From: Halorubrum ruber
GTDB lineage: Archaea; Halobacteriota; Halobacteria; Halobacteriales; Haloferacaceae
NCBI RefSeq assembly: GCF_018228765.1
Contig: NZ_CP073695.1
Location: 1,302,001 to 1,366,000 of the forward strand
Reading direction: 5' to 3'
Length of the DNA: 64,000 nt
The notes beneath the pieces are model-generated. The model was not told the origin of the DNA. It searched no databases and saw nothing but the letters and a program-made list of their open reading frames with translations. Every line of letters starts with the position of its first letter. The stretch's first letter is position 1. The position numbers and the translations under genes are program-made. This document shows positions 1 through 64,000 of this stretch, piece by piece.

Positions 1-4
1 TCGC

Positions 5-901
5 ATGAAAGTGTTGGTAGCCGGGGGGACCGGGTTCATCGGGTCGTACCTCTGTCGCGCGCTCGCCGACGATGGGCACGCGGTGACCGCGCTCTCCCGC
101 TCGCCCGAGGAGACGCCGGACGGCGTGACGGGCGTCACCGGCGACGTGACCGACTACGACTCCATCGCGTCGGCCGTCGACGGCCACGACGCGGTCGTGA
201 ATCTGGTCGCGCTCTCGCCGCTGTTCGAACCGGACGGCGGTAACCGGATGCACGACCGGATCCACCGCGGCGGGACCGAGAACCTCGTCCGCGCGGCAGA
301 GGACGGCGGGGTCGACGGCTTCGTCCAGCTGAGCGCGCTCGGCGCGGACCCGAAGGGCGACACCGCCTACATCCGCGCGAAGGGCGAGGCCGAGGAGATC
401 GTCCGCGAGAGCGGCCTCGACTGGACGATCTTCCGCCCGTCGGTCGTCTTCGGCGAGGGCGGCGAGTTCGTCTCGTTCACCAAGCGGCTGAAGGGGATGT
501 TCGCGCCGGGCGTGCCGCTGTACCCGCTTCCCGGCGGCGGGAAGACGCGGTTCCAACCGATCCACGTCGAGGACCTCGTGCCGATGATCGCCGCCGCGGT
601 GACCGACGACGAGCACGTCGGCGAGACCTACGAGGTCGGCGGCCCGGAGGTGCTCACGCTCCGGCAGGTAACGGACCTCGTCTACGAGGCGGAAAAGAAG
701 GGCGTCACCATCGTCCCGCTGCCGATGCCGCTCGCGAAGATCGGCCTCTCGGTCCTCGGCGCGGTGCCCGGGTTCCCGATGGGCGCGGACCAGTACCGCT
801 CGCTGAAGTTCGACAACACGACCGCCGACAACGACGTCGGCGCGTTTGGCGTCGACCCGGCCGAACTGACGACGCTCGGCGAGCACCTCGGGATCCGATG
901 A
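5..901 (+). CDS. NAD(P)-binding epimerase-like protein (NDUFA9/complex I 39-kDa type)
   Basis: A 298-aa Rossmann-fold protein of the extended/atypical SDR group. The N-terminus carries the dinucleotide-binding motif GGTGFIGSYL (residues 7-16), and the central part FVQLSALGAD ... YIRAKGEAE resembles the NDUFA9-like / NAD-dependent epimerase group common in haloarchaea. It is probably a soluble oxidoreductase or isomerase with bound NADPH; the substrate cannot be read from the sequence. The ATG lies at the very left edge, so its promoter is outside the window. The gene stands alone: the next gene, cetZ, has its own promoter. A flavin reductase-like role is possible. Confidence 0.85.
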   Translation: MKVLVAGGTGFIGSYLCRALADDGHAVTALSRSPEETPDGVTGVTGDVTDYDSIASAVDGHDAVVNLVALSPLFEPDGGNRMHDRIHRGGTENLVRAAEDGGVDGFVQLSALGADPKGDTAYIRAKGEAEEIVRESGLDWTIFRPSVVFGEGGEFVSFTKRLKGMFAPGVPLYPLPGGGKTRFQPIHVEDLVPMIAAAVTDDEHVGETYEVGGPEVLTLRQVTDLVYEAEKKGVTIVPLPMPLAKIGLSVLGAVPGFPMGADQYRSLKFDNTTADNDVGAFGVDPAELTTLGEHLGIR

Positions 902-974
902 CTGAGACACCGATCACCGGCGACTCGAACGTGTCAGCTGTCCTAATCTCAACGCTGGTAACCGCAACCGAAGG

Positions 975-1019
975 CTTATATACGAGATCACGTTCTGTTC
1001 AGTTCAAACGCGGAGGGAG
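975..1019 (+). promoter_or_regulatory. cetZ promoter and ribosome binding site
   Basis: A TATA box (CTTATATA, 975-982) lies about 47 nt before the cetZ ATG, so the transcript should start near 1004 with a leader of about 22 nt. Unlike most promoters here, the leader holds a good Shine-Dalgarno sequence (GGAGGGAG, 1012-1019), seven bases before the ATG. Confidence 0.7.
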
Positions 1020-1025
1020 CACACG

Positions 1026-2204
1026 ATGAAACTCGCAATGATCGGATTCGGACAGGCGGGGGGTAAAGTCGTCGACAAGTTCTTGGAGTACGATAAGCGG
1101 ACGGGCTCCGAGATCGTTCGGGCCGCAGCGGCCGTCAACACGGCGAAGGCGGACCTGATGGGGCTCGAACACATCTCCGAGGACCAGCGCGTCCTCATCG
1201 GCCAGTCGCGCGTGAAGGGCCACGGCGTCGGCGCGGACAACGAGCTGGGCGCGGAGATCGCCGAGGAGGACATCGACGAGGTTCAGGGGGCGATCGACTC
1301 GATCCCGGTCCACGAGGTCGACGCCTTCCTCGTCGTCGCCGGGCTCGGCGGCGGGACGGGCTCCGGCGGCGCGCCGGTGCTCGCGAAACACCTCAAGCGG
1401 ATCTACACCGAGCCCGTCTACGGGCTCGGGATCCTGCCGGGCAGCGACGAGGGGGGTATCTACACCCTCAACGCGGCCCGCTCGTTCCAGACGTTCGTCC
1501 GCGAGGTGGACAACCTGATGGTGTTCGACAACGACGCCTGGCGGAAGACGGGCGAGTCCGTTCAGGGCGGCTACGAGGAGATCAACGAGGAGATCGTCCG
1601 GCGGTTCGGCATCCTCTTCGGCGCCGGCGAGATCCAGCAGGGCCAGGAGGTCGCCGAGAGCGTCGTCGACTCCTCGGAGATCATCAACACGCTCTCCGGC
1701 GGCGGCGTCTCCACGGTCGGCTACGCGGAGGAGGAGGTCGAGGAGCGCTCCTCGGGCGGCCTGCTCTCGCGGCTGCGCGACGACGGCGACGACGAGGAGC
1801 TCGACAGCGCCCACACGACGAACCGGATCACCAGCCTCGTGCGCAAGGCGGCGCTCGGCCGCCTCACGCTCCCCTGCGAGATCGAGGGCGCGGAGCGCGC
1901 CCTCCTCGTGCTCGCCGGCCCGCCGGAGTACCTCAACCGGAAAGGTATCGAGCGCGGGCGGAAGTGGCTCGAAGAGCAGACCGGCTCGATGGAGGTCCGC
2001 GGCGGGGACTACCCGTACCGCGGCGCCGGCTTCGTCGCGACCGTCATCCTGCTCGCGGGCGTCACGAACGTCCCGCGGATCAAGGAGCTCCAGCAGGTCG
2101 CCATCGAGGCGCAGGACAACCTCGACGAGATCCGCGAGGAGAGCGATGAGAACTTAGACGAGCTCGTCAGCGACGACAGCGACGAGCTGGAATCCCTGTT
2201 CTAG
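1026..2204 (+). CDS. cetZ: CetZ tubulin-like cytoskeletal GTPase
   Basis: A 392-aa member of the archaeal CetZ family of the tubulin/FtsZ superfamily, which controls cell shape, and motility in Haloferax. The GTP-binding tubulin signature GGGTGSG is at residues 108-114, preceded by the N-terminal MIGFGQAGGK loop. The sequence matches the CetZ1 type closely as I remember it. The C-terminus ends in a long acidic tail (LDEIREESDENLDELVSDDSDELESLF, given here only to show its composition in two parts: LDEIREESDENLDEL and VSDDSDELESLF). It is monocistronic with its own TATA box and SD; cofC follows 18 bp downstream and could be read through. Which CetZ paralogue it is needs a tree, but family membership is clear. 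Confidence 0.93.
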   Translation: MKLAMIGFGQAGGKVVDKFLEYDKRTGSEIVRAAAAVNTAKADLMGLEHISEDQRVLIGQSRVKGHGVGADNELGAEIAEEDIDEVQGAIDSIPVHEVDAFLVVAGLGGGTGSGGAPVLAKHLKRIYTEPVYGLGILPGSDEGGIYTLNAARSFQTFVREVDNLMVFDNDAWRKTGESVQGGYEEINEEIVRRFGILFGAGEIQQGQEVAESVVDSSEIINTLSGGGVSTVGYAEEEVEERSSGGLLSRLRDDGDDEELDSAHTTNRITSLVRKAALGRLTLPCEIEGAERALLVLAGPPEYLNRKGIERGRKWLEEQTGSMEVRGGDYPYRGAGFVATVILLAGVTNVPRIKELQQVAIEAQDNLDEIREESDENLDELVSDDSDELESLF

Positions 2205-2222
2205 GGCCCGCCGTCTGCCGCG

Positions 2223-2867
2223 ATGGAGGTCATCGTCCCCTTTTCGACCGACCGCCCGAAGTCTCGACTCTCGGACGTCCTCTCGCCAGACGAGCGGGCG
2301 GCGTTCGCGCGGGCGATGCTCGACGACGTACTCGACGCGGTCAAGGGGGCCGGCGGCGAGCCGCGCGTCCTCGCCACCGACACGGTCGACGTCGACGCGC
2401 CCGTCACCGTCGACGACCGGCCGCTGACGGACGCGGTGAACGCGGCGCTGGACGCGCGGCTGGGAACGGAAGAACGCGATAGATCGCCCGAGTCGGTCGC
2501 CGTCGTGATGGCGGACCTCGCGCTCGCGACCCCGGCCGCGCTCGACCGACTCTTCGCGGCCGGACACGACGCTGACGTCGCGATGGCCCCCGGGCGCGGC
2601 GGCGGCACGAACGCGTTCGTCGCCTCGCACCCCGAGTTCCGGGTGGACTACCACGGCGCGTCGTACCTCGATCACCGCGGGATCGCGGCCGAGGTCGGCG
2701 CGGACTTCGTCGCGGTCGACTCCCACCGACTCGGCACCGACGTCGACGAGCCGGCGGATCTCGCGGAGGTGCTGATCCACGGCGAAGGGAGGGCGGGGAC
2801 GTGGCTCCGCGAGGCCGGCTTCGCGCTCGACGCGTCCGGGGGTCGCGTGGCGGCGGTTCGAGACTGA
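2223..2867 (+). CDS. cofC: 2-phospho-L-lactate guanylyltransferase
   Basis: A 214-aa CofC, which activates 2-phospho-L-lactate with GTP to make lactyl-2-diphospho-5'-guanosine for coenzyme F420. The N-terminal nucleotidyltransferase motif is [20 protein letters not shown] (residues 4-23), and the central [11 protein letters not shown] and GRGGGTNAF motifs are typical of the MobA-like CofC fold. It starts 18 bp after cetZ. cofG lies 640 bp downstream, so two F420 genes are neighbours separated by one convergent lipoprotein gene. Confidence 0.92.
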
Positions 2868-2931
2868 GCCGCCGTCGAACCGTGCCGGGAACGCGTCCGT
2901 CCCGTCCGCGGTCAGTGACGCGACAGTGAGG

Positions 2932-3327
2932 TCACCGCTGAGTTAGCTCGCCCGTTTCTTGGATGTCGAAGGCGAGGTTCTCCGTCTCGTCCCCCGACGG
3001 GATGAAGTGAACGTGGTCCTCGTCGGTCAGTTTCGAGTTCCCCTCGTACGCGTAATAGCGGACAAGATACCGTCCCGCGTCGACGACTCCCTCGGCCGTC
3101 GCCTCCCCGTCGGGTTCGACGTCGAACGACGAACTGAACGCTCTCGCCGCCGCCTCCGTCGCGCCGTCGTCGCGATAGAACTCCACCTCGACGGTGTAGG
3201 GAGCGTCCGTCTGGTTAAACAGGGTCACGTCGACTCGAGCGCCGCGGGATCGGAGCCGCGAACAGCCGGCGAGGGCGCCGGCCGCGGCGACACTGGCCGC
3301 CCGGAGCGCGGATCGTCGGGAGGGCAT
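2932..3327 (-). CDS. Tat-exported lipoprotein of unknown function
   Basis: A 131-aa protein starting MPSRRSALRAASVAAAGALA, with a twin-arginine motif and a lipobox ending AGC around residue 22. It is therefore probably exported by the Tat pathway and anchored as a lipoprotein. The mature part has an Ig-like or beta-sandwich look (VDVTLFNQTDAPYTVEVEFYR), common among haloarchaeal surface lipoproteins. The reading frame stays open further upstream, but the signal peptide fixes the start at 3327. It is convergent with cofC and divergent from cofG. No function can be assigned. Confidence 0.75.
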   Translation of the reverse strand: MPSRRSALRAASVAAAGALAGCSRLRSRGARVDVTLFNQTDAPYTVEVEFYRDDGATEAAARAFSSSFDVEPDGEATAEGVVDAGRYLVRYYAYEGNSKLTDEDHVHFIPSGDETENLAFDIQETGELTQR

Positions 3328-3510
3328 GGCTTCATCGTCGAGACGCGCGGGGCATCGGCTTTTCGGCTCGCTTCCGAACCGAACCGCACGCGTCCCGTCT
3401 CGCGCGGCGTCCGGCCCGGCCGCCCGACCGTGCCGGCCGGCCGCGACGTAACCGGATCCGGTGTCGACGAGGGATCCGCAACCGCGATTCTTTTTAAACG
3501 CCGACCGCGA

Positions 3511-4683
3511 GTGACGGCCGTGTTCGCCGGGGCCGACGAGTACGATATCGACGTCGCGGTCGACGAGCGGGCGGTCGAGCGACTGCTCTCGGTCCGCCCG
3601 GCCGACGTCGACGCCGCCGACCGGCTCACCTTCGCGCGCAACGTCTTCATCCCGCTGACGACCGCGTGCCGGTACACCTGTACGTACTGCACCTACTACG
3701 ACGTCCCCGGCGAGGCGTCGCTGCTCTCGCCCGAGGAGGTGCGCGAGCAGTGCCGCGTCGGCGCCGACGCGGGCTGTACGGAGGCGCTGTTCACCTTCGG
3801 CGACGAGCCCGACGACCGGTACACCGAGGTCCACGAGACGCTCGCCGAGTGGGGGTTCGACTCGATCCACGAGTACCTCTACCGGGCCTGCGAGATCGCC
3901 TTAGAGGAGGGGTTACTCCCGCACTCGAATCCCGGTGACCTGACCGAGGCGCAGTTCGCCGACCTCCGCGAGGTGAACGCGTCGATGGGCGTCATGCTGG
4001 AGACGACCGCCGACGTCGACGCGCACTCCGGCGGGCGGCGGAAGACGCCCGGCCAGCGGCTCAACACGATCCGCGCTGCGGGTCGACAGGGCGTCCCGTT
4101 CACGACCGGAATTCTGGTCGGGATCGGCGAGGACTGGCGGGACCGGGCCGAGAGCCTGCTCGCGATCCGGGCGCTCCACGAGCGCCACGGCCACGTTCAG
4201 GAGGTGATCGTCCAGAACGTCGTCCCCAACGAGCGCTCCGACTTCCCGAAGCCGGACCTCGCGACGATGCGCCGGGCCGTCTCGATGGCCCGCGCGGCGC
4301 TCCCACCCGAGGTGTCGGTCCAGGTCCCGCCGAACCTCTCGCCGGCGGCGGATCTCGTCGACTGCGGGATCGACGACCTCGGGGGCGTCTCGCCGGTGAC
4401 GGACGACTACATCAACCCCGCCTACGAGTGGCCGGACCTCCGCGAACTCGAGGCGGTGGCGGACGCGGGGGGCGTCCCGCTGCGCGAACGCCTCCCGACG
4501 TACGCGCGGTTCCTCTCGGACGAGATCCGGCCCGCGGGCGTCGAGCCCGCCCCCGAACCCGACGGTCGCGAGGCGTGGATCCCCCCGGCAGTCCGGGAAC
4601 GGATCGCAGCGGACGACGTCCACGGCCGGCGGCTGCGCGCGGTCGCGCGCGGCGACGGGCCGCTCGCGGTTCGGAGCGACTGA
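3511..4683 (+). CDS. cofG: 7,8-didemethyl-8-hydroxy-5-deazariboflavin synthase subunit CofG
   Basis: A 390-aa radical SAM enzyme of F420 biosynthesis (CofG half of FO synthase). The [4Fe-4S] motif is CRYTCTYC, following FIPLTTA. The C-terminal part (VVPNERSDFP, NLSPAADLVDCGIDDLGGVSPVTDDYINP) is the FO-synthase pattern. The frame is open far upstream, but a TATA-like TTTTTAAA (3491-3498) sets a start at GTG 3511 or GTG 3520 (MFAGADEYDID). A leaderless start at 3520 fits the spacing best; 3511 is kept as the longer option. Confidence 0.92.
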   Translation: MTAVFAGADEYDIDVAVDERAVERLLSVRPADVDAADRLTFARNVFIPLTTACRYTCTYCTYYDVPGEASLLSPEEVREQCRVGADAGCTEALFTFGDEPDDRYTEVHETLAEWGFDSIHEYLYRACEIALEEGLLPHSNPGDLTEAQFADLREVNASMGVMLETTADVDAHSGGRRKTPGQRLNTIRAAGRQGVPFTTGILVGIGEDWRDRAESLLAIRALHERHGHVQEVIVQNVVPNERSDFPKPDLATMRRAVSMARAALPPEVSVQVPPNLSPAADLVDCGIDDLGGVSPVTDDYINPAYEWPDLRELEAVADAGGVPLRERLPTYARFLSDEIRPAGVEPAPEPDGREAWIPPAVRERIAADDVHGRRLRAVARGDGPLAVRSD

Positions 4684-4752
4684 GGCCTCGCGGTCCATCG
4701 CGTCGTAGCCGCCCGTCACACCGGACGTAAACAACCGCGCTGCCAGTAGCTT

Positions 4753-4760
4753 CTTTATAT
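4753..4760 (+). promoter_or_regulatory. TATA box of the mscS-like gene
   Basis: TTTATATA is centred 26 bp upstream of the ATG at 4782. This is the spacing expected for a leaderless haloarchaeal transcript that starts at the initiation codon. Confidence 0.65.
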
Positions 4761-4781
4761 AGTCGCGTCAATGAGTGGACG

Positions 4782-5642
4782 ATGTACCCATTACAGCTCG
4801 ACGCGATCACGAACGCGGTCGACGTGGCGGCGATCGCGACGACGGCGCTCCGGTTCGTCGCCGGCTTCCTCGCCGTGTTGCTCCTCGGAAAGCTCGCCTT
4901 GGTTCCGGGTTTCAGACGGGTCGCCAGATCGCGCGGGTTCGACGAGGCGGTGGTGAGCCTCGGGACGAACGTCCTCAACGCCGTCGTCTGGGTGGCCGCG
5001 ATCGCGATCGGCTTCGCCGTGGCCGGCTACGGGAGCTTCCTCTCGGCGTTCGCGGTGTTCGGCGGCGCCATCGCGCTCGCGGTCGGCTTCGCCGCGCAGG
5101 ACCTCCTCGGGAACTTCGTCGCCGGCGTGTTCATCCTCAAGGACAAGCCGTTCGAGGTCGGCGACTGGATCGAGTGGAACGGCAACGCCGGCCGCGTCGA
5201 GGAGATCGACCTCCGCGTCTCGCGGGTCCGGACGTTCGACAACGAGCTGGTGACGGTGCCGAACGGGGACCTCGCGAACAACGCGGTCACCAACCCCGTC
5301 GCCTACGACACGCTCCGACAGAAGTTCGTCTTCGGGATCGGCTACGACGACGACATCGAGACGGCGACCGACATCATCGTCGAGAGGGCCGAGGCCCACG
5401 AGGAGATCCTCGACGACCCGGGCGTCTCGGTCCGGCTCGTCGAGCTCGGCGACTCCGCCGTCGGGCTCCAGTCGCGCTGGTGGATCGCGGACCCCGACCG
5501 CGGCGACTTCGTCCGCGTGCGCTCCGAGTACGTCACCGCGGTGAAGGAGGCGTTCGACGCCGCCGGCATCGACATGCCGTACGTCCACCGGCAGCTCACC
5601 GGCAGCGTCGAAGTGATCGAAGAGGTCGCCGCCGACGAGTAA
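4782..5642 (+). CDS. Small-conductance mechanosensitive channel (MscS family)
   Basis: A 286-aa inner-membrane channel that releases solutes on hypo-osmotic shock. Three hydrophobic helices occupy about residues 20-115; the pore helix is rich in Ala and Gly (FAVFGGAIALAVGFAAQDLLGNFVAG). It is followed by the conserved beta domain (KPFEVGDWIEWNGNAGRVEEIDLRVSRVRTFDNELVTVPNG; written in pieces: KPFEVGDWIEW, GRVEEIDLR, RTFDNELVTVPNG). The length is normal for a minimal MscS. It starts just upstream of, and convergent with, the broken MATE gene. Confidence 0.92.
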   Translation: MYPLQLDAITNAVDVAAIATTALRFVAGFLAVLLLGKLALVPGFRRVARSRGFDEAVVSLGTNVLNAVVWVAAIAIGFAVAGYGSFLSAFAVFGGAIALAVGFAAQDLLGNFVAGVFILKDKPFEVGDWIEWNGNAGRVEEIDLRVSRVRTFDNELVTVPNGDLANNAVTNPVAYDTLRQKFVFGIGYDDDIETATDIIVERAEAHEEILDDPGVSVRLVELGDSAVGLQSRWWIADPDRGDFVRVRSEYVTAVKEAFDAAGIDMPYVHRQLTGSVEVIEEVAADE

Positions 5643-5660
5643 CGCGCTCGCCGCTCCCCT

Positions 5661-7111
5661 TCACCCGACCTCTTCTTCCGCGTCGCCCGCGTCGGGCCGA
5701 TACTGCCGGCTGACCGCCTGCCACCGGTTCGAGCGGAACCGGTAGCCGTTGAGTCCGGCCGGCACGAGTTTCTCCGCCACCAGCGCCGCGTAGAGGCCGC
5801 CGACGCCGAGCGGCGTGACGAGGCCGACGAGCGCGACCGGGAGCGCGAACGCGTACAGCCCGATCATCGACGCCACGAAGGGCCACCGCGTGTCGCCCGC
5901 GCCGCGCAGCGACCCCGTGACCGAGCCGTCGATCCCGAGCGGCACCGCCGAGATCGCGGCCGCGACGACGAACGCCGCGGTGGCGCTCACCGCGGCCGGG
6001 TCGTCGACGAAGACGCCCGCGATCGGCGTGGCGGCGGCGATCACCGCGGCCGACGCGAGGACGTAGACGACCGCCGACAAGGCGATCACGTCGCGGCCGT
6101 ACGCGGTCGCGAGCGACTCCTCGCCCGCGCCGAGCCGCTGGCCGACGAGCGTGCTCGCGGCGATAGAGAAGCCCCAGCTGAAGCTGCCGAGCAGGGCCCG
6201 CACCCGGCGGCCGACCTCGAGGGCGGCGACCGTCGCGGAGCCGAACGACGACGCGGCCCACAGGAGCGGGAACACCACGACCCCCTCGGCCACTCGCCGC
6301 GCGATCAGCGGCGCGGAGACCCGGAGCAGCTGTCGGGTCAGCCCGGCGTCGAACCACGGCCCGGAGACCTCGACCGGGACGGGCGAGGCGCCGCGGCCGA
6401 AGTACGACCGGCCGGACATCCCCACGCGAGGACGAGCCCGACCGCGGCGATGGAGACGGCGGTGCCGAGGCCGGCGCCGAACACGCCCAGCCCGGCGCCG
6501 AGGACGAGCCAGACCGTGAGAACGACGTTCAACAGCGCGCCGCCGGCGCGCGCGACCATCGGGGTGCGGGTGTCCCCGACGCCGGCGTACGTCCGGCTGG
6601 CGATCATGTTGAAGAATTCGAAGGCGAGCGCGGGCGCCGTGACGGCGAGGTAGGTGGTCCCCGCGGACAGCGCCGCGCCGTCGCCGCCGACGAGGGCGAC
6701 CAGCCGCTCCGCGCCGAGGACATAGCCGGCGACGATCGGCACGACGAGCAGCGCGGCCACGATCAGCGACTGCTTGACGACGAGCCCCGCCCGCCCGCGC
6801 TCGTCGCCGCCGTAGTTCTGCGAGACCAGCGAGACGGTGCCGCCGGCGAGCCCGATGGAGACGAACTTCGCGAGCTGCCAGAACGCGAAGGCGTAGCCGA
6901 GCCCAGCGACCGCGGAGACGCCGAGCGCGTACCCGATCACCGCGAGGTCGACGGTGTTCTTCGACATGATCGCGAACCCCGTCACGATCCGCGGCCACGC
7001 GAGCCCCATCGTCTCGTCGAGCCGCGACCGGTCGATGACGCCGGCCCGGTCGAGCGCGCCCGCGACCGCCTCGCCGACGCGCGCGGCGCCGTTCCGGAGC
7101 CGGGATAGCAT
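5661..7111 (-). pseudogene. MATE family multidrug/Na+ antiporter, interrupted by a -1 frameshift
   Basis: The N-terminal half is read in one frame from ATG 7111 (MLSRLRNGAARVGEAVAG) through to VGLVLAWG. The C-terminal half continues in another frame from MSGRSYFGRGASPVPV to the stop at 5661. Joined, they give a 483-aa protein with about 12 transmembrane segments and MATE features (FWQLAKFVSIGLAGGTVSLVSQNYGG; second half GFSIAASTLVGQRLGAG). The break lies at a C4 run at 6420-6423 (G4 on the coding strand); one more G would restore AWGMSGRSYF. The gene is otherwise intact with no other stops, so it is either a very recent pseudogene or a sequencing error. Confidence 0.85.
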
Positions 7112-7224
7112 TGGACCGCGGTACGGACCGGGCGGGCTTGTGTCTGTCCGTCCCACCCGCGTCCCCGAGCTCGCCCGTCCGCGGAGCGCAACCGTTTTCA
7201 CCTGACTATCCGCTTGTACCACGC

Positions 7225-7857
7225 ATGAATATCAGCGGGTGGCAGACGTATCTCGTCACGGCGACGAGCCGCTCCGCGGGGCGCACGACTCCCGAGGTGG
7301 TCGCGGCCGCGCTCGACGGCGGCGTCGACGTCGTCCAGCTCCGCGACAAGGCGACGAGCGCGCGGGAGCGCTACGAAACCGGGCTCCGCGTCCGCGAGCT
7401 GACCACCGAGGCCGGGGTGCCGCTGATCGTCAACGATCGGATCGACCTCGCGAGCGCGGTCGACGCCGACGGCGTCCACCTCGGCCAGTCGGACCTCCCG
7501 GTCGCGGTCGCCCGCGAACAGCTGGGCGAGGACGCCGTCGTCGGCGTCTCGGCCTCGACGGTCGAGCAGGCCGAGTCGGCCGAGGCCGCCGGCGCGGACT
7601 ACCTCGGCGTCGGCGCCGTCTACGGCACCGACTCGAAGGACGTCTCCGGCGACCGCGACGGGATCGGCGTCGAGCGGATCGCCGCGGTCGCCGACGCGGT
7701 TGACCTCCCGGTGATCGGTATCGGCGGGATCGACGCGAGCAACGCGGCGCCGGTGGTCGAAGCGGGCGCGACCGGCGTGGCCGCGCTGTCGGCGATCACG
7801 GCCGCCGAGGACCCGGAGGTGGCGACCGCAGCGTTGCGGAAGGCGGTGACGGAGTGA
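7225..7857 (+). CDS. thiE: Thiamine-phosphate synthase
   Basis: A 210-aa TIM-barrel enzyme that joins HMP-PP and the thiazole phosphate to make thiamine monophosphate. Family motifs are VQLRDK (about residue 33), LIVNDRIDLA, ADGVHLGQSDLP, and the phosphate-binding IGIGGIDASNAAPV near the C-terminus. MNISGWQTYLVTA is taken as the start because the family begins here; an in-frame extension upstream has no family similarity. The partner kinase ThiL is encoded at 40.8-41.8 kb. Confidence 0.93.
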   Translation: MNISGWQTYLVTATSRSAGRTTPEVVAAALDGGVDVVQLRDKATSARERYETGLRVRELTTEAGVPLIVNDRIDLASAVDADGVHLGQSDLPVAVAREQLGEDAVVGVSASTVEQAESAEAAGADYLGVGAVYGTDSKDVSGDRDGIGVERIAAVADAVDLPVIGIGGIDASNAAPVVEAGATGVAALSAITAAEDPEVATAALRKAVTE

Positions 7858-7891
7858 GGCGAACGCGGCCGGGCCGACGCCTCCGACCCGG

Positions 7892-8743
7892 TCACCAGTC
7901 GCGCTCGTACTCGGGGTCGAACAGCCGGGCAGACATGGGCGCCGGGTCGCCCTCGGTGAGGTTGTACTCCGAGAAGTCGGTGACGCCCGCCTCGCGGAGC
8001 AGGGCCTCGTCGTAGAAGCTGTTCCCCGTACACTCCGCCGGGTCGCGCGCGAGGATCTCGAGGACCGCGTCGGAGACGATTTCCGGGCTTCGCCAGTCGT
8101 CCTCGGTGCCGAGCCCGAAGTAGCGCGTCGCGCGGGTGTCGATGGTCGTCACCGGCCAGAACGTGTTACAGCCGACGTCGTCGCCCGCCAGTTCCTCGGC
8201 GAGCGAGAGCGTGACGAACGACATCCCGAGTTTCGACCACGCGTACGGCGCCTTGCCCGGCGAGCGGTCGGTCGTGACCGGCGGCGCGTTCGTCAGCAGC
8301 CACGCGCCGTCGAGCCCCGCGAGGTGGTCGGCGAACGCGTGCGCGACGAGGTGGGTCCCGCGGACGTTCACGTCGGTGAGGAGGTCGAACCGGTCCGCCG
8401 GGAGGTCGGCGACGTTCGCCAGCTGGATCGCGCTCGCGTTGTTGATGACGATGTCCACCTCGCCGAAGTGATCGATCGACTCCTCGACGACGGCCTCGAC
8501 GCGGTCCTCGTCGCGGAGATTCAGTTCGAGCGCGAGCGCCTCCGGCCCGCGCTCGCGCACCTCGCGGGCCGTCTGTTCGATCGACCCCGCCAGCTCGGAG
8601 TCGTCGTCGTCCGTCGTCTTTCCCGTCGAGACGATATTACACCCGTGGTCGGCGAGCGCGAGCGCGATCTGCTTGCCGATGCCGCGAGTCGTTCCGGTGA
8701 TGAACGCCGTCGAGCCCGAGAGGTCGGGGTCCGCGAGTGGCAT
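7892..8743 (-). CDS. SDR family oxidoreductase (HSDL2-like)
   Basis: A 283-aa short-chain dehydrogenase. The cofactor motif TGTTRGIGKQ is near residue 15, NNAS near residue 90, and the catalytic YAWSK motif in the middle. The middle and C-terminal parts (WLLTNAPPVTTDRSPGKAPYAWSKLGMS, split: WLLTNAPP, APYAWSKLGMS; STFWPVTTIDT-like NTFWPVTTIDT) resemble the peroxisomal HSDL2-type SDRs. The substrate is probably a hydroxyacyl compound. The ATG at 8743 lies about 26 nt from a TATA-like GAATTATCC, and the structured repeat element copy A begins just upstream. Confidence 0.85.
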   Translation of the reverse strand: MPLADPDLSGSTAFITGTTRGIGKQIALALADHGCNIVSTGKTTDDDDSELAGSIEQTAREVRERGPEALALELNLRDEDRVEAVVEESIDHFGEVDIVINNASAIQLANVADLPADRFDLLTDVNVRGTHLVAHAFADHLAGLDGAWLLTNAPPVTTDRSPGKAPYAWSKLGMSFVTLSLAEELAGDDVGCNTFWPVTTIDTRATRYFGLGTEDDWRSPEIVSDAVLEILARDPAECTGNSFYDEALLREAGVTDFSEYNLTEGDPAPMSARLFDPEYERDW

Positions 8744-8803
8744 ACCCCACCTTCGACCGACCGCGGGATAATTCTCGGTGGTTGAGCGCGGAATCGACGA
8801 GAC

Positions 8804-9071
8804 GGTATTTAAATATCGACGAGCGGCTGCGACGATCGCATATAAATGGACGATGCGGTGGCGCGTGCCGACGAGCGCCCGGAGGGCGCGAGTCGCACGC
8901 GCGAGGGAGTCGGCCGACCGAAGGGAGGCCGACGAGGCTGGGGAGGTGTGAGGCTGCGGTGCGGGGCGGGACTCAAAGGGGCAGTCGCGAGGCGGGCGCA
9001 GGCGACGCAAGCACCACAGGAACGAGCGCAGCGAGTGACGAGGAGCGCAGCGAGCGTGCGCCCGCCTCGCG
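8804..9071 (+). repeat. Dispersed structured element, copy A (candidate non-coding RNA)
   Basis: One of four related copies in this window. Two TATA-like boxes (TATTTAAATA ending at 8815; TATAAAT at 8841-8847) precede a core starting GGTGGCGCGTGCC (8857). Three hairpins can be drawn. Stem I is GCGCGTGC/GCACGCGC, enclosing GCGCCC-GGA-GGGCGC. Stem II is GTCGGCC/GGCCGAC. Stem III is a perfect 15-bp pairing of 8986-9000 with 9057-9071 (CGCGAGGCGGGCGCA with its complement). Between stems II and III is a nearly invariant strand, GAGGCTGGGGAGG then GGGACTCAAAGGGG. No credible protein is encoded. A transcript reading rightward is inferred, not shown. Confidence 0.75.
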
Positions 9072-9310
9072 GCTGGGGCTTTGGAGGTGTTCGTCGTCGA
9101 TCCGCCAGCAACTATTTATAAATGAGCGGCTGGGGCTTTGGAGGTGTTCGTCGTCGATCCGTCAGCAACTATTTATAAACGAGCGGCTGGGGCTTTGGAG
9201 GTGTTCGCCGCCGATCTGCGGACAGATGTTTATAAATGAGCGGCTGGGGCTTTGGAGGTGTCTCCCGTCGCTCCGTCAGCAATCAGTTATAAACAAACGG
9301 CTGAGGCCTT
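9071..9310 (+). repeat. 57-bp tandem repeat array A (four units plus a partial)
   Basis: Units begin with GGCTGGGGCTTTGG at 9071, 9128, 9185 and 9242, and a decayed fifth at 9299 (GGCTGAGGCC), so the period is exactly 57 bp. Units 1-3 end in TTTATAAA or TTTATAAAT, and unit 4 in a weaker GTTATAAAC. Units 1 and 2 are nearly identical; units 3 and 4 differ in the middle. The first unit overlaps the last base of stem III of element copy A. The repeats are contiguous with no spacers, so this is not a CRISPR array. Confidence 0.9.
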
Positions 9311-9346
9311 CGCGACCGTCGTCGCCGACCCGAACTCAATCCACTC

Positions 9347-10135
9347 TTATCGCGTCGCGGACTTCCACTCCCGCAGGCCCAACCGCTCGCCGTTCAGGTC
9401 CTCGGCGGGCGCCTCGGTGGCGGCCCAGACGAAAAGCGGCGCGACGCTCTCGGGGTCGCGGGCGCGTTCCTTCCCAGTGAGGTCCGTCGCGACGAGACCG
9501 GGGTCGACGACGCCGACCGTCGCGTCGAGGTCCGCGGCGAAGCCGCGCGCGACCGCCTCGGCGGCCGCCTTCGACACCGCGTACGCGCCCATCCCGGGCT
9601 TCGACTCGGCCGCGACCGCGCCCGACGGGACGATGACCCGCGCGTCGTCGGCGAGGTGGGGGACAGCCTCGGTGATCGTCGCGAACACGCCGCGCGCGTT
9701 CGTCCGCATCGTGTCGTCGTAGTCGGCGTACGAGAGCTCGTCCGCCGGACTCTCGCCCGGCGCGCCGTGGAACACGCCGGCGTTCGCGAAGACGACGTCG
9801 ACCGGGCCGGCCTCGCGGGCGACGCGCTCGAAGAAGCGTTCGAGGTCGAACTCGTCGCGCACGTCGACGCGGTCGCCCCAGGCGGTGCCGCGCTCGGCGC
9901 CCGCGTCGCCCGCCGGGTCGCCGTCGCCCCCGTCTCCGTCCTCGCCGTCGCCGCCCGAGTCCTCGCCCTCGCCGCCCGAGTCCTCGCCCTCGCCGTTCAG
10001 CGCCGCGACGGTGCGATCGACGGCCGCGCCGTCGCGTCCGGAGACGGCGACGAACGCCCCCTCGTCGACGAACGCCTCGGCGACGGCTCTCCCGATCCCG
10101 CTCGTTGCGCCGGTGATCGCGACCGTCAGGTCCAT
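9347..10135 (-). CDS. SDR family NAD(P)-dependent oxidoreductase
   Basis: A 262-aa short-chain dehydrogenase with TGATSGIGRA (residue 8 on), NAG (FANAGVF) and catalytic YAVSK. Residues about 49-77 are a low-complexity acidic insert made of GEGEDSGG-type repeats, encoded by a 21-bp in-frame tandem duplication near 9950-10000. The insert sits in the loop after the NADP-binding strand, where it should be harmless. It is divergent from the carotenoid operon. Substrate unknown. Confidence 0.85.
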   Translation of the reverse strand: MDLTVAITGATSGIGRAVAEAFVDEGAFVAVSGRDGAAVDRTVAALNGEGEDSGGEGEDSGGDGEDGDGGDGDPAGDAGAERGTAWGDRVDVRDEFDLERFFERVAREAGPVDVVFANAGVFHGAPGESPADELSYADYDDTMRTNARGVFATITEAVPHLADDARVIVPSGAVAAESKPGMGAYAVSKAAAEAVARGFAADLDATVGVVDPGLVATDLTGKERARDPESVAPLFVWAATEAPAEDLNGERLGLREWKSATR

Positions 10136-10260
10136 GTGAAACCGGGTACGCGCGTCGGCGACTTAGAGGTATCCACTCGCGCCGGGACCGGCGGAGCGGG
10201 TCTCCCGCCTCGCCCGGCGTCCCGGACACGTTCGGGACGTTTCCGCGGCGCGTCTGACCG

Positions 10261-10270
10261 GATTTATACC
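10261..10270 (+). promoter_or_regulatory. TATA box of the bacterioruberin operon
   Basis: GATTTATACC is centred about 27 bp upstream of the crtD ATG at 10293, which predicts a leaderless crtD-lyeJ-cruF mRNA. Confidence 0.65.
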
Positions 10271-10292
10271 GTCGCCGCTCCTACGATCGCGT

Positions 10293-11795
10293 ATGGACGT
10301 GGTCCCGGACATCGACGGCGTCGCCGGCGAGTCCGTCGTCGTGATCGGCGGCGGATTCGGCGGCCTCTCGACGGCCTGTTACCTCGCGGACGCCGGCGCG
10401 GACGTCACCCTATTAGAGAAGAACGAGCAGCTCGGCGGCCGCGCCAGCCGGCTCGAAGTCGACGGCTTCAGCTTCGACATGGGGCCGTCGTGGTACCTGA
10501 TGCCGGACGTCTTCGAGCGGTTCTTCGGCCACTTCGGCCGCGAGCCGTCGGAGTTCTACGATCTTGAGCGGCTCGACCCGCACTACCGCGTGTTCTGGAA
10601 GGACGGCGATCAGGTCGACGTGCTGCCGGACCGCGAGAAGAACAAGGAGATATTCGAGTCGTACGAGCCCGGGGCCGGCGAGGCGTTCGACGCGTACTTG
10701 GAGGAGTCGAAGCGCACCTACGAGATCGGGATGGAACACTTCGTGTACGAGGACCGCCCGCGGCTGCGCGACTACGTGGACAAAGACGTGCTCCGCTACT
10801 CGTGGGGGCTCTCGCTTTTAGGCAAGATGCAGGGGCACGTCGAGGACTACTTCGACCACCCGAAGCTCCAGCAGCTGATGCAGTACACGCTCGTGTTCCT
10901 CGGCGGCTCGCCCACGAACACGCCGGCGCTGTACAACCTGATGAGCCACGTCGACTACAACATGGGCGTCTACTACCCCGACGGCGGGATCGGCGCCGTC
11001 GTCGACGGGATCGTCGAGCTCGCCGAGGAGCTCGGCGTGGAGTTCGTCACCGACGCGGAGGTGACGGGCATCGAGGGGCGGTACGGCGCCTTCGCGGTCG
11101 ACACCGAGAACGGCGAGCGCTACCTCGCGGACCGCGTCGTCTCCGACGCCGACTACGCGCACACCGAACAGGAGCTGCTGCCCGAGCACAAGCGCCAGTA
11201 CACGGAGGAGTACTGGGAGTCGCGGACGTACGCCCCCTCCGCGTTCCTGCTGTACTTGGGCGTCGAGGGCGACGTGCCGAACCTCGAACACCACACGCTC
11301 GTCCTCCCGACGGACTGGGACGGGCACTTCGCGCAGATCTTCGACGACCCAGAGTGGCCCGACGACCCCGCGTACTACCTCTGCGTACCCTCGAAGACCG
11401 ACGACAGCGTGGCGCCCGAGGGGCACAGCAACCTCTTCGCGCTCGTTCCGATCGCGCCCGGCCTTGCGGACACCCCGGAGATCCGCAACCGCTACCGCGA
11501 CCTCGTCATCGACGACATCGCCGAGAACACCGGCACCGACCTCCGCGGCCGGATCGTCGTCGAGGAGACGTTCTCGGTCGACGACTTCGCGGACCGGTAC
11601 AACAGCTACGCGGGCAGCGCGCTCGGGTTGGCGCACACGCTCACCCAGACCTCGCTGCTTCGCCCGCCGCACGTCTCTGACGCGGTCGACGGGCTCTACT
11701 TCACGGGCTCGACGACGACGCCCGGCATCGGCGTCCCGATGTGTCTCATCAGCGGGGGGCTGACTGCGGAAGCGATGGCCGACGACGACGTGTGA
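10293..11795 (+). CDS. crtD: Carotenoid 3,4-desaturase (CrtI/CrtD family)
   Basis: A 500-aa FAD-dependent carotenoid desaturase. The FAD motif is VVVIGGGFGGLSTACYLADAG (about residues 14-33), with the family motif FDMGPSWYLMPDVFERFF, and the C-terminal FAD motif is TGSTTTPGIGVPMCLISGGL. Phytoene desaturases share this architecture, but the position directly before lyeJ and cruF is the arrangement described for Haloarcula japonica. It therefore points to the 3,4-desaturase that makes bisanhydrobacterioruberin. Its stop overlaps the next start (GTGA), implying translational coupling. Confidence 0.87.
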   Translation: MDVVPDIDGVAGESVVVIGGGFGGLSTACYLADAGADVTLLEKNEQLGGRASRLEVDGFSFDMGPSWYLMPDVFERFFGHFGREPSEFYDLERLDPHYRVFWKDGDQVDVLPDREKNKEIFESYEPGAGEAFDAYLEESKRTYEIGMEHFVYEDRPRLRDYVDKDVLRYSWGLSLLGKMQGHVEDYFDHPKLQQLMQYTLVFLGGSPTNTPALYNLMSHVDYNMGVYYPDGGIGAVVDGIVELAEELGVEFVTDAEVTGIEGRYGAFAVDTENGERYLADRVVSDADYAHTEQELLPEHKRQYTEEYWESRTYAPSAFLLYLGVEGDVPNLEHHTLVLPTDWDGHFAQIFDDPEWPDDPAYYLCVPSKTDDSVAPEGHSNLFALVPIAPGLADTPEIRNRYRDLVIDDIAENTGTDLRGRIVVEETFSVDDFADRYNSYAGSALGLAHTLTQTSLLRPPHVSDAVDGLYFTGSTTTPGIGVPMCLISGGLTAEAMADDDV

Positions 11796-12739
11796 GTCCA
11801 GCCGTGAGCGACCAGAACCGATCCGCGACCGACGGCGACGAGCGCTCCCGACCCACCGAGGACGAGCAGCCCCGCTCCGCCGGGAGCGGGAGCGAGGGGC
11901 TCCGGTACCTGCTGGTGTTGTCGCGGCCGCGCTTCTGGCTCTACCTCGCCGGCCCGGTCGCCGTCGGCGTCACCTACGGAATCGACGCCGTGAGCGGACT
12001 GTTCACGCCCGTCACCGTCGCGCTCGCGCTCTACTTCCTCGTCCCCGCGAACGTGTTCCTCTACGGCGTCAACGACGTGTTCGACGCCGACATCGACGAG
12101 CTGAACCCCAAGAAGGAGGGCCGCGAGGCGCGCTGGCGGGGGAGCCGTCCCGTCGTCGCCGCGGTCGTCGCGTCGGGCCTCCTCGGGCTCGCGACGCTCG
12201 CGATCACGCCGCGGGTCGCGTGGCCGTACCTGCTCGGCTTCCTCGTCCTCGCGGTCGGCTACAGCGCGCCGCCCGCCCGGTTCAAGACGACGCCGTTCCT
12301 CGACTCGCTGTCGAACGGGCTGTACGCGCTCCCCGGCGCGGCGGCGTACGCGACCGTCGCGGGGACGCACCCGCCGCTCGCGGCGCTCGCCGGCGCGTGG
12401 CTCTGGACGATGGGGATGCACACGTTCTCCGCGATCCCGGACATCGAGCCGGACCGCGCGGCGGGGATCGACACGACCGCGACCGTCCTCGGCGAGGGGC
12501 GTACCTACGCCTACTGCTTCGCGGCGTGGACCGCCGCGGCCGCCGGGTTCTGGCTCGTCGACTTCCGGCTCGGACTCCTGCTCGGCGTCTACCCGATCTT
12601 CGTCGCGTGGGTCGCGCGCTCGTCGGTCTCGGTCGACCGCGCGTACTGGTGGTTCCCGGCGTTAAACACCGTCGTCGGCACGCTGCTGTCGATGGGCGGC
12701 CTCTGGCGGGTGTACCCGCTCTGGGAGGCGCTGCCGTGA
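11792..12739 (+). CDS. lyeJ: Lycopene elongase/hydratase (UbiA prenyltransferase family)
   Basis: A 315-aa membrane prenyltransferase with about eight hydrophobic segments. The first Asp-rich motif is NDVFDADIDELNPKKEGREA and the second is IPDIEPDRAAGIDTTA; both bind Mg-diphosphate in UbiA enzymes. LyeJ adds C5 units to lycopene on the way to the C50 carotenoid bacterioruberin. Two in-frame GTG starts exist. 11792 overlaps the crtD stop as GTGA and matches how cruF starts; 11804 (MSDQNRS) is the alternative. The first 35 residues are acidic and disordered. Confidence 0.87.
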   Translation: MSPAVSDQNRSATDGDERSRPTEDEQPRSAGSGSEGLRYLLVLSRPRFWLYLAGPVAVGVTYGIDAVSGLFTPVTVALALYFLVPANVFLYGVNDVFDADIDELNPKKEGREARWRGSRPVVAAVVASGLLGLATLAITPRVAWPYLLGFLVLAVGYSAPPARFKTTPFLDSLSNGLYALPGAAAYATVAGTHPPLAALAGAWLWTMGMHTFSAIPDIEPDRAAGIDTTATVLGEGRTYAYCFAAWTAAAAGFWLVDFRLGLLLGVYPIFVAWVARSSVSVDRAYWWFPALNTVVGTLLSMGGLWRVYPLWEALP

Positions 12740-13677
12740 CCGACGGCGACGGCGGGGGGTCGGCCGAGGGCGGCTCGGCAGGGGACGGGGCGACCGGAAG
12801 CGCCTCCACCGCGACGACCGCCTCCGGGCTCGACGCGCTCCGCGAGCGCGCGCCCGACACGCGCCGCGAAGCGGAGGCGCTGCTCGACCGACTCGTCCGC
12901 GAGAACCGCTTCACCATCGCGGTCGTCTTCCCGCTCGTGGGGGCGATCGCGCTCGTCGGCAGCGCCGAGGGGTGGATTCCCGAGCCGTTCGCGTTCCACC
13001 CGTGGTTCGTGCTGTTCGGCGTTATCGTGATGCGCTCGCCGCTCGTCGTCGGCGTGCTGCCGACGATAGACCGCCGAGCGCTCGGTTGGATCGGCGTGTT
13101 GACCGCGTACACGTACCTCATCGAGGGGGTCGGGGTCGCGACCGGGTGGCCGTACGGGGAGTTCGCGTACACCGTCGACCTCGGGCCGATGCTCGGGGGC
13201 GTGCCTGTCGCGCTGCCGGTCTTCTTCATCCCGCTCGTGATGAACGCCTACCTGCTCTGCCTGCTGCTGCTCGGCCCGCGCGCCGACAGCGTGTGGGTGC
13301 GGCTGGCGACGGTGATCCCGGTCGTCGTCGCGATGGACGTCGTCTTGGACCCCGGCGCCGTCTCGCTCGGCTTCTGGGACTTCGGCGGCGGCGCGTTCTA
13401 CGGGGTGCCGCTCTCGAACTACGCCGGCTGGGTGCTGTCCGCGATCGTCGCGGTGGTCACGCTCGATCGCGCCTTCGCGGCGGCGGGGATCCGCGAGCGG
13501 CTCCGGGACTGCGAGTTCATGCTCGACGACATGGTGAGCTTCGTGATCCTCTGGGGCGGGATCAACGTCTGGTTCGGGAACCTCCTGCCCGCGGCGGTCG
13601 CGGCCGCGTTCGGCGTCGGGCTCGTCCGCGCCGACCGGTTCGACACGCGGCTGTTCACCGAGTGGCGGCGGTCGTAG
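12736..13677 (+). CDS. cruF: Bisanhydrobacterioruberin hydratase (CruF-like)
   Basis: A 313-aa polytopic membrane protein of the carotenoid 1,2-hydratase CruF group (DUF422 type). Motifs are IEGVGVATGWPYGEFAYTVDLGP (in parts: IEGVGVATGWPYGEFAY, LGPMLGGVP), MDVVLDPGAVSLGFWDF and FYGVPLSNYAGW. It hydrates the two ends of bisanhydrobacterioruberin to give bacterioruberin. It begins with GTG inside the GTGA overlap with the lyeJ stop. The first 40 residues are a Gly/Ser/Thr-rich tail without homology. Confidence 0.87.
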   Translation: MTDGDGGGSAEGGSAGDGATGSASTATTASGLDALRERAPDTRREAEALLDRLVRENRFTIAVVFPLVGAIALVGSAEGWIPEPFAFHPWFVLFGVIVMRSPLVVGVLPTIDRRALGWIGVLTAYTYLIEGVGVATGWPYGEFAYTVDLGPMLGGVPVALPVFFIPLVMNAYLLCLLLLGPRADSVWVRLATVIPVVVAMDVVLDPGAVSLGFWDFGGGAFYGVPLSNYAGWVLSAIVAVVTLDRAFAAAGIRERLRDCEFMLDDMVSFVILWGGINVWFGNLLPAAVAAAFGVGLVRADRFDTRLFTEWRRS

Positions 13678-13700
13678 GCTCCCGCCCGACTCGGCTGCGC

Positions 13701-13707
13701 TTATATA
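13701..13707 (+). promoter_or_regulatory. TATA box for dacZ and its upstream ORF
   Basis: TTATATA is centred at 13704. Start of transcription is expected 26 nt later at about 13730. That is a GTG opening the 17-codon upstream ORF, 50 nt before the dacZ start. Confidence 0.65.
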
Positions 13708-13729
13708 CCGGGATCGCGTTTGCTCGCTC

Positions 13730-13783
13730 GTGACCGACGGCGGCAATCGCAGCGGACGACCCCCGGAGGACAGACAGCGATGA
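13730..13783 (+). CDS. Leaderless 17-codon upstream ORF, overlapping the dacZ start
   Basis: GTG at the predicted transcription start opens a frame encoding MTDGGNRSGRPPEDRQR. It ends in TGA at 13781-13783, overlapping the dacZ ATG as ATGA. The dacZ Shine-Dalgarno (GGAGGA, 13765-13770) lies inside it. It could be a leader peptide that couples dacZ translation to a leaderless initiation event. The peptide has no recognisable fold, and chance cannot be excluded without expression data. Confidence 0.4.
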   Translation: MTDGGNRSGRPPEDRQR

Positions 13784-14337
13784 GCGACCTCGCCATCGAC
13801 TACGGCGACCACGAGCGGGTGCGCGAGGTCGTCGACCGACTGACCTACTGCGCCGAGCACGTCGGCGTCTCCTTCGGTGGGTGGGAGGAACCGCACGTCA
13901 AGGGGCCGGGGCTGTACTTCGCGGTCGTCGCTGACCGCGACTACGGCGCGTACGCTGACCCGATGGGCGACAAGCGCTGGCCCCGAGCTGACTGCGCGTC
14001 GGTCTTCGACGAGGACGCCTTCATTGACGCCGCCGAGTCGGTGAGCGTCGAGCAGGACGGCGGGATCGTCGTCGCGGTCGACGGCGAGATCGAAGAGCAG
14101 ATGGTCAGGTTCCGCGACCTCGGCACCCGCGACGAGGAGGCCGACCTCGTGGACGACGTGAGCTACGAGCCGTGGATGGGGTCGCGACACATGAGCGCGA
14201 TCGAGACCTCCGTCCGCCCCGAGGTCGTCGCGACGGTGACGCTGAGCGAGGAGACCGGCCGCGTCAGCGTCTTCCGCGACGGCGAGGCGAACAGCATGCG
14301 CCGCGAGGAGATCGGCGGCCGCTGGCGCGGCGAGTAG
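13780..14337 (+). CDS. dacZ: Diadenylate cyclase (archaeal DacZ, DisA_N domain)
   Basis: A 185-aa protein with a single DAC (DisA_N-like) domain, which makes c-di-AMP from two ATP. The diagnostic motifs are near the middle and end: DGGIVVAVDGEI (family DGA motif, here DGG), GSRHMSAIETS (family RHR region, Arg-His retained) and VTLSEETGRVSVFRDGE. The N-terminal EEPHVKGPGLYFAVVA is typical of the archaeal DacZ group. A SD GGAGGA sits nine bases upstream. An ATGA overlap with a short upstream ORF suggests translational control. c-di-AMP is linked to osmotic control in Haloferax; an MscS channel gene lies 8 kb away. Confidence 0.87.
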   Translation: MSDLAIDYGDHERVREVVDRLTYCAEHVGVSFGGWEEPHVKGPGLYFAVVADRDYGAYADPMGDKRWPRADCASVFDEDAFIDAAESVSVEQDGGIVVAVDGEIEEQMVRFRDLGTRDEEADLVDDVSYEPWMGSRHMSAIETSVRPEVVATVTLSEETGRVSVFRDGEANSMRREEIGGRWRGE

Positions 14338-14439
14338 CGCTCCCCGCCTCCGGCACCGACTCCGCGCGCGGCGGGAAGCGCTCCCGCCTCCCGACACCGA
14401 GGCCCCACCGTTAAGCCTCGGCCGCGCGAACGCCGAGAC

Positions 14440-14865
14440 ATGTACGACGAGATCCTGGTGCCGACCGACGGGAGCGAGGCCGTCGACCGCGCGCTCGACC
14501 ACGCGATCCGGCTCGCGACGGACCACGACGCGACGCTCCACGCGCTGTACGTCGTCGACCAGCGGGTGACGACCGCCAACTCGGGCGACCTCCACGACGA
14601 GGTCGTCGAGGACCTCGAATCGCAGGGCGATGCCGCGGTCGACGCGGTCGCCGACGCGGCGAGCGAGGCCGGCCTCGACGTCGAGACCCACGTCGCGCAC
14701 GGGACGCCGGACACGGAGATCGTCGAGTACGCCGAGGAGTTCGGCATCGACGTGATCGTGATGAGCCCGGAGGGGAAGTCGCCGCGCGAGCGGATTCGGT
14801 CGCTCGGCAGCGTCTCCGACCGCGTCGCCGACGACTCGTCGGTGCCGGTGTTCCTCATCAAGTGA
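14440..14865 (+). CDS. Universal stress protein (UspA family)
   Basis: A 141-aa single-domain Usp. The N-terminal ILVPTDGSE and the C-terminal GSVSDRVADDSSVPVFLIK contain the ATP-binding G-x(9)-G(S/T) pattern in a shortened form. The role is a nucleotide-binding stress protein; a specific partner cannot be told. A weak TATA-like CGTTAAGCC is about 28 bp upstream. Confidence 0.9.
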   Translation: MYDEILVPTDGSEAVDRALDHAIRLATDHDATLHALYVVDQRVTTANSGDLHDEVVEDLESQGDAAVDAVADAASEAGLDVETHVAHGTPDTEIVEYAEEFGIDVIVMSPEGKSPRERIRSLGSVSDRVADDSSVPVFLIK

Positions 14866-14922
14866 CGCCCGTCCGCGACTGAAGCCGCGGGGTTCAGGTG
14901 GATCCGGACGCGACCCGTCCGC

Positions 14923-15690
14923 ATGGAACTCACCGTGCTCGGGTCCGGCAGCGCGATGCCGGTCCCCGACCGCGCGCAGGCCGGCTACCTCCTCGACGAC
15001 GGCGACCGGTCGCTGCTCGTCGACTGCGGCAGCGGCGTCCTCCAGCGGCTCGCCGGGACGGACACCAGCTACGAGGGCGTCTCGACGGTCCTCCTCACGC
15101 ACCACCACCTCGACCACGTCGCGGACCTTCTTCCCCTCATCAAGGCCCGCTGGCTCGCCGGCGAGGAACACCTCGAAGTGGTCGGCCCCGCGGGCACGAA
15201 GTCGCTCGTCGACGGCCTGCTCGACGTTCACGACTACCTCGACGGGCGGATCGACCTCGCCGTCCGCGAGGTGTCGGCGTCGCGCCCGTTCGCCGCTGGC
15301 GGGTTCGACGTGACTGCGCGCGAGACGCGGCACTCGATGGACGGGTTCGCCTACCGGTTCTCGCCGCCGAGCTCGGACGCCGAGGCCAGCGGCGGGCCGC
15401 TCGCGCTCTCGGGCGACACGGAGGCGTTCGCGGGGATGGGGCGGTTCGCGGACGGCGCGGAGCTCCTGGTTCACGACTGCTCGTTCCCGGACGACGTCGA
15501 CGTGTCGAACCACCCGACCCCGACGAGCCTCGGCGAGTCGCTCGCGGGCGCGGAGATCGGGACCCTCCTCCTCTCGCACCTCTACCCGCACACCGGTGGT
15601 CGCGAGCGCGAGATGGAAGAGAGCGTCCGCGACGCGGGCTTCGACGGCGAGGTGCGGGTCGCGACCGACGGGCTCCGCGTGTCGCTGTGA
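14923..15690 (+). CDS. MBL-fold metallohydrolase (ribonuclease Z-like)
   Basis: A 255-aa metallo-beta-lactamase-fold protein. Metal ligands are in LLTHHHLDHVADLLPL (about residues 46-61); further ligands are likely in ETRHSMDG, SGDTEAF, HDCSF and LLSHLYPH. The order and length fit the RNase Z/ArsA-like group of short MBL hydrolases rather than the longer tRNase Z. The substrate may be RNA or a phosphodiester. It is monocistronic. Confidence 0.87.
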   Translation: MELTVLGSGSAMPVPDRAQAGYLLDDGDRSLLVDCGSGVLQRLAGTDTSYEGVSTVLLTHHHLDHVADLLPLIKARWLAGEEHLEVVGPAGTKSLVDGLLDVHDYLDGRIDLAVREVSASRPFAAGGFDVTARETRHSMDGFAYRFSPPSSDAEASGGPLALSGDTEAFAGMGRFADGAELLVHDCSFPDDVDVSNHPTPTSLGESLAGAEIGTLLLSHLYPHTGGREREMEESVRDAGFDGEVRVATDGLRVSL

Positions 15691-15783
15691 GGGGGGCGGT
15701 GAGTCCGGAATCGTAACCGTCGGTCGGCGGCGTCGCGGCCGCAATGTAACCGCTGAGTGTTACGCACCCACACGTTCGACCCG

Positions 15784-15792
15784 GATATTTAA
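15784..15792 (+). promoter_or_regulatory. TATA box of moaA
   Basis: GATATTTAA lies about 30 bp upstream of the moaA ATG (15818), giving a leaderless or nearly leaderless transcript. Confidence 0.55.
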
Positions 15793-15817
15793 GCGCGCGT
15801 AGTCGCTTCTCTCCGCC

Positions 15818-16822
15818 ATGGCCGGCCCACTCGCGGACGACTTCGGACGGGAGGTGACGGGGGTACGGATCTCGCTCACCGACCGGTGTAACTTCGACTG
15901 CGTCTACTGTCACAACGAGGGGTTAGGCGACACGCGCGGGCCGATGGAGCCGAGCGACGAGGAGATGAGCGCGGACGACGTGGTCCGCTTCTTAGAGGTC
16001 GTCGAGGGGTACGGCGTCGACGCCGTGAAGTTCACGGGCGGCGAGCCGATGCTCCGCCAGGACCTCGAGGAGATCATCGAGCGCACGCCCGACTCGATGG
16101 AGGTGTCGATGACGACGAACGGCACCTTCCTCCCCGGGCGCGCGGAAGACCTGAAGGCCGCCGGGCTCGACCGCGTCAACGTCTCGCAGGACGCGCTCGA
16201 CCCGGACGACTTCGCGGAGGTGACGAAGTCGGGCGCCTACGAGAAGGTCCTCGAAGGCGTCAGGGCCGCCGTCGACGCCGGGCTCGACCCCGTGAAGCTC
16301 AACATGGTCGTGTTCACGCACACCGCGGGCTACGTCGAGGAGATGGTCGAGTACGTCGCCGACAACGACGGGCTCCAGCTCCAGCTCATCCAGTACATGC
16401 CGGAGCTGACGGGCAAGCCCGAGTGGAACGTCGACATCGGGCGCGTCCACGACTGGCTCGCGGAGAAGGCCGACCGCGTCGAACACCGCGAGATGCACGA
16501 CCGGAAGCGGTACTTCGTCGGCGAGGACAGCGACGACGAGACGGGCGGCATGGTCGAGATCGTCGACCCCGTCGAGAACGAGGAGTTCTGCGCCAACTGC
16601 GGCCGCGTCCGCGTCACCCACGAGGGGTACCTGAAGGGGTGTCTCAACCGCAACGACGACCTCCGCTCGATGGGCGAGATGACCCGCGAGGAGATCGCGG
16701 ACACCTTCGAGGAAGTGGTGGCGAACCGCGTCCCCTACTACGGCGAGTACCTGATCGAGGGTGAGGACGGGGAGTACGAACTGAACGAGAAGTATCTCGG
16801 GGCGCCGAGCGCGGCGGACTGA
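15818..16822 (+). CDS. moaA: GTP 3',8-cyclase
   Basis: A 334-aa radical SAM enzyme of molybdenum cofactor synthesis. The N-terminal [4Fe-4S] cluster motif is CNFDCVYC (C24, C28, C31), followed by FTGGEPMLR. The second cluster is in the C-terminal [19 protein letters not shown]. MoaA carries out the first step, GTP to 3',8-cyclo-GTP. It is the last gene before the AT-rich island; GC content drops sharply right after its stop. Confidence 0.94.
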
Positions 16823-16847
16823 GAATATTTCAGTTATTGTTGATAAC

Positions 16848-16913
16848 TCACTCCAGCGACTCTCTTTGGAACTGTTCGTAATCATCAGGCGGCTTCGGTC
16901 TTTCAGTCGACAT
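16848..16913 (-). CDS. Possible 21-aa microprotein or gene remnant
   Basis: ATG at 16913 opens a short frame ending EQFQRESLE, with a start MSTERPKPPDDY that looks protein-like. A TATA-like GGATTATGA (16934-16942 on the plus strand) is centred 26 bp upstream, and GGAG lies directly before the ATG. It could equally be the truncated N-terminus of a lost island gene. Support is weak. Confidence 0.25.
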   Translation of the reverse strand: MSTERPKPPDDYEQFQRESLE

Positions 16914-17095
16914 CTCCAGGTGTAGTTGAAATTAGGATTATGAAATCTCCAAGAGAATTTTGGTAAAAAATACACATCCAATTTTTTGTTATTGTGTTAG
17001 CTTGGTTCTTATAGTTAGAATAGTGATGTCAAGATTATGCTTCAAGAAATACTCATATAATGTGGGTTTTGATATGGTAGATGTGAAATCAATAT

Positions 17096-17956
17096 ATGAT
17101 GAGTGACCTACTATCCGAAATCATCGCCAAACTTCGCCCAGAAGATGGACTTGATTGGCATGGCTTCATTGTTGGCGCGGTCGTTGCGATGGTAATCGCG
17201 GTCTTATTTCAGCCGTACCTTGCTACGGCCGCAACAAATCTGAAAGTCAGCGTAGGTGCCCCGGGATATCAAGAGCCAAATGTTGATGTTTCAGTTAATG
17301 AGATGCCAGTAATTTACCCGGAGAATGTGAGTGTGGACGACTTTGATGGGTTAAAATGGAAAGAAGACTACTCCCTGTATCGGGTTCAAATAGAAAATAC
17401 AGCGGATAAGCCGGTTGAAGATGTTGAGTTATCATTGCGGTTACCGGGGTGTTCAATATATACTAATCTTGAGGGACCTGGAATAACCGAGGGGATGGAT
17501 TCAGATAATTATATTCAACCAAGAATTACCTTTGATTTGGAGCCCCCAGATGGCTACGAAAACAGGCTAAGTACATTGGGATGTACCAAGCAAATTGAGA
17601 TCTCGAATTTACCGTCAAACGAAGTCCGGACTGTAGAATATGTTGTCACGAGAGAGTTCTCTAGATGTGACTTTATTAGTGGTTATAAGCCGACACCGGA
17701 ATACAATCTTACCTACCAGTGGACTGCCGATTCTGAGGAATACGGAGTAGAACTGTCGGATCGGGTTTCGGGTCTCGATGATGATTATGAATCTGCTAGA
17801 AGCCCAGGAGGGGTAGGAATACAAACCACATTGTACCCTTCCAATGGTGAAGTTAGCTACGCATATCTAGTGAATGTGTCCGCACCATCACTCGAAGAAG
17901 GGATGAAAAAGTGTGTATACACTCCAACAAGCAGTAACATCACAGCTTCAAGATAG
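17096..17956 (+). CDS. Membrane-anchored protein of unknown function (island gene)
   Basis: A 286-aa protein with one N-terminal transmembrane helix (FIVGAVVAMVIAVLFQPYLA, about residues 24-43). The exported domain looks like a beta-sandwich (YRVQIENTADKPVEDVELSLRL, in parts: YRVQIENTADKP, EDVELSLRL), followed by a Cys-containing stretch. Cysteines fall in pairs (LPGCSIY, LGCTKQ, SRCDF, MKKCVY) and might form disulphides. Two ATGs lie in tandem (17096, 17099). A TATA box TCATATAAT is at 17053-17061. I do not recognise a family. The foreign codon use suggests horizontal transfer. Confidence 0.6.
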   Translation: MMSDLLSEIIAKLRPEDGLDWHGFIVGAVVAMVIAVLFQPYLATAATNLKVSVGAPGYQEPNVDVSVNEMPVIYPENVSVDDFDGLKWKEDYSLYRVQIENTADKPVEDVELSLRLPGCSIYTNLEGPGITEGMDSDNYIQPRITFDLEPPDGYENRLSTLGCTKQIEISNLPSNEVRTVEYVVTREFSRCDFISGYKPTPEYNLTYQWTADSEEYGVELSDRVSGLDDDYESARSPGGVGIQTTLYPSNGEVSYAYLVNVSAPSLEEGMKKCVYTPTSSNITASR

Positions 17957-18165
17957 ACGGACTCAGTAAATTCGTCTCCGACAAATCAGTGGGATGACCT
18001 TCCACTAATGTCCGTGTGTCACGAGTTTTGCCTGCGCGAGATTACCCCGAAGTTCGTTATTCCGGATGGCGTTTGTTATCCGCAAGAATAGTTCCACTGA
18101 GATTATGCGGAAACTGTATTTGCGGAAATAGGACGCGCTAGTTGGTGTAGTACTATCTTCCCAAA
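17957..18165. other. Island spacer with a short degenerate frame
   Basis: The minus strand has an open frame from inside the preceding DUF4238 stop region down to a stop at 18005. It contains the fairly protein-like VELFLRITNAIRNNELRGN followed by LAQAKLVTHGH. There is no start codon apart from an internal GTG, and no homologue that I recognise. It may be the C-terminus of a lost gene. Two TGCGGAAA-type words nearby are not obviously inverted-repeat ends. Confidence 0.3.
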
Positions 18166-19275
18166 TTAGCCGTCCTCAAATTTCTCGCGGGCATCTTCGA
18201 GTATTTCATCAATAAAATTCCTATGCCGCTGAATTACAGCTGGACGCCGTTCGATAGCAAAGTCAGTCTCCAGACGCTGTTTAACAAAGGGTAGTGTTGG
18301 TGAGTAATCGGTGAGTGGGCGTCCAGATTCAATCATTTCGTTTTGTGTTTCAAAATCGTGTTCATCAGGAGCGAGCCGTTCAAATGTTGTTGAATTTTCA
18401 TTTATATATTCAGCTAGCCTTCGTTGCGCATCCCGGAACCTCTCTTCTTGGCCCGAATTTCGATAATAGATACTCTCGAATGCGTTGATCATCTGTACGT
18501 CGTTTAGCCCCTCGACAGGGGTTTCGGAGGTGATAGTAACTTTCCGCTCTTCTTGATTTGTGTACTCAACAAAGTACGCAGCAGGATCGTAGAGCATGAC
18601 CTGAACTTCATCAGAAAATGGGACAAAAATCTGTAATCCTCTGTTCTGTGTACCAATTAGATACTTATCGATCTCGTACTTAAATCTAGGATTATCATGG
18701 ACAACAGGATGGTCAGAAATCACAAATTCAAGATCTGTCTTATTCTCTAGGATCGCAACCTCAAGATCAATGATCAGTTCAATTCCTGTTAGTGCCTGTA
18801 GCATTGGATAAGAAAGAGGAGACTCATGAGTGATTTTGTAGTCATCAAGGATGTCCAAAGCGTTCTTTCCGCTCGGTAACTCTGGATCAACCTCTCCTGA
18901 CTCCACCTTCAATTGAATATATTCTTTGGCAAGGTTGTCTATCAGTTGTTCAGTCTCTTTCTTCGTTTGTTTAGTCCTAGTTCGCTGAAGGAGGACAAAA
19001 ACACAAAAGAATCGCACCTCAGAGTCAGATAGTGTATTAAAACTTCGCTCATCCCGTATTTTGTTGATAACATTTGCATGAAGATCTTCTAGACCATCCA
19101 TGCTCTGTTCCACCTCTGGTCCACCGTAGAAATAGTCCTCAGAACACAAATTCGAAATAGAGGTGGGAGGGTATTCCTGTTTGTTATCTATATTATATAC
19201 GGGAACACGTTCATTGTCCGTCCATCCGCGGAGAAGATACTTCGGGACATAGTGTTGGTTCTTGTACTCTGCCAT
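18166..19275 (-). CDS. DUF4238 family protein (island gene)
   Basis: A 369-aa protein opening MAEYKNQHYVPKYLLRGW, the hallmark of DUF4238 (Q-H-Y-V-P with a following aromatic/Leu-rich stretch). The family is widespread, patchy and uncharacterised, and some members turn up in defence or accessory islands. The central DLEFVISDHPVVHDNP is a second conserved block (S-D-x-P), which suggests an enzymatic or nuclease-like site. A TATA-like ATTAATTT is centred about 27 bp upstream of the ATG. AT-rich codon use marks it as recently acquired. The function is unknown. Confidence 0.75.
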   Translation of the reverse strand: MAEYKNQHYVPKYLLRGWTDNERVPVYNIDNKQEYPPTSISNLCSEDYFYGGPEVEQSMDGLEDLHANVINKIRDERSFNTLSDSEVRFFCVFVLLQRTRTKQTKKETEQLIDNLAKEYIQLKVESGEVDPELPSGKNALDILDDYKITHESPLSYPMLQALTGIELIIDLEVAILENKTDLEFVISDHPVVHDNPRFKYEIDKYLIGTQNRGLQIFVPFSDEVQVMLYDPAAYFVEYTNQEERKVTITSETPVEGLNDVQMINAFESIYYRNSGQEERFRDAQRRLAEYINENSTTFERLAPDEHDFETQNEMIESGRPLTDYSPTLPFVKQRLETDFAIERRPAVIQRHRNFIDEILEDAREKFEDG

Positions 19276-19491
19276 CGAATATAATTGGGCCTACTGTCCA
19301 AATTAATGTTACTGAGTGGAGGAGAGTCGTAATGGTCCTATCACGAGGGTGGGCTGATGAATATTGAGTGTACAAAATTTGCGGGGATTCTCTATGGTTC
19401 CATGTCCGTACAGTCACGGTGGGGCTCCCGCGAGCGACTGAAGGAAGCGAGTGGAGTAAACCGCGCCCGGGAGTGACCGCAGGAAATGAAC

Positions 19492-19565
19492 GGGCACAGT
19501 GGGATTCGAACCCACGACCGTCGGATTAGAAGTCCGACGCTCTATCCGGGCTGAGCTATGTGCCC
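19492..19565 (-). tRNA. tRNA-Arg (anticodon TCT)
   Basis: A 74-nt cloverleaf on the minus strand: acceptor GGGCACA/TGTGCCC, anticodon stem TCGGA/TCCGA with loop CTTCTAA (anticodon TCT), and T arm GTGGG-TTCGAAT-CCCAC. CCA is not encoded. A T-rich TATA-like block (TTTTTTAGA in the minus sense) lies about 30 bp upstream. Confidence 0.96.
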
Positions 19566-19665
19566 TCACTCGCTTCTAATCCTCCGAGTCTAAAAAACGC
19601 CCGCGGTTCGCGCCGCCCGCGGGCCAACAGCAGACCTAAGTCCGCGAGCGGAGTATCCGCCGGTA

Positions 19666-20319
19666 ATGAACGTTATCGGAACCGTCGGCCTCCCCGGCAG
19701 CGGGAAGGGGGAGGCGGCGAACGTGGCCGAGGCGGCCGGCATCCCCGTCGTCGTCATGGGCGACGTGATCCGCGCCGAGTGCCGCCGCCGCGGGCTCGAC
19801 CCGGCCGAACACCACGGGCGGATGGCCGGCACGCTCCGCGAGGAAGAGGGCGACGACGCCATCGCCGCCCGGACGCTCCCGCGGATTCGGGAGGCCGCGG
19901 CCGAGAGCGACCGCGACGAGACCGTCCTCGTCGACGGCCTCCGCTCGACCGTCGAGCTGGAACGCTTCCGCGAGGCGTTCGGCGACGACTTCACGCTCGT
20001 CGCGATCCGCGCGCCGTTCGAGCTGCGCGCCGAGCGGTTAGGCGAGCGCGGCCGCGACGACTCCGACTCCGACCTGTCGGCGCTCCGCGAGCGCGACGAG
20101 CGCGAGATCGACCTCGGCCTCGGCGAGACCCTCGAACGGGCCGACGTCGAGATCGACAACACCGACAGCCTCGCTGCGTTCCGCGAGCGCGTCCGCGAGG
20201 AGCTGGGCGTCGACGACGCGGAGTCGGACCGCTCCGACGGCAAGGCCGGCGAGAAGCCCGACGACGCCGAGGCGACCGACGACCCTGAGGCGCCCGAGGC
20301 CGGAGGTGACGGCGCGTGA
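19666..20319 (+). CDS. UPF0200 family P-loop kinase-like protein
   Basis: A 217-aa protein with a Walker A variant GLPGSGKGEAANVAEAAG (residues 8-25) and the archaeal UPF0200 layout (VVMGDVIRAECRRRG, ETVLVDGLRSTVELERF). It resembles dephospho-CoA kinase and adenylate kinase-type enzymes and is probably a nucleoside- or coenzyme-kinase; the substrate is not established. The last 35 residues are an acidic tail. Its stop overlaps the GTG start of the next gene (GTGA), and this UPF0200-UPF0201 pairing is conserved in haloarchaea as far as I recall. A TATA-like CCTAAG is about 28 bp upstream. Confidence 0.85.
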   Translation: MNVIGTVGLPGSGKGEAANVAEAAGIPVVVMGDVIRAECRRRGLDPAEHHGRMAGTLREEEGDDAIAARTLPRIREAAAESDRDETVLVDGLRSTVELERFREAFGDDFTLVAIRAPFELRAERLGERGRDDSDSDLSALRERDEREIDLGLGETLERADVEIDNTDSLAAFRERVREELGVDDAESDRSDGKAGEKPDDAEATDDPEAPEAGGDGA

Positions 20320-20768
20320 TCTACAGCGTCGACGTCCGGATCGAGACGCCGGTCAACGACACGGAGGTGACCGACCGGGTCACCGACGCGGTCGAGAACG
20401 TCTTCCCCGACGCCGAGCCGGTCCACGAGGACGGGCGGCTCGTCTCCGAGACGCACAGCCTCGACGCCTTCTCCGACGTGCTCCACGAACAGGAGATCCT
20501 CGACACCGCGCGGCGCGTCTTCCGGCAGAACAGGACGGAGGAGGAGTTCACCTTCTCGCTGAAGAAGCAGGCGGCGTTCGAGGGCGTCGTCAACTTCGCG
20601 GTCGGCGAGTCGGACGAGCTCGGCGAGATCGACGTCGAGGTTCGCGTCCGCGAGCCGGACGTCGAGTCGTTCATCGACTACGTCGCGCCCGAGACCGACG
20701 AGGGGCAGCCCGTCGACCCCGTCCGCGAGTATGGCGACCGGTTCGACCCCGAGGACGAGGCGTACTGA
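20316..20768 (+). CDS. UPF0201 family protein (predicted RNA-binding)
   Basis: A 150-aa archaeal UPF0201 protein, whose fold in structures is related to RNA-binding domains. Features are the N-terminal IYSVDVRIETPVNDTEVTDRV and the central LDTARRVFRQNRTEEEFTFSLKKQ (in parts: LDTARRVFRQNR, FTFSLKKQAAF). It starts at GTG 20316, overlapping the stop of the UPF0200 gene by four bases, so translation is likely coupled. The biological role is unknown. Confidence 0.85.
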   Translation: MIYSVDVRIETPVNDTEVTDRVTDAVENVFPDAEPVHEDGRLVSETHSLDAFSDVLHEQEILDTARRVFRQNRTEEEFTFSLKKQAAFEGVVNFAVGESDELGEIDVEVRVREPDVESFIDYVAPETDEGQPVDPVREYGDRFDPEDEAY

Positions 20769-20803
20769 GGGCGGGAGGCGGTCAGCCGAGAAAGTTCTCC
20801 GAC

Positions 20804-21406
20804 TCAGTTACTCAACGCCGACGAGCCCGCGCCGCCGATCGCGCCGAAGACGGCCGGGTAGACGGCGCCGGCGAGCAGGACGGCGGTGACGATGTCCGGA
20901 GCCACGCTCCCGTCGCCGACCGCGTACCGGAACAGGAACGCCCCGACGACAGCGAGCGGGAGGTAGCCGGCCGCGACGAGCGCTCCCGAGCGGGCGCCGT
21001 CGAGTGGCGCGTCCGCGCCGGCGACCCGACCCGCGACGAGGCCTGCGACGAGCAGGAGGACCGGCGGGACGAGTAGTAGGAATCCCGCGCCCTCGGCCTC
21101 CATGAGGAGGTTCCGCGACGACGTGCCGCCGAACAGCGCGGGGAACACGGTCTCGACGAAGTGGGCGTTGTAGAACATCCAGCCGGACACCTGCCACGTC
21201 GAGATGGGGTCGCTCCCGAACAGCTCGGCGAGGAAGTTGAGCCCCGACAGCCCCTCCTCGATCCGGCCGCTCTGCGTGAGGTAGACGGACAGGTAGCCGA
21301 CGAGGTACGCGGCGGCGCCGGCGACCGCGCCGGCGACCGCCTCTCTGGCGATGCTCGGATCCGAACCGGTCGTCGCGGTCGTTCCACCGGGTGGTGACGA
21401 GGACAT
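20804..21406 (-). CDS. Haloarchaeal integral membrane protein, function unknown
   Basis: A 200-aa protein with about four to five hydrophobic helices: EAVAGAVAGAAAYLVGYLSV, FLLLVPPVLLLVAGLVAGRVA, GALVAAGYLPLAVVGAFLF and IVTAVLLAGAVYPAVFGAIG. Between helices 1 and 2 is a conserved-looking soluble loop (STWQVSGWMFYNAHFVETVFP, in parts STWQVSGWMFY and NAHFVETVFP). The layout is seen in uncharacterised haloarchaeal membrane families. The start MSSSPPGG is preferred over an upstream extension. Confidence 0.7.
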   Translation of the reverse strand: MSSSPPGGTTATTGSDPSIAREAVAGAVAGAAAYLVGYLSVYLTQSGRIEEGLSGLNFLAELFGSDPISTWQVSGWMFYNAHFVETVFPALFGGTSSRNLLMEAEGAGFLLLVPPVLLLVAGLVAGRVAGADAPLDGARSGALVAAGYLPLAVVGAFLFRYAVGDGSVAPDIVTAVLLAGAVYPAVFGAIGGAGSSALSN

Positions 21407-21515
21407 GCGCTCGGTGTCGTTTCGGACGCCGTAAGTGTTTGTTGGGTCGGGATCGTCACCGTAATTCAACAGAATCGTCGGTTGAAACACCCGCTCTCGC
21501 CGGAATTTTCGCCGG

Positions 21516-22187
21516 TCAGGCGGTCGCCTCGCGCCATTCCGCCTGCGTGATCGTGTACCGGACCTCGTCGTGGACGGTGCCGTCCGGGAAGGTCATGTGG
21601 TTTCGGAGCAGCCCCTCGCGGCGGCCCCCGAGCCGGTCGACGTACCGCTCGATCGCGCGCCGCGAGTTCTCGTTGTCGGGGTGGTGGCTCACGGCGACGA
21701 CCTCCAGGTCGAGGTCGTCAAACGCGACCTCGACGAGCGCGGCGGCGCGCTCGCCGGAGTAGCCTCGGCCCCAGAACCGCTTGCGGAGCCACGTGCCGAG
21801 GAGCGCGGTGCGCTTCTCCCAGTCGACGTGGAAGCCGCCGAAGCCGGCGAGCTCGCCGGCGCCGTCCTCGCCCTCGCGCGGTCGGATGACGTAGCTCGCG
21901 GCCTCTCCCTCCTCGAAGCGCTCTCGGCCGCGTTTGAGGAACTCCAGCGTCTCCTTTTTTGTCTCGTGGGGGTCCCACGCGAGATGCTCGGTCACCTCGT
22001 CGATGTCGGGATCCGACGAGCAGATACGGTAACACTCGTCGAGGTCGACGGTCTCCGGACTTCTCGCCTCCAACCGCAGTCGGTCCGTTTCGATCGTTTC
22101 GGGGAACACGCCGGTCGGGTCGTCGCCGACCGAATAAACTCCACCGGCGGCCTGCGACCCTTTATCACGGCTTTGTTGAGATACCAT
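21516..22187 (-). CDS. GNAT family N-acetyltransferase (RimJ/RimL type)
   Basis: A 223-aa acetyltransferase. After a 30-residue tail come the RimJ/L motifs ETDRLRLEARSPETVDL, GFGGFHVDWEKRTALLGTWL and the acetyl-CoA loop RKRFWGRGYSGERAAALVEV. Then come HHPDNENSRRAIERYVDRLGG and the closing strand. Such enzymes acetylate protein N-termini or small molecules; the substrate is unknown. Structured element copy B lies just upstream. Confidence 0.85.
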   Translation of the reverse strand: MVSQQSRDKGSQAAGGVYSVGDDPTGVFPETIETDRLRLEARSPETVDLDECYRICSSDPDIDEVTEHLAWDPHETKKETLEFLKRGRERFEEGEAASYVIRPREGEDGAGELAGFGGFHVDWEKRTALLGTWLRKRFWGRGYSGERAAALVEVAFDDLDLEVVAVSHHPDNENSRRAIERYVDRLGGRREGLLRNHMTFPDGTVHDEVRYTITQAEWREATA

Positions 22188-22289
22188 TCTTCAGATACAT
22201 TCTCGCCTGAAACAGCCGATCGATGAGAGCTGCTTCTTGATCGATAGCGGGAGTGAGTGTAGTACGTCGTGAGTGAGGCCATTTATACG

Positions 22290-22657
22290 GGAAACCGGGG
22301 AGTTGCTGTCGGCTATTTATAAACGGTCGACCGCGTTGCGCTGACGACCTCCAAAGCCCCAGCCGCGACGGCTCGCGCGCCTTGCTGTGCTCCTCGCTCA
22401 GTCGCTCGCGCTCCCTCGCTGCGGTGCTTGCTGCGGCGTGCTTCGCCCTCGCGGCTGCCCCTTTGAGTCCCGCCCCGCACCGCTCCGCACAGCACCTCAC
22501 GCCTCCCCAACCTCGTCAGTCGCCTCCGCTTCGCTCCGGCGACTGACTCCCTCGCGGGCTGGCTCGCGGCCTCCGCTTCGCTCCGGCCGCTCGCAGGCGC
22601 GCCATCGCCGACTATTTATAAGCGGCCGTCGCCGCCGCTGGCGACTATTTAAATACC
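22290..22657 (-). repeat. Dispersed structured element, copy B
   Basis: This copy reads leftward. Two TATA-like boxes (TATTTAAATA at 22646-22655 and TATAAAT at 22614-22620) have the same 25-bp gap as in copy A. The core starts near 22605. Stem II is GTCAGTCGCC/GGCGACTGAC, different in sequence from copy A yet fully paired. Stem III is shorter: 22361-22368 (AGCCGCGA) pairs with 22449-22456 and extends with one mismatch. The conserved GGGACTCAAAGGGG strand is present. One tail unit containing CGTTTATAAATAG follows, with no tandem array. The core codes for nothing recognisable. Confidence 0.75.
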
Positions 22658-22780
22658 AAATCGCTGCTACCGATCTGCGATACCCACTCCCGAAATCGCT
22701 CGCCGCTACCCCTGTATTGAACAAATCAAGTCAGAATATTCTGAGGATTTCGACAGGGCGTTATCACGGGCCGATCGTCG

Positions 22781-23713
22781 TCATTCGTGGAGCGCGTCGG
22801 CGAGGTCGGCGGCGACGTCCGCGATCGCCTCTCGCGCCCGATCGACGTCCTGCATCGTCATGAACCCGTGAACCATCGACGGGTAGTTCTCGTAGCGGGT
22901 CGCGACGCCGTCCGCGACGAGCTTCTCCGCGTACGCCTTCCCGCCGTCTCGGAGCGGGTCGAAGCCTGCGGTGACGACCGTCGCGGGCGCGACGCCGGAG
23001 AGGTCCCCGGCGTTGATCGGATCGGCGTACGGGTTCCGGCGGTGGATCTCGCTCCGGTAGTAGGCCTCGGAAAACCACTCGATGTCTTCCCGCGAGAGGA
23101 CGACCCCGGCGTGTTCGCGCACCGACTCCTGCTCGGGGTCGATTCCGATCCCGGGATACAGCAGCGCCTGATGTGCGATCTCGGGGCCGTCCCGCTCGGC
23201 GGCCATCAGCGCCGTCACGGCGGCGAGGTTGCCCCCCGCAGAGTCGCCTGCGACCGCGACGTCGCCGGTGCCGCGGAGCCGCTCCGTCGAGTCCGCCGCC
23301 CACTCGACCGCGGCGTAGGCGTCCTCGACGGCGGCCGGGAACGGGTGTTCGGGCGCGAGGCGGTACTCGACGGAGAGGACGGCACAGCCGCTCTCCCGCG
23401 TCAGGTGGCGACAGAGCCAGTCGTGGGTCTCGACGCTGCCGAGAACGAACCCGCCGCCGTGGAAGAAGACGACGGTCGGGTGCGGTGGGTCGCTGTCCGG
23501 GAGGTACAGCCGCGCCTCGCTGTCTCCTTCCGGGCCCGGAACCCTCACCGACTCCGTCGCGCCGACGCTCGGCGGATTGCGGTTCTGGAGCCGCGTCAGG
23601 GGCCCGGTCAGGCGCCGGAGCAGTTTTAGCTTGTAGCCGCCGTGCGGGAGGGGAATCCGCGACTGGCGGGCCGCGGCGCGCTTCGCTTGGGGGTCGATCT
23701 GGTCGGCGCTCAC
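22781..23713 (-). CDS. Alpha/beta hydrolase, acetyl-esterase (HSL/Aes) family
   Basis: A 310-aa carboxylesterase. The oxyanion-hole motif is VVFFHGGGFVLGS, the nucleophile elbow AVAGDSAGGNLA (Ser), the acid TAGFDPLRD (Asp) and the base SMVHGFMTM (His): the full triad of the hormone-sensitive lipase family. No signal peptide is visible, so it should be cytoplasmic. The gene ends between structured element copy B and an EamA transporter gene. Confidence 0.92.
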   Translation of the reverse strand: MSADQIDPQAKRAAARQSRIPLPHGGYKLKLLRRLTGPLTRLQNRNPPSVGATESVRVPGPEGDSEARLYLPDSDPPHPTVVFFHGGGFVLGSVETHDWLCRHLTRESGCAVLSVEYRLAPEHPFPAAVEDAYAAVEWAADSTERLRGTGDVAVAGDSAGGNLAAVTALMAAERDGPEIAHQALLYPGIGIDPEQESVREHAGVVLSREDIEWFSEAYYRSEIHRRNPYADPINAGDLSGVAPATVVTAGFDPLRDGGKAYAEKLVADGVATRYENYPSMVHGFMTMQDVDRAREAIADVAADLADALHE

Positions 23714-23786
23714 GCCGCGAGAGTCGTCGGGCCGTCGACAAGACGGTTGCGGCGGAGTCGCCCGGGCGCGGGCGGTGCCGAGTCGC

Positions 23787-24707
23787 TCACCCGGTCACGC
23801 CGGCCGCGCGTAGCTCCTCGCGGATCGCGTCGCGTTTCACTAAGGCGAAACCGACGCAGATGATCAGGAAGCCGGCGACCGTCGTTGCGGTGATCCCCTC
23901 ATCGAGGAGGAGCCACCCGACGACGGCGGCGAACACGGGCGCGACGTAGGAGACGAGGTTGATCTCGATCGGGCCGAGCCGGTCGAGCAGGTCGAAGTAG
24001 ATGAGGAAGCCGATTCCGCTGGCGACGACCGAGAGGTAGCCCAAGGCGAGCAGCGACTCCGTCGTCCACGCGACGTCGGCGACCGACTCGCCGAGTGCGA
24101 GCGAGACCAAGTGGGTGAGTCCGGCACCGAGCAGCATCGCCCACGCCTCCATCGTCTCGACCGCGATGTCGGCCTCGGAGGCCCGGGAGAGGACGGAGCC
24201 GAGCGCGAAGGAGGCGGCCGCGAGCAGGACGAGCAGCTTCGCGACCGTGCCGCCGCCGGTCAGGTTCGCGGGGTCAGGGTTCGCGAGCACGACCGCGCCG
24301 ACGAGCCCGATCGCCAGCCCGAGCGCCCCGACCGCGGTCAGTCGCTCCGCGGGGAGGAAGGCGCGCGCGAACACCGTGGTCAGGAGCGGAGAGAGGCTGA
24401 CGATGACGGCCGCGACGGCGCTCGTCACCGCAGGGTCGGTCTCGCCGACGAACAGGAACGAGTGGTAGGCGGCGATGATGAACACGGCGCCGGAGAGGAC
24501 TTCCAACCACGCGTCGCGGCCGCGGGGGATCGGGTCGTCGACCGCGTACGCGGCGTACGCGAGCATGACGACCCCGGCCACGTCGTACCGGAGCGCCGCG
24601 AACAGCACCGGCGGGAAGTACGCCAACCCCGCCTTGATCGCGACGAACGCCGAACCCCAGACGGAGGCGAGGATCAGGAACAGCGAGAGGTTTCTGAGAC
24701 GGCTCAC
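23787..24707 (-). CDS. EamA/DMT family transporter
   Basis: A 306-aa protein with ten predicted transmembrane helices in two EamA repeats. The N-terminal repeat has ASVWGSAFVAIKAGLAYFPP, and the C-terminal repeat has GPIEINLVSYVAPVFAAVVG and LLDEGITATTVAGFLIICVG. It is probably a metabolite or amino-acid exporter; the substrate is unknown. The GTG at 24707 (MSRLRNLSLF) is the chosen start, because the frame upstream is unrelated sequence inside the next gene's 3' end. Confidence 0.88.
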   Translation of the reverse strand: MSRLRNLSLFLILASVWGSAFVAIKAGLAYFPPVLFAALRYDVAGVVMLAYAAYAVDDPIPRGRDAWLEVLSGAVFIIAAYHSFLFVGETDPAVTSAVAAVIVSLSPLLTTVFARAFLPAERLTAVGALGLAIGLVGAVVLANPDPANLTGGGTVAKLLVLLAAASFALGSVLSRASEADIAVETMEAWAMLLGAGLTHLVSLALGESVADVAWTTESLLALGYLSVVASGIGFLIYFDLLDRLGPIEINLVSYVAPVFAAVVGWLLLDEGITATTVAGFLIICVGFALVKRDAIREELRAAGVTG

Positions 24708-24796
24708 GTCCGCCCTCTCCCCGCGGCGCGCCAAAAGGTTCCGGAAACGGTCGCGTTCGCTGGATTCGCCCGGGAGGGAGAGGCGGGTGGCGTCCG

Positions 24797-25456
24797 CTAC
24801 CGGACTCGGTACCCGTCGGCGTCGCGGGCGACGACGCCCACGTCGGAGAGCCGGCTGAGCGCGCTCTCGACCGTCGACTCCCGCGCGCCGACCTCGTCGG
24901 CGACCGCCGCGGGGGTGCCGTCCGTCTCGACCACTGCGGCGATGACGGCCGCGAAGAAGCGGCTGTCGGCCTGCCCGCCGAGCCGCTCGTCGATCTCCCC
25001 CAGCGCGTCCTCGACGCGACCCTGAACCCACCGCTGGGCGAGCGAGAGCTCGCGGTCGAGGTCCTGAAGCCGCGCGAACTCCTGGGCGAGCTCCGCGAGG
25101 TCACCCGTCGCGCCTGAGCCGTCGGGGGCCTCGATCGAGAGGTGCGGACAGCGCCCGGACATGTCGAGGCTGTTCTTCGCCGGGTAGGCGCTCTTCGCGC
25201 CGAAGCCGTACGGCGAGACGCTCACCTCTAAGCGGAGGCTGCGCGCGATCCGGAAGTACTTCCGGCGCTGGTCGTCCGTCGTCGACTCGACGAGACCGGC
25301 CTCCTCCAGCTTCCGCAGGTGGTCGATCACCGCCTTCGGGCTCACGTCGAGGTACTCCGAGATCTCCGTGACGTAGCAGGGTTTGGTCGCGAGAAGCCGG
25401 AGGATTCGCCGCCGGTTCTCGTTGCCGAGGAGATCGAGCAGTACCGCGGAGTCCAT
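24797..25456 (-). CDS. ArsR-type winged-helix transcription regulator
   Basis: A 219-aa regulator. An N-terminal winged helix (VLLDLLGNENRRRILRLLATKP, in parts VLLDLLGNENRR and RILRLLATKP; recognition helix SPKAVIDHLRKLEEAGLV) is followed by a Cys-containing segment (DMSGRCPHLSI) and a helical stretch. A second HTH-like domain closes the protein (TPAAVADEVGARESTVESAL). The two-HTH layout is common among haloarchaeal ArsR-like proteins. It may control the adjacent EamA gene, which is co-oriented 90 bp downstream. Confidence 0.82.
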   Translation of the reverse strand: MDSAVLLDLLGNENRRRILRLLATKPCYVTEISEYLDVSPKAVIDHLRKLEEAGLVESTTDDQRRKYFRIARSLRLEVSVSPYGFGAKSAYPAKNSLDMSGRCPHLSIEAPDGSGATGDLAELAQEFARLQDLDRELSLAQRWVQGRVEDALGEIDERLGGQADSRFFAAVIAAVVETDGTPAAVADEVGARESTVESALSRLSDVGVVARDADGYRVR

Positions 25457-25699
25457 TAACGTGTGGTTAGCGTTCAGCGGATAAAAGGTTGGCTTCCGGC
25501 GACAGACGCGTCGAGCGGAGATCGAAGGACGGGACGGCGGGTGGAGCGATTCGTTCGTGCTCGCTTTCGCCCGCCGCTGAGGCGCCGTCCCCGAGCAGGT
25601 GCGGCTCGTTCGTTCGACCGCCTCACGCTATGACGTATCTCGATACCGCCGCGGCAGCCCAAATACTGATTACCGTGACGGCGCACCCTTACGGAGGGA

Positions 25700-26230
25700 A
25701 TGCCCGAGAAACAGCCGCGTCCCGAATGGAACCTCTCCGAGCGGGACACGATCATCTTACAGGAACTCGCGCGCGACCCGCAGCTCACCTCCCGCAGGCT
25801 CCGGGACCTCCTCGACGAGGAGCACGACATCGACGTCTCTCACGTCACCGTCAACGAGTCGATCCGGCGGATGCGCGAGGACGGAGTGTTCCGCGAGGCG
25901 CTGGTCCCCAACGAAGAGCAGCTCTTCTTCTCGCTTTTCGAGTTCCAGTTCAACCCCGAGGGGTTCGAAGAGAACTGGCGGGACGCGCTCGAACACATCC
26001 GGTCGAGCCGCCACACGTTCATGTACTTCCTCTCCGACGGCGACTACCAGTGGAAGACCATCATGATGTTCAAAGACCGCGAACAGGAGTCGAAGTGGAT
26101 CCACGAGTTCTACAAGGAGTACGGCGAGCTCATCACTAACCTCCGCAACTCCGTCGTGACGAACGTCCTCAAGTTCGGGACCGACCCCGAGCTGTTCGAG
26201 GTGTTTCAGGAGGACGGCGACGACGAGTGA
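25700..26230 (+). CDS. Lrp/AsnC-type winged-helix regulator without a standard RAM domain
   Basis: A 176-aa protein with an N-terminal HTH (LSERDTIILQELARDPQLTS then SHVTVNESIRRMREDGVFRE). Its C-terminal half is aromatic-rich (RHTFMYFLSDGDYQWKTIMMF, in parts RHTFMYFLSDGD and YQWKTIMMF) and could bind a ligand or mediate dimerisation. GGAGGGA lies directly before the ATG. It is divergent from the ArsR gene and convergent with the acyl-CoA dehydrogenase, and could regulate fatty-acid or organic-acid genes nearby. Confidence 0.8.
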   Translation: MPEKQPRPEWNLSERDTIILQELARDPQLTSRRLRDLLDEEHDIDVSHVTVNESIRRMREDGVFREALVPNEEQLFFSLFEFQFNPEGFEENWRDALEHIRSSRHTFMYFLSDGDYQWKTIMMFKDREQESKWIHEFYKEYGELITNLRNSVVTNVLKFGTDPELFEVFQEDGDDE

Positions 26231-26251
26231 CCGTCGCCGCCGGTCACCGAC

Positions 26252-27472
26252 TCAGTCGAATTCGCCGAACCGCGTGACGGCCTCTAACTCCTCCGTCGGC
26301 GGGTCCTCGAACGCGTCCCGCGCGATCGACCGCCGGTGGACCTCGTCGGCGCCGTCGACGATGCGGAACTGCCGGACGTTCTCGTGGAAGCGCGCGATCG
26401 GCAGGTCGTAGGCGATCCCGTTGCCGCCGCAGAACTGGAGGGCGTCGTCGATCGCCTCCTGCGTCACGTTCGCCGCGAACGTCTTCGCCATCGCCACCTC
26501 GATCCGCGCCTCGTGGCCGTCGGCGATCCGCCCGGCCGCGTGCCGCACCATCGTGCGGGCGGCGTGGAGCTCGGTCCGGCGGTCGGCGATCCGGAACCGC
26601 GGGCCCTGCTTCTCCGAGAGCGGCTCGCCGAACCCCTCCCGCTCGGAGAGGTACGCGGTCGCGATGTCGAGCGCGCGGTCGGCCATCCCGGCGTACCGCA
26701 TACAGTGGGTGAGCCGGGCCGGCCCGAGCCGCTGTTGGACCAGCGTGAACCCCTCGTTCTCCTCGCCCAGCGTGTTCTCCACGGGCACCCGGACGTTGTC
26801 GAACCGGATCTCGGCGTGCGTCGTCCCCACCAGCCCCTCGCCGAGGTGCGGGATGTTCCGGACGATCTCGACGCCGTCGGCGTCGGCGGGCACGAGGATG
26901 ACCGAACAGCCCGCGTACGGGTGCGCCTCCTGGTCGGTGCGCGCGAACGTCAGGAACACGTCGGCGTCGAGGCCGCCCGTCGTCCACCACTTGTGACCGT
27001 CGATGACCCACTCGTCGCCGTCCTTCTCGGCGGTCGTCCCCAGCATCTTCGGGTCCGACCCGCCGCCCCCCATCGGCTCGGTCATCGCGAACCCGGAGTC
27101 GATCTCGCCGGCCGCGAGCGGGCGGAGCCAGCGCTCCTTCTGCTCCTCGGTGGCCGCGATCTCGAGGGTGTGCATGTTCCCCTCGTCCGGCGCCGCACAC
27201 CTGAGTGCGGTCGGGCCGAGCAGGCTCCGTCCCGCCTCCTCGAACACGGGGAGCATCTCGCGGAAGCCGAGCCCGAGCCCGCCGTACTCCTCGTCGACCT
27301 GCGGGGCGTAGATGCCCTCGTCGCGCGCGGCGTCGCGCAGCGCCTCGATCTCCGCCGGCGGGATCGGCCCCCGACCGAGCCACTCACGCTCGACCGGGAG
27401 CACCGTCTCGTCGACGAACTCCCTGACGGCCTCGGCGACCTCCGGTCCGCGTCCGATGTCGTCGTACTCCAT
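26252..27472 (-). CDS. Acyl-CoA dehydrogenase, ACAD10/ACAD11 type
   Basis: A 406-aa FAD flavoprotein. Motifs are FAMTEPMGGGGSDPKML and DGHKWWTTGGLDADVF (FAD/substrate region). The GPARLTHCMRYAG motif matches the ACAD11 pattern GPGRIHHCMR, with a closing FRIVDGADEVHRRSIAR. The dehydrogenase half of human ACAD11 is fused to an APH-like kinase; here the kinase homologue is encoded separately and divergently (27672). The substrate is therefore probably an unusual acyl-CoA such as a 4-hydroxyacyl-CoA or its phospho-derivative, not a plain fatty acyl-CoA. This is inference. Confidence 0.88.
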   Translation of the reverse strand: MEYDDIGRGPEVAEAVREFVDETVLPVEREWLGRGPIPPAEIEALRDAARDEGIYAPQVDEEYGGLGLGFREMLPVFEEAGRSLLGPTALRCAAPDEGNMHTLEIAATEEQKERWLRPLAAGEIDSGFAMTEPMGGGGSDPKMLGTTAEKDGDEWVIDGHKWWTTGGLDADVFLTFARTDQEAHPYAGCSVILVPADADGVEIVRNIPHLGEGLVGTTHAEIRFDNVRVPVENTLGEENEGFTLVQQRLGPARLTHCMRYAGMADRALDIATAYLSEREGFGEPLSEKQGPRFRIADRRTELHAARTMVRHAAGRIADGHEARIEVAMAKTFAANVTQEAIDDALQFCGGNGIAYDLPIARFHENVRQFRIVDGADEVHRRSIARDAFEDPPTEELEAVTRFGEFD

Positions 27473-27671
27473 ACCGGCCCTTATTTAGCAATGTAAATAG
27501 TGGTTCCGGCTATTCTCCCAAAATTCTATATTACGCGAAACTGATCCCCAATGTACCGAAAAATAGATTTACAATGTTAGTTGAATATGCGACAACCGAT
27601 GAAAGCCGTTCGGGCATAGATCGGCCGGCTGCCGTCGCCTCCGGCCCGCATCGAACGGGGGGAGACCGGCC
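27473..27671. promoter_or_regulatory. Divergent intergenic region between ACAD and kinase genes
   Basis: AT-rich spacer carrying promoters for both directions. The word CAATGT occurs three times (27489, 27550 and 27572), and ATTTACAATG at 27567 is a near-mirror of CAATGTAAAT at 27489. These could be regulator sites, but the evidence is only repetition of a short word. Confidence 0.4.
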
Positions 27672-28739
27672 GTGACTGACGCCGATTACCTCGACAGGCT
27701 GGTCGACGACGACGCGCTCGGGACGTATCTCGCGGGCGAGTTCGGGCCGGCCGACACGTTCGCCGTCGAGCGACACGCGGAGGGGCACTCGAACGAGACG
27801 CTGTTCGTCACGTGGGGCGACCGCGAGTTAGTCATCCGGCGGCCGCCGCCCGGCGAGACGGCCGACACGGCCCACGACGTGCTGCGCGAGTACCGCGTCG
27901 TCGACGCACTCTCCGACACCGGCGTCCCGGTTCCATCGACGCTGCGCGCCTGCGACGACGCCGCGGTGCTCGGGAGCGACTTCTACGTCATGGAGCGCAC
28001 CGACGGCGACGTGCTGCGCGACGCCGAGCCAACGCGGTTCGCCGACCCGGCCGCGCGCGAACGCGTCGGGGGCGAACTCGTCGACACGCTCGCGGCGATC
28101 CACGCGGTGGACTACGAGGCGGTCGGGCTCGGCGAGTTCGGTCGCCCGGAGGGGTACACGGCCCGGCAGGTCGAGCGCTGGACGAACCAGCTCGACTGGG
28201 CCTTCGGGACGACGGAGTCGGTCAGGGAGGTGCCGGACTTGGTCGCCGTCGGCGAGTGGCTCGCCGACAACGTGCCCGACGAGCACCCGGAGACGCTCGT
28301 CCACGGCGACTTCAAGCTCGACAACGTGATGTACGGCCCCGGGACGCCGCCGGCGGTCGTGGCCGTCTTCGACTGGGAGCTGTCGACGCTCGGCGACCCC
28401 CTCGCCGACCTCGGCTGGCTGCTGTTGTTCTGGTACGACGAGGGCGACCCGGCCCCGGCGATGCCCGACCTGATGTCGACGTTCACCGCCCGCGAGGGGT
28501 ACCCGACGCGCGCGGAACTGATCGACCGGTACGAGGCGTCGACGGGCCGCGAGTTCGCCCACGAGCGGTTCTACCGCGCGCTTGCGGCGTACAAGATGGC
28601 CGCGCTCGGCGAGATGTTCCTCGCGCGGCACCTGAACGACGACAGCGACGACCCGCTGTATCCGAAGATGGAGACGCAGGTCCCCGAGCTCGCGGCGCGG
28701 ACGCTCGCGTACGTGGAAGGCGAGACCGAGCGGCTGTAG
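27672..28739 (+). CDS. APH-like phosphotransferase, ACAD10/ACAD11 kinase-domain family
   Basis: A 355-aa aminoglycoside phosphotransferase-fold kinase. The catalytic loop is LVHGDFKLDNVMYG and the metal-binding loop VFDWELSTLGDPLADLGWLL; the latter matches the ACAD11 N-terminal domain almost word for word. In mammals and in the Pseudomonas levulinate pathway (LvaA), this kinase class phosphorylates 4-hydroxyacyl-CoA. The GTG start at 27672 fits the family's N-terminus. Its divergent pairing with an ACAD11-like dehydrogenase supports a joint role. Confidence 0.87.
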   Translation: MTDADYLDRLVDDDALGTYLAGEFGPADTFAVERHAEGHSNETLFVTWGDRELVIRRPPPGETADTAHDVLREYRVVDALSDTGVPVPSTLRACDDAAVLGSDFYVMERTDGDVLRDAEPTRFADPAARERVGGELVDTLAAIHAVDYEAVGLGEFGRPEGYTARQVERWTNQLDWAFGTTESVREVPDLVAVGEWLADNVPDEHPETLVHGDFKLDNVMYGPGTPPAVVAVFDWELSTLGDPLADLGWLLLFWYDEGDPAPAMPDLMSTFTAREGYPTRAELIDRYEASTGREFAHERFYRALAAYKMAALGEMFLARHLNDDSDDPLYPKMETQVPELAARTLAYVEGETERL

Positions 28740-28766
28740 GCCCGCCGTCGGACCGTGGGCCGCGAC

Positions 28767-29594
28767 TTACCGCGCCGTCCAGCCGCCGTCCGCGGCGAGC
28801 GTCTCGCCGGTGACGAAGCTCGCCGCGTCGCTCGCGAGGAAGACGACCGGGCCGGCTATCTCCGTCGGCTCGGCGAAGCGGTCGAGCGGCGTCCGGTCGA
28901 GGATCGACTGCCGGAGCCGCTCGTTCTCTTGGAGGGTCTCCGTGAGTTCGGTCGCGACGTACCCGGGCGCGACCGCGTTCACCCGCACCTCCGGCGCCCA
29001 GTCCATCGCCGCGCTCTTCGTCAGCCCGACGAGCCCGTGTTTCGACGCGACGTACGGGTGCTGTTTCGGCAGCCCGACCTCGCCCGCCACGCTGGCGACG
29101 TTGACGACGCTCCCCTCCGCCTCACGCAGGTGCGGGCCGGCGGCCCGGAGGGTCCGGAACGAGCCCCGCAGGTTCACGTCGAGCACGCCGTCGACCGCGT
29201 CCGACTCGATCTCGGTCGGGTCCCCGAGCGCGTCGTCGGGGTTGAACCCGGCGTTGTTGACCAAGACGTCGAGCGAGCCGAACGCCTCGACGGTCTCCTC
29301 CACGAGCGCCTCCACGTCGGCGTCGTCGGTCACGTCCGCGGTGATCCCGCGCGCCTCGACGCCGAGGTCGCGGGCCTCGTCGGCGACGGCCTCGACCTCC
29401 GCGGCCGTGCGCGCAGATGGGACGACCGTCGCCCCCGCCGCGGCCATCCCGAGGGTTATCGCGCGCCCGATCCCGCGCCCGCCGCCGGTGACGACGGCGA
29501 CCTTCCCAGAGAGATCCGGGAGGGCGTCGCCCGGCGTCGGGGCGGCGGCGTCCGCACCGTCTCCGTCGGCCGACGGCACCTCCTCGTCTCTCAT
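28767..29594 (-). CDS. SDR family 3-oxoacyl reductase-like protein
   Basis: A 275-aa FabG-like SDR. After a 28-residue acidic tail, the cofactor motif VVTGGGRGIGRA, NNAGFNPDD, the catalytic YVASKHG and the C-terminal DGGWTAR are all present. Its ATG overlaps the stop of the acyl-CoA ligase (ATGA), so it is the last gene of the liv-ligase operon. It probably reduces or oxidises a beta-hydroxy/keto acyl intermediate of the transported acid. Confidence 0.88.
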   Translation of the reverse strand: MRDEEVPSADGDGADAAAPTPGDALPDLSGKVAVVTGGGRGIGRAITLGMAAAGATVVPSARTAAEVEAVADEARDLGVEARGITADVTDDADVEALVEETVEAFGSLDVLVNNAGFNPDDALGDPTEIESDAVDGVLDVNLRGSFRTLRAAGPHLREAEGSVVNVASVAGEVGLPKQHPYVASKHGLVGLTKSAAMDWAPEVRVNAVAPGYVATELTETLQENERLRQSILDRTPLDRFAEPTEIAGPVVFLASDAASFVTGETLAADGGWTAR

Positions 29595-31239
29595 TCGCCA
29601 CCTCCGTCGCCCGGCGCGTACGGCAGCTCCGGCTCCTCGACGGTCTCCCGGAGCGTCTTCTTGTCGAACTTCCCGGTCGCGGTCTTCGGGATCTCCTCGC
29701 GGAACCGGACGTCGTCCGGGAGCCACCAGCGCGGGAACTCTTCTTCGAGGAACGACCGGATCGCCTCCACGTCGAGCTCGCGGCCCGCCTTCGGCACGAC
29801 GAACGCCAGCGGCCGCTCCTGCCAACGCTCGTGCGGCGCCGCGATCACGACCGCCTCGGCGACGTCGTCGTGCGCCATCAGGGCGTTCTCCAGCTCGATG
29901 CTGGAGATCCACTCGCCGCCCGACTTGATCACGTCCTTGGCTCGGTCGACGACCTCAATGTATCCGTCCTCGTCGACGGTGGCGATGTCGCCGGTGCGGA
30001 GCCAGCGCGCCCCGCCGTCCTCGGCCGCGACGAAGTCCGTCTCGTTGGCCTCCGGGCGGTTGTAGTACTCGCTGACGACGCTGGGGCCGCGGACGAGCAG
30101 CTCGCCGAACGCCTCGCCGTCCCAGGCGATCGGCTCGCCGTCGTCTCCGACGACCCGCATCTCCAGCCCGGGCGAGAGCAGCCCCTGCTTCGCCCGCTTG
30201 TCGAGTTCCGCCTCGCGGTCGCCGTCGGCGGTCCCCGAGGTCGGCCGCGAGACCGACCCGATGCTCATCGTCTCGGTCATTCCCCACGCGTGTTCGATCG
30301 TCACGTCGTGTTCGTCCTCGTACCGCCGCATCACCTCCCGCGGCGCGGCACTGCCGCCGACGACGATGCGTTCGAGCGAGGAGAGGTCGCCGCCGTGCTC
30401 GTCTAAGTGGTCGAGCACGTCGATCCACACCGTCGGGACCCCAGCGGTGAGCGTCACGCCCTCCTCCTCGATCAGCTCGACGAGGTCGGCGGGGTCCGGG
30501 ACGGTCCCGGGTACACCTGTTTCGCGCCCGCCATCGTCACGGCGTACGGGAACTCCCACGAGTTCACATGGAACATGGGGACGACCGGCATCACCACGTC
30601 GTCCTCGGCGATGTCGAGCGCGGCGGGCGTCATCACCATCATCGCGTGGGCGTAGATCATCTTGTGGGTGTACTCGACCCCCTTCGGCTTCCCCGTCGTC
30701 CCGGAGGTGTAACACATCCCGGCGGGGTCGTCCTCGGAGAGCGAGGGCCACGATTCCATCGGGTCGGCGTCCGCGATCAGCTCCTCGAACGACGACAGCG
30801 GCAGGTCCGCCTCCGTCTCGGGGACCGCGTCGTCCATGACGACGACCTCGCGGACGCCGTCGATCCGGTCCCACAGGCGGTCGAGGACCGCCACGGCGTC
30901 GCGGTCGACGATCAGCACGTCGTCCGCGGCGTCGTTGATGATATACTCGACGTTGTCGTCCTGTAACAGGAGGTTCACGGTGTGGAGCTGCGCGCCGGAG
31001 AGGGGTACGGCGTAGTACGCCTCCAAGTGGCGGTGCGTGTTCCACCCGAGCGTCCCGACGCGGTCGCCAGGCTCGACGCCGAGGTCGGCGAGCGCGGCCG
31101 CGAGCCGCCGGACGCGGTCGCCGAAGTCGGCGTAGGTGTAGCGGTCGACCCCGTCGTGGGTGCGTGAGACGACCTCCGTCTCCGGGAACAGCCGCGTCGC
31201 CCGCCAGAAGAACGGGCGGAGGGTGAGCTCCTCAGGCAT
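29591..31239 (-). pseudogene. AMP-dependent acyl-CoA ligase, interrupted by a -1 frameshift
   Basis: The N-terminal part is read in one frame from ATG 31239 (MPEELTLRPFFWRATRLFPE) to AKQVYPGPS. The C-terminal part continues in another frame (VPDPADLVELIEEEGVTL to the stop at 29591). Joined, they make a 549-aa adenylate-forming enzyme with the ATP loop YTSGTTGKPKG, WGMTETM, RTGDIA and the C-terminal KTATGKFDKK. The break is at GGG 30498-30500; one more base would restore PSPDPADLVEL. The gene sits in a tight operon between livF and an SDR. It is a recent pseudogene or a sequencing error; without it the transported acid could not be activated here. Confidence 0.87.
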
Positions 31240-31945
31240 CGGCGGTCCCCACGGAGAGGTACGTCTCGAGGAGGTCCTCGCGGTCCCGGATCTCCGCGAC
31301 GGTGCCGTCGAAGACGATCTCGCCGGTGTCCATGATGTACCCCCGCTCGGCGAGGTCGAACGCGAACTCGACGTTCTGTTCGGTCAGCAGGACGGTGACG
31401 TTCTGGTCGACGACCGTCTGGACGATCTCTCGCAGGTCGTCGACGATCACCGGCGCGAGCCCCTCGGTCGGCTCGTCGAGCAGCAGCACGTCTGGCGCTT
31501 GGACGAGCGCGCGGGCGACCGACACCATCTGCTGTTCGCCGCCGCTGAGGTTCCGCCCGTTGCTGCCGCGGAGGTCGTCGAGCGCCGGGAACAGCTCGTA
31601 CATCTCCTCGACCGGCCGCGGGTCGCTCGCCAAGTTGTGCGCCAGCCGGAGGTTCTCCTGAACGGTCAGCGTGGGGAACACCCGGCGGTCCTCCGGCACG
31701 AGCGAGATCCCGCGCTCGTTGATCTCGTCCGACGACAACCCCGCTATCTCCTCGCCGCGGTACGTGATCGACCCCGAGCGCGGCGGCGACGCGCCGACGA
31801 TCGAGCGCATCGTCGTCGTCTTCCCGGCGCCGTTGCGCCCGAGCAGCGTCACCACTTCGCCCTCGTCGATCTCCAGTGAGACCCCGTGGAGCACGTGGCT
31901 GTTCCCGTAGTACGTGTCGATATCGTCGACCGTGAGTATCGTCAT
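31232..31945 (-). CDS. livF: Branched-chain amino acid-type ABC transporter ATPase LivF
   Basis: A 237-aa ATPase with Walker A GRNGAGKTTTM, signature NLSGGEQQM, Walker B LLLDEP, and the LivF-specific start YYGNSHVLHGVS. Its 3' end overlaps the start of the acyl-CoA ligase by 8 bp, and its start overlaps the livG stop by 4 bp. The liv family transports amino acids but also other carboxylates and amides. The downstream ligase suggests an organic acid. Confidence 0.92.
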   Translation of the reverse strand: MTILTVDDIDTYYGNSHVLHGVSLEIDEGEVVTLLGRNGAGKTTTMRSIVGASPPRSGSITYRGEEIAGLSSDEINERGISLVPEDRRVFPTLTVQENLRLAHNLASDPRPVEEMYELFPALDDLRGSNGRNLSGGEQQMVSVARALVQAPDVLLLDEPTEGLAPVIVDDLREIVQTVVDQNVTVLLTEQNVEFAFDLAERGYIMDTGEIVFDGTVAEIRDREDLLETYLSVGTADA

Positions 31946-32715
31946 ACGCTATCACTCCCTAAGTACGCCTCGGTCACCCGTTCGTCCGTGAGCACGTCCT
32001 CCGGCGCCCCGTCCGCGAGGATCGACCCCTCGGCGAGTACGACGATCCGGTCGGAGATATCGGTGACGACGTCCATGTTGTGTTCCGTCACGACGAACGT
32101 GGCGTCTAAGTCCTCGTCGAGCTCGCGGATCAGCGAGACGATCTCCGTGACCTCCGTCGGGTTCATCCCCGCGGTCGGTTCGTCCATCAGGAACACGTTC
32201 GGCTCGATGGCGAGCGCTAAGGCGATCTCGACGGTCCGCTTCTCGCCGTGGCTCAGCGTGTCGCAGGGCGTGTCCGCGATGTCGGTGAGCCCGGTGAGCT
32301 CCAACAGCTCTTCGACGTCGGCCTCGACCGACTCGTCGCCGGTCGCCCGCGAGCGGAAGTCGAGCCGGGAGCCATCGTGGCTGATCCGGGCGACCCGCAC
32401 GTTCTCGCGGACGGTGAGCCCCTCGAAGATATTCGTTATCTGGTACGAGCGCGAGAGCCCAGCCTGCGCCACCTCGTGCGGCTCCGCGTCGGTGACGTCG
32501 GCGAGGTCGTCCCCGTCCCCGCTCCGGAGCCAGATCGACCCCGACGTGGGTTCGAGCACGCCCGTCAGCAGGTTGTAGAACGTCGTTTTTCCGGCCCCGT
32601 TCGGGCCGATGATGCTGGTGATCTTGTCGTCGTCGATCTCGATGGAGACGTCGTCGACGGCGGTCAGTTGGCCGAACTGTTTGCGGAGGTCTTCGGTCTT
32701 GAGGACGGTCGTCAC
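31942..32715 (-). CDS. livG: Branched-chain amino acid-type ABC transporter ATPase LivG
   Basis: A 257-aa ATPase with Walker A GPNGAGKTTFYNLL, signature LSHGEKR (the variant normal for LivG), Walker B FLMDEPTAGMNP, and the LivG-type long insert after the Q loop. It overlaps livF by 4 bp and livM by 4 bp, in a tightly coupled operon. Confidence 0.92.
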   Translation of the reverse strand: MTTVLKTEDLRKQFGQLTAVDDVSIEIDDDKITSIIGPNGAGKTTFYNLLTGVLEPTSGSIWLRSGDGDDLADVTDAEPHEVAQAGLSRSYQITNIFEGLTVRENVRVARISHDGSRLDFRSRATGDESVEADVEELLELTGLTDIADTPCDTLSHGEKRTVEIALALAIEPNVFLMDEPTAGMNPTEVTEIVSLIRELDEDLDATFVVTEHNMDVVTDISDRIVVLAEGSILADGAPEDVLTDERVTEAYLGSDSV

Positions 32716-33890
32716 GAGTTATCACCTCTGTCAGCGCGCGCGTTGTCGTCGCCCGATTCGGCTCCGTCGTCCGCCGCAGTCGACGCCTGCCCGCCGTTGA
32801 GGGCGCCGCCACCCCCGCCGCCGCCGCCGTCGCCGTCGCCGTCTCCGAACAGTCGGTCGCGGAGCAGCAGGAGGCCGCCGACGGCGCCCTGCTTGAAGAA
32901 CAGCACGACGGCGATGAGCAGCGCGCCGAAGAACAGCTCCCAGTACGCTTCGAGCGCCGGGAAGCGGCTGATCGCCCACCGGATGTACAGGAAGATGAAC
33001 GCTCCGACGATCGGACCGTAGAAGTAGGTCGCGCCGCCGATCACGGTCGCGATGACGGCGATCGCGCTCGTCGACCAGTGCGTGAGCCCGGGCGACGCGA
33101 CGCTCGCGAGCCCCGCGCGCAACACGCCGGCGATTCCGACGACCGCCGCCGAGACGATGAACGTCATCCAGCGGTGGTGGCCGACGTCGATCCCGAGCGC
33201 GGCCGCGCGGTCGGGACTCTCGCGGATCGCCTTACAGACAGTCCCGAACGGCGAATTGACGACGCGCCACACCCCGTACGTCGCCGCGACCACGGTGACG
33301 GCCGAAATGGCGTAGTAGATCCGACGGCCGCCGATCCGGAGGCTGAAGCCGCCGAGGTCGACGGTCCCGAGCAGGACGATTACCCCGTCGGTCCCGTTCG
33401 TCAGCCCCGCCGGGTCCTGAATGATGAGCGAGTAGCCCAACATCCCGAACGCGAGGGTGATCAGCGCGAAGTAGATCTCCTCTAACCGGACGCTGAGCCA
33501 CCCGACGGGCACGGCCACGAGAACGACGAGCACGAGGCCGACGACGCCGCCGAGGACGAACGTGACGAGCGGCGAGATCCCGGCGCCGACGATGTCGGCG
33601 ATCACCGGGCCGAGGTCTCGCAACACGATCGCGATCCCGTACGCGCCGCCCGCGTAGAACAGGCCGTGACCGAACGAGAGCAGGCCCGTGTAGCCGTACA
33701 GCAGGTTGAAGCCGAGCGCGAACAGCGCGACGACGAGGAAGTCGGTGAACAGGTACACCTGGAACGGCGGCGCGAGGGCGATAAGCACCAGCGCGACGGC
33801 CCCGAGAAGGCCGAACCGCTCGCGGGTCCACCCCTCGGCGACCGCCGAGCCGAACCGGCTGACCCGGCCGCCCGTGTCGGTCGCGCTCAT
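32712..33890 (-). CDS. livM: Branched-chain amino acid-type ABC permease LivM
   Basis: A 392-aa permease with about ten membrane segments and the LivM motifs LLYGYTGLLSFGHGLFYAGG and VCKAIRESPDRAAALGIDV. The last 45 residues are a low-complexity Gly/Asp-rich tail (around GDGDGDGGGGGGGGAL) not found in bacterial LivM. It overlaps livH and livG by 4 bp each. Confidence 0.9.
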   Translation of the reverse strand: MSATDTGGRVSRFGSAVAEGWTRERFGLLGAVALVLIALAPPFQVYLFTDFLVVALFALGFNLLYGYTGLLSFGHGLFYAGGAYGIAIVLRDLGPVIADIVGAGISPLVTFVLGGVVGLVLVVLVAVPVGWLSVRLEEIYFALITLAFGMLGYSLIIQDPAGLTNGTDGVIVLLGTVDLGGFSLRIGGRRIYYAISAVTVVAATYGVWRVVNSPFGTVCKAIRESPDRAAALGIDVGHHRWMTFIVSAAVVGIAGVLRAGLASVASPGLTHWSTSAIAVIATVIGGATYFYGPIVGAFIFLYIRWAISRFPALEAYWELFFGALLIAVVLFFKQGAVGGLLLLRDRLFGDGDGDGGGGGGGGALNGGQASTAADDGAESGDDNARADRGDNS

Positions 33891-34780
33891 TCGCCGATCC
33901 CCCCGAACAGGCCCTCGGGACGGATCAGCAACACGATCACCATCGCGAGGAAGGGGATCGCGATGCTGCCGGCGCTGATGAACTGCGGGCCGAGGCTCTG
34001 CATCATGCCGATGAGCATCGCGCCGACGAAGGCGCCGCTCATGGAGCCGAGTCCGCCGATAACCACGACGATGAACGCGTCGATGATCACCTGGTCGCCG
34101 AGCGCCGGGCTGGTCGCCTGGAGCGGCGCCGACAGCGCGCCGCCGAGCCCGGCCAACACGCTCCCGAGGAAGAAGACCCCGGTGTAGAGCCGGGGCACGT
34201 CGACGCCGAGCATGGCCGCCATCTCGCGGTCAGAGGAGGTCCCCCGGACCAGCGAGCCGAAGTACGTCCGCGTGATGAACAGCCACAGCGCGACGAGCAC
34301 CCCGACGGCCAGACCGATGACGACCAGCCGGTACGCGTTGAACGTGCTCCCGCCGAGCGTCACGGAGAAGTTGAACACGTCCGGCGGGTCGATCGAGTAC
34401 GACCCCGACCCCCAGATGAACCGGACCGCCTCGTGGATCACGAGCACGAACCCGAACGTGACGATGAGCTGGTCGAGGTCCGAGTCGACTCGGTTGTACA
34501 GCCGGCGGATCGCCGAGAACTCGATCGCGGCGCCGACGACGCCGACGGCGAGCGCGCCGACCACGACGGCGATCCAGAAGTTGTCGACGACGTTCGAGAC
34601 GACGGCGAGCGTGACGTACGCGCCGAGCATGTAGAACCCGCCGTGCGCGAAGTTGAGCACGCCGAGCACGCCGAAGATGAGGCTCAGACCGACGGCGATC
34701 AGGAAGAGCCGACTCCCGAGGCTCAGCCCGATGACGACGTCGGCGATACCGATCAGTGGAACGAGTGATGTGAGACTCAT
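33887..34780 (-). CDS. livH: Branched-chain amino acid-type ABC permease LivH
   Basis: A 297-aa permease with the LivH motifs IFGVLGVLNFAHGGFYMLGA and ALSAPLQATSPALGDQVIID. About eight membrane segments. It lies 16 bp downstream of livK and overlaps livM by 4 bp. Confidence 0.9.
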   Translation of the reverse strand: MSLTSLVPLIGIADVVIGLSLGSRLFLIAVGLSLIFGVLGVLNFAHGGFYMLGAYVTLAVVSNVVDNFWIAVVVGALAVGVVGAAIEFSAIRRLYNRVDSDLDQLIVTFGFVLVIHEAVRFIWGSGSYSIDPPDVFNFSVTLGGSTFNAYRLVVIGLAVGVLVALWLFITRTYFGSLVRGTSSDREMAAMLGVDVPRLYTGVFFLGSVLAGLGGALSAPLQATSPALGDQVIIDAFIVVVIGGLGSMSGAFVGAMLIGMMQSLGPQFISAGSIAIPFLAMVIVLLIRPEGLFGGIGE

Positions 34781-34796
34781 GAGAACGGCGACGGGC

Positions 34797-36125
34797 TTAG
34801 ATACCCGCCGGGAGGTCAGAGTCGCCGAGCGCCTCCGACAGCACGTCGGGACCCGCCTCGTACCGATTCACGGGGTCGAGCACGTTGCTCTCCCACTCGT
34901 CGTCGTACGTGACGGTGCCCCAGATGGACGCGACCGTCGCCTGGTTCGTCTCGCTGAACTGGTAGTCGCCGACGGGGCCCGAGTGCTCCATACCGGTGAA
35001 CTCGTCGACGAGTGCACTGGGGTCCGTCCCTCCGGCGGACTCGATCGCCTCCTTGTACAGGTGGACCGCCCGATACGCGCCCTCTGCGTTGTACGTCGGG
35101 AGCGACTCGTACTCCTCGTAGTACGCCTCGCGGAACGAGTTGTTCGCCTCGGTGTCGGGGACGAACGGATCGTACCGCGTGGAGGCGTACTCCCCCTCCG
35201 GAAGCGGGCTGCCGTCGCTCGGGAGGTCCGTCCCCATCCCGACGCTGAACAGCGTGTGGTCGATCTGGTCGAACCAGCCCGCGCTCTCGGCCTGTCCGAT
35301 GAACGTCGTGAGGTCGGCGCCCCACAGCGGCGTGAGCACCGCGTCCGGGTCGGCGTCGAGGATGGAGCTGATAAAGGGCGTGTAGTCGCTGGTCGCCAGT
35401 GCCGGGAACTGCTCGGCCGTGAACTCGGCCTCGACGCCGAGCCCGTCGCAGTACGCCTGGAAGTAGTCCCACGTCTCGTACCCGAACGCGTAGTCCGGGC
35501 CGATGGTGGCCCACTCGGTCGCGTCGAGATTCTCGGCGACCCGCGCGGCCCCGTAGATGTCCTGTGCGAGGCTGTTGGAGTCGCGGAACACGTACTCGTT
35601 CCCGACGGAGTCCTCGTGTTCGCCCTGCGGCGAGGTGACGAACGGGGTCGCCGCGTGCGTGATCATGAACGGCATCTGGAGCTGCGAGATCTGCGGCGCG
35701 ACGGCCTGGGCGACGCCGCTGGAGTCGAGCCCGAACAGCCCGTCGACGTTGTCCTCCTGGACGAGGCTGCGGATCTGCTGGATCGCCGTGTCGGCACTCG
35801 CCTCGGTGTCGCGGACGAGCACCTCGACGTCCCGCCCGTCGATACCGCCGTTGTCGTTGATCTCTGACACCGCGAAGTCGATTCCGCGTTCGGCCTCCTC
35901 GCCGTACAGCGACGCGAACCCGGAGAGGATGTTCGCGGCGCCGAGCGTTACGGGCCCGCCGTCGCCGCCGCCCCCGCCGGAACAGCCGGCGAGCCCGACG
36001 GCCGCCCCCGCGCCGGCGGCCTGAAGGAACCGCCGCCGTCCGACCGGTGACCGGCCTCCCGGACTCGTCTCAGCGGCGTCGGCCTGTTTATACTTGTTTT
36101 CGGTATCGCTGTCTTCGGTTACCAT
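34797..36125 (-). CDS. Tat-exported ABC substrate-binding lipoprotein LivK-like
   Basis: A 442-aa periplasmic-binding fold protein. The signal region has SPVGRRRFLQAAGAGAAVG with the twin-Arg motif, followed by the lipobox LAGC; mature residues begin with a Gly-rich linker. The Peripla_BP_6 pattern is seen in NILSGFASLYGEEAERGIDF and INDNGGIDGRDVEVLVRD. A longer GTG start (36158) would lie upstream of the expected transcript start, given the TATA box CATATTTATG near 36163. ATG 36125 is therefore chosen, with a leader of about 12 nt. Confidence 0.88.
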   Translation of the reverse strand: MVTEDSDTENKYKQADAAETSPGGRSPVGRRRFLQAAGAGAAVGLAGCSGGGGGDGGPVTLGAANILSGFASLYGEEAERGIDFAVSEINDNGGIDGRDVEVLVRDTEASADTAIQQIRSLVQEDNVDGLFGLDSSGVAQAVAPQISQLQMPFMITHAATPFVTSPQGEHEDSVGNEYVFRDSNSLAQDIYGAARVAENLDATEWATIGPDYAFGYETWDYFQAYCDGLGVEAEFTAEQFPALATSDYTPFISSILDADPDAVLTPLWGADLTTFIGQAESAGWFDQIDHTLFSVGMGTDLPSDGSPLPEGEYASTRYDPFVPDTEANNSFREAYYEEYESLPTYNAEGAYRAVHLYKEAIESAGGTDPSALVDEFTGMEHSGPVGDYQFSETNQATVASIWGTVTYDDEWESNVLDPVNRYEAGPDVLSEALGDSDLPAGI

Positions 36126-36320
36126 TGTTAACAATCGTCCGTGAGTGTCGCTCTCCACATAAATATGCGGGTCTATGACATACAGACGTATTGGGAAATT
36201 TATGATTCTCCCGAGATCCCCGGCCTGGACCCGGATCGACCGGGTCGAACGCGGGAGTCGGCAGCCGGTCTTCCGGCGTGACTACTATTACAACGACTGT
36301 ACAACGTTCACACACCTCTC

Positions 36321-37682
36321 ATGAACGTGGTAAACCCGGCGACCGGAGCGCAGATCGAAACGTACAACGAACACGACGCGGACGACGTCGAGGCGGCGTT
36401 AGGCCGGTCGGTTCGAGCGTTCGAGGACTGGCGGACGCGCCCGCTCCGGGACCGCGAGCGGCTGCTCGCGAACGCGGCGGACGTGCTCAGAGAGAACAAG
36501 CGGCGGTACGCCGAGACGATGACGCGGGAGATGGGGAAGCCGATCTCGCAGGCGGTCGGCGAGGTCGAGAAGTGCGCGTGGGTCTGCGACCACTACGCGG
36601 AACACGCGGGCGCGTACCTCGAAGCCGACCACCACCCGAGCCCGCCGGGCTCGACGGTCAAGACCGAACACGAGCCGCTCGGCCCCGTCCTCGCGGTGAT
36701 GCCGTGGAACTTCCCGTTCTGGCAGGTGTTCCGCTTCGCCGCGCCGTACCTCACGGCCGGGAACGTCGGGCTCCTCAAGCACGCGTCGAACGTGCCCGGC
36801 TGCGCGCTCGCGATCGAGGAGGTGTTCCGCGAGGCCGGCTACCCCGAGGACGTCTTCCAGACGCTTCTGATCCCCTCGGACCTCGTCGACGACCTCCTAA
36901 CGGACGACCGCGTCCGGGCCGCGACGCTGACCGGGAGCGGGCCGGCCGGGCGCGCGGTCGCTGCGAGCGCCGGCGACCAGCTCAAGAAGACCGTCCTCGA
37001 ACTCGGCGGGAGCGACCCGTTCGTCGTCCTCGACGACGCCGACGTCGCGGCCGCGGCCGAGACGGGCGCGTGGGCGCGGAACCTGAACGGGGGCCAGTCG
37101 TGCATCGCCGCGAAGCGCTTCGTCGTCCACACGGACGTGTACGACGAGTTCCTCGACGCGCTCGTCGACGAGGTCGACGCGCTCGTCGTCGGCGACCCGA
37201 CCGACGAGGCGACCGACGTCGGGCCGCAGGCGCGGGAGGACCTCATGGAGTCGCTCCACGAGCAGGTGACCGCGAGCGTCGACGCCGGCGCGACGGTCGT
37301 GACCGGCGGAGAGCCGCTCGACCGAGCGGGGGCGTTCTACCCGCCGACCGTCCTGACCGACGTCCCCGAGGGGTGCCCCGTCGACACCGAGGAGACGTTC
37401 GGGCCGGTGGCCACGGTGTACGAGGTCGACGACGAGGAGGCGGCGATCGAGACGGCCAACGACACCGAGTTCGGGCTCGGCGCGAGCGTCTGGACCGAGG
37501 ACCGCGACCGCGGCGAGCGCGTGGCGAGCCGCATCGACGCGGGCTGCGTGTACGTGAACCAGCTGGTGAAGTCCGACCCGCGGGTCCCCTTCGGCGGCGT
37601 CAAGGACTCGGGCTACGGTCGGGAGCTCTCCGAGGCCGGGATCAAGGAGTTCGTCAACCGCAAGACCGTCTGGGTCGAGTGA
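36321..37682 (+). CDS. NAD(P)-dependent aldehyde (succinate-semialdehyde-like) dehydrogenase
   Basis: A 453-aa aldehyde dehydrogenase, short at the N-terminus as for the GabD/YneI group. The cofactor region is MPWNFPFWQVFRFA, the general base LELGGSDPF (E227), the nucleophile NGGQSCIAAKRF (C261), and the C-terminal PFGGVKDSGYGRELSEAGI. This pattern is typical of succinate-semialdehyde dehydrogenases. It is divergent from the liv operon, with a plausible TATA-like CTATTACAAC 30 bp upstream. It would fit 4-hydroxybutyrate or 4-aminobutyrate catabolism together with nearby acyl-CoA genes. Confidence 0.87.
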   Translation: MNVVNPATGAQIETYNEHDADDVEAALGRSVRAFEDWRTRPLRDRERLLANAADVLRENKRRYAETMTREMGKPISQAVGEVEKCAWVCDHYAEHAGAYLEADHHPSPPGSTVKTEHEPLGPVLAVMPWNFPFWQVFRFAAPYLTAGNVGLLKHASNVPGCALAIEEVFREAGYPEDVFQTLLIPSDLVDDLLTDDRVRAATLTGSGPAGRAVAASAGDQLKKTVLELGGSDPFVVLDDADVAAAAETGAWARNLNGGQSCIAAKRFVVHTDVYDEFLDALVDEVDALVVGDPTDEATDVGPQAREDLMESLHEQVTASVDAGATVVTGGEPLDRAGAFYPPTVLTDVPEGCPVDTEETFGPVATVYEVDDEEAAIETANDTEFGLGASVWTEDRDRGERVASRIDAGCVYVNQLVKSDPRVPFGGVKDSGYGRELSEAGIKEFVNRKTVWVE

Positions 37683-37733
37683 TGGGAGTGACAGCCATCG
37701 AAGGGTAGTTACCCCCGGGCGGCACGCTGGGGT

Positions 37734-39302
<1,569 letters not shown>

Positions 39303-39333
39303 ACTTCGGATCGATTCTCGCTCGTTCCACGGC

Positions 39334-39343
39334 GTTTTAATAC
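39334..39343 (+). promoter_or_regulatory. TATA box of the thiolase gene
   Basis: GTTTTAATAC is centred about 27 bp before the ATG at 39366, giving a leaderless transcript. Confidence 0.55.
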
Positions 39344-39365
39344 ACCGACTCACCTGTTATCTTTC

Positions 39366-40508
39366 ATGACAGACGAGACCACGCCGGTGATCGCGGCCGC
39401 CTACCGAACGCCGCAGGGGAAAGAGGGCGGCGTCTACGAAGATGTCCGCAGCGAGGACCTCTCGACGACGCTCATCGACCACGCGCTCGCGGAGACGGGG
39501 CTGACTAGCGACCACGTCGACGACCTGATGTGGGGCGTCGCCCAGCAGCGCACCGAGCAGGACAACAACGTCGCGCGCGTCATCGCGCTGCTCTCGGACC
39601 TGGGCGAGTCGGTTCCCGCCACCTCGATCAACCGGTGGTGCGCCTCCTCGATGCAAGCGGTCATCTCGGCGTCCGACGCGATCGCCGCGGGCAACCGCGA
39701 CTGTATCATCGCCGGCGGCGTCGAGAACATGAGCCGCGTCCCGATGGACGGCGACTCCTACGAGCACCTCCATCCCGAGCTCTCCGAGCAGTACAACATC
39801 TTCCAGCTACAGATGGGGATGACCGCCGAGAAGGTGGCCGAGGAGTACGACGTGAGCCGCGAGGCGCAAGACGAGTACGCGGCCCGGAGCCACCAGCGCG
39901 CCGCCGAGGCGACGGAGTCCGGCCGGTTCGACGACGAGATCGTCCCCGTCGAGACCGACGAGGGACTGGTCGAGGAAGACGAGGGGATCCGCCCTGACAC
40001 GACCGCCGAGAAGCTCGCCGACCTCCCGCCCGCGTTCACGGGCGACGGCACCGTCACTGCGGGGAACTCCTCGCAGATCTCCGACGGCGCGTCGCTGACG
40101 GTCGTCACCAGTAAGGCGTTCGCCGAGGAGCACGGCCTCGACGTGCTCGCGGAGGTCGGCACGAACAACGTCGCCGGCGTCGACCCGACCGTGATGGGGA
40201 TCGGCCCGGTGCCCGCCACCCGCGGGCTCCTCGAACGCGCCGGAACCGACATCGACGACTACGACCTCGTCGAACTGAACGAGGCGTTCGCCTCCCAGTG
40301 TGAGTACTCGCGCCGCGAGCTCGGTATCGACGAAGACAGCTACAACGTTAACGGCGGCGCCATCGCGCTCGGGCACCCGCTCGGCGCCTCGGGCGCGCGG
40401 CTCCCCGTCACGCTGCTCCACGAGATGCAAAAGCAGGACGCCGAACGCGGCCTCGCGACGCTCTGCGTCGGCTTCGGGCAGGGCGCCGCGATCGAGTTCC
40501 TTCGGTAG
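39366..40508 (+). CDS. Thiolase family protein (acetyl-CoA C-acyltransferase)
   Basis: A 380-aa thiolase. The nucleophile is C92 in [11 protein letters not shown], the His motif is [18 protein letters not shown] near residue 340, and the second Cys is in [11 protein letters not shown]. It may run acetoacetyl-CoA synthesis or the last step of beta-oxidation. The same locus has an ACAD, a 3-oxoacyl reductase and a CoA ligase. It is monocistronic, ending just before structured element copy C; a T5 run at 40527-40531 may terminate it. Confidence 0.92.
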
Positions 40509-40524
40509 ACGACGTAGGACCCGG

Positions 40525-40810
40525 AATTTTTCCTTCGGTGGCGCGTGCCTGCGAGGCCGCTCTGCGGCCGAGCAGCACGCGCGAGGGAGTCAGTCGCCGG
40601 AGCGAAGCGACGGCGACTGACGAGGTTGGGGAGGCGTGAGGCTGCGGTTGCGGCGCGGGGGCGGGGGCGGGACTCGAAGGGGCGGCCACGAGGCCCCCGT
40701 AGGCGACGTAAGCACCACAGGAACGAGCGAAGCGAGTGACGAGGAGCGCAGCGAGCGTACGGGGGCCTCGTGGCCGGGGCTTCGCCGGTGTTCGTCGTCG
40801 TCCTGTCAGT
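40525..40810 (+). repeat. Dispersed structured element, copy C
   Basis: This copy lacks a clear TATA box (only AATTTTT at 40526-40531) but has a complete core starting GGTGGCGCGTGCC (40538). Stem I encloses GGCCG/CGGCC. Stem II is a perfect 11 bp (GTCAGTCGCCG/CGGCGACTGAC). Stem III is a perfect 19 bp pairing 40683-40701 with 40758-40776, and its sequence (GGCCACGAGGCCCCCGTA) is quite unlike copy A's. That difference with pairing kept is compensatory. Tail unit: GCCGGGGCTTCGCCGGTG, decayed and without TTTATAAA. No gene lies within. Confidence 0.75.
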
Positions 40811-40846
40811 ACCAATCAGTAAGCGAGCAATCGGATCTTCAGCGTC

Positions 40847-41758
40847 TTACTTGTCTCCGTGCGTGAATCCGCGGTCGGGCAGGGGGTCGCCGTCGGCGAG
40901 GACGCGCGGGGCTCCCTCTTCGGGCGCCTCGGTTACCGTCCCGATCCGAGTCAGGCCAGACGGACACGCCGCTTCGACCGCATCAACCTCCGCTTCCGGC
41001 ACCGCACACAGCAGCTCGAAGTCCTCGCCGAAGTGCGCCGCGAGCTCGAACCGCTCCGCCGACCCCTCCGCGAGCTCCTCGACCGCGGGATGGACCGGAA
41101 CCGCGTCCCGCTCCACCTCGATCCCGACCCCGCTCGCCTCGGCGAGCTGGTGACACGAGCGCGCCAGCCCGTCCGAGGAGTCCATCATCGCGGTCGCCGC
41201 GCCCACGAGCGCCAGCCCGTCGGCCACCCGCGGCGTGAACCGGAACAGCTCGTTGGCGCGCTCGACCGCCTCGTCCGAGTTCTTTTTAAATAGCCGGAGC
41301 GCCGCCGCCGAACGCCCCCACTCGCCGGTGACGCAGAGCGCGTCGCCCGGCCGCGCCCCGCCTCTGGTGACGGGACCTGCGTCGGTCACGTCCCCGATCG
41401 CGGTGGTCGCCGTCGTGAACTCGACGTGCTCGTCGAGGTCGCCGCCGACGTACTCGGCGTCGACGGCCTCGCAGACGTCGACCGCGCCCGCGACGAACGC
41501 GTCGAGCTCGTCCGGGTCGAACACCTCGTCGGCGTAGACGGCGACCGCGGCCCGGGCAGCCGCGCCCATCGCGGCCACGTCCGAGAGCGACGCGCCCACC
41601 GCGCGCCAGCCGGCAGTGTACCGGGTCGTCCCGGGCGGGAAGTCGGTCCGCTCGTGGAGCATGTCCGTTGTGATGACCGTCCCGTCGACGACGGCGGCGT
41701 CGTCGCCCGCGGCTGGGAGGTCGGCGGCGATGGCTCGGAGGGCGTCGCGCTCGTTCAC
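40847..41758 (-). CDS. thiL: Thiamine-monophosphate kinase
   Basis: A 303-aa ATP-dependent kinase of the PurM/AIR synthase-like fold. Motifs are GDDAAVVDGTVITTDMLHER, WRAVGASLSDVAAMGA, GDALCVTGEWGRSAAAL, MMDSSDGLARSCHQLAEASG and FGEDFELLCAVPE, all typical of ThiL. GTG 41758 (MNERDALRAIAADLP) is chosen because a TATA-like GCTTATTGG is centred about 28 bp upstream. The open frame continues further, but without family similarity. It makes thiamine diphosphate from the thiE product. Confidence 0.9.
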   Translation of the reverse strand: MNERDALRAIAADLPAAGDDAAVVDGTVITTDMLHERTDFPPGTTRYTAGWRAVGASLSDVAAMGAAARAAVAVYADEVFDPDELDAFVAGAVDVCEAVDAEYVGGDLDEHVEFTTATTAIGDVTDAGPVTRGGARPGDALCVTGEWGRSAAALRLFKKNSDEAVERANELFRFTPRVADGLALVGAATAMMDSSDGLARSCHQLAEASGVGIEVERDAVPVHPAVEELAEGSAERFELAAHFGEDFELLCAVPEAEVDAVEAACPSGLTRIGTVTEAPEEGAPRVLADGDPLPDRGFTHGDK

Positions 41759-42047
41759 TACCCGAAACTCCGCACGTGGACCCAATAAGCGATCGGTCCG
41801 GGCGACGGATGACGTCGACATCGGTGGCCCACGAACCCGGGGCGGCCGCCCCGTCCATGTCCCATGTTGCCATGAAACATTTAAACGGGTAATACACATT
41901 AACGAATATTATCATTATCAATCATTATGTTTATTATCCTCCTCCGATTTCCTCCGTTCGCAATGGCAGTACCCGTACACGGACACGCAGCGACCCGACG
42001 CACGGACTCGATCACCAGACGACCGCCGCAACCGCCCACACGACCCG
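41759..42047. promoter_or_regulatory. Leader/promoter region upstream of the aceA operon
   Basis: An AT-rich stretch (41870-41940) between GC-rich sequences carries several TATA-like words, the best being GTTTATTATCC at about 41930. Transcription would start near 41960, leaving about 700 nt before aceA that hold two small overlapping frames. A 32-codon frame starting at ATG 41963 (MAVPVHGHAATRRTD) and ending at 42061 is also possible. Confidence 0.45.
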
Positions 42048-42449
42048 ATGACGACACCTAACGACACGCCCGACGACACGACCCGACGCACAGACGGCAC
42101 GACCGACACGGACTCGACGACCCGCTCCGACCGCCGGACCGGTTCGAGCTCAACGACTACTTCTCCGCGGACGATCCCCGGCCGTACCCCGCTCACCGAG
42201 GAGGCCGGCGCGCCGCTGGTCCCGACGATCACGACCCGGCGAGCGACGGGGACGCGAACGGCCGGCTCGCCGCCGCAGACCGACACCCGGCAGCCAACCG
42301 ACACCCCGCAGCCGACCGACACCCCGCAGCCGACGGCGACCGACACCCGCCGACCGACCCGCCCGCCGACGGACGGCGAGCGTGACGCGCCGCTCGTCCC
42401 CGACCTGCGTCCCGCCTCGCGGACGCGGACGGACGGGGGGTCCCGATGA
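42048..42449 (+). CDS. Possible low-complexity Thr/Pro/Arg-rich protein upstream of aceA
   Basis: A 133-aa frame rich in Thr, Asp, Arg and Pro, with repeats of QPTDTP and two LVP words (GAPLVPT, DAPLVPD). It has a high GC third position, but no domain. Its stop overlaps the next start (ATGA). Another plus-strand frame in the same stretch encodes a more protein-like segment (RFELNDYFSADDPRPYP), so the coding frame is uncertain. It might be a real disordered protein or a leader without coding role. Confidence 0.3.
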   Translation: MTTPNDTPDDTTRRTDGTTDTDSTTRSDRRTGSSSTTTSPRTIPGRTPLTEEAGAPLVPTITTRRATGTRTAGSPPQTDTRQPTDTPQPTDTPQPTATDTRRPTRPPTDGERDAPLVPDLRPASRTRTDGGSR

Positions 42450-42655
42450 CGGCGAACACGACGCGCCGCCCCGTTCCCATGGCGGGGACCGGCGACGGCC
42501 CGCGACCGGACTCCACGTCGTTCGCGCCCACCGCGCGCACGGACGGCGGACGCCGCGCCGACGAGCGCCGCGCCGACAGCCGTCCCGACCGACGCTCCAC
42601 CGACGAGCGCCGCGCCGCGTCGAACCGCACCGCAGCCGACGACTCCACGCTGTAA
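42446..42655 (+). CDS. Possible 69-aa basic disordered protein before aceA
   Basis: It starts inside the ATGA overlap with the preceding frame and ends four bases before the aceA ATG. The sequence ([20 protein letters not shown] on; then repeats of DERRA) is Arg/Asp-rich, without a fold or homologue I recognise. The overlap at the start and close spacing at the end suggest coupling, but base composition alone could keep this frame open. Confidence 0.3.
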
Positions 42656-42659
42656 TCCG

Positions 42660-43700
42660 ATGAATCCCAACGAACTCGACGACGACGTCTTCGACAGAGA
42701 TATCGACAACCCGGCCGGCCGAAAGCTCCGCCAGCTGTTCGACGAGCAGGAGTACACGTTCGCGCCCGGGATCTACCACGCGCTCGATGCCCGCCTCGCG
42801 GAGATGGCCGGGCTCGACGCGGCCTACATGAGCGGCTACTCGACCGTCCTCGGCCAGTTCGGCTTCCCCGACCTAGAGATGGTCACCATGTCCGAGATGG
42901 TCGAGAACGCCAAGCGCATGGTCGAGGCAACGAACCTCCCCGTCATCGCCGACTGCGACACCGGTTACGGCGGCGTCCACAACGTCCGGCGCGCGGTCCG
43001 CGAGTACGAGAAGGCCGGCGTCGCGGCGATCCACATCGAGGACCAGACCTCGCCGAAGCGCTGCGGCCACATCGCGGGCAAGCAGATCGTCTCCCGCGAG
43101 CAGGCCCGCTCGCGGTTCGAGGCCGCCGTCGACGCGAAGCAGAGCGAGGACACGGTCATCATCGCCCGCACCGACGCGTACGGCTCCGCGAATGGCGACT
43201 GGGAGGAACACCTCGAACGCGGCCGCATCTACGCCGACGCCGGTGTCGACCTCGTCTGGCCCGAGATGCCCGACCCCTCGCGCGAGGACGCGGTCGAGTA
43301 CGCCGAGACGATCCACGAGACCCACCCCGACCTCGACCTCGCGTTCAACTACTCCTCCTCGTTCGAGTGGGGCGCCGAGGAGGACCCGCTCACCTTCGAG
43401 GAACTCGGCGACCTCGGCTACCAGTACATCTTCATCACGCTGTACGGGCTCCACTCCGGCGCCCACGCCGCCTACGAGGACTTCGCGAACATCGCCGAGA
43501 ACGACGAGGAGGCGCAGTTCGACCTCGAAGAGCGCTACATCGGCCACGAGACCGAGAGCCACCACGAGCTCTCCTTCGTCCCGCGGTACCAGGACATTGA
43601 GGCCGAGTTCGACCCCGAGGCGCGACAGCGCCAGGAGGAGTCGGCCGGCTTCACCGAAGACGAGAACGACCCGATCACGGCCTCGGAGGGCGACGACTGA
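42660..43700 (+). CDS. aceA: Isocitrate lyase
   Basis: A 346-aa haloarchaeal isocitrate lyase of the ICL/PEP mutase superfamily. Motifs are [50 protein letters not shown] (the K-R-C-G-H catalytic signature) and [20 protein letters not shown]. It cleaves isocitrate to glyoxylate and succinate in the glyoxylate bypass, allowing growth on acetate or fatty acids. The aceB ATG sits on its stop (TGATG), so the two are translated together. Confidence 0.94.
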
Positions 43701-44620
43701 TGGCCGGGCCGGAAGACGTCACGCTCCGGCGGAGTCAGCTCGCCACGCCGGGCTCCGACCCGGAGATGATCGAGCGCGCGCCCGACTCCGGCGCCGACGA
43801 GGCGTTCCTCGACCTCGAGGACTCCGTCGCGCCCTCGGCGAAGGTCGACGCCCGCGAGAACGTCATCGAGGGGCTGATCGAGTACGACTGGTCGGACACC
43901 CGGCCCTGCTACCGGATGAACGGCGTCGACACCAGGTGGTTCTACGACGACGTGATCGAGGTCGTCGGGCGCGCCGGCGAGTACCTCGACACGATCATGG
44001 TGCCGATGGCGAACAACCCGGAGACGGTCGCCACCGTCGACAACCTCCTGACGCAGGTCGAGGAGAACAACGACCTGCCGGTCGGCGACATCGGCCTCCA
44101 GGCGCAGATCGAGTCGCCGGAGGCGATGACGAAGGTCGCCGACATCGCCCGCGCCAGCGACCGCCTGGAGTCGCTCGTGTTCGGCCCCGGCGACTACACC
44201 GCCAACGTCGGCGCCGCCGGCCTCACGATCGGCTCCGGCGGCGGCTACCCCGGCCACTACTGGCACTACCAGCTCGCGCGCATCGCCCACGCGGCGAAGG
44301 CGCAGGGCCTCCAGGTGATCGACGGCCCGTACGCCGAGATCGAGGACGCGGAGGGGTTCCGCGACTCCTGTCGCTGGGCGAGCCAGCTGGGCTGTGACGG
44401 CAAGTGGGCGATCCACCCGAGCCAGATCGAGCCCGCCAACGAGACGTTCGCCCCCTCGCCCGAGGAGGCCGAGAAGGCGCGTCGGATCGTCGACGCCTAC
44501 GCGGAGGCGAAAGAGCAGGGCAAAGGCGCCGTGAGCGTCGACGGCGAGATGGTCGACGAGGCGACCGACAAGATGGCCCGCGGGATCGTCGCGCGCGCCG
44601 AGCAGGCGGGAATTCTGTAA
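43700..44620 (+). CDS. aceB: Malate synthase, haloarchaeal (AceB/CitE-like) type
   Basis: A 306-aa TIM-barrel enzyme of the HpcH/HpaI/CitE superfamily, not the large bacterial malate synthase A/G. The haloarchaeal form is known from Haloferax volcanii. Features are SGADEAFLDLEDSVAPSAK, MVPMANNPETVATVDN, LQAQIESPEAM, FGPGDYTANVGA and KWAIHPSQIEPAN. It condenses glyoxylate with acetyl-CoA. Its stop is followed by a T6 run. Confidence 0.92.
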   Translation: MAGPEDVTLRRSQLATPGSDPEMIERAPDSGADEAFLDLEDSVAPSAKVDARENVIEGLIEYDWSDTRPCYRMNGVDTRWFYDDVIEVVGRAGEYLDTIMVPMANNPETVATVDNLLTQVEENNDLPVGDIGLQAQIESPEAMTKVADIARASDRLESLVFGPGDYTANVGAAGLTIGSGGGYPGHYWHYQLARIAHAAKAQGLQVIDGPYAEIEDAEGFRDSCRWASQLGCDGKWAIHPSQIEPANETFAPSPEEAEKARRIVDAYAEAKEQGKGAVSVDGEMVDEATDKMARGIVARAEQAGIL

Positions 44621-44654
44621 GCCGGGACGCTCCGAGGTCGTCGCGGCACTCGGG

Positions 44655-44666
44655 CATCTTTTTTCG
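44655..44666 (+). terminator. T-rich terminator after aceB
   Basis: TCTTTTTT lies about 40 bp downstream of the aceB stop in otherwise GC-rich DNA. This is the typical poly-U signal of archaeal intrinsic termination. Confidence 0.5.
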
Positions 44667-44725
44667 ACGCGCGCTCGCCGGTCGCCCGCCGGTATCGTCA
44701 CTCCGAAATCGTCACTCCGGAATCG

Positions 44726-46033
44726 CTACTCCGAGATCGCGCCGCGGTCCCGCAGCTCGTCGATGTCGCCGTCGCCGTAGCCGTACTCGCGGAGGACCGA
44801 CTCCGTGTGTTCGCCGAGCGCGGGCGGGTGACGGCGGACCGTCGTGGGCGTCCGCGAGAAGTGCATCGGCGAGCCGGGGAACCGCACCGTGCCCGCGGTC
44901 GGGTGCTCGGCCTCTTCGAGCATCCCGCGCGCCTCGATCTGGGGGTCGGCGAACACCTCGCCCACGTCGCGGACGCGGCTCGCGGGGACGTCGTGGTCGT
45001 CCAGCCGCTCGACCGCCTCGTCGGTCGTCATCGCCGCGAACGTCTCCGCTAACTCGCGGTCGAGCTCCTCGCGGTTCCGGACGCGCCCCTCGTTCGTCTC
45101 GTACCGCTCGTCGGCGAGCAGGTCCGGGCGGTCGATCGCCTCGCACAGCGGCGGCCAGAAGCGGTCGGACGAGCAGGCGACGACGATGTAGTCGTCCGCC
45201 GTCTCGTACGCCCGGTAGGGGACGATGTTCGGGTGTTTGCTCCCCATCCGACCCGGCGGCTCGCCGCTGGCGAAGTAGTTCGTCGCCATGTAGCTGGTCC
45301 AGGCGGCCTGGCCGTCGAGCAGGCTCACGTCGATCTTCTGTCCGCGCCCGTCGCCGAGTTCGCGTTCGAGCAGCGCCGCGAGGATCGCCTGCGTCGCGTA
45401 CATCCCGGCGCCGACGTCGGCGAGCGCGACCCCGATCCGGACTGGCGGGCCGCCCTCGACGCCCGTGAACGACATGAAGCCCCCGCGGGCCTGCATCATG
45501 ATGTCGTACGCGGGCTTGTCGCGGTCGGGCCCCCACTCGCCGTAGCCGGAGATGCCGCAGTAGACGAGCCCGGGGTTCTCCTCGACGAGGTCGCCGTAGC
45601 CGAGCCCCCACTCCTCCGTCTTGCCGACCCGGAAGTTCTCGACGAGGACGTCCGCCTCGCGCGCGATGTCGCGGACGACCGCGCGGCCCGCCTCGGTCGT
45701 GAGATCCAGCTGGATCGAGCGCTTATTGCGGTTGACGCTGACGTAGTAGGCGCTCTCGGCGCCGCTGTCGGTCTCACCATCCTCGCTGTCCCTCTCACCA
45801 TCTTCGCCGTCCCTCTCACCATCCTCACCGCTGTCGCCCTTGCTGAACGCCGGAGGTACCCACGTCCGCGTCTGGTCGCCCGGGCCGGGCCGCTCGACCT
45901 TGATCACCTCCGCGCCGAGGTCGCCGAGCTGCATCGTACAGAACGGCCCGACGAGCACGCGCGAGAGGTCCAAGACGGTGAGTCCGTCGAGCGGACCCGC
46001 GTCGCCCTCGGGATTTCGCGCCTCACCGACCAC
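44726..46033 (-). CDS. CaiB/BaiF family CoA-transferase
   Basis: A 435-aa type III CoA-transferase. The N-terminal VLDLSRVLVGPFCTMQLGDLGAEVIKVE (in parts: VLDLSRVLVGPFCTMQL, GAEVIKVERPG) and the catalytic-Asp stretch RDKPAYDIMMQARGGFMS are typical. A 27-residue acidic insert (around GEDGERDGEDGERDSEDGE) follows residue 60, made by a 21-bp in-frame tandem repeat at about 45777-45840. It lies in the loop after the first strand. It transfers CoA between carboxylic acids; the acceptor is unknown. Convergent with aceB. Confidence 0.9.
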   Translation of the reverse strand: MVGEARNPEGDAGPLDGLTVLDLSRVLVGPFCTMQLGDLGAEVIKVERPGPGDQTRTWVPPAFSKGDSGEDGERDGEDGERDSEDGETDSGAESAYYVSVNRNKRSIQLDLTTEAGRAVVRDIAREADVLVENFRVGKTEEWGLGYGDLVEENPGLVYCGISGYGEWGPDRDKPAYDIMMQARGGFMSFTGVEGGPPVRIGVALADVGAGMYATQAILAALLERELGDGRGQKIDVSLLDGQAAWTSYMATNYFASGEPPGRMGSKHPNIVPYRAYETADDYIVVACSSDRFWPPLCEAIDRPDLLADERYETNEGRVRNREELDRELAETFAAMTTDEAVERLDDHDVPASRVRDVGEVFADPQIEARGMLEEAEHPTAGTVRFPGSPMHFSRTPTTVRRHPPALGEHTESVLREYGYGDGDIDELRDRGAISE

Positions 46034-46151
46034 GCGGTCTCGCCTCCGCGGACCGTCGCCGTATCCGGTTCATGCGATCCGGCACAGCCGCCGGGGTAGT
46101 GAGTGTTGCGGCGCGGTGGTGGGACTGAAGAACAGCGGCAGGGCGGTCGGA

Positions 46152-46316
46152 TCAGGCGGGGAGGGTGTCGATCCCGTTGATCTCGACGTAGCCGTAGCCG
46201 CAGTCGGGGCAGCGCCACTTCGTCTTCTCGCCGAGGTGGAGCGTCATCGCCGCGGTCCGGTAGAACGAGCGGGTCTCGCCGCACGCGGGACAGTCCGCGT
46301 CCTTTTCGAGCGCCAT
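46152..46316 (-). CDS. Small zinc-ribbon protein
   Basis: A 54-aa protein with two Cys pairs, CPACGETRSFYRT near residue 9 and RCPDCGYGYVEI near residue 35, forming a TFIIS-like zinc beta-ribbon. Very similar small proteins occur in haloarchaea, as I remember. The ATG at 46316 opens MALEKDADCPAC. It may act in transcription, RNA or protein contacts; no function is known. Confidence 0.75.
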   Translation of the reverse strand: MALEKDADCPACGETRSFYRTAAMTLHLGEKTKWRCPDCGYGYVEINGIDTLPA

Positions 46317-46395
46317 GCGCGCCGATCGGTCCGGGGCGGTGTTGAACCTACTGATTCGGGCGTGGCCGGCGCGGTCGGTCGCCGCTGGGGGCGCC

Positions 46396-47379
46396 TCACC
46401 ACACCGGCGCGAGCAGCAGCGCGACCGTCGCGGAGATGAAGACGAGTTTCAGGGAGGTGTTGACGACGATCACCTTCGTGCCGAACGACGCGCCCCAGAT
46501 CCCGTACTGGAACGGGATCGAGCGCCGGAACGTCGAGACGGCAAAGGAGAGGATACTTCCGATGAGCAGCGACGCGACCGCGGTCCGGGTGGTGAAGGTG
46601 CCGGCTTCGGTCCCGGCGAGCGTCGCCGCGCCCGCGGTCGTGTCGAGCGTGAACACTGCGATGACGGGTACCGCGGCGCCCGGCAGCCCCAGCACGCTCG
46701 TGATCGGTTCGGCGACGCTCGTCAAAGCACGCACGTCGTACGTCGAGACCAGCCAGATGACCAGGGTGTAGACGACCGCGAGCCGCGGAACGATCCGCCG
46801 GAGCGTGCCCCACGACTTCTCGGCGGCGTCGCGGACGCGCTCGCGGTCGGTGCGGTCGTCGGCCTCGGGGCCGGTCGCGTCGACGTCGGCGAGCGCTGAG
46901 CGGTCGACGTTCGCGTCGGAGAGGAGGAGTCCGCCAGCGACGACGCCCGTGACCGTGATCAAAAGCGCGATGCCGGCGCGTGCGCCGACGTAGACTGCGC
47001 CCGTCGTGACCCCGAGGATCGGGATCAACACCGGGACGTAGTAGGTGAACACGTGCTGGACGAAGCCGAAGAACGTGTTCATCGTCACGGCGACGAGCGT
47101 CGCGCGGTCGTCGAGCAGGCCCGCCTCGCGGTACTCCGCCAGCGTCGCGTAGCCCGCGGTCGTCGACGCCGCGGTCGTGAGGATCGCCGTGCCGACCTCG
47201 TCCGGGAGGTTCGCCGGCCGCGTGAGCCACCCCGCGACCCCGGCGACGTACCGGACTAAGCCGAACGCGACGGCGACGTTGGCGGCGAAGACACCCCCCG
47301 CGATGAACGCCGTGATCCGGGCCAGCCGGGGGACCACGTCCGCGAGCACCGTCGCGAGGTCGGCGGCGACCGATTGCAC
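46396..47379 (-). CDS. Nucleoside-recognition (Gate) domain membrane protein
   Basis: A 327-aa polytopic protein with about eight helices and two Gate-like modules: GTAILTTAASTTAGYATLAEY followed by VAVTMNTFFGFVQHVFTYYVP, and AVFTLDTTAGAATLAGTEAGTF. Such proteins are transporter-like, related to nucleoside transporters and spore maturation proteins; the substrate is unknown. The TTG at 47406 is possible. GTG 47379 is preferred, with a TATA-like CATTTGAG 25 bp upstream. Confidence 0.8.
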   Translation of the reverse strand: MQSVAADLATVLADVVPRLARITAFIAGGVFAANVAVAFGLVRYVAGVAGWLTRPANLPDEVGTAILTTAASTTAGYATLAEYREAGLLDDRATLVAVTMNTFFGFVQHVFTYYVPVLIPILGVTTGAVYVGARAGIALLITVTGVVAGGLLLSDANVDRSALADVDATGPEADDRTDRERVRDAAEKSWGTLRRIVPRLAVVYTLVIWLVSTYDVRALTSVAEPITSVLGLPGAAVPVIAVFTLDTTAGAATLAGTEAGTFTTRTAVASLLIGSILSFAVSTFRRSIPFQYGIWGASFGTKVIVVNTSLKLVFISATVALLLAPVW

Positions 47380-47550
47380 GAATCGACGTACGCGAGGGGC
47401 GCTCAAATGGCCGTCGGAATGCGCGGGCGTTCCCGGGGCGTCGGAACGCGCGACGGTGCCCGAGGGGTCGGAACACGCGACGGTGCCCGAACCCGGGGCG
47501 GGAGCGCCGGCGCGCGGGGCTTATGTCCCGCCGCGGAGAACGCCCTCCCG

Positions 47551-48435
47551 ATGGCTCCCGCCGAGGACGACATCTCGATCGACGAAAAGCGCGTGTACGC
47601 GGGCAGCACCGGCCGCACCGACGCCTACGTCGCGACCGGGGCCGGGATCGTCCGCGTCTCGCTGTCGGCCGACAAGATCGGCGCGTTCGACATGGTTGCG
47701 CGCGACGCGGCCCGCGACGTCGCGGTCCTCGCGTGCGGCGAGGGGACGGCTGATCTCGTCGCCGCCGCGACCCCAGACGGGCTCTCGGTCGCCGCGGTCG
47801 GCGACGACCCCGACTTCGAGCCGGTCGACGACGAGCCGGCGGTCGCGGTCGGCGTCGCGGGCGGTCGCGACGGCGTGATCGTCGCGCGAGAGGACGGCGC
47901 GGTCGAGCACGTCGAGTTCGAAGAAAGCGGGACAGCGGTCGCGTCGACGGCGCGGCTCGGCTCGGTCGCGGACCCGCGCGCGGTCGACGGCGCGCTCGTC
48001 GCGGGTGCGGACGGGGTCTTTCGGGTCGATGCGGGGAGACTCACCGACGTCGGCCTCGACGATGCGCGCGACGTAGCCGGGTCCGGGATGCCCCTCGCCG
48101 CGACCGGTGCGGGGCTCTACTGGCTCGGGAACGGCTGGATGACGGCCCGCGAGGGCGCCGCGGACGCGGTCGCGGCCGACGGCGACGGCCACGCGATGGC
48201 GGTCGTCGGCGGTGATCTGTTTGTTCACTCGGGTGCGGGCGAGTGGGATGATGAGACGTGGGCGGTTGCTGATTTGCCCGTGGACGAGACGGCGGTGGCG
48301 CTCGGTTACGGGCCCGGCGTCTCCGTCGCAGTCACGGACGCCGGTACGCTCTGCGTCGACGCCGGCGACGGCTGGCGCCACCAAGTGGTCGGCGTCCGCG
48401 ACGTGGCGGGCGTGGCGCTCGTGGTCGTGGAATGA
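47551..48435 (+). CDS. Haloarchaeal beta-propeller protein (HVO_0234-like)
   Basis: A 294-aa protein with repeated blade-like strands (for example RVYAGSTGRTDAYVATGAGI, DGVIVAREDGAVEHVEF, GALVAGADGVFRVDAGRL). No signal peptide is seen, so it is likely cytoplasmic. The ATG at 47551 (MAPAEDDISID) fits the family start. The region just upstream carries two imperfect copies of GTCGGAACACGCGACGG. A propeller usually serves as a protein-interaction scaffold; the partner is unknown. Confidence 0.78.
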   Translation: MAPAEDDISIDEKRVYAGSTGRTDAYVATGAGIVRVSLSADKIGAFDMVARDAARDVAVLACGEGTADLVAAATPDGLSVAAVGDDPDFEPVDDEPAVAVGVAGGRDGVIVAREDGAVEHVEFEESGTAVASTARLGSVADPRAVDGALVAGADGVFRVDAGRLTDVGLDDARDVAGSGMPLAATGAGLYWLGNGWMTAREGAADAVAADGDGHAMAVVGGDLFVHSGAGEWDDETWAVADLPVDETAVALGYGPGVSVAVTDAGTLCVDAGDGWRHQVVGVRDVAGVALVVVE

Positions 48436-48469
48436 GTTGGAGATACTGTGTGGAGCGCCCCGAAATCTC

Positions 48470-48868
48470 GATCGTTCGCTTATAAATCATCGATAGCGGA
48501 TCGGCGGCGACCGCCTCTGATGTCTCGGCTGCTGGTTTATAAATCGCGGATAGCAGATCTGCGGTGAACACCACCGGAGCCCGGCTGATAGTTTATAAGT
48601 AGTCGGCTGCGGATCGACGGCGACTAACTCCAAAGCCCCGGCTGATAGTTTATAAGTAGTCGGCTGCGGATCGACGGCGACTAACTCCAAAGCCCCGGCT
48701 GATAGTTTATAAGTAGTCGGCTGCGGATCGACGGCGACTAACTCCAAAGCCCCCGGCTGATAGTTTATAAGTAGTCGGCTGCGGATCGACGGCGACTAAC
48801 TCCAAAGCCCCGGCTGATAGTTTATAAGTAGTCGGCTGCGGATCGACGGCGACTAACTCCAAAGCCCC
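48470..48868 (-). repeat. 57-bp tandem repeat array D (about seven units)
   Basis: Five near-identical units begin with GGCTGATAGTTTATAAG at 48583, 48640, 48697, 48755 and 48812 (period 57, 58 once because of an added C), followed by the element core. Two diverged units lie further left (starting about 48527 and 48470). Read on the minus strand, the units match those of array A (GGGGCTTTGGAG ... GATCCG ... TTATAAA). Near-identity of the five suggests recent amplification. Confidence 0.9.
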
Positions 48869-49204
48869 GGCCGTGAGGCGGGCGCACGCTCGCTGCGCTC
48901 CTCAGTCGCTCACTCCGTTCGCTCCCTGCGGTGCTTGCGTCGCCTGCGCCCGCCGCACGGCCGCCCCTTTGAGTCCCGCCCCGCACCACCGGAAGACGGT
49001 CCTGCTCGCTCACTCCGTTCGCTGCGCGGGCTGCGACTTCCGTGCTCCCGCTCGCTTCGCTCGCGGGAACGCAACCGCACCTCACGCCTCCCCAGCCTCG
49101 TCGCTCGCGCTTAAAAGCGCTCGCGACTCCCTCGCGCGTGCTGACTCGCGGCTGCCGAGGGCGGCCGCTCGCAGGCACGCGCCACCGCCTCGAACATTTA
49201 TAAA
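48863..49204 (-). repeat. Dispersed structured element, copy D
   Basis: Reads leftward from a TATA-like TTTATAAA at 49197-49204; the core starts near 49186, 14 bp away as in copies A and B. Stem I has GCGCGTGC/GCACGCGC. Stem II is GTCGC/GCGAC with an inner GCGCTT/AAGCGC. Stem III pairs 48869-48886 with 48945-48962 (17 of 18 bases). The region between GTGAGG and the conserved GGGACTCAAAGGGG is about 90 nt longer than in the other copies, so this copy carries an insertion in a variable loop. Confidence 0.75.
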
Positions 49205-49234
49205 CGAAAAGTTAGATTCCCGCCTTGGGCCGCT

Positions 49235-50224
49235 TTACGGGCTCGGCAGGTCGATCGGCTCGCCGTCGGCGTAGACGGTCGGATTTCGGATGATGCCGTC
49301 GAGGTGGAGCGGCGCGTCCGTCTCGCCGCCGATGCCGGCGTTGTCGCCGATCGCGATGTGGACGGTGCCGCCCGCCTTCTCGTCTAAGAGGACCGAGCCG
49401 ACGAGCTCCTCGACGCCGCCGTTGGTCCCGATGCCGAGTTCCGCGAGGTTGTACGCCGCGTCGCCGACCTCCTCGGCGGCCGCCTCCACGTCGGCCCGGA
49501 TCTCGTCGTCGCCGATCTCGGTCACGAACCCGTCCTCGACCTCGAACGCGAGTTCTTGGCCGTCGTCGAGCAGGCCGTGGGGCATCATCGTCCCGTCGAC
49601 GACGAAGGTCCCGGTCGCGGTCTCGGGCGCGACGAACACCTCGCCTGCGGGGAGGTTCGAGAAGTCGCCCGGCTCGCGGACCATCCCGGTGTCGGCGAGC
49701 CACTCGCGGTCGCCGATCCCGAACGTGATGTCTGTGCCGGCGGGCGCGGTGACCCGGACCTCGTCCGCGTCGGCGACCTGATCGAGCACGTCGTCGCAGG
49801 CGGCGTCGATGGCGGCGTAGTCGGCGTCGAGCCCGGTCGTGAACACGTCCTCGGTGATCCCTGGGAGCGTCGCGCCGCGTGCGCCGGCGTCGCAGGCCGC
49901 GCCGCGGGCGCGGGTGTGGCTCAGGCTCTTCGTCGTGGGCGCAAGGAAGACGTCCGCCTCTCGCATCGCGGCCGCGACCGGCGCCGGCGGCTCCGTCCCG
50001 TGCTGCCCGGCCGGCGGGTACCGCAGGACCGTCGCGTCGTCGGTGACGGCGCACGCGGCCGCGTAGAGCGCCTCGCCGATCGGCTCGCGCTCGTCGTCGG
50101 TGACCACGACGACCGACTCGTCGGGGGCGACGTTCAGACACTGTTCGACCGCGGTCGCCGCGGCGTCGGAGAGGTCGGCTGGCATGTCCGCGCCTCCGTC
50201 CGCCCGGGCGTTAGGCCTTGCCAT
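49235..50224 (-). CDS. M29-family-like aminopeptidase
   Basis: A 329-aa protein similar to the thermophilic M29 aminopeptidase (AmpS/PepS) group. The N-terminal VEQCLNVAPDESVVVVTDDE, the middle TKSLSHTRARGAACDAGARG, and the C-terminal NLAELGIGTNGGVEELVGSVLLDEKAGGTVHIAIG (in parts: NLAELGIGTNGG, LLDEKAGGTVHIAIGDN) contain conserved metal-ligand Glu and His. ATG 50224 is used because a TATA-like TAAATAATT is centred about 33 bp upstream; ATG 50185 (MPADLSD) is the alternative. Peptide turnover in the cytoplasm is likely. Confidence 0.82.
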   Translation of the reverse strand: MARPNARADGGADMPADLSDAAATAVEQCLNVAPDESVVVVTDDEREPIGEALYAAACAVTDDATVLRYPPAGQHGTEPPAPVAAAMREADVFLAPTTKSLSHTRARGAACDAGARGATLPGITEDVFTTGLDADYAAIDAACDDVLDQVADADEVRVTAPAGTDITFGIGDREWLADTGMVREPGDFSNLPAGEVFVAPETATGTFVVDGTMMPHGLLDDGQELAFEVEDGFVTEIGDDEIRADVEAAAEEVGDAAYNLAELGIGTNGGVEELVGSVLLDEKAGGTVHIAIGDNAGIGGETDAPLHLDGIIRNPTVYADGEPIDLPSP

Positions 50225-50281
50225 CGACGATTTTACTCTATTCTGTAATTGAATTATTTACGTCCGGTGCCGATCGGCGTC

Positions 50282-50318
50282 GAATTAACCGATCGATTAC
50301 TCGTGGGGTAGTTAATTC
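50282..50318. promoter_or_regulatory. Inverted repeat upstream of gap (possible operator)
   Basis: GAATTAAC (50282-50289) and GTTAATTC (50311-50318) form a perfect 8-bp inverted repeat with a 21-bp spacer. It ends 20 bp before the gap TATA box. The arrangement suits a dimeric regulator or an activator site. I cannot name the regulator. Confidence 0.45.
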
Positions 50319-50338
50319 CAATTGAGGTTCCTCGAAAA

Positions 50339-50347
50339 GATTATACC
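50339..50347 (+). promoter_or_regulatory. TATA box of gap
   Basis: GATTATACC is centred about 28 bp before the ATG at 50371; the transcript should be leaderless. Confidence 0.6.
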
Positions 50348-50370
50348 GGTCCCCGAGCGAGAGACGGTAT

Positions 50371-51438
50371 ATGATACGCGTGGGCGTCAACGGCTACGGC
50401 ACGATCGGCAAGCGGGTCGCGGACGCCGTCGCGGCCCAGGCCGACATGGAGCTCGTCGGCGTGACGAAGGCGTCGCCGGACTACGGCGTCGAGGCCGCGG
50501 CCCGCCGCGGCTACGACCTGTACGCGGCCGTCGAGGACCGCGTCGACGAATTCGCGGCCGCCGGCGTCGAACTGGCGGGGACGCTCGGCGACCTGCTCGA
50601 CGCCGTCGACGTCATTGTCGACTGCGCGCCCTCCGGCGTCGGCGAGCGCAACGCGCCGGTCTACGAGGCGCACGACACGAAGGCGGTCTTCCAGGGCGGC
50701 GAGGACGCCGCGGTCGCCGAGGCCTCGTTCAACGCCCGCGGCCGCTTCGAGGCGGCGCGCGGCGCTGACGCCGTCCGCGTCGTCTCCTGTAACACGACCG
50801 CGCTCTCGCGGCTGCTCGCGCCGCTCGACGAGACCTACGGCGTCGAGAAGGCGCGCGTCACGCTCGTCCGCCGCGGCGGCGACCCGAACGAGACCGACCG
50901 CGGTCCGATAAACGACATCGTCCCCGACCCGGCGACGGTCCCCTCCCACCACGGCCCGGACGTGAACGAGATCCTCCCCGACGTGACCGTCGACACCGCA
51001 GCGCTGAAGGCGCCGGTCACCGGGATGCACACCCACAGCGTCAACGTCACCCTGGCGACCGACCCCGACCCGGCGGCGGTCCGCGACCTGCTCGCCGACG
51101 AGAGCCGTATCTTCCTCGTCCCCGAGGGCGCCGGCATCGACGGCGCCGGTGCGCTGAAGGAGTACGCCGCCGACGCGGGGCGCCCGCGCGGCGATCTCTG
51201 GGAGAACTGCGTCTGGGAGGAGTCGATAAGCGTGACCGGTCGGGACCTCTACCTCTTCCAGAACGTCCACCAGGAGGCCGACGTGGTCCCCGAGAACGTC
51301 GACGCGGTCCGCGCGATGGCGACCGACGTCGACGCCGCCGAGTCGGTCGCGCGTACGAACGAGACGCTCGGCGTGGGCCTTGACAGCCGACTCGGAGACG
51401 GCGACCTGGTCCGGACGGAACTGCCGGCCGACGACTGA
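50371..51438 (+). CDS. gap: Type II glyceraldehyde-3-phosphate dehydrogenase
   Basis: A 355-aa archaeal type II GAPDH. The N-terminal Rossmann motif is [18 protein letters not shown], the catalytic cysteine is C140 in [13 protein letters not shown], and HTHSVNVTL and [11 protein letters not shown] are family-typical. The type II enzyme usually runs in the gluconeogenic direction in haloarchaea, which fits the glyoxylate-bypass genes at 42.7-44.6 kb. Confidence 0.93.
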
Positions 51439-51497
51439 CGTCCTCGTTGACCGCCTTCGTTGACTGCTCTCGGTTCGCTACCGCCCGCAGCCGGCGG

Positions 51498-51674
51498 TCA
51501 CTCGTTCGGGCGCGTGACGAGGAACGTCCGCCCGCCCCGCCGTTCGAGGTGGACCTCGCTGCCGTCGACGCGGTTCGCCCGGACCCGGTCCGGGAGGCGG
51601 TCGGTTCGACAGTCGGTGACGTCCACCCGCGTCGGCGTCGCGTACCGCGGTCGGTCGGCGGTGACTGCGCTCAT
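51498..51674 (-). CDS. Small haloarchaeal protein of unknown function (58 aa)
   Basis: Starts MSAVTADRPRYATP and ends GRTFLVTRPNE. A TATA-like TTATAG is centred about 30 bp upstream of the ATG (51674), so the transcript leader would be only a few bases. The sequence is mixed, soluble and basic-acidic; strands HLERRGGRTFLVT suggest a small beta-fold. No domain recognised. Confidence 0.6.
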   Translation of the reverse strand: MSAVTADRPRYATPTRVDVTDCRTDRLPDRVRANRVDGSEVHLERRGGRTFLVTRPNE

Positions 51675-51802
51675 ACCTCACCGTTCGACCGGACAGCCCC
51701 TATAAGCGAGCCATCCGCGGAGTGAAAGTGAAAGTAGACGGCTCCGAACCGCTGCCGGGCGATCCGAACGCGGACGGACGGGGACCTCGTCCCCCGCCCG
51801 CC

Positions 51803-52102
51803 CTACCGGCGGAGCCCCGTCGCCTCGTCGTCCTCGACGAACCGCACCGTGAAGTAGTCGTAGCCGCCGTAGGCGGCGTCGAGCGCGCCCATCCACCAGT
51901 TCCACCGCTCGACGAGCGAGGAGCCGTCCGGCGCGTCCTCCAAGTGTCCGATCACCCCCGTCACGGTCAGTCCGTGGCCGCGGTCCTCGGAGGGCCGCCC
52001 GGAGTCGACGAGGTCGCGGGCCGACCGCGAGACCGCGCGCCGCTCGGCCTCGGTCCCGCCGAACTCGTCTTCGAGTGCGCGTTCCAGACGCTTTCTGTCC
52101 AT
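51803..52102 (-). CDS. Conserved haloarchaeal hypothetical protein (99 aa)
   Basis: A small soluble protein, MDRKRLERALEDEFGGTEAE on, with the motif ERWNWWMGALDAAYGGYDYF in the second half. A TATA-like GATATACTC is centred 26 bp upstream of the ATG, predicting a leaderless transcript. It probably belongs to a haloarchaea-specific family, but I cannot name it. Confidence 0.65.
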   Translation of the reverse strand: MDRKRLERALEDEFGGTEAERRAVSRSARDLVDSGRPSEDRGHGLTVTGVIGHLEDAPDGSSLVERWNWWMGALDAAYGGYDYFTVRFVEDDEATGLRR

Positions 52103-52216
52103 GCTCCCGCTACGTGCCGCGAGTATATCAGTCGCGTGGTAGGGGGTGGCACGTCCGGTGACGCCGAGGAGCTTCGACCGGACGTTCCGCCACCTGCCGG
52201 CGGGCGCGCAGCCGAC

Positions 52217-53209
52217 TCACAGCCGCGCGGCGAGCACGAGGAACAGCAGCGAGAACGGTGCCGTGAGCAGCGCCAGCGCCAGTCCGCCCGCCCCCTCGCC
52301 GGCCGCGACGGTCATCAGCACGCCGACGACGAGCGAGAACGACCCCAGCGCCGCGAGCGTGAGCCGTTCCGGAACGCTCGCGCGGTCCGGCCCGTCGCTT
52401 TCCGCCAGTGCCGCGTCGAGCGCCGACTCGACCGCGTTGGCGCGCTCCACCGGGACGAACAGCCACGGCGTCGACCGGAACCACGCGTTCCCACGGTACG
52501 CGAGCAGGAACAGCGTCGTCCATCGGAGGTCGACCCGCCGCGTCCGGACCACCGCCCCGAGGTCGTCGCTCCGGGCCCGATCGTGGCTCGGATACGTCCG
52601 CTCGACCGTCGACTCGACCGAATCCAGTCGGACGACCACGCCCGACGACTGGACGACGGCCGGCACGAACCAGACGAGCCAGAACAGCGGCCAGAGGGCG
52701 GGGAGGAAGTCGGACGGCGCCGCCAGCGCCGCGGCGACGACGGCGCCGAACCCGGCGAGCGTCCACCCCGGACTGAGCGCGCCCGCGGCCTCCCGGAGCC
52801 GGGAGCCGGTCAGCTCGCCGACCGAGGTCTCGCGGTACCAGACGTACAGCGAGGGGAGGGTGGCGACCGCGAGCGCGAACAGGAACCCGACGCCGACCGC
52901 GGCCTCGGTAAGGCCGACGCTCGGGAGCGCGAGTTCGCCGGCGGCGGCGCCCGCGAGCGCGGCGACCGCGACGGCGCCGATCGAGACGAGGACCGTGCCG
53001 ACGATCCCGACCGTCGCGCCGGCCGCGAGCGAGCGGAGGCGGTCGTGACGGACCGGCCCCCACTCGATCGGGTCGCGTTCGGCGGTCGCCTCGGAATCGC
53101 GGGGAGTTTCGGACCCCTCGGCCACGCCGCGGCCGTCGTCGGCCGTCGAGACGCCATCGGCGGCGTCGACGGCGTCGGCGGCGGCGGGCTCTCGGCTCTC
53201 GGAGGGCAT
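52217..53209 (-). CDS. Haloarchaeal multi-pass membrane protein, function unknown
   Basis: A 330-aa protein. After an acidic, disordered 60-residue start come about five to six helices: LAAGATVGIVGTVLVSIGAVAV, AAVGVGFLFALAVATLPSLYVW, GAVVAAALAAPSDFLPALWPLF, FWLVWFVPAVVQSSG, SFSLVVGVLMTVAAGEG and LALALLTAPFSLLFLVLAARL. A soluble stretch (about residues 215-265) includes WTTLFLLAYRGNAWFRSTPW and resembles a small PH-like segment. MPSESRE is taken as the start. Confidence 0.65.
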   Translation of the reverse strand: MPSESREPAAADAVDAADGVSTADDGRGVAEGSETPRDSEATAERDPIEWGPVRHDRLRSLAAGATVGIVGTVLVSIGAVAVAALAGAAAGELALPSVGLTEAAVGVGFLFALAVATLPSLYVWYRETSVGELTGSRLREAAGALSPGWTLAGFGAVVAAALAAPSDFLPALWPLFWLVWFVPAVVQSSGVVVRLDSVESTVERTYPSHDRARSDDLGAVVRTRRVDLRWTTLFLLAYRGNAWFRSTPWLFVPVERANAVESALDAALAESDGPDRASVPERLTLAALGSFSLVVGVLMTVAAGEGAGGLALALLTAPFSLLFLVLAARL

Positions 53210-53333
53210 ACGCGCCGAGTCGTTCCGGGATGGCAAAAGAGTGAGGCCGAGCGCGGTGCGACGTGACGCGTCCCGGGTCCCGACGGTCGTTCGCGGTGCG
53301 CGCCACTCGCTCTCCCGGTCGCTTCGGGGAGGA

Positions 53334-53345
53334 TGATACTTATTC
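53334..53345 (+). promoter_or_regulatory. Promoter of the trmB-family gene
   Basis: GATACTTATTCG is centred 28 bp before the ATG at 53368; a leaderless transcript is likely. Confidence 0.5.
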
Positions 53346-53367
53346 GCTACCCGCGTAGAGGGGAGGT

Positions 53368-54471
53368 ATGGATGCGGACTCCCTGACGGAGACGCTCGAA
53401 AACGCCGGCCTGTCACCGTACCAAGCGGCGGTGTACGTCGCGCTCCTCGATCTACGGACCGCGACCGCGACCGAGATCGCCAACGAGAGCGACATCCCGA
53501 CGCCGCGCGTGTACGACGTGATCGACGCCTTGGCCGAGCGCGGATACGTCGAGAAATACGAGCAGGGGACGATCAAAGTGCGGGCACACAGCCCCGGGAA
53601 GGTGCTCGAGGACCTCGAAAACAGGATCGATCAGTTGGAATCGGCGACCGCCGAAATAGAGGACCGGTGGGAACAGCCCCCGCTCGAAAAGTCCACCGCC
53701 AGCATCGTGAAGCAGTTCCAGACGGTTATCGACCGCGCGCGGCTGTTCATCGAACAGGCGGAAACCCGCGTGTACGTCTCCGTGACGGCCGAGCAACTGG
53801 AGATGCTTCGCGACCCCCTCAAGCGGGCTCACGAGCGCGGCGTCGCCGTGTACATTCTCGTTAACACAGAGTCGAGCGAAGACAGGCCGACGGTCGACTC
53901 GATAGCCGGGATCTGTCGGGAGGCGCGATACCGCGGGCTCCCGGCGCCGTTCGTCGCGTCGGTCGACCGACAGAGCGCCTGCTTCTCACACCATCCGGAC
54001 GCGGTCAACCAGACCGGCGTCCTCGTCAACGACGAGGAGTACACCTTCGTCTTCCACTGGTTCTTCATGACGTGCCTCTGGGAACACGGGACGCCGATAC
54101 ACTCGGAGGGACAGGACACGCTGCCGATCGAGTACGTCGACATCCGTCAGTTAGTACGCGAAGCGCGGCCGCTCTTCGAGTCCGAGGCGACGGTGACCGT
54201 CCGCGTTGAGGGGACCGACGTCTCCACCGGCGAACCGCGGACGATCGCGGGGACCGTCGAGGAAGTCCGGTCACACGTGGGCGACAGGGAGTCGGACACG
54301 CAGGTCGCCGGACAGGTACTGATGGTCGTCGACACCGGCACCGACCGGATCAGCGTCGGTGGCTGGAACGCCGTGGTCGAGGACGTCGAGGCGACTCGGA
54401 TCGTCATCACCGACGTCGCGGATGTCGACGAGTACCCGTCGCTACGGGCGGGGACGGAACCGGCCGAGTGA
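53368..54471 (+). CDS. TrmB-family sugar-responsive transcription regulator
   Basis: A 367-aa TrmB protein. The N-terminal winged helix (ENAGLSPYQAAVYVALLDLR, SDIPTPRVYDVIDALAERGY) is followed by a coiled coil (LEDLENRIDQLESATAEIED) and then a C-terminal effector-binding domain. Haloarchaeal TrmB proteins control sugar transport and central carbon genes in response to sugars. It is convergent with the PfkB kinase gene, the last gene of the ABC operon, and is the prime candidate regulator of that locus. Confidence 0.88.
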   Translation: MDADSLTETLENAGLSPYQAAVYVALLDLRTATATEIANESDIPTPRVYDVIDALAERGYVEKYEQGTIKVRAHSPGKVLEDLENRIDQLESATAEIEDRWEQPPLEKSTASIVKQFQTVIDRARLFIEQAETRVYVSVTAEQLEMLRDPLKRAHERGVAVYILVNTESSEDRPTVDSIAGICREARYRGLPAPFVASVDRQSACFSHHPDAVNQTGVLVNDEEYTFVFHWFFMTCLWEHGTPIHSEGQDTLPIEYVDIRQLVREARPLFESEATVTVRVEGTDVSTGEPRTIAGTVEEVRSHVGDRESDTQVAGQVLMVVDTGTDRISVGGWNAVVEDVEATRIVITDVADVDEYPSLRAGTEPAE

Positions 54472-54509
54472 TCGCGGACGGCAGCGTCTCCGGGGCCACG
54501 TAGAACGGG

Positions 54510-55448
54510 TCACAGCCCGTCGCGAAGCTCCTCGACGGCCTCCCGGTCGGGAAGTGCGGCCATCGCACCGCGGCGCTTCGTCGACGCGGCGGCGACGGCG
54601 TTGGCGAACCCGAGGATACCGTCCGGGTCGTCGCCGTCGACGAGTCCCGCGATCGCTCCGGCGGAGAAGGCGTCGCCGGCGCCGGTCGTGTCGACGACCT
54701 CCTCGATCTCGTATCCGGGGTGGTGCCACTCGCCGGCGGCCCACCGCGAGCCCTCGTCGGTGACCAGCCGCGCGCCGGAACTGCCTTCGGTCAGGAAAAC
54801 CGCGTCCGGTCCGGCGGCGAGAACCTCCGCGGTCGTCGTCGGGAGACCGGCGCCCTCGAGGTCCTCGCGGGTGACTTTGAGGACGTCCGTCTCGGAGAGC
54901 ATCCGCTCTATCGTGGGCCCCGGATCCGTCTCCCACAGCTCGGGGCGGACGTTCGGATCGAAGAAGACGCAGCAGTCTCGGTCACGGGCCCGCTCGACGA
55001 GGTCGAACGTCGCCGATCGCGCTGGCTCGACGGTCAGCGTGACCCCTCCCACGACGACGACCTCGACCGAATCGAGGACGTCGTCGCCGACGACGCTCGT
55101 GTCGAGGCGCCTGTCCGCCGTGTCCGAGCGGTAGAAGGTGAACTCGCGGTCGGCGTCCTCGCTGTGCGAGACGAACGCCAGCGCCGTCCGGCTGTCCGGA
55201 ACCTCCGTGACGAAGTCGTCCGGAACGCCCTCGCGGTCGAGCACCCGCGCGAGATGCGAGCCGAACGGGTCGTCGGCGAGCGCGGTACAGAACCACGGCG
55301 TCCGGTCGAGGCGCGCCAGCCCGACCGCCACGTTGGCCGGCGCGCCGCCCGCTCGCTTGGAGAACGACTCCACGTCCGCGAGCGGTCCGGGGCGGTCGGG
55401 AATAAAATCGATCAGGGTCTCGCCGGCGACAAGGGCCTCACGCGTCAT
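54510..55448 (-). CDS. PfkB-family carbohydrate kinase (fructokinase-like)
   Basis: A 312-aa ribokinase-fold sugar kinase. The N-terminal PfkB signature is GGAPANVAVGLARLDRTPWF, and the catalytic motif is VDTTGAGDAFSAGAIAGL (Asp base in GAGD). Overall it resembles bacterial fructokinases. With the adjacent levansucrase, fructanase and ABC genes, fructose phosphorylation is the natural reading, by inference. A TATA-like GTTTTCATAC is centred about 27 bp upstream of the start at 55448, so it can be expressed apart from the ABC genes. Confidence 0.88.
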   Translation of the reverse strand: MTREALVAGETLIDFIPDRPGPLADVESFSKRAGGAPANVAVGLARLDRTPWFCTALADDPFGSHLARVLDREGVPDDFVTEVPDSRTALAFVSHSEDADREFTFYRSDTADRRLDTSVVGDDVLDSVEVVVVGGVTLTVEPARSATFDLVERARDRDCCVFFDPNVRPELWETDPGPTIERMLSETDVLKVTREDLEGAGLPTTTAEVLAAGPDAVFLTEGSSGARLVTDEGSRWAAGEWHHPGYEIEEVVDTTGAGDAFSAGAIAGLVDGDDPDGILGFANAVAAASTKRRGAMAALPDREAVEELRDGL

Positions 55449-55586
55449 GCGCCACCATGCTCGGAGTCAGGAGTATGAAAACAATAAAAATTCGGACGAG
55501 GGCGCGACCGACCCGGCGGGCGGTGCGTTCCGGCCCGACCGGGCGGTCGCGTACCGGCTCGGAACCGTGCCGCAGGGGTGAGCGGT

Positions 55587-56768
55587 TCAGTCGGCCTGAA
55601 CGCCCTCGTCGCCGGCTTCGACGTCCGCGTCGGAGACGACGCCGTGCGAGATCGCGTCGCCGGTCTGGTCGTCGAACAGGTGGATCCGAGCGCGGTCGAA
55701 GACGATCTCGACGTGCTCCTCCTCGCCGATGTCGGTCGCGGGGTCCACGCTCATCAACAGCCCCTGGCGCTCCTCGAAGTCGGCGTCTTCCTCGTCGAAC
55801 GATTCGAGGATCGGCTTCAGGTAGACGAAGATCTCGTCGCCCATCGGTTCGAGCACGTCGGTCTCGACCGAGAACGTGCGGCTCGGGTCCTCGGCCTCGC
55901 CGCTGTTGCCCTCGAGGTAGATGTCCTCCGGGCGGATACCGACCTCCACCGGGTCGTCGGCCCCTAAGCCGTCGACCGCCGCGGTGTCGAAGGCGATGGA
56001 GTAGCCGTTCGCGTCGAGCGAGCCGTCGCCGGCGGTCGCGTCGAAGAAGTTCATCGAGGGCGAGCCGATGAAGCCGGCGACGAACCGGTTTGCGGGCTGG
56101 TTGTAGCAGGTCAGCGGCGCGGCGATCTGCTGAAGCTCCCCCTTGTTGAGCACCGCGATCCGGTCGGACATCGTCATCGCCTCCGCCTGGTTGTGCGTGA
56201 CGTAGATGATCGTCGTGTCCAGCTGCTTATGGAGCCGCTGGAGCTCGGTCCGCATGTTGACGCGCAGCTTGGCGTCCAAGTTCGCCAGCGGCTCGTCCAT
56301 CAGGAACACGTCCGGGTCGCGGACGATGGCCCGCGCGATCGCGACGCGCTGGCGCTGGCCGCCGGACATCTCGCTCGGCATCCGGTCTAACATCCCCTGG
56401 AGCCGAACGACCCGCGCGGCCTCGTCGACCCGCTCGTCCATCTCCTCTTTGGGGAAGTCCCGCAGGCGGAGCCCGAAGGAGATGTTGTCGTACACGTCCA
56501 TGTGCGGGAACAGCGCGATGTTCTGGAACACCATCGCGATGCCGCGGTCCTTCGGCGGGAGGTTCGTCACCTCGCGGTCGCCGATCAGGATCTCCCCCGA
56601 CGTGGGCTTGGTGAGGCCCGCGACGGTTTCGAGCGTCGTGGACTTCCCGCAGCCCGACGGTCCGACGAGGCAGATGAACTCCCCGTCCTTCAGGTCGAGG
56701 TTCATGTTGTCGACCGCCGTTACGTCGTCGTACTGTTTCGTGACGTCTGTGAGTTTAACTCGTGCCAT
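55587..56768 (-). CDS. Sugar ABC transporter ATPase (MalK/UgpC family)
   Basis: A 393-aa ATPase. Walker A is GPSGCGKSTTLETVAGL, the signature MSGGQRQRV, Walker B VFLMDEPLANLDAKLR and the H-loop VTHNQAEAMTMS, followed by a C-terminal TOBE/MalK regulatory domain (VEVGIRPEDIYLEG). Acidic inserts lengthen the C-terminal domain. It powers the MalFG-type permease encoded just upstream. Confidence 0.92.
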   Translation of the reverse strand: MARVKLTDVTKQYDDVTAVDNMNLDLKDGEFICLVGPSGCGKSTTLETVAGLTKPTSGEILIGDREVTNLPPKDRGIAMVFQNIALFPHMDVYDNISFGLRLRDFPKEEMDERVDEAARVVRLQGMLDRMPSEMSGGQRQRVAIARAIVRDPDVFLMDEPLANLDAKLRVNMRTELQRLHKQLDTTIIYVTHNQAEAMTMSDRIAVLNKGELQQIAAPLTCYNQPANRFVAGFIGSPSMNFFDATAGDGSLDANGYSIAFDTAAVDGLGADDPVEVGIRPEDIYLEGNSGEAEDPSRTFSVETDVLEPMGDEIFVYLKPILESFDEEDADFEERQGLLMSVDPATDIGEEEHVEIVFDRARIHLFDDQTGDAISHGVVSDADVEAGDEGVQAD

Positions 56769-56774
56769 GTGGAG

Positions 56775-57752
56775 TCACTCCTTGAGGGCTCCCTGCGTGA
56801 GGCCGCTGATGATCTTGTCCTGTGCGACGACGACGAGGATCGCGACCGGGACGATCGCGATCAGGCTCGCCGCCGCCTGGAGGTCGTACCGGACGGTGTA
56901 CTGCGTCTGGAACGCGAGGACGCCGTCGACCACCGGCGCCCACTCCGCGGCGCTGTTGCCGGTCATCAGGTACGAGAAGAAGAACTCGGTGTAGACGGTG
57001 ATGAAGGTGAGAATGCCGGCGGTCGCGACGCCCGGCGCCGAAAGCGGCATGATCACGCGGAACAGCGCGCCGATGCGCGTCGTCCCCTCGACTCTGGCGG
57101 CCTCCTCGAGTCCGTCCGGGATCTGCCCGTAGAACGTGGTCAGGATGAAGATCGCCAGCGGCATCGTGAACGCGCTGAGCGGCGTGACGACCGCGCCCGG
57201 CGTCCCGTACAGCTCCACCGGGAGCGTGAACAGCCCCAGCATCGGAACCTGCTGGTTGAACGCCCGAAACAGCGGGATGAAAAGCGTCGCCGGCGGGAAG
57301 AAGCTGAGCACCAGAAGCGAGAACAGAAGCGGCGTCTTCCCCCGGAACTCCAGGCGGCCGAACGCGTACCCGGCGAGGCTCCCGACGAGGAGCACGAACA
57401 CAGTTACCGTGAACGCGTAGAAGAGGCTGTTGAACATGAACCGCGCGAACGGGACCTGCTGGAACACCTGAACGAACGCCGAAAGATCGATCGTCGCCGG
57501 GAACAGCGGAATGTCCGTCTGTCCGGGCGGCGCCATCGCGACGTTGAACAGCCAGTACAGCGGGAACAGCGACGTGGTCAACAGCACCCCGCCGAGGAAC
57601 ACCAACATGACGGCGTACGCCTTCTCGGGGTTTTTGATCCAGTCGTCCGCCCACCGCGCGACGCGGGACTTGTTGTCCCCCTCGTCGTCGGCGTCGTCGC
57701 CCGATCCGTCGAACACTTCCGCGTCCTCGTGGTCGCGTGCGTCGATGCTCAT
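56775..57752 (-). CDS. Carbohydrate ABC permease, MalG/CUT1 type
   Basis: A 325-aa permease with six helices. The EAA loop is EEAARVEGTTRIGALFRVIMP, near residue 215. An acidic tail of about 35 residues precedes the first helix. It starts 1 bp after the upstream permease gene's stop, so the two are coupled, and ends 6 bp before the ATPase gene. Confidence 0.92.
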   Translation of the reverse strand: MSIDARDHEDAEVFDGSGDDADDEGDNKSRVARWADDWIKNPEKAYAVMLVFLGGVLLTTSLFPLYWLFNVAMAPPGQTDIPLFPATIDLSAFVQVFQQVPFARFMFNSLFYAFTVTVFVLLVGSLAGYAFGRLEFRGKTPLLFSLLVLSFFPPATLFIPLFRAFNQQVPMLGLFTLPVELYGTPGAVVTPLSAFTMPLAIFILTTFYGQIPDGLEEAARVEGTTRIGALFRVIMPLSAPGVATAGILTFITVYTEFFFSYLMTGNSAAEWAPVVDGVLAFQTQYTVRYDLQAAASLIAIVPVAILVVVAQDKIISGLTQGALKE

Positions 57753-57753
57753 G

Positions 57754-58758
57754 TCAGGCTAACCCCAGGCTCTGGTTGCTCTGTTTGATGAACAGGAGGT
57801 ACACCATGATGAACAGCCCCACCACGATGGCGATCAGCACGCTCACGGCGGCCGCCGAGCCGTACAGCGTCGACGACCCGAACATCATCTGCGTGACCAG
57901 GCAGGTCATCGACGGGACGGTCGAACAGCCGACGGTAGTCGACTCGATGATGCCGTACACCCGGAGCGCGCCCATCGTCCGGAACAGCATCGCGACCATC
58001 AACACCGGGAACACCAGCGGGAACGTGATGTAGCGGAACCGCTGCCACCGGGAGGCGCCCATCACGTCGGCCACCTCGTAGAGGTCCTGGTTGACGCTCT
58101 CTAGCCCCGCCAAGATCAGCAGGGCCATGAACGCCGACGTCTTCCAGATGTCCGCCACCGTCACGATGACGAAGCTGTCGAAGGTCGTGTTGAGAGGGAG
58201 ACTGGAGAAGATCCCGAGCTGCTGAAGCGGCTCGGTCAACAGCCCGTAGCCGGGGCGGAACAGCAGGAAGAAGATCATCCCCTGAATGACGATCGGGATC
58301 GCCCACGGCAGGATGATGAGCAGGCGAACGAGCCGCCGCCCCTTGTACTCGGCTTTCATCAGCATGGCGTAGAGGAACCCGAGCAGCGTCTCGCCCGTGA
58401 CGCTCAACACGGCGAACAGGATCGTCATGAACAGCGCCTGTTCTAAGATCGGCGTCTCGAACGAGGGGTCGACGAACGCCGCCGGCGCCAGCGCGTTGTT
58501 GTTGGTGAGCAGCTGGACGTAGTTCTGGACCCCGACGAACTCCCCCAGGCTCCCGCCGGTGATCACGTCGGCGAAAAACGACATCCTGATCGCCGACGCC
58601 AGCGGCCAGAACGCGAACAACAGCAGGACCACGAACGCCGGGGTCAAGAGCAGGTACGCGTACGCCTGCTCGCTCAGATTCTCCGTCCACGTCCCGAGTC
58701 GCGTTAGGACCCCGCCAGATCCCTCTGCCACCTCCGATCTGCCCTGTTCAACTGCCAT
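57754..58758 (-). CDS. Carbohydrate ABC permease, MalF/CUT1 type
   Basis: A 334-aa permease with six helices and the EAA loop YEVADVMGASRWQRFRYITFP (in parts: YEVADVMGASRW, QRFRYITFP). ATG 58758 (MAVEQGRSEV) is preferred over GTG 58770. The 148-bp gap to the binding-protein gene holds a stable hairpin and AT-rich DNA that may supply a second promoter. Confidence 0.91.
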   Translation of the reverse strand: MAVEQGRSEVAEGSGGVLTRLGTWTENLSEQAYAYLLLTPAFVVLLLFAFWPLASAIRMSFFADVITGGSLGEFVGVQNYVQLLTNNNALAPAAFVDPSFETPILEQALFMTILFAVLSVTGETLLGFLYAMLMKAEYKGRRLVRLLIILPWAIPIVIQGMIFFLLFRPGYGLLTEPLQQLGIFSSLPLNTTFDSFVIVTVADIWKTSAFMALLILAGLESVNQDLYEVADVMGASRWQRFRYITFPLVFPVLMVAMLFRTMGALRVYGIIESTTVGCSTVPSMTCLVTQMMFGSSTLYGSAAAVSVLIAIVVGLFIMVYLLFIKQSNQSLGLA

Positions 58759-58863
58759 CCCGACTAACACCTCCCTGTGCCATTGCCCGCCGTTGTGGTA
58801 CGAGCATCGCCCGCGTGTTTCTCGTGCGAATATTTATCATTATTGTCTATTTTACATGTGTGT

Positions 58864-58895
58864 TCGGCCCCTGAGTCCCCTCGACCCGGGGCCGA
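58864..58895 (-). promoter_or_regulatory. Intercistronic hairpin between binding-protein and permease genes
   Basis: TCGGCCCC (58864-58871) pairs with GGGGCCGA (58888-58895) around a 16-nt loop, just downstream of the binding-protein stop. Such a hairpin can stabilise the upstream mRNA. It would raise the amount of binding protein relative to the permeases, a common pattern for CUT1 operons. There is no following U-run, so it is not a clear terminator. Confidence 0.5.
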
Positions 58896-58906
58896 CCCCG
58901 CTCCAG

Positions 58907-60340
58907 TTATCCGGACTGCTCTTCGACGGCGGAGATCTGTTCTTGCATCGCCGACGCCGCCTCTTGCGGGCTCTTCTCCTGGCGGAGCGCCGCGTTGACC
59001 TCGGTTGCGACGATGCTACGCTGATTCGGCCACACCGACGTCGTCGGCCGCGGGATGAGGTTCTCCGCCGAGTACTGGAGCGCCTCGAAGTACGGGCCGT
59101 ACGTGTCGCTCTGCTCGACGTAGCTGTACAGCTCCGGCTTCGGCGGCATGAAGTTGGCCGTGTCGAACTGGTACTCGAGGACGGAGTCCTCCCACCACGC
59201 CTTGATCACTTCCTTCGCCGACGCCATGTTGTCGGTGTAGGGGTTCATCGACATGATCCAGCCGCCCTGCGCGTGCCAGGACCCGTTCGGTCCCTGCGGA
59301 AGCGGCATCACGCCGAGCTCCATGTCCGTCTCCTCGAAGGCGGTCAGGGCCCCGCCGATGGAGTAGGTCCAGTTGCGCTGGGTGACCGCGCTGCCGTCCT
59401 CGAAGAGGCTCTTCGTGTCCGGTTCGGACCAGCCGGCCACCTCCTGCGGCGAGACGCCCTCGATGTCCATCGGGGCGCTGCCCGTACCGTGGATGGTGTC
59501 GACCGCGGCCTCGATCCCGTCGATGGACTCCTCCGTGTCGAGGGTGACCGGACGGTCACCGATCGGCCCGAAGAGGTTGTCCTGACCGCCGAAAAAGGCG
59601 CCGCCCATGCTCGTGAGGTACTCGTTGAACGTACAGCACGCCAGCCCGGCGTAGTTGTTCCCCTGCCAGAGGTGGCCGTAATCGACGTCGGCGCCGTCCA
59701 TGGCCTCCGAGACGATCTGGGAGAACTCCCCCCACGTCGGCGGGTCCCCGCGCCACGTGTTGAAGTCCGATTCGCCGTAGCCCGCGTTCCGAAGCAGGTC
59801 TTTCCGATACGTGATGGTCGGGAAGTCGGGGAACACGGGAACCGAGTACAGGTCACCCGTCTCGGGGTGAGTCCCCGTGTTGATCATCGACTGGACGCCC
59901 TCCTCTCTGACCCGGGAGATGAACTCGTCGTCCATCTCCTCTTCGAGGTTGACCAGGTCGCCGCGGACGATGAACGGGAGGGTCCACCCGTTGTCCGTCA
60001 ACACCAGGTCGGGGTCGGACTCCTCCGCGTTGATCGCGGTCCGGAGCTGCTGTTGCTTGCTGCCCGTGTCCTGTGGCGGCCGGGTCATCTCGATCGTGAT
60101 CGAGTCCGGCACGCCCGCCTCGTGGAGCACCTCGGGGAAGCCGGCGTCCACGAACTGCGGTCCCGAGAAGACCGTGACCGTGCCGCCGATCTCGCCGTCC
60201 CCCGACGAGCCCGCCGTGGTTCCGCCGTCCCCACCGTCTCCACCGCCGGAACAGCCCGCGAGGCCGGCCGCTCCCACCGCGCCCGTCGCCGCGAGGTACT
60301 GTCGCCGCGAGACGCCGTTTCGTGTGCTATCTTCTGACAT
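58907..60340 (-). CDS. Tat-exported sugar ABC substrate-binding lipoprotein
   Basis: A 477-aa family 1 solute-binding protein. The signal region is SRRQYLAATGAVGAAGLAGC with a twin-Arg motif and lipobox, followed by a Gly/Ser linker. The mature sequence has GTVTVFSGPQFVDAGFPEVL and GGALTAFEETDMELGVMPLP, typical of CUT1 binding proteins. ATG 60340 is preferred over an upstream ATG because a TATA-like ATTAATG is centred about 26 bp before it. The ligand could be sucrose, a fructo-oligosaccharide or another sugar; the sequence does not tell. Confidence 0.9.
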   Translation of the reverse strand: MSEDSTRNGVSRRQYLAATGAVGAAGLAGCSGGGDGGDGGTTAGSSGDGEIGGTVTVFSGPQFVDAGFPEVLHEAGVPDSITIEMTRPPQDTGSKQQQLRTAINAEESDPDLVLTDNGWTLPFIVRGDLVNLEEEMDDEFISRVREEGVQSMINTGTHPETGDLYSVPVFPDFPTITYRKDLLRNAGYGESDFNTWRGDPPTWGEFSQIVSEAMDGADVDYGHLWQGNNYAGLACCTFNEYLTSMGGAFFGGQDNLFGPIGDRPVTLDTEESIDGIEAAVDTIHGTGSAPMDIEGVSPQEVAGWSEPDTKSLFEDGSAVTQRNWTYSIGGALTAFEETDMELGVMPLPQGPNGSWHAQGGWIMSMNPYTDNMASAKEVIKAWWEDSVLEYQFDTANFMPPKPELYSYVEQSDTYGPYFEALQYSAENLIPRPTTSVWPNQRSIVATEVNAALRQEKSPQEAASAMQEQISAVEEQSG

Positions 60341-60382
60341 CACGTGGCCATAAGGAATAATCATTAATATAGTTACTGTGGA

Positions 60383-60400
60383 TTACAACGGCCGTTGTAA
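60383..60400. promoter_or_regulatory. 18-bp perfect palindrome upstream of the sugar ABC operon
   Basis: TTACAACGGCCGTTGTAA is a perfect 18-bp palindrome placed 43-60 bp upstream of the binding-protein start, directly upstream of its likely TATA/BRE. This is the position of an activator site or a proximal operator. The TrmB protein of the locus is a candidate binder. The half-site TTACAACG recurs upstream of the aldehyde dehydrogenase (36288-36295). Confidence 0.6.
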
Positions 60401-60403
60401 AAA

Positions 60404-60530
60404 TCAGTTCCCGGAGGAGGTGCCGACGCCGGGGCGGCTCGGACCGAGGCACGTCTCCTCGACGGGCGTGTCGTCGTCCCAGCGGTGGGTCCGATGGATG
60501 TCGATGTAGTCGGTCCGAGTCGATGGCGGC
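60404..60530 (-). pseudogene. Aldo/keto reductase fragment
   Basis: The minus strand encodes RTDYIDIHRTHRWDDDTPVEET (60452-60517; shown in parts: RTDYIDIHRTHRW, DDDTPVEET). This matches the strand-helix segment of aldo/keto reductases with the typical DYID...HRWD...TPIEET pattern. It then diverges and stops at 60404. No upstream or downstream AKR sequence is seen, so only about 20-25 codons remain. It is a decayed relic next to the sugar operon promoter. Confidence 0.6.
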
Positions 60531-60567
60531 GGAACGTTGATGCCCCGGTGGCGGGTATCTGGTCGGG

Positions 60568-61395
60568 ATGGGATCGTCGTTCGTCTCCGGACTCCGGCGG
60601 TCGGACCACACCGGTGAGAACCGCTGTTGGCCGTGTACGGTCGTCAACGTCGCCCTCGTCGGTGCCGCCGGCACGGCGCTGGGAGCCGTCGTCACGCCGG
60701 CGGTCGGCGTCGCCGCCGCGGTCGGCGGCCTGGCGCTGGTCTGGCTCCGCGGGTACCTGATTCCGGGCACCCCGCGGTTCGCCCCGCCGTTGGTCGCCGC
60801 CGTCCCGGGCGGAGCGGCCCTCTTCGACGAGGCGCCCCGGGGCCAAGAGGAGCCACCGAACGGGGGCGGATCGCTGGGGGCCGAAGACGGGCCTGCCGAC
60901 CCCGAGGCCCTGCTCGACCGGCTCGTCGAGACCGGTGTCCTCGAAGTCGGCGACGACACCGTCGCTCCCACCGCGGCGTTCGACGAGCGGTGGCACGCGG
61001 AGATGGACCGACTGCGCGACGACACCACGGAGGAACTCGCCCGCGCCGCGCTCGCGATCTCCCCGGCGGCCGAGGCGCGGACGATCGACGACGAGTGGAT
61101 CGCGCTCGGTCCCGAGGACGGCGGCGTGACGGACGAGACCTGGCTCAGCCGTCCGGTAGCGATCGCCGAGATCGCCGGCTACCGGGCGACCGAGTCGCAC
61201 CTCGACGACGACGAGACCCGGCTGGCGGCGGCGCAGACGAACCGATTGTTCCTCGACTCGTGTCCGGACTGCGGGGCCGCCTTGGAACGGGGCACGGACA
61301 TGTCGTGTTGCGGCGGCCACACTGGTGCCGGCGACGAACCGTCCGAGACGCTCGTCTGTCCGGACTGCGAGGCCCGGCTGTTCACGTTCGACTGA
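60568..61395 (+). CDS. Haloarchaeal membrane protein with C-terminal zinc ribbon
   Basis: A 275-aa protein. Two N-terminal helices (VVNVALVGAAGTALGAVVTP; AVGVAAAVGGLALVWLRGYL) follow a Cys pair (CWPC). A cytoplasmic helical part follows, then a C-terminal four-Cys module, CPDCGAALERGTDMSCCGGH and CPDCEARLFTFD, likely binding zinc. I do not recognise the family. It lies between the sugar ABC operon and the levansucrase gene but has its own context. Confidence 0.65.
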   Translation: MGSSFVSGLRRSDHTGENRCWPCTVVNVALVGAAGTALGAVVTPAVGVAAAVGGLALVWLRGYLIPGTPRFAPPLVAAVPGGAALFDEAPRGQEEPPNGGGSLGAEDGPADPEALLDRLVETGVLEVGDDTVAPTAAFDERWHAEMDRLRDDTTEELARAALAISPAAEARTIDDEWIALGPEDGGVTDETWLSRPVAIAEIAGYRATESHLDDDETRLAAAQTNRLFLDSCPDCGAALERGTDMSCCGGHTGAGDEPSETLVCPDCEARLFTFD

Positions 61396-61503
61396 TACCG
61401 AGCCGGCGCCGCGCCGCACACGGCGGAGAGGCCGACGTGTGGACCGCACAGTTCGGACCGGGAACAATAAGTGAATTTACTACAGAAGGGAGTGTAACTG
61501 AAC

Positions 61504-62874
61504 ATGAGCGAGAGAAACCCCGACAGCCGACGGAGCACTGAGGGCTGGTCCCCGCCGCAGTGGACGAGATCGCAGGCCGACGGGATCGAACGCACGCCCG
61601 AAACCGTCGCCCCGGTCATCGAGCCGCCGCCCGAGGACCCAGCCGCCGACCTCCACATCTGGGACACGTGGCTGCTCCGGGATCGACACGGAGAGATCGC
61701 CGAGATCGACGGCTGGCGGGTGCTCTTCTCACTGACCGCCCCCGAGGAACTACTCCCCGGAAAGCGCCACGACGTCGCGGAGATCCGGTTCTTCTACTCC
61801 CGGAACGGCACCGAGTGGCACGGCGGCGATCGCGTGTTCGAGGCCGACGCGCTCGGCCAGCGCCAGTGGGCCGGCTCCGCGCTGTACGACGACGGCGAGC
61901 TGTACCTGTACTACACAGCCGCCGGGGACGAGTCGGCCGACGACCTGAACTACACGCAGCGCATCGCGGTCGGCCACGGCGGCCGTTTCGAGGCCGACGA
62001 GGACGGCGTGTGGAGCGAGGGGCCTTGGCGCCACGAGACCATCCTCGAACCGGACGGGGAGTGGTACGAGAACGAGGACCAGTCTCGGGGGATGATCTAC
62101 ACGTTCCGCGACCCCTGGTTCTTCGAGGACCCGGAGACGGGCGAGACAAACCTCCTGTTCGAGGCGAACACGCCGGTCCCCGTCGACAGCGACCGGTGCG
62201 ACGGCGACGAGGCGCAGACGGAGTTCAACGGGAGCGTCGGCGTCGCCGCGTCCCCGAGCGGCGACCCGCTCGACTGGGAGCTCGAACCGCCGCTTCTCGA
62301 CGGCGTCTGCGTCAATCAGGAGCTCGAACGCCCCCACGTCGTCCCCCGCGACGGCCGGTACTACCTCTTCTTTTCGAGCCACATGCACACCTTTTCGCCC
62401 GGTCTCCACGGTTTCGACGGCCTCTACGGGTTCGTCGCCGACTCGCTCCGGGGGGAGTACGAGCCGCTGAACGGGTCCGGGTTAGTCGTGACCAACCCAG
62501 CGAGCGTCCCCTTCCAGGCGTACTCTTGGATGGCGTTTCCCTACCGGGACGAGATACTCGTTCAGAGCTTCTACAACTACCGCGAGTTCGCCGGCGACTC
62601 GCTCGACGGCATCGCGGACCTCTCGGAGGCCGAGCAGCGACGCCGGTTCGGCGGGACGCTGAGCCCGACGCTTCGGCTCGACGTCGACGGCGATCGGACG
62701 CGCATCCACGGCACGCTCGCGCACTGGCACATCCCCACCTCGGAAGAGGAGCTCCCGGACACCGACGAGTATCGACCGCCGGACGAGGTAGGCTCGGACG
62801 ACGGCTACGTCGATCGGGTGGACGCCCGGATGGATCGCCACCGGACCGTCGGGTACCTAAGGAGCAACTACTGA
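61504..62874 (+). CDS. GH68 family enzyme (levansucrase/inulosucrase-like)
   Basis: A 456-aa five-bladed propeller enzyme. The nucleophile region is HIWDTWLL (D54), the transition-state stabiliser FRDPWFFED (D203), and the acid/base [10 protein letters not shown] (E275): all three carboxylates of GH68 are present. It would build levan or fructo-oligosaccharides from sucrose, or hydrolyse sucrose. No signal peptide or Tat motif is visible in the first 50 residues, which is unusual if it acts outside. It is convergent with a GH32 gene; the stops are 7 bp apart in overlap. Confidence 0.87.
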
Positions 62875-64000
62875 GACTCTGTGCCGGGCGCCGCGGCGGG
62901 CGAGCCCGTCACGGGCGTGATCGCGGATTCGAGCTCCCAGACGTCGAACTCGGCGACCGTCGCTCGCCCGTCTTCGGCGTTCACCGATAGCCCGGTACTG
63001 TTCTCGGCGGGATACACCCGGCTGGTCAGGCAGTGCCGCCCGTTGGCGAACAGCTCGATCACCGAGCCGTCGAGGAACGCCCGGAGCGACAGGGGCTCGT
63101 CGTACGGCGGCACGGACAGCCGCTGGGTGTCGGCCGCCCCGACCTCCCCGCGGCTCGACTCCGAGCGGTCGACGATCAGTTCGCCCTCGCGCGTGTAGCG
63201 GATCGCCGTCCGCTCGTCTCGGTCGGTCGATTCGAACACCGAGAGTTCGAACGCCGAGGCGTCCGCCAGCGACACCTCCAAATCGACCTCCAGCGTCCGG
63301 CCGTCCGCGTCGAGCGCGTGGCGGCGCTCGTCGAGGACGTCCGGGACCGCGGTCGACAGTCGGCGCTGGCGGAGCCGATCCACCTCGGCGGCGGGTCGCT
63401 GCCGGAGTCGTCCGTCGTCGCCGAGCGACAGCACCCGCGGGAGCGACAGGGCTCCGGACCACCCGGCGTCCCACTGGGCGCTCGTCTCCCGCGTCTCCGG
63501 GAGCCACCCCCAGGTCAGGTAGCGGTCGCCGTCTCGGAGCGACTGCGGCGCGTAGAAGTCGCCGGGGTCGAGCACGCCCCGGTGAGCGACGTCGAACTCG
63601 CCGTCGTCGATCTCTCCGAGGAAGTACACGACATCCTCGTAGTTGGAGACGTGGAGGAGCGACCGCTCGCCGAGGTCCAACAGCTCCGGACACTCCCAGA
63701 CGGCGCCGTGTCCGTCGTCTCCCGTCAGCAGCGGCCCCTCGTACTCCCACTCGCGGAGGTCCGAGGACGCGTACAGGAGGGCCGTCCCGCCTCGGTCGGA
63801 GATGCCGCTACCGATGAGCTGGTACCACGTCTCGCCGTCCCGCCAGACCGCGTGGTCGCGGAACTCGATCTCCCAGTCCTCCGTCGACAGGAGGTCGAGA
63901 TCGGACGGCGGCTCCTCGATCACAGGATTCCCCGGGTCCTTGTTCCACTCGCGGAGGTCCGGCTCCCCGCTCGTGGCGAGACACGGGAGCTGCCAGCGGC
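62868..64000 (-). CDS. GH32 family fructan/sucrose hydrolase (5' end beyond the window)
   Basis: The visible 377 codons cover most of a GH32 protein. The frame continues to the right edge through [16 protein letters not shown], so the true start, including the WMNDPN nucleophile motif, is off the window. Visible are [10 protein letters not shown] (stabiliser Asp), [12 protein letters not shown] (acid/base Glu in ECP), [12 protein letters not shown] and the C-terminal beta-sandwich [19 protein letters not shown]. It hydrolyses levan, inulin or sucrose. Paired convergently with the GH68 gene. Confidence 0.88.

Follow-up and report, generated by a model that had tools for sequence, protein, structure and literature searches.

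A 57-bp tandem array at the 5′ edge of a high-copy intergenic hairpin element in Halorubrum

The window, that is, the whole stretch of 64,000 nucleotides of Halorubrum ruber DNA that was analysed, is located on a contig of 3,021,820 bp. It contains four elements, A, B, C, and D, with tandem arrays of a 57-bp unit beside A and D. Element D and its array lie between two genes, the second of which converges on the element. The features, in window coordinates, are as follows.

8968–9084, minus strand: 5′ hairpin domain of element A
9069–9307, minus strand: array A, about four 57-bp units (TRF, direct reading)
22351–22471, plus strand: 5′ hairpin domain of element B, with one unit upstream
40535–40642, minus strand: 3′ domain of element C
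40669–40785, minus strand: 5′ hairpin domain of element C, with one unit
47551–48435, plus strand: flanking gene, 294 aa, which served for the synteny test
48467–48579, plus strand: two diverged, older units of the 57-bp type at the distal end of array D (direct reading)
48580–48871, plus strand: array D, five 57-bp units (TRF, direct reading, unit comparison)
48859–48977, plus strand: 5′ hairpin domain of element D, made up of the CCAAAGCCCC arm, a perfect stem, a variable loop, and the GCCCCTTTGAGTCCC arm
48985–49078, plus strand: extra module of the element’s long form (from the spacing of conserved blocks)
49079–49188, plus strand: 3′ domain of element D, in the order CCTCCCCAGCCTCG, hairpin, CTCCCTCGCGCGTGC, hairpin, GGCACGCGCCACCGC
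49197–49203, strand unassigned: TATA-like box just beyond the 3′ end of element D (from the sequence)
49235–50224, minus strand: flanking gene, 329 aa, with relatives annotated as aminopeptidase, converging on element D

TRF describes array D with a period of 57, 5.1 copies, 99% matches, and a score of 575. By direct reading the units start at 48580, 48637, 48695, 48752, and 48809, giving spacings of 57, 58, 57, and 57; an extra C in one junction is the sole difference among the five units, every one of which contains TTTATAA. The two methods bear out the first-pass annotation of this DNA, which had described five nearly identical 57-bp units with one extra C. The TRF score and the 150 or more related elements that the genome contains rule out a chance arrangement. 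The same annotation had placed one diverged unit on each side of the array. The two diverged units exist (56 and 57 bp, 63–64% against the reference copy, ungapped), but both are upstream, at the distal end. A separate 27-bp repeat of 2.9 copies (84%, TRF) is found at 47412–47490, just upstream of the gene preceding element D.

Array A has 4.2 copies at 83% (TRF), and the identity between D and A units has a mean of 0.68 and a maximum of 0.77. The two arrays are on opposite strands and have the same position and orientation with respect to their elements, as had been noticed earlier, and this placement is general: at 30 of 30 array loci, some of them overlapping, the same core follows immediately 3′ of the array and shares its sense. 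As in a minisatellite or VNTR, the unit is tens of bp long, the copies stand head-to-tail, and the number of units at the D site differs between species.

The last unit of array D continues into the hairpin, where the unit end CTCCAAAGCCCC pairs with GCCCCTTTGAG as the outer arm. The 5′ hairpin domain measures about 120–130 bp, and a second domain behind it holds two further hairpins; the conserved-block spacing is 121 in element D versus about 33–46 in most copies. A CCC/CCC internal loop is strictly kept in 221 of 226 elements, a count confined to elements with at least 9 of 14 arm positions paired and, for this genome, to the 71 of at least 150 copies that were read. In being scattered between genes, forming stem-loops, and including a tandem module of variable copy number, the element matches BOX-like composite repeats. 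In Halorubrum, its edge holds a TATA-like box whose distance from the base of the hairpin is fixed. This box starts 47 bases before the end of AAAGCCCC (position −47) in 53 of the 71 own elements; 8 others have one close by, making 61 of 71 with any box. Any TATA-like box is present in 75 of 155 elements of other Halorubrum genomes, compared with 1.6% of 52-bp stretches drawn at random from the window. Past the 3′ end, another TATA-like box follows CACCGC at a distance of no more than 40 bp; this holds for 36 of the 56 own elements and 69 of the 119 others.

Tandem multiplication of this edge, to between 1 and 8 units and mostly with a 57-bp period, has taken place independently at numerous loci and in various species. 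The 71 own elements examined have one (16 elements), two (20), three (16), four (9), five (6), six (1), or eight units (3), so that 55 of them have 2–8. Unit identity is 0.745 within arrays and 0.646 between arrays, the largest value in 2000 permutations being 0.679, and the nearest unit belongs to the same array in 81 of 184 cases (1.5% expected). The units of array D are 0.97 identical to one another and at most 0.82 to any unit outside, and a tree of 200 units from this genome groups them to the exclusion of all others. Together with the variation in unit number across species, these data uphold the earlier claim of recent local amplification at D, and local tandem amplification of the arrays is supported. 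Array D is a true recent minisatellite expansion, and the interest lies in its host element. The first-pass annotation had also spoken of independent expansion at two loci; the independence is supported, and the restriction to two does not hold, with 2–8 units at most own elements. A unit phylogeny had been suggested as a way to see whether the units of A and D intermix. Those of D are unmixed, while those of A are not a single group; of the 35 arrays having at least three units, only 2 are exclusive groups, which, with the split of the A units, indicates that the resolution of the tree is low.

The spacing is 57 bp in 119 of 129 own cases and in 198 of 244 overall, with other spacings of 45–69 bp. 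A constraint on unit length, formerly argued from the common period of the two arrays, is weakened by these other lengths. Because they occur, common descent of the unit with homology-driven duplication suffices for the shared period. Slippage or unequal exchange between adjacent units is the candidate source of new units, and the period would then be inherited from the ancestral unit. Arrays across the genus, those at five loci among them, also include boxless ATACG-type units of 51 or 54 bp and longer units of 63–69 bp.

Of the 46 spacings other than 57 bp (45–69 bp), 34 are divisible by 3, which we count against the explanation preferred below, and two reverse frames are each open in 138 of 190 own units. 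That the repeats encode a repetitive peptide is nevertheless barely credible. The two frames are equally open, substitutions are equal across the three phases (p = 0.32), 22 of 63 arrays have no open reverse frame, the block spacings of the element are not multiples of 3, and the extra C in array D shifts the frame. A coding role for the units was rejected on the first three of these grounds.

The element is spread over Halobacteriales chromosomes and is most numerous in Halorubrum. Its own genome has at least 150 copies, about one per 20 kb: all 150 scored candidates match R1, a covariance model of the 5′ hairpin, and 71 matching stretches came from the initial sequence search alone. R1 matches 51 of 52 Halorubrum genomes; at most 66 candidates were scored per genome and 1 to 66 found, the upper counts being lower bounds. 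Among the matches listed from an exact 20-base scan (80 of 120), all are from Halorubrum except the metagenome archaeon A07HR67. In the class, the 5′ hairpin was found in 280 of 391 genomes (E ≤ 1e-6, 8 candidates scored per genome), and in a sample of the phylum 49 of 392 genomes match at 1e-8, every one in the order of the window. Outside the genus, 69 matches in 60 stretches of eight genomes keep the same plan. The outer helix, CAAAG/CTTTG in Halorubrum, is GAAAG/CTTTC in 45 and GGAAG/CTTCC in 17 of the 67 out-genus matches in which the anchors were found, a paired change. The TATA-bearing edge was not seen in these 67 matches. Four loci of other genera carry the 5′ hairpin in inverted pairs whose members lie close together, with CCCACCC...GGGTGGG between them in some cases.

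Searches of Rfam gave no match to the element at the gathering score; the window yields only a tRNA, and at element D no match is better than E 0.79. Nor was an account of the element family found in the literature searched, mostly open-access papers. Tandem repetition itself is ordinary, and the host element family is apparently undescribed in that literature.

At the D site, 30 loci were read from 50 matching genomes. The left neighbour gene is present in 27, and the element was detected in 20, in the same orientation and in one case shifted by about 1 kb. Six of these loci have 5, 5, 3, 2, 2, and 2 units, and the remaining element-bearing loci have one or none recognisable. Seven of the 30 have a compact junction of 23–99 bp without the element; of the rest, two end at contig borders and one has lost synteny. 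It follows from these loci that the element is old at the D site and that its unit number is changing. At the C site, the element is present in 14 of 30 loci read, and in 12 of the 14 loci at which the neighbour is kept. Both flanks of 19 of the 67 own elements processed could be aligned with G024, 800 kb of a relative. Six of the 19 sites are occupied, in the same orientation, and 13 are without the element by pattern, one of them with array-like remnants. The only exact junction read has a 4-base overlap, which fits deletion as well as insertion. Similarity is no greater between orthologous elements than between paralogs, an observation that is indicative only, since at least 3 of the 29 sequences (D_G024, D_G036, and C_G010) are miscut.

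In three multi-contig Halorubrum genomes, the matches fall on one contig in 58 of 58, 43 of 44, and 10 of 10 cases, counts that include a few palindromes scored on both strands. Phage records contain no match to the element, and plasmid records gave 10 and 4 partial matches of 72,556; virus or plasmid cargo was therefore rejected, the element being essentially absent from such records. Neighbouring genes, whose orientations come from a rough gene caller, are in tandem at 47, convergent at 22, and divergent at 10 of 79 elements (two more overlap a call), compared with 96, 32, and 51 of 179 background spacers. Convergent neighbours are thus commoner and divergent ones rarer than in the background, and the tandem contexts show no preference for gene orientation (25 vs. 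22).

These data bear on the proposal of a non-autonomous mobile element of the MITE or PATE type, served by a transposase in trans and carrying a minisatellite at its edge. A high, dispersed copy number, presence or absence between relatives (the 6 of 19 occupied sites in G024), and the excess at convergent gene ends, which the authors of a partially available study of BOX repeats take as a possible sign of mobile repeats (PMC3049150), would all be expected of such an element. We nonetheless consider this somewhat unlikely, since site and orientation at D are kept across species, the matches are restricted to the main chromosome, phage records are without it and plasmid records nearly so, and a clean empty site with a target duplication was not found among the sites compared, the ends having been compared with part of the transposons. 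Neither do the right ends of tnpB genes carry its blocks, which are absent from the 160 bp past the stop in the 20 of 21 genes read; an IS605/PATE origin was rejected accordingly. The genome has 21 TnpB-domain matches versus one Y1 transposase gene.

REP/BIME repeats go with a Y1-type transposase in the genome. Any link of the element to the single Y1 gene here would be putative. The element’s hairpin domain, at about 120–130 bp, does not fit REP/BIME palindromes of 20–40 bp, as given in the available part of PMC3733652. Own-genome pairs of elements less than 3 kb apart were also inspected: in 9 of 12 the array-bearing ends point toward one another, usually with one or a few chromosomal genes between them that differ from pair to pair, and one close pair has no called gene in between. 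A composite transposon was rejected, because despite this facing arrangement the enclosed genes differ. From their translations, read without a family search, we take the genes between facing pairs to include hisA-, msrA-, and cysS-like ones.

Restriction to the main chromosome, a roughly even spread of the 150 own positions with no clear clustering (chi-square p = 0.14), and blocks conserved across the order could also be accounted for by a site of chromosomal architecture or recombination, the hairpin being read by a putative host protein. This is distinctly improbable, as there is no strand polarity along the chromosome at the 150 positions (p = 0.16), sites are gained or lost between relatives, and no partner protein was identified. 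A role in replication or segregation polarity was set aside, there being neither strand bias nor clustering.

The hairpin arms show strong covariation. In the Halorubrum set (52 sequences) 174 of 1610 cells, and in the out-genus set (69 sequences) 484 of 2067, are changed on both sides, with 0 of 500 shuffles as high in either case; the out-genus alignment is biased toward the model, to which it was fitted. Such compensatory change in helices is what a structured RNA displays, and it is one of the grounds for a multicopy non-coding RNA gene, in which the hairpin-adjacent unit would be the promoter and the arrays promoter duplications. The conserved internal loops, the class-wide spread, and a TATA-like box 29 nt ahead of the conserved GAACACC block speak for it as well. 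The tolerance of wobble pairs expected in RNA helices is lacking. The Halorubrum stems contain 2639 Watson–Crick pairs, 34 C-A, and 14 G-U, so that G-U amounts to 14 of 2653 (0.5%), compared with 22 of 262 (8.4%) in the stems of 19 tRNAs from the same loci. On this strand C-A exceeds G-U (34 vs. 14, p = 0.0055), and outside Halorubrum the numbers are 20 and 14; strand choice by wobble pairs was therefore abandoned, no strand being called. The hairpins also flip, their interior being inverted in 6 of 209 copies, and the TATA-like box is absent outside Halorubrum. In view of these points, and of the lack of an Rfam family at the gathering score, we hold an RNA gene to be unlikely.

One-sided changes are almost absent in the stems. 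This scarcity, the rarity of G-U, and the inverted interiors lead us to read the upkeep of the arms as mainly a DNA-level process, probably with selection on the conserved loops; DNA-level arm correction fits better than an RNA gene. Homogenisation of arms and inversion of spacers through template switching have been described (PMC8604942, PMC8794818, both available in part), in parallel with what is seen in these hairpins, although the parts available concern other organisms and genes and no repeat family. The arms may thus stay complementary by DNA-level template switching between them. Some selection is needed as well, because the unpaired blocks and the CCC/CCC loop would not survive arm correction alone. 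An RNA or protein-binding role would supply it, a point that we count against the explanation that we prefer. That explanation, to which we give a probability of about 0.68, is that the array arose recently, when the 5′ edge of an intergenic hairpin element of high copy number was amplified locally in tandem, and that the arms of this element are maintained at the DNA level. We infer that the element behaves like BOX/REP-type repeats, which are interspersed and structured, and not like a classical RNA gene.

In archaea, a transcript start is expected at about the distance, 29 bases, that separates the start of the TATA-like box from GAACACC. This distance is a suggestive hint only of a transcription start, and each unit could act as a putative promoter starting near GAACACC. 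Outside Halorubrum the block is weakly kept as AAC, with no TATA-like box, so GAACACC may not be a start site. It is tempting, though tentative, to regard the units as putative promoters and the arrays as added promoter copies pointing into the element. Quite unlikely is the wider proposal of an undescribed, chromosome-bound element whose loop motifs would be read by a host factor and with which Halorubrum, through the evolving copy number of its TATA module, would tune transcription at hundreds of intergenic sites, inward or outward. Because matched loci differ naturally in having from 1 to 8 TATA-like boxes, the arrays lend themselves to the study of promoter dosage in archaea. Much of the structured intergenic DNA in this Halorubrum belongs to the family, and so large a set of hairpins allows arm correction and loop inversion to be counted. 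A further lesson is that a sequence can look like an RNA gene on covariation alone.

In its plan the element may be compared with the BOX repeats of Streptococcus pneumoniae, which, in the part of PMC3049150 available, are interspersed, intergenic stem-loop composites with variable tandem middle modules, comparable to the variable tandem units here, and are likewise over-represented between convergent genes. BOX is bacterial and has its tandem module between two end modules, whereas the Halorubrum array is outside the hairpin and bears an archaeal TATA-like box; the likeness to the boxA, boxB, and boxC family is one of architecture, by description. BrickBuilt, found in a MITE of Porphyromonas gingivalis (PMC4596501, available in part), is likewise a minisatellite within a dispersed intergenic repeat. 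Its unit is 23 bp, its copies number 19 in one genome, its ends are small inverted repeats, and it contains promoter elements demonstrated by assay; the Halorubrum unit is 57 bp, the copies number at least 150, and the promoter role is putative, from sequence. The element may work like BOX or BrickBuilt repeats, and any membership of either would be a similarity of plan only.

The PATE and SMR repeats of Haloquadratum walsbyi, described in a source available in part (PMC3119063), are, like the element, haloarchaeal and transposase-free, and number hundreds of palindromic copies. In PATEs the palindromes lie close to the termini and are related to the ends of IS605, in contrast to the blocks of the element, which are missing from the tnpB right ends here. 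Small repeats of the SMR type insert into palindromes of that species (PMC3119063). At five orthologs of the D site, other hairpin modules are inserted in the loops of the element, and these inserts recall the palindrome-targeting SMR repeats. A two-hairpin insert at the D site separates G035 from the otherwise nearly identical G031.
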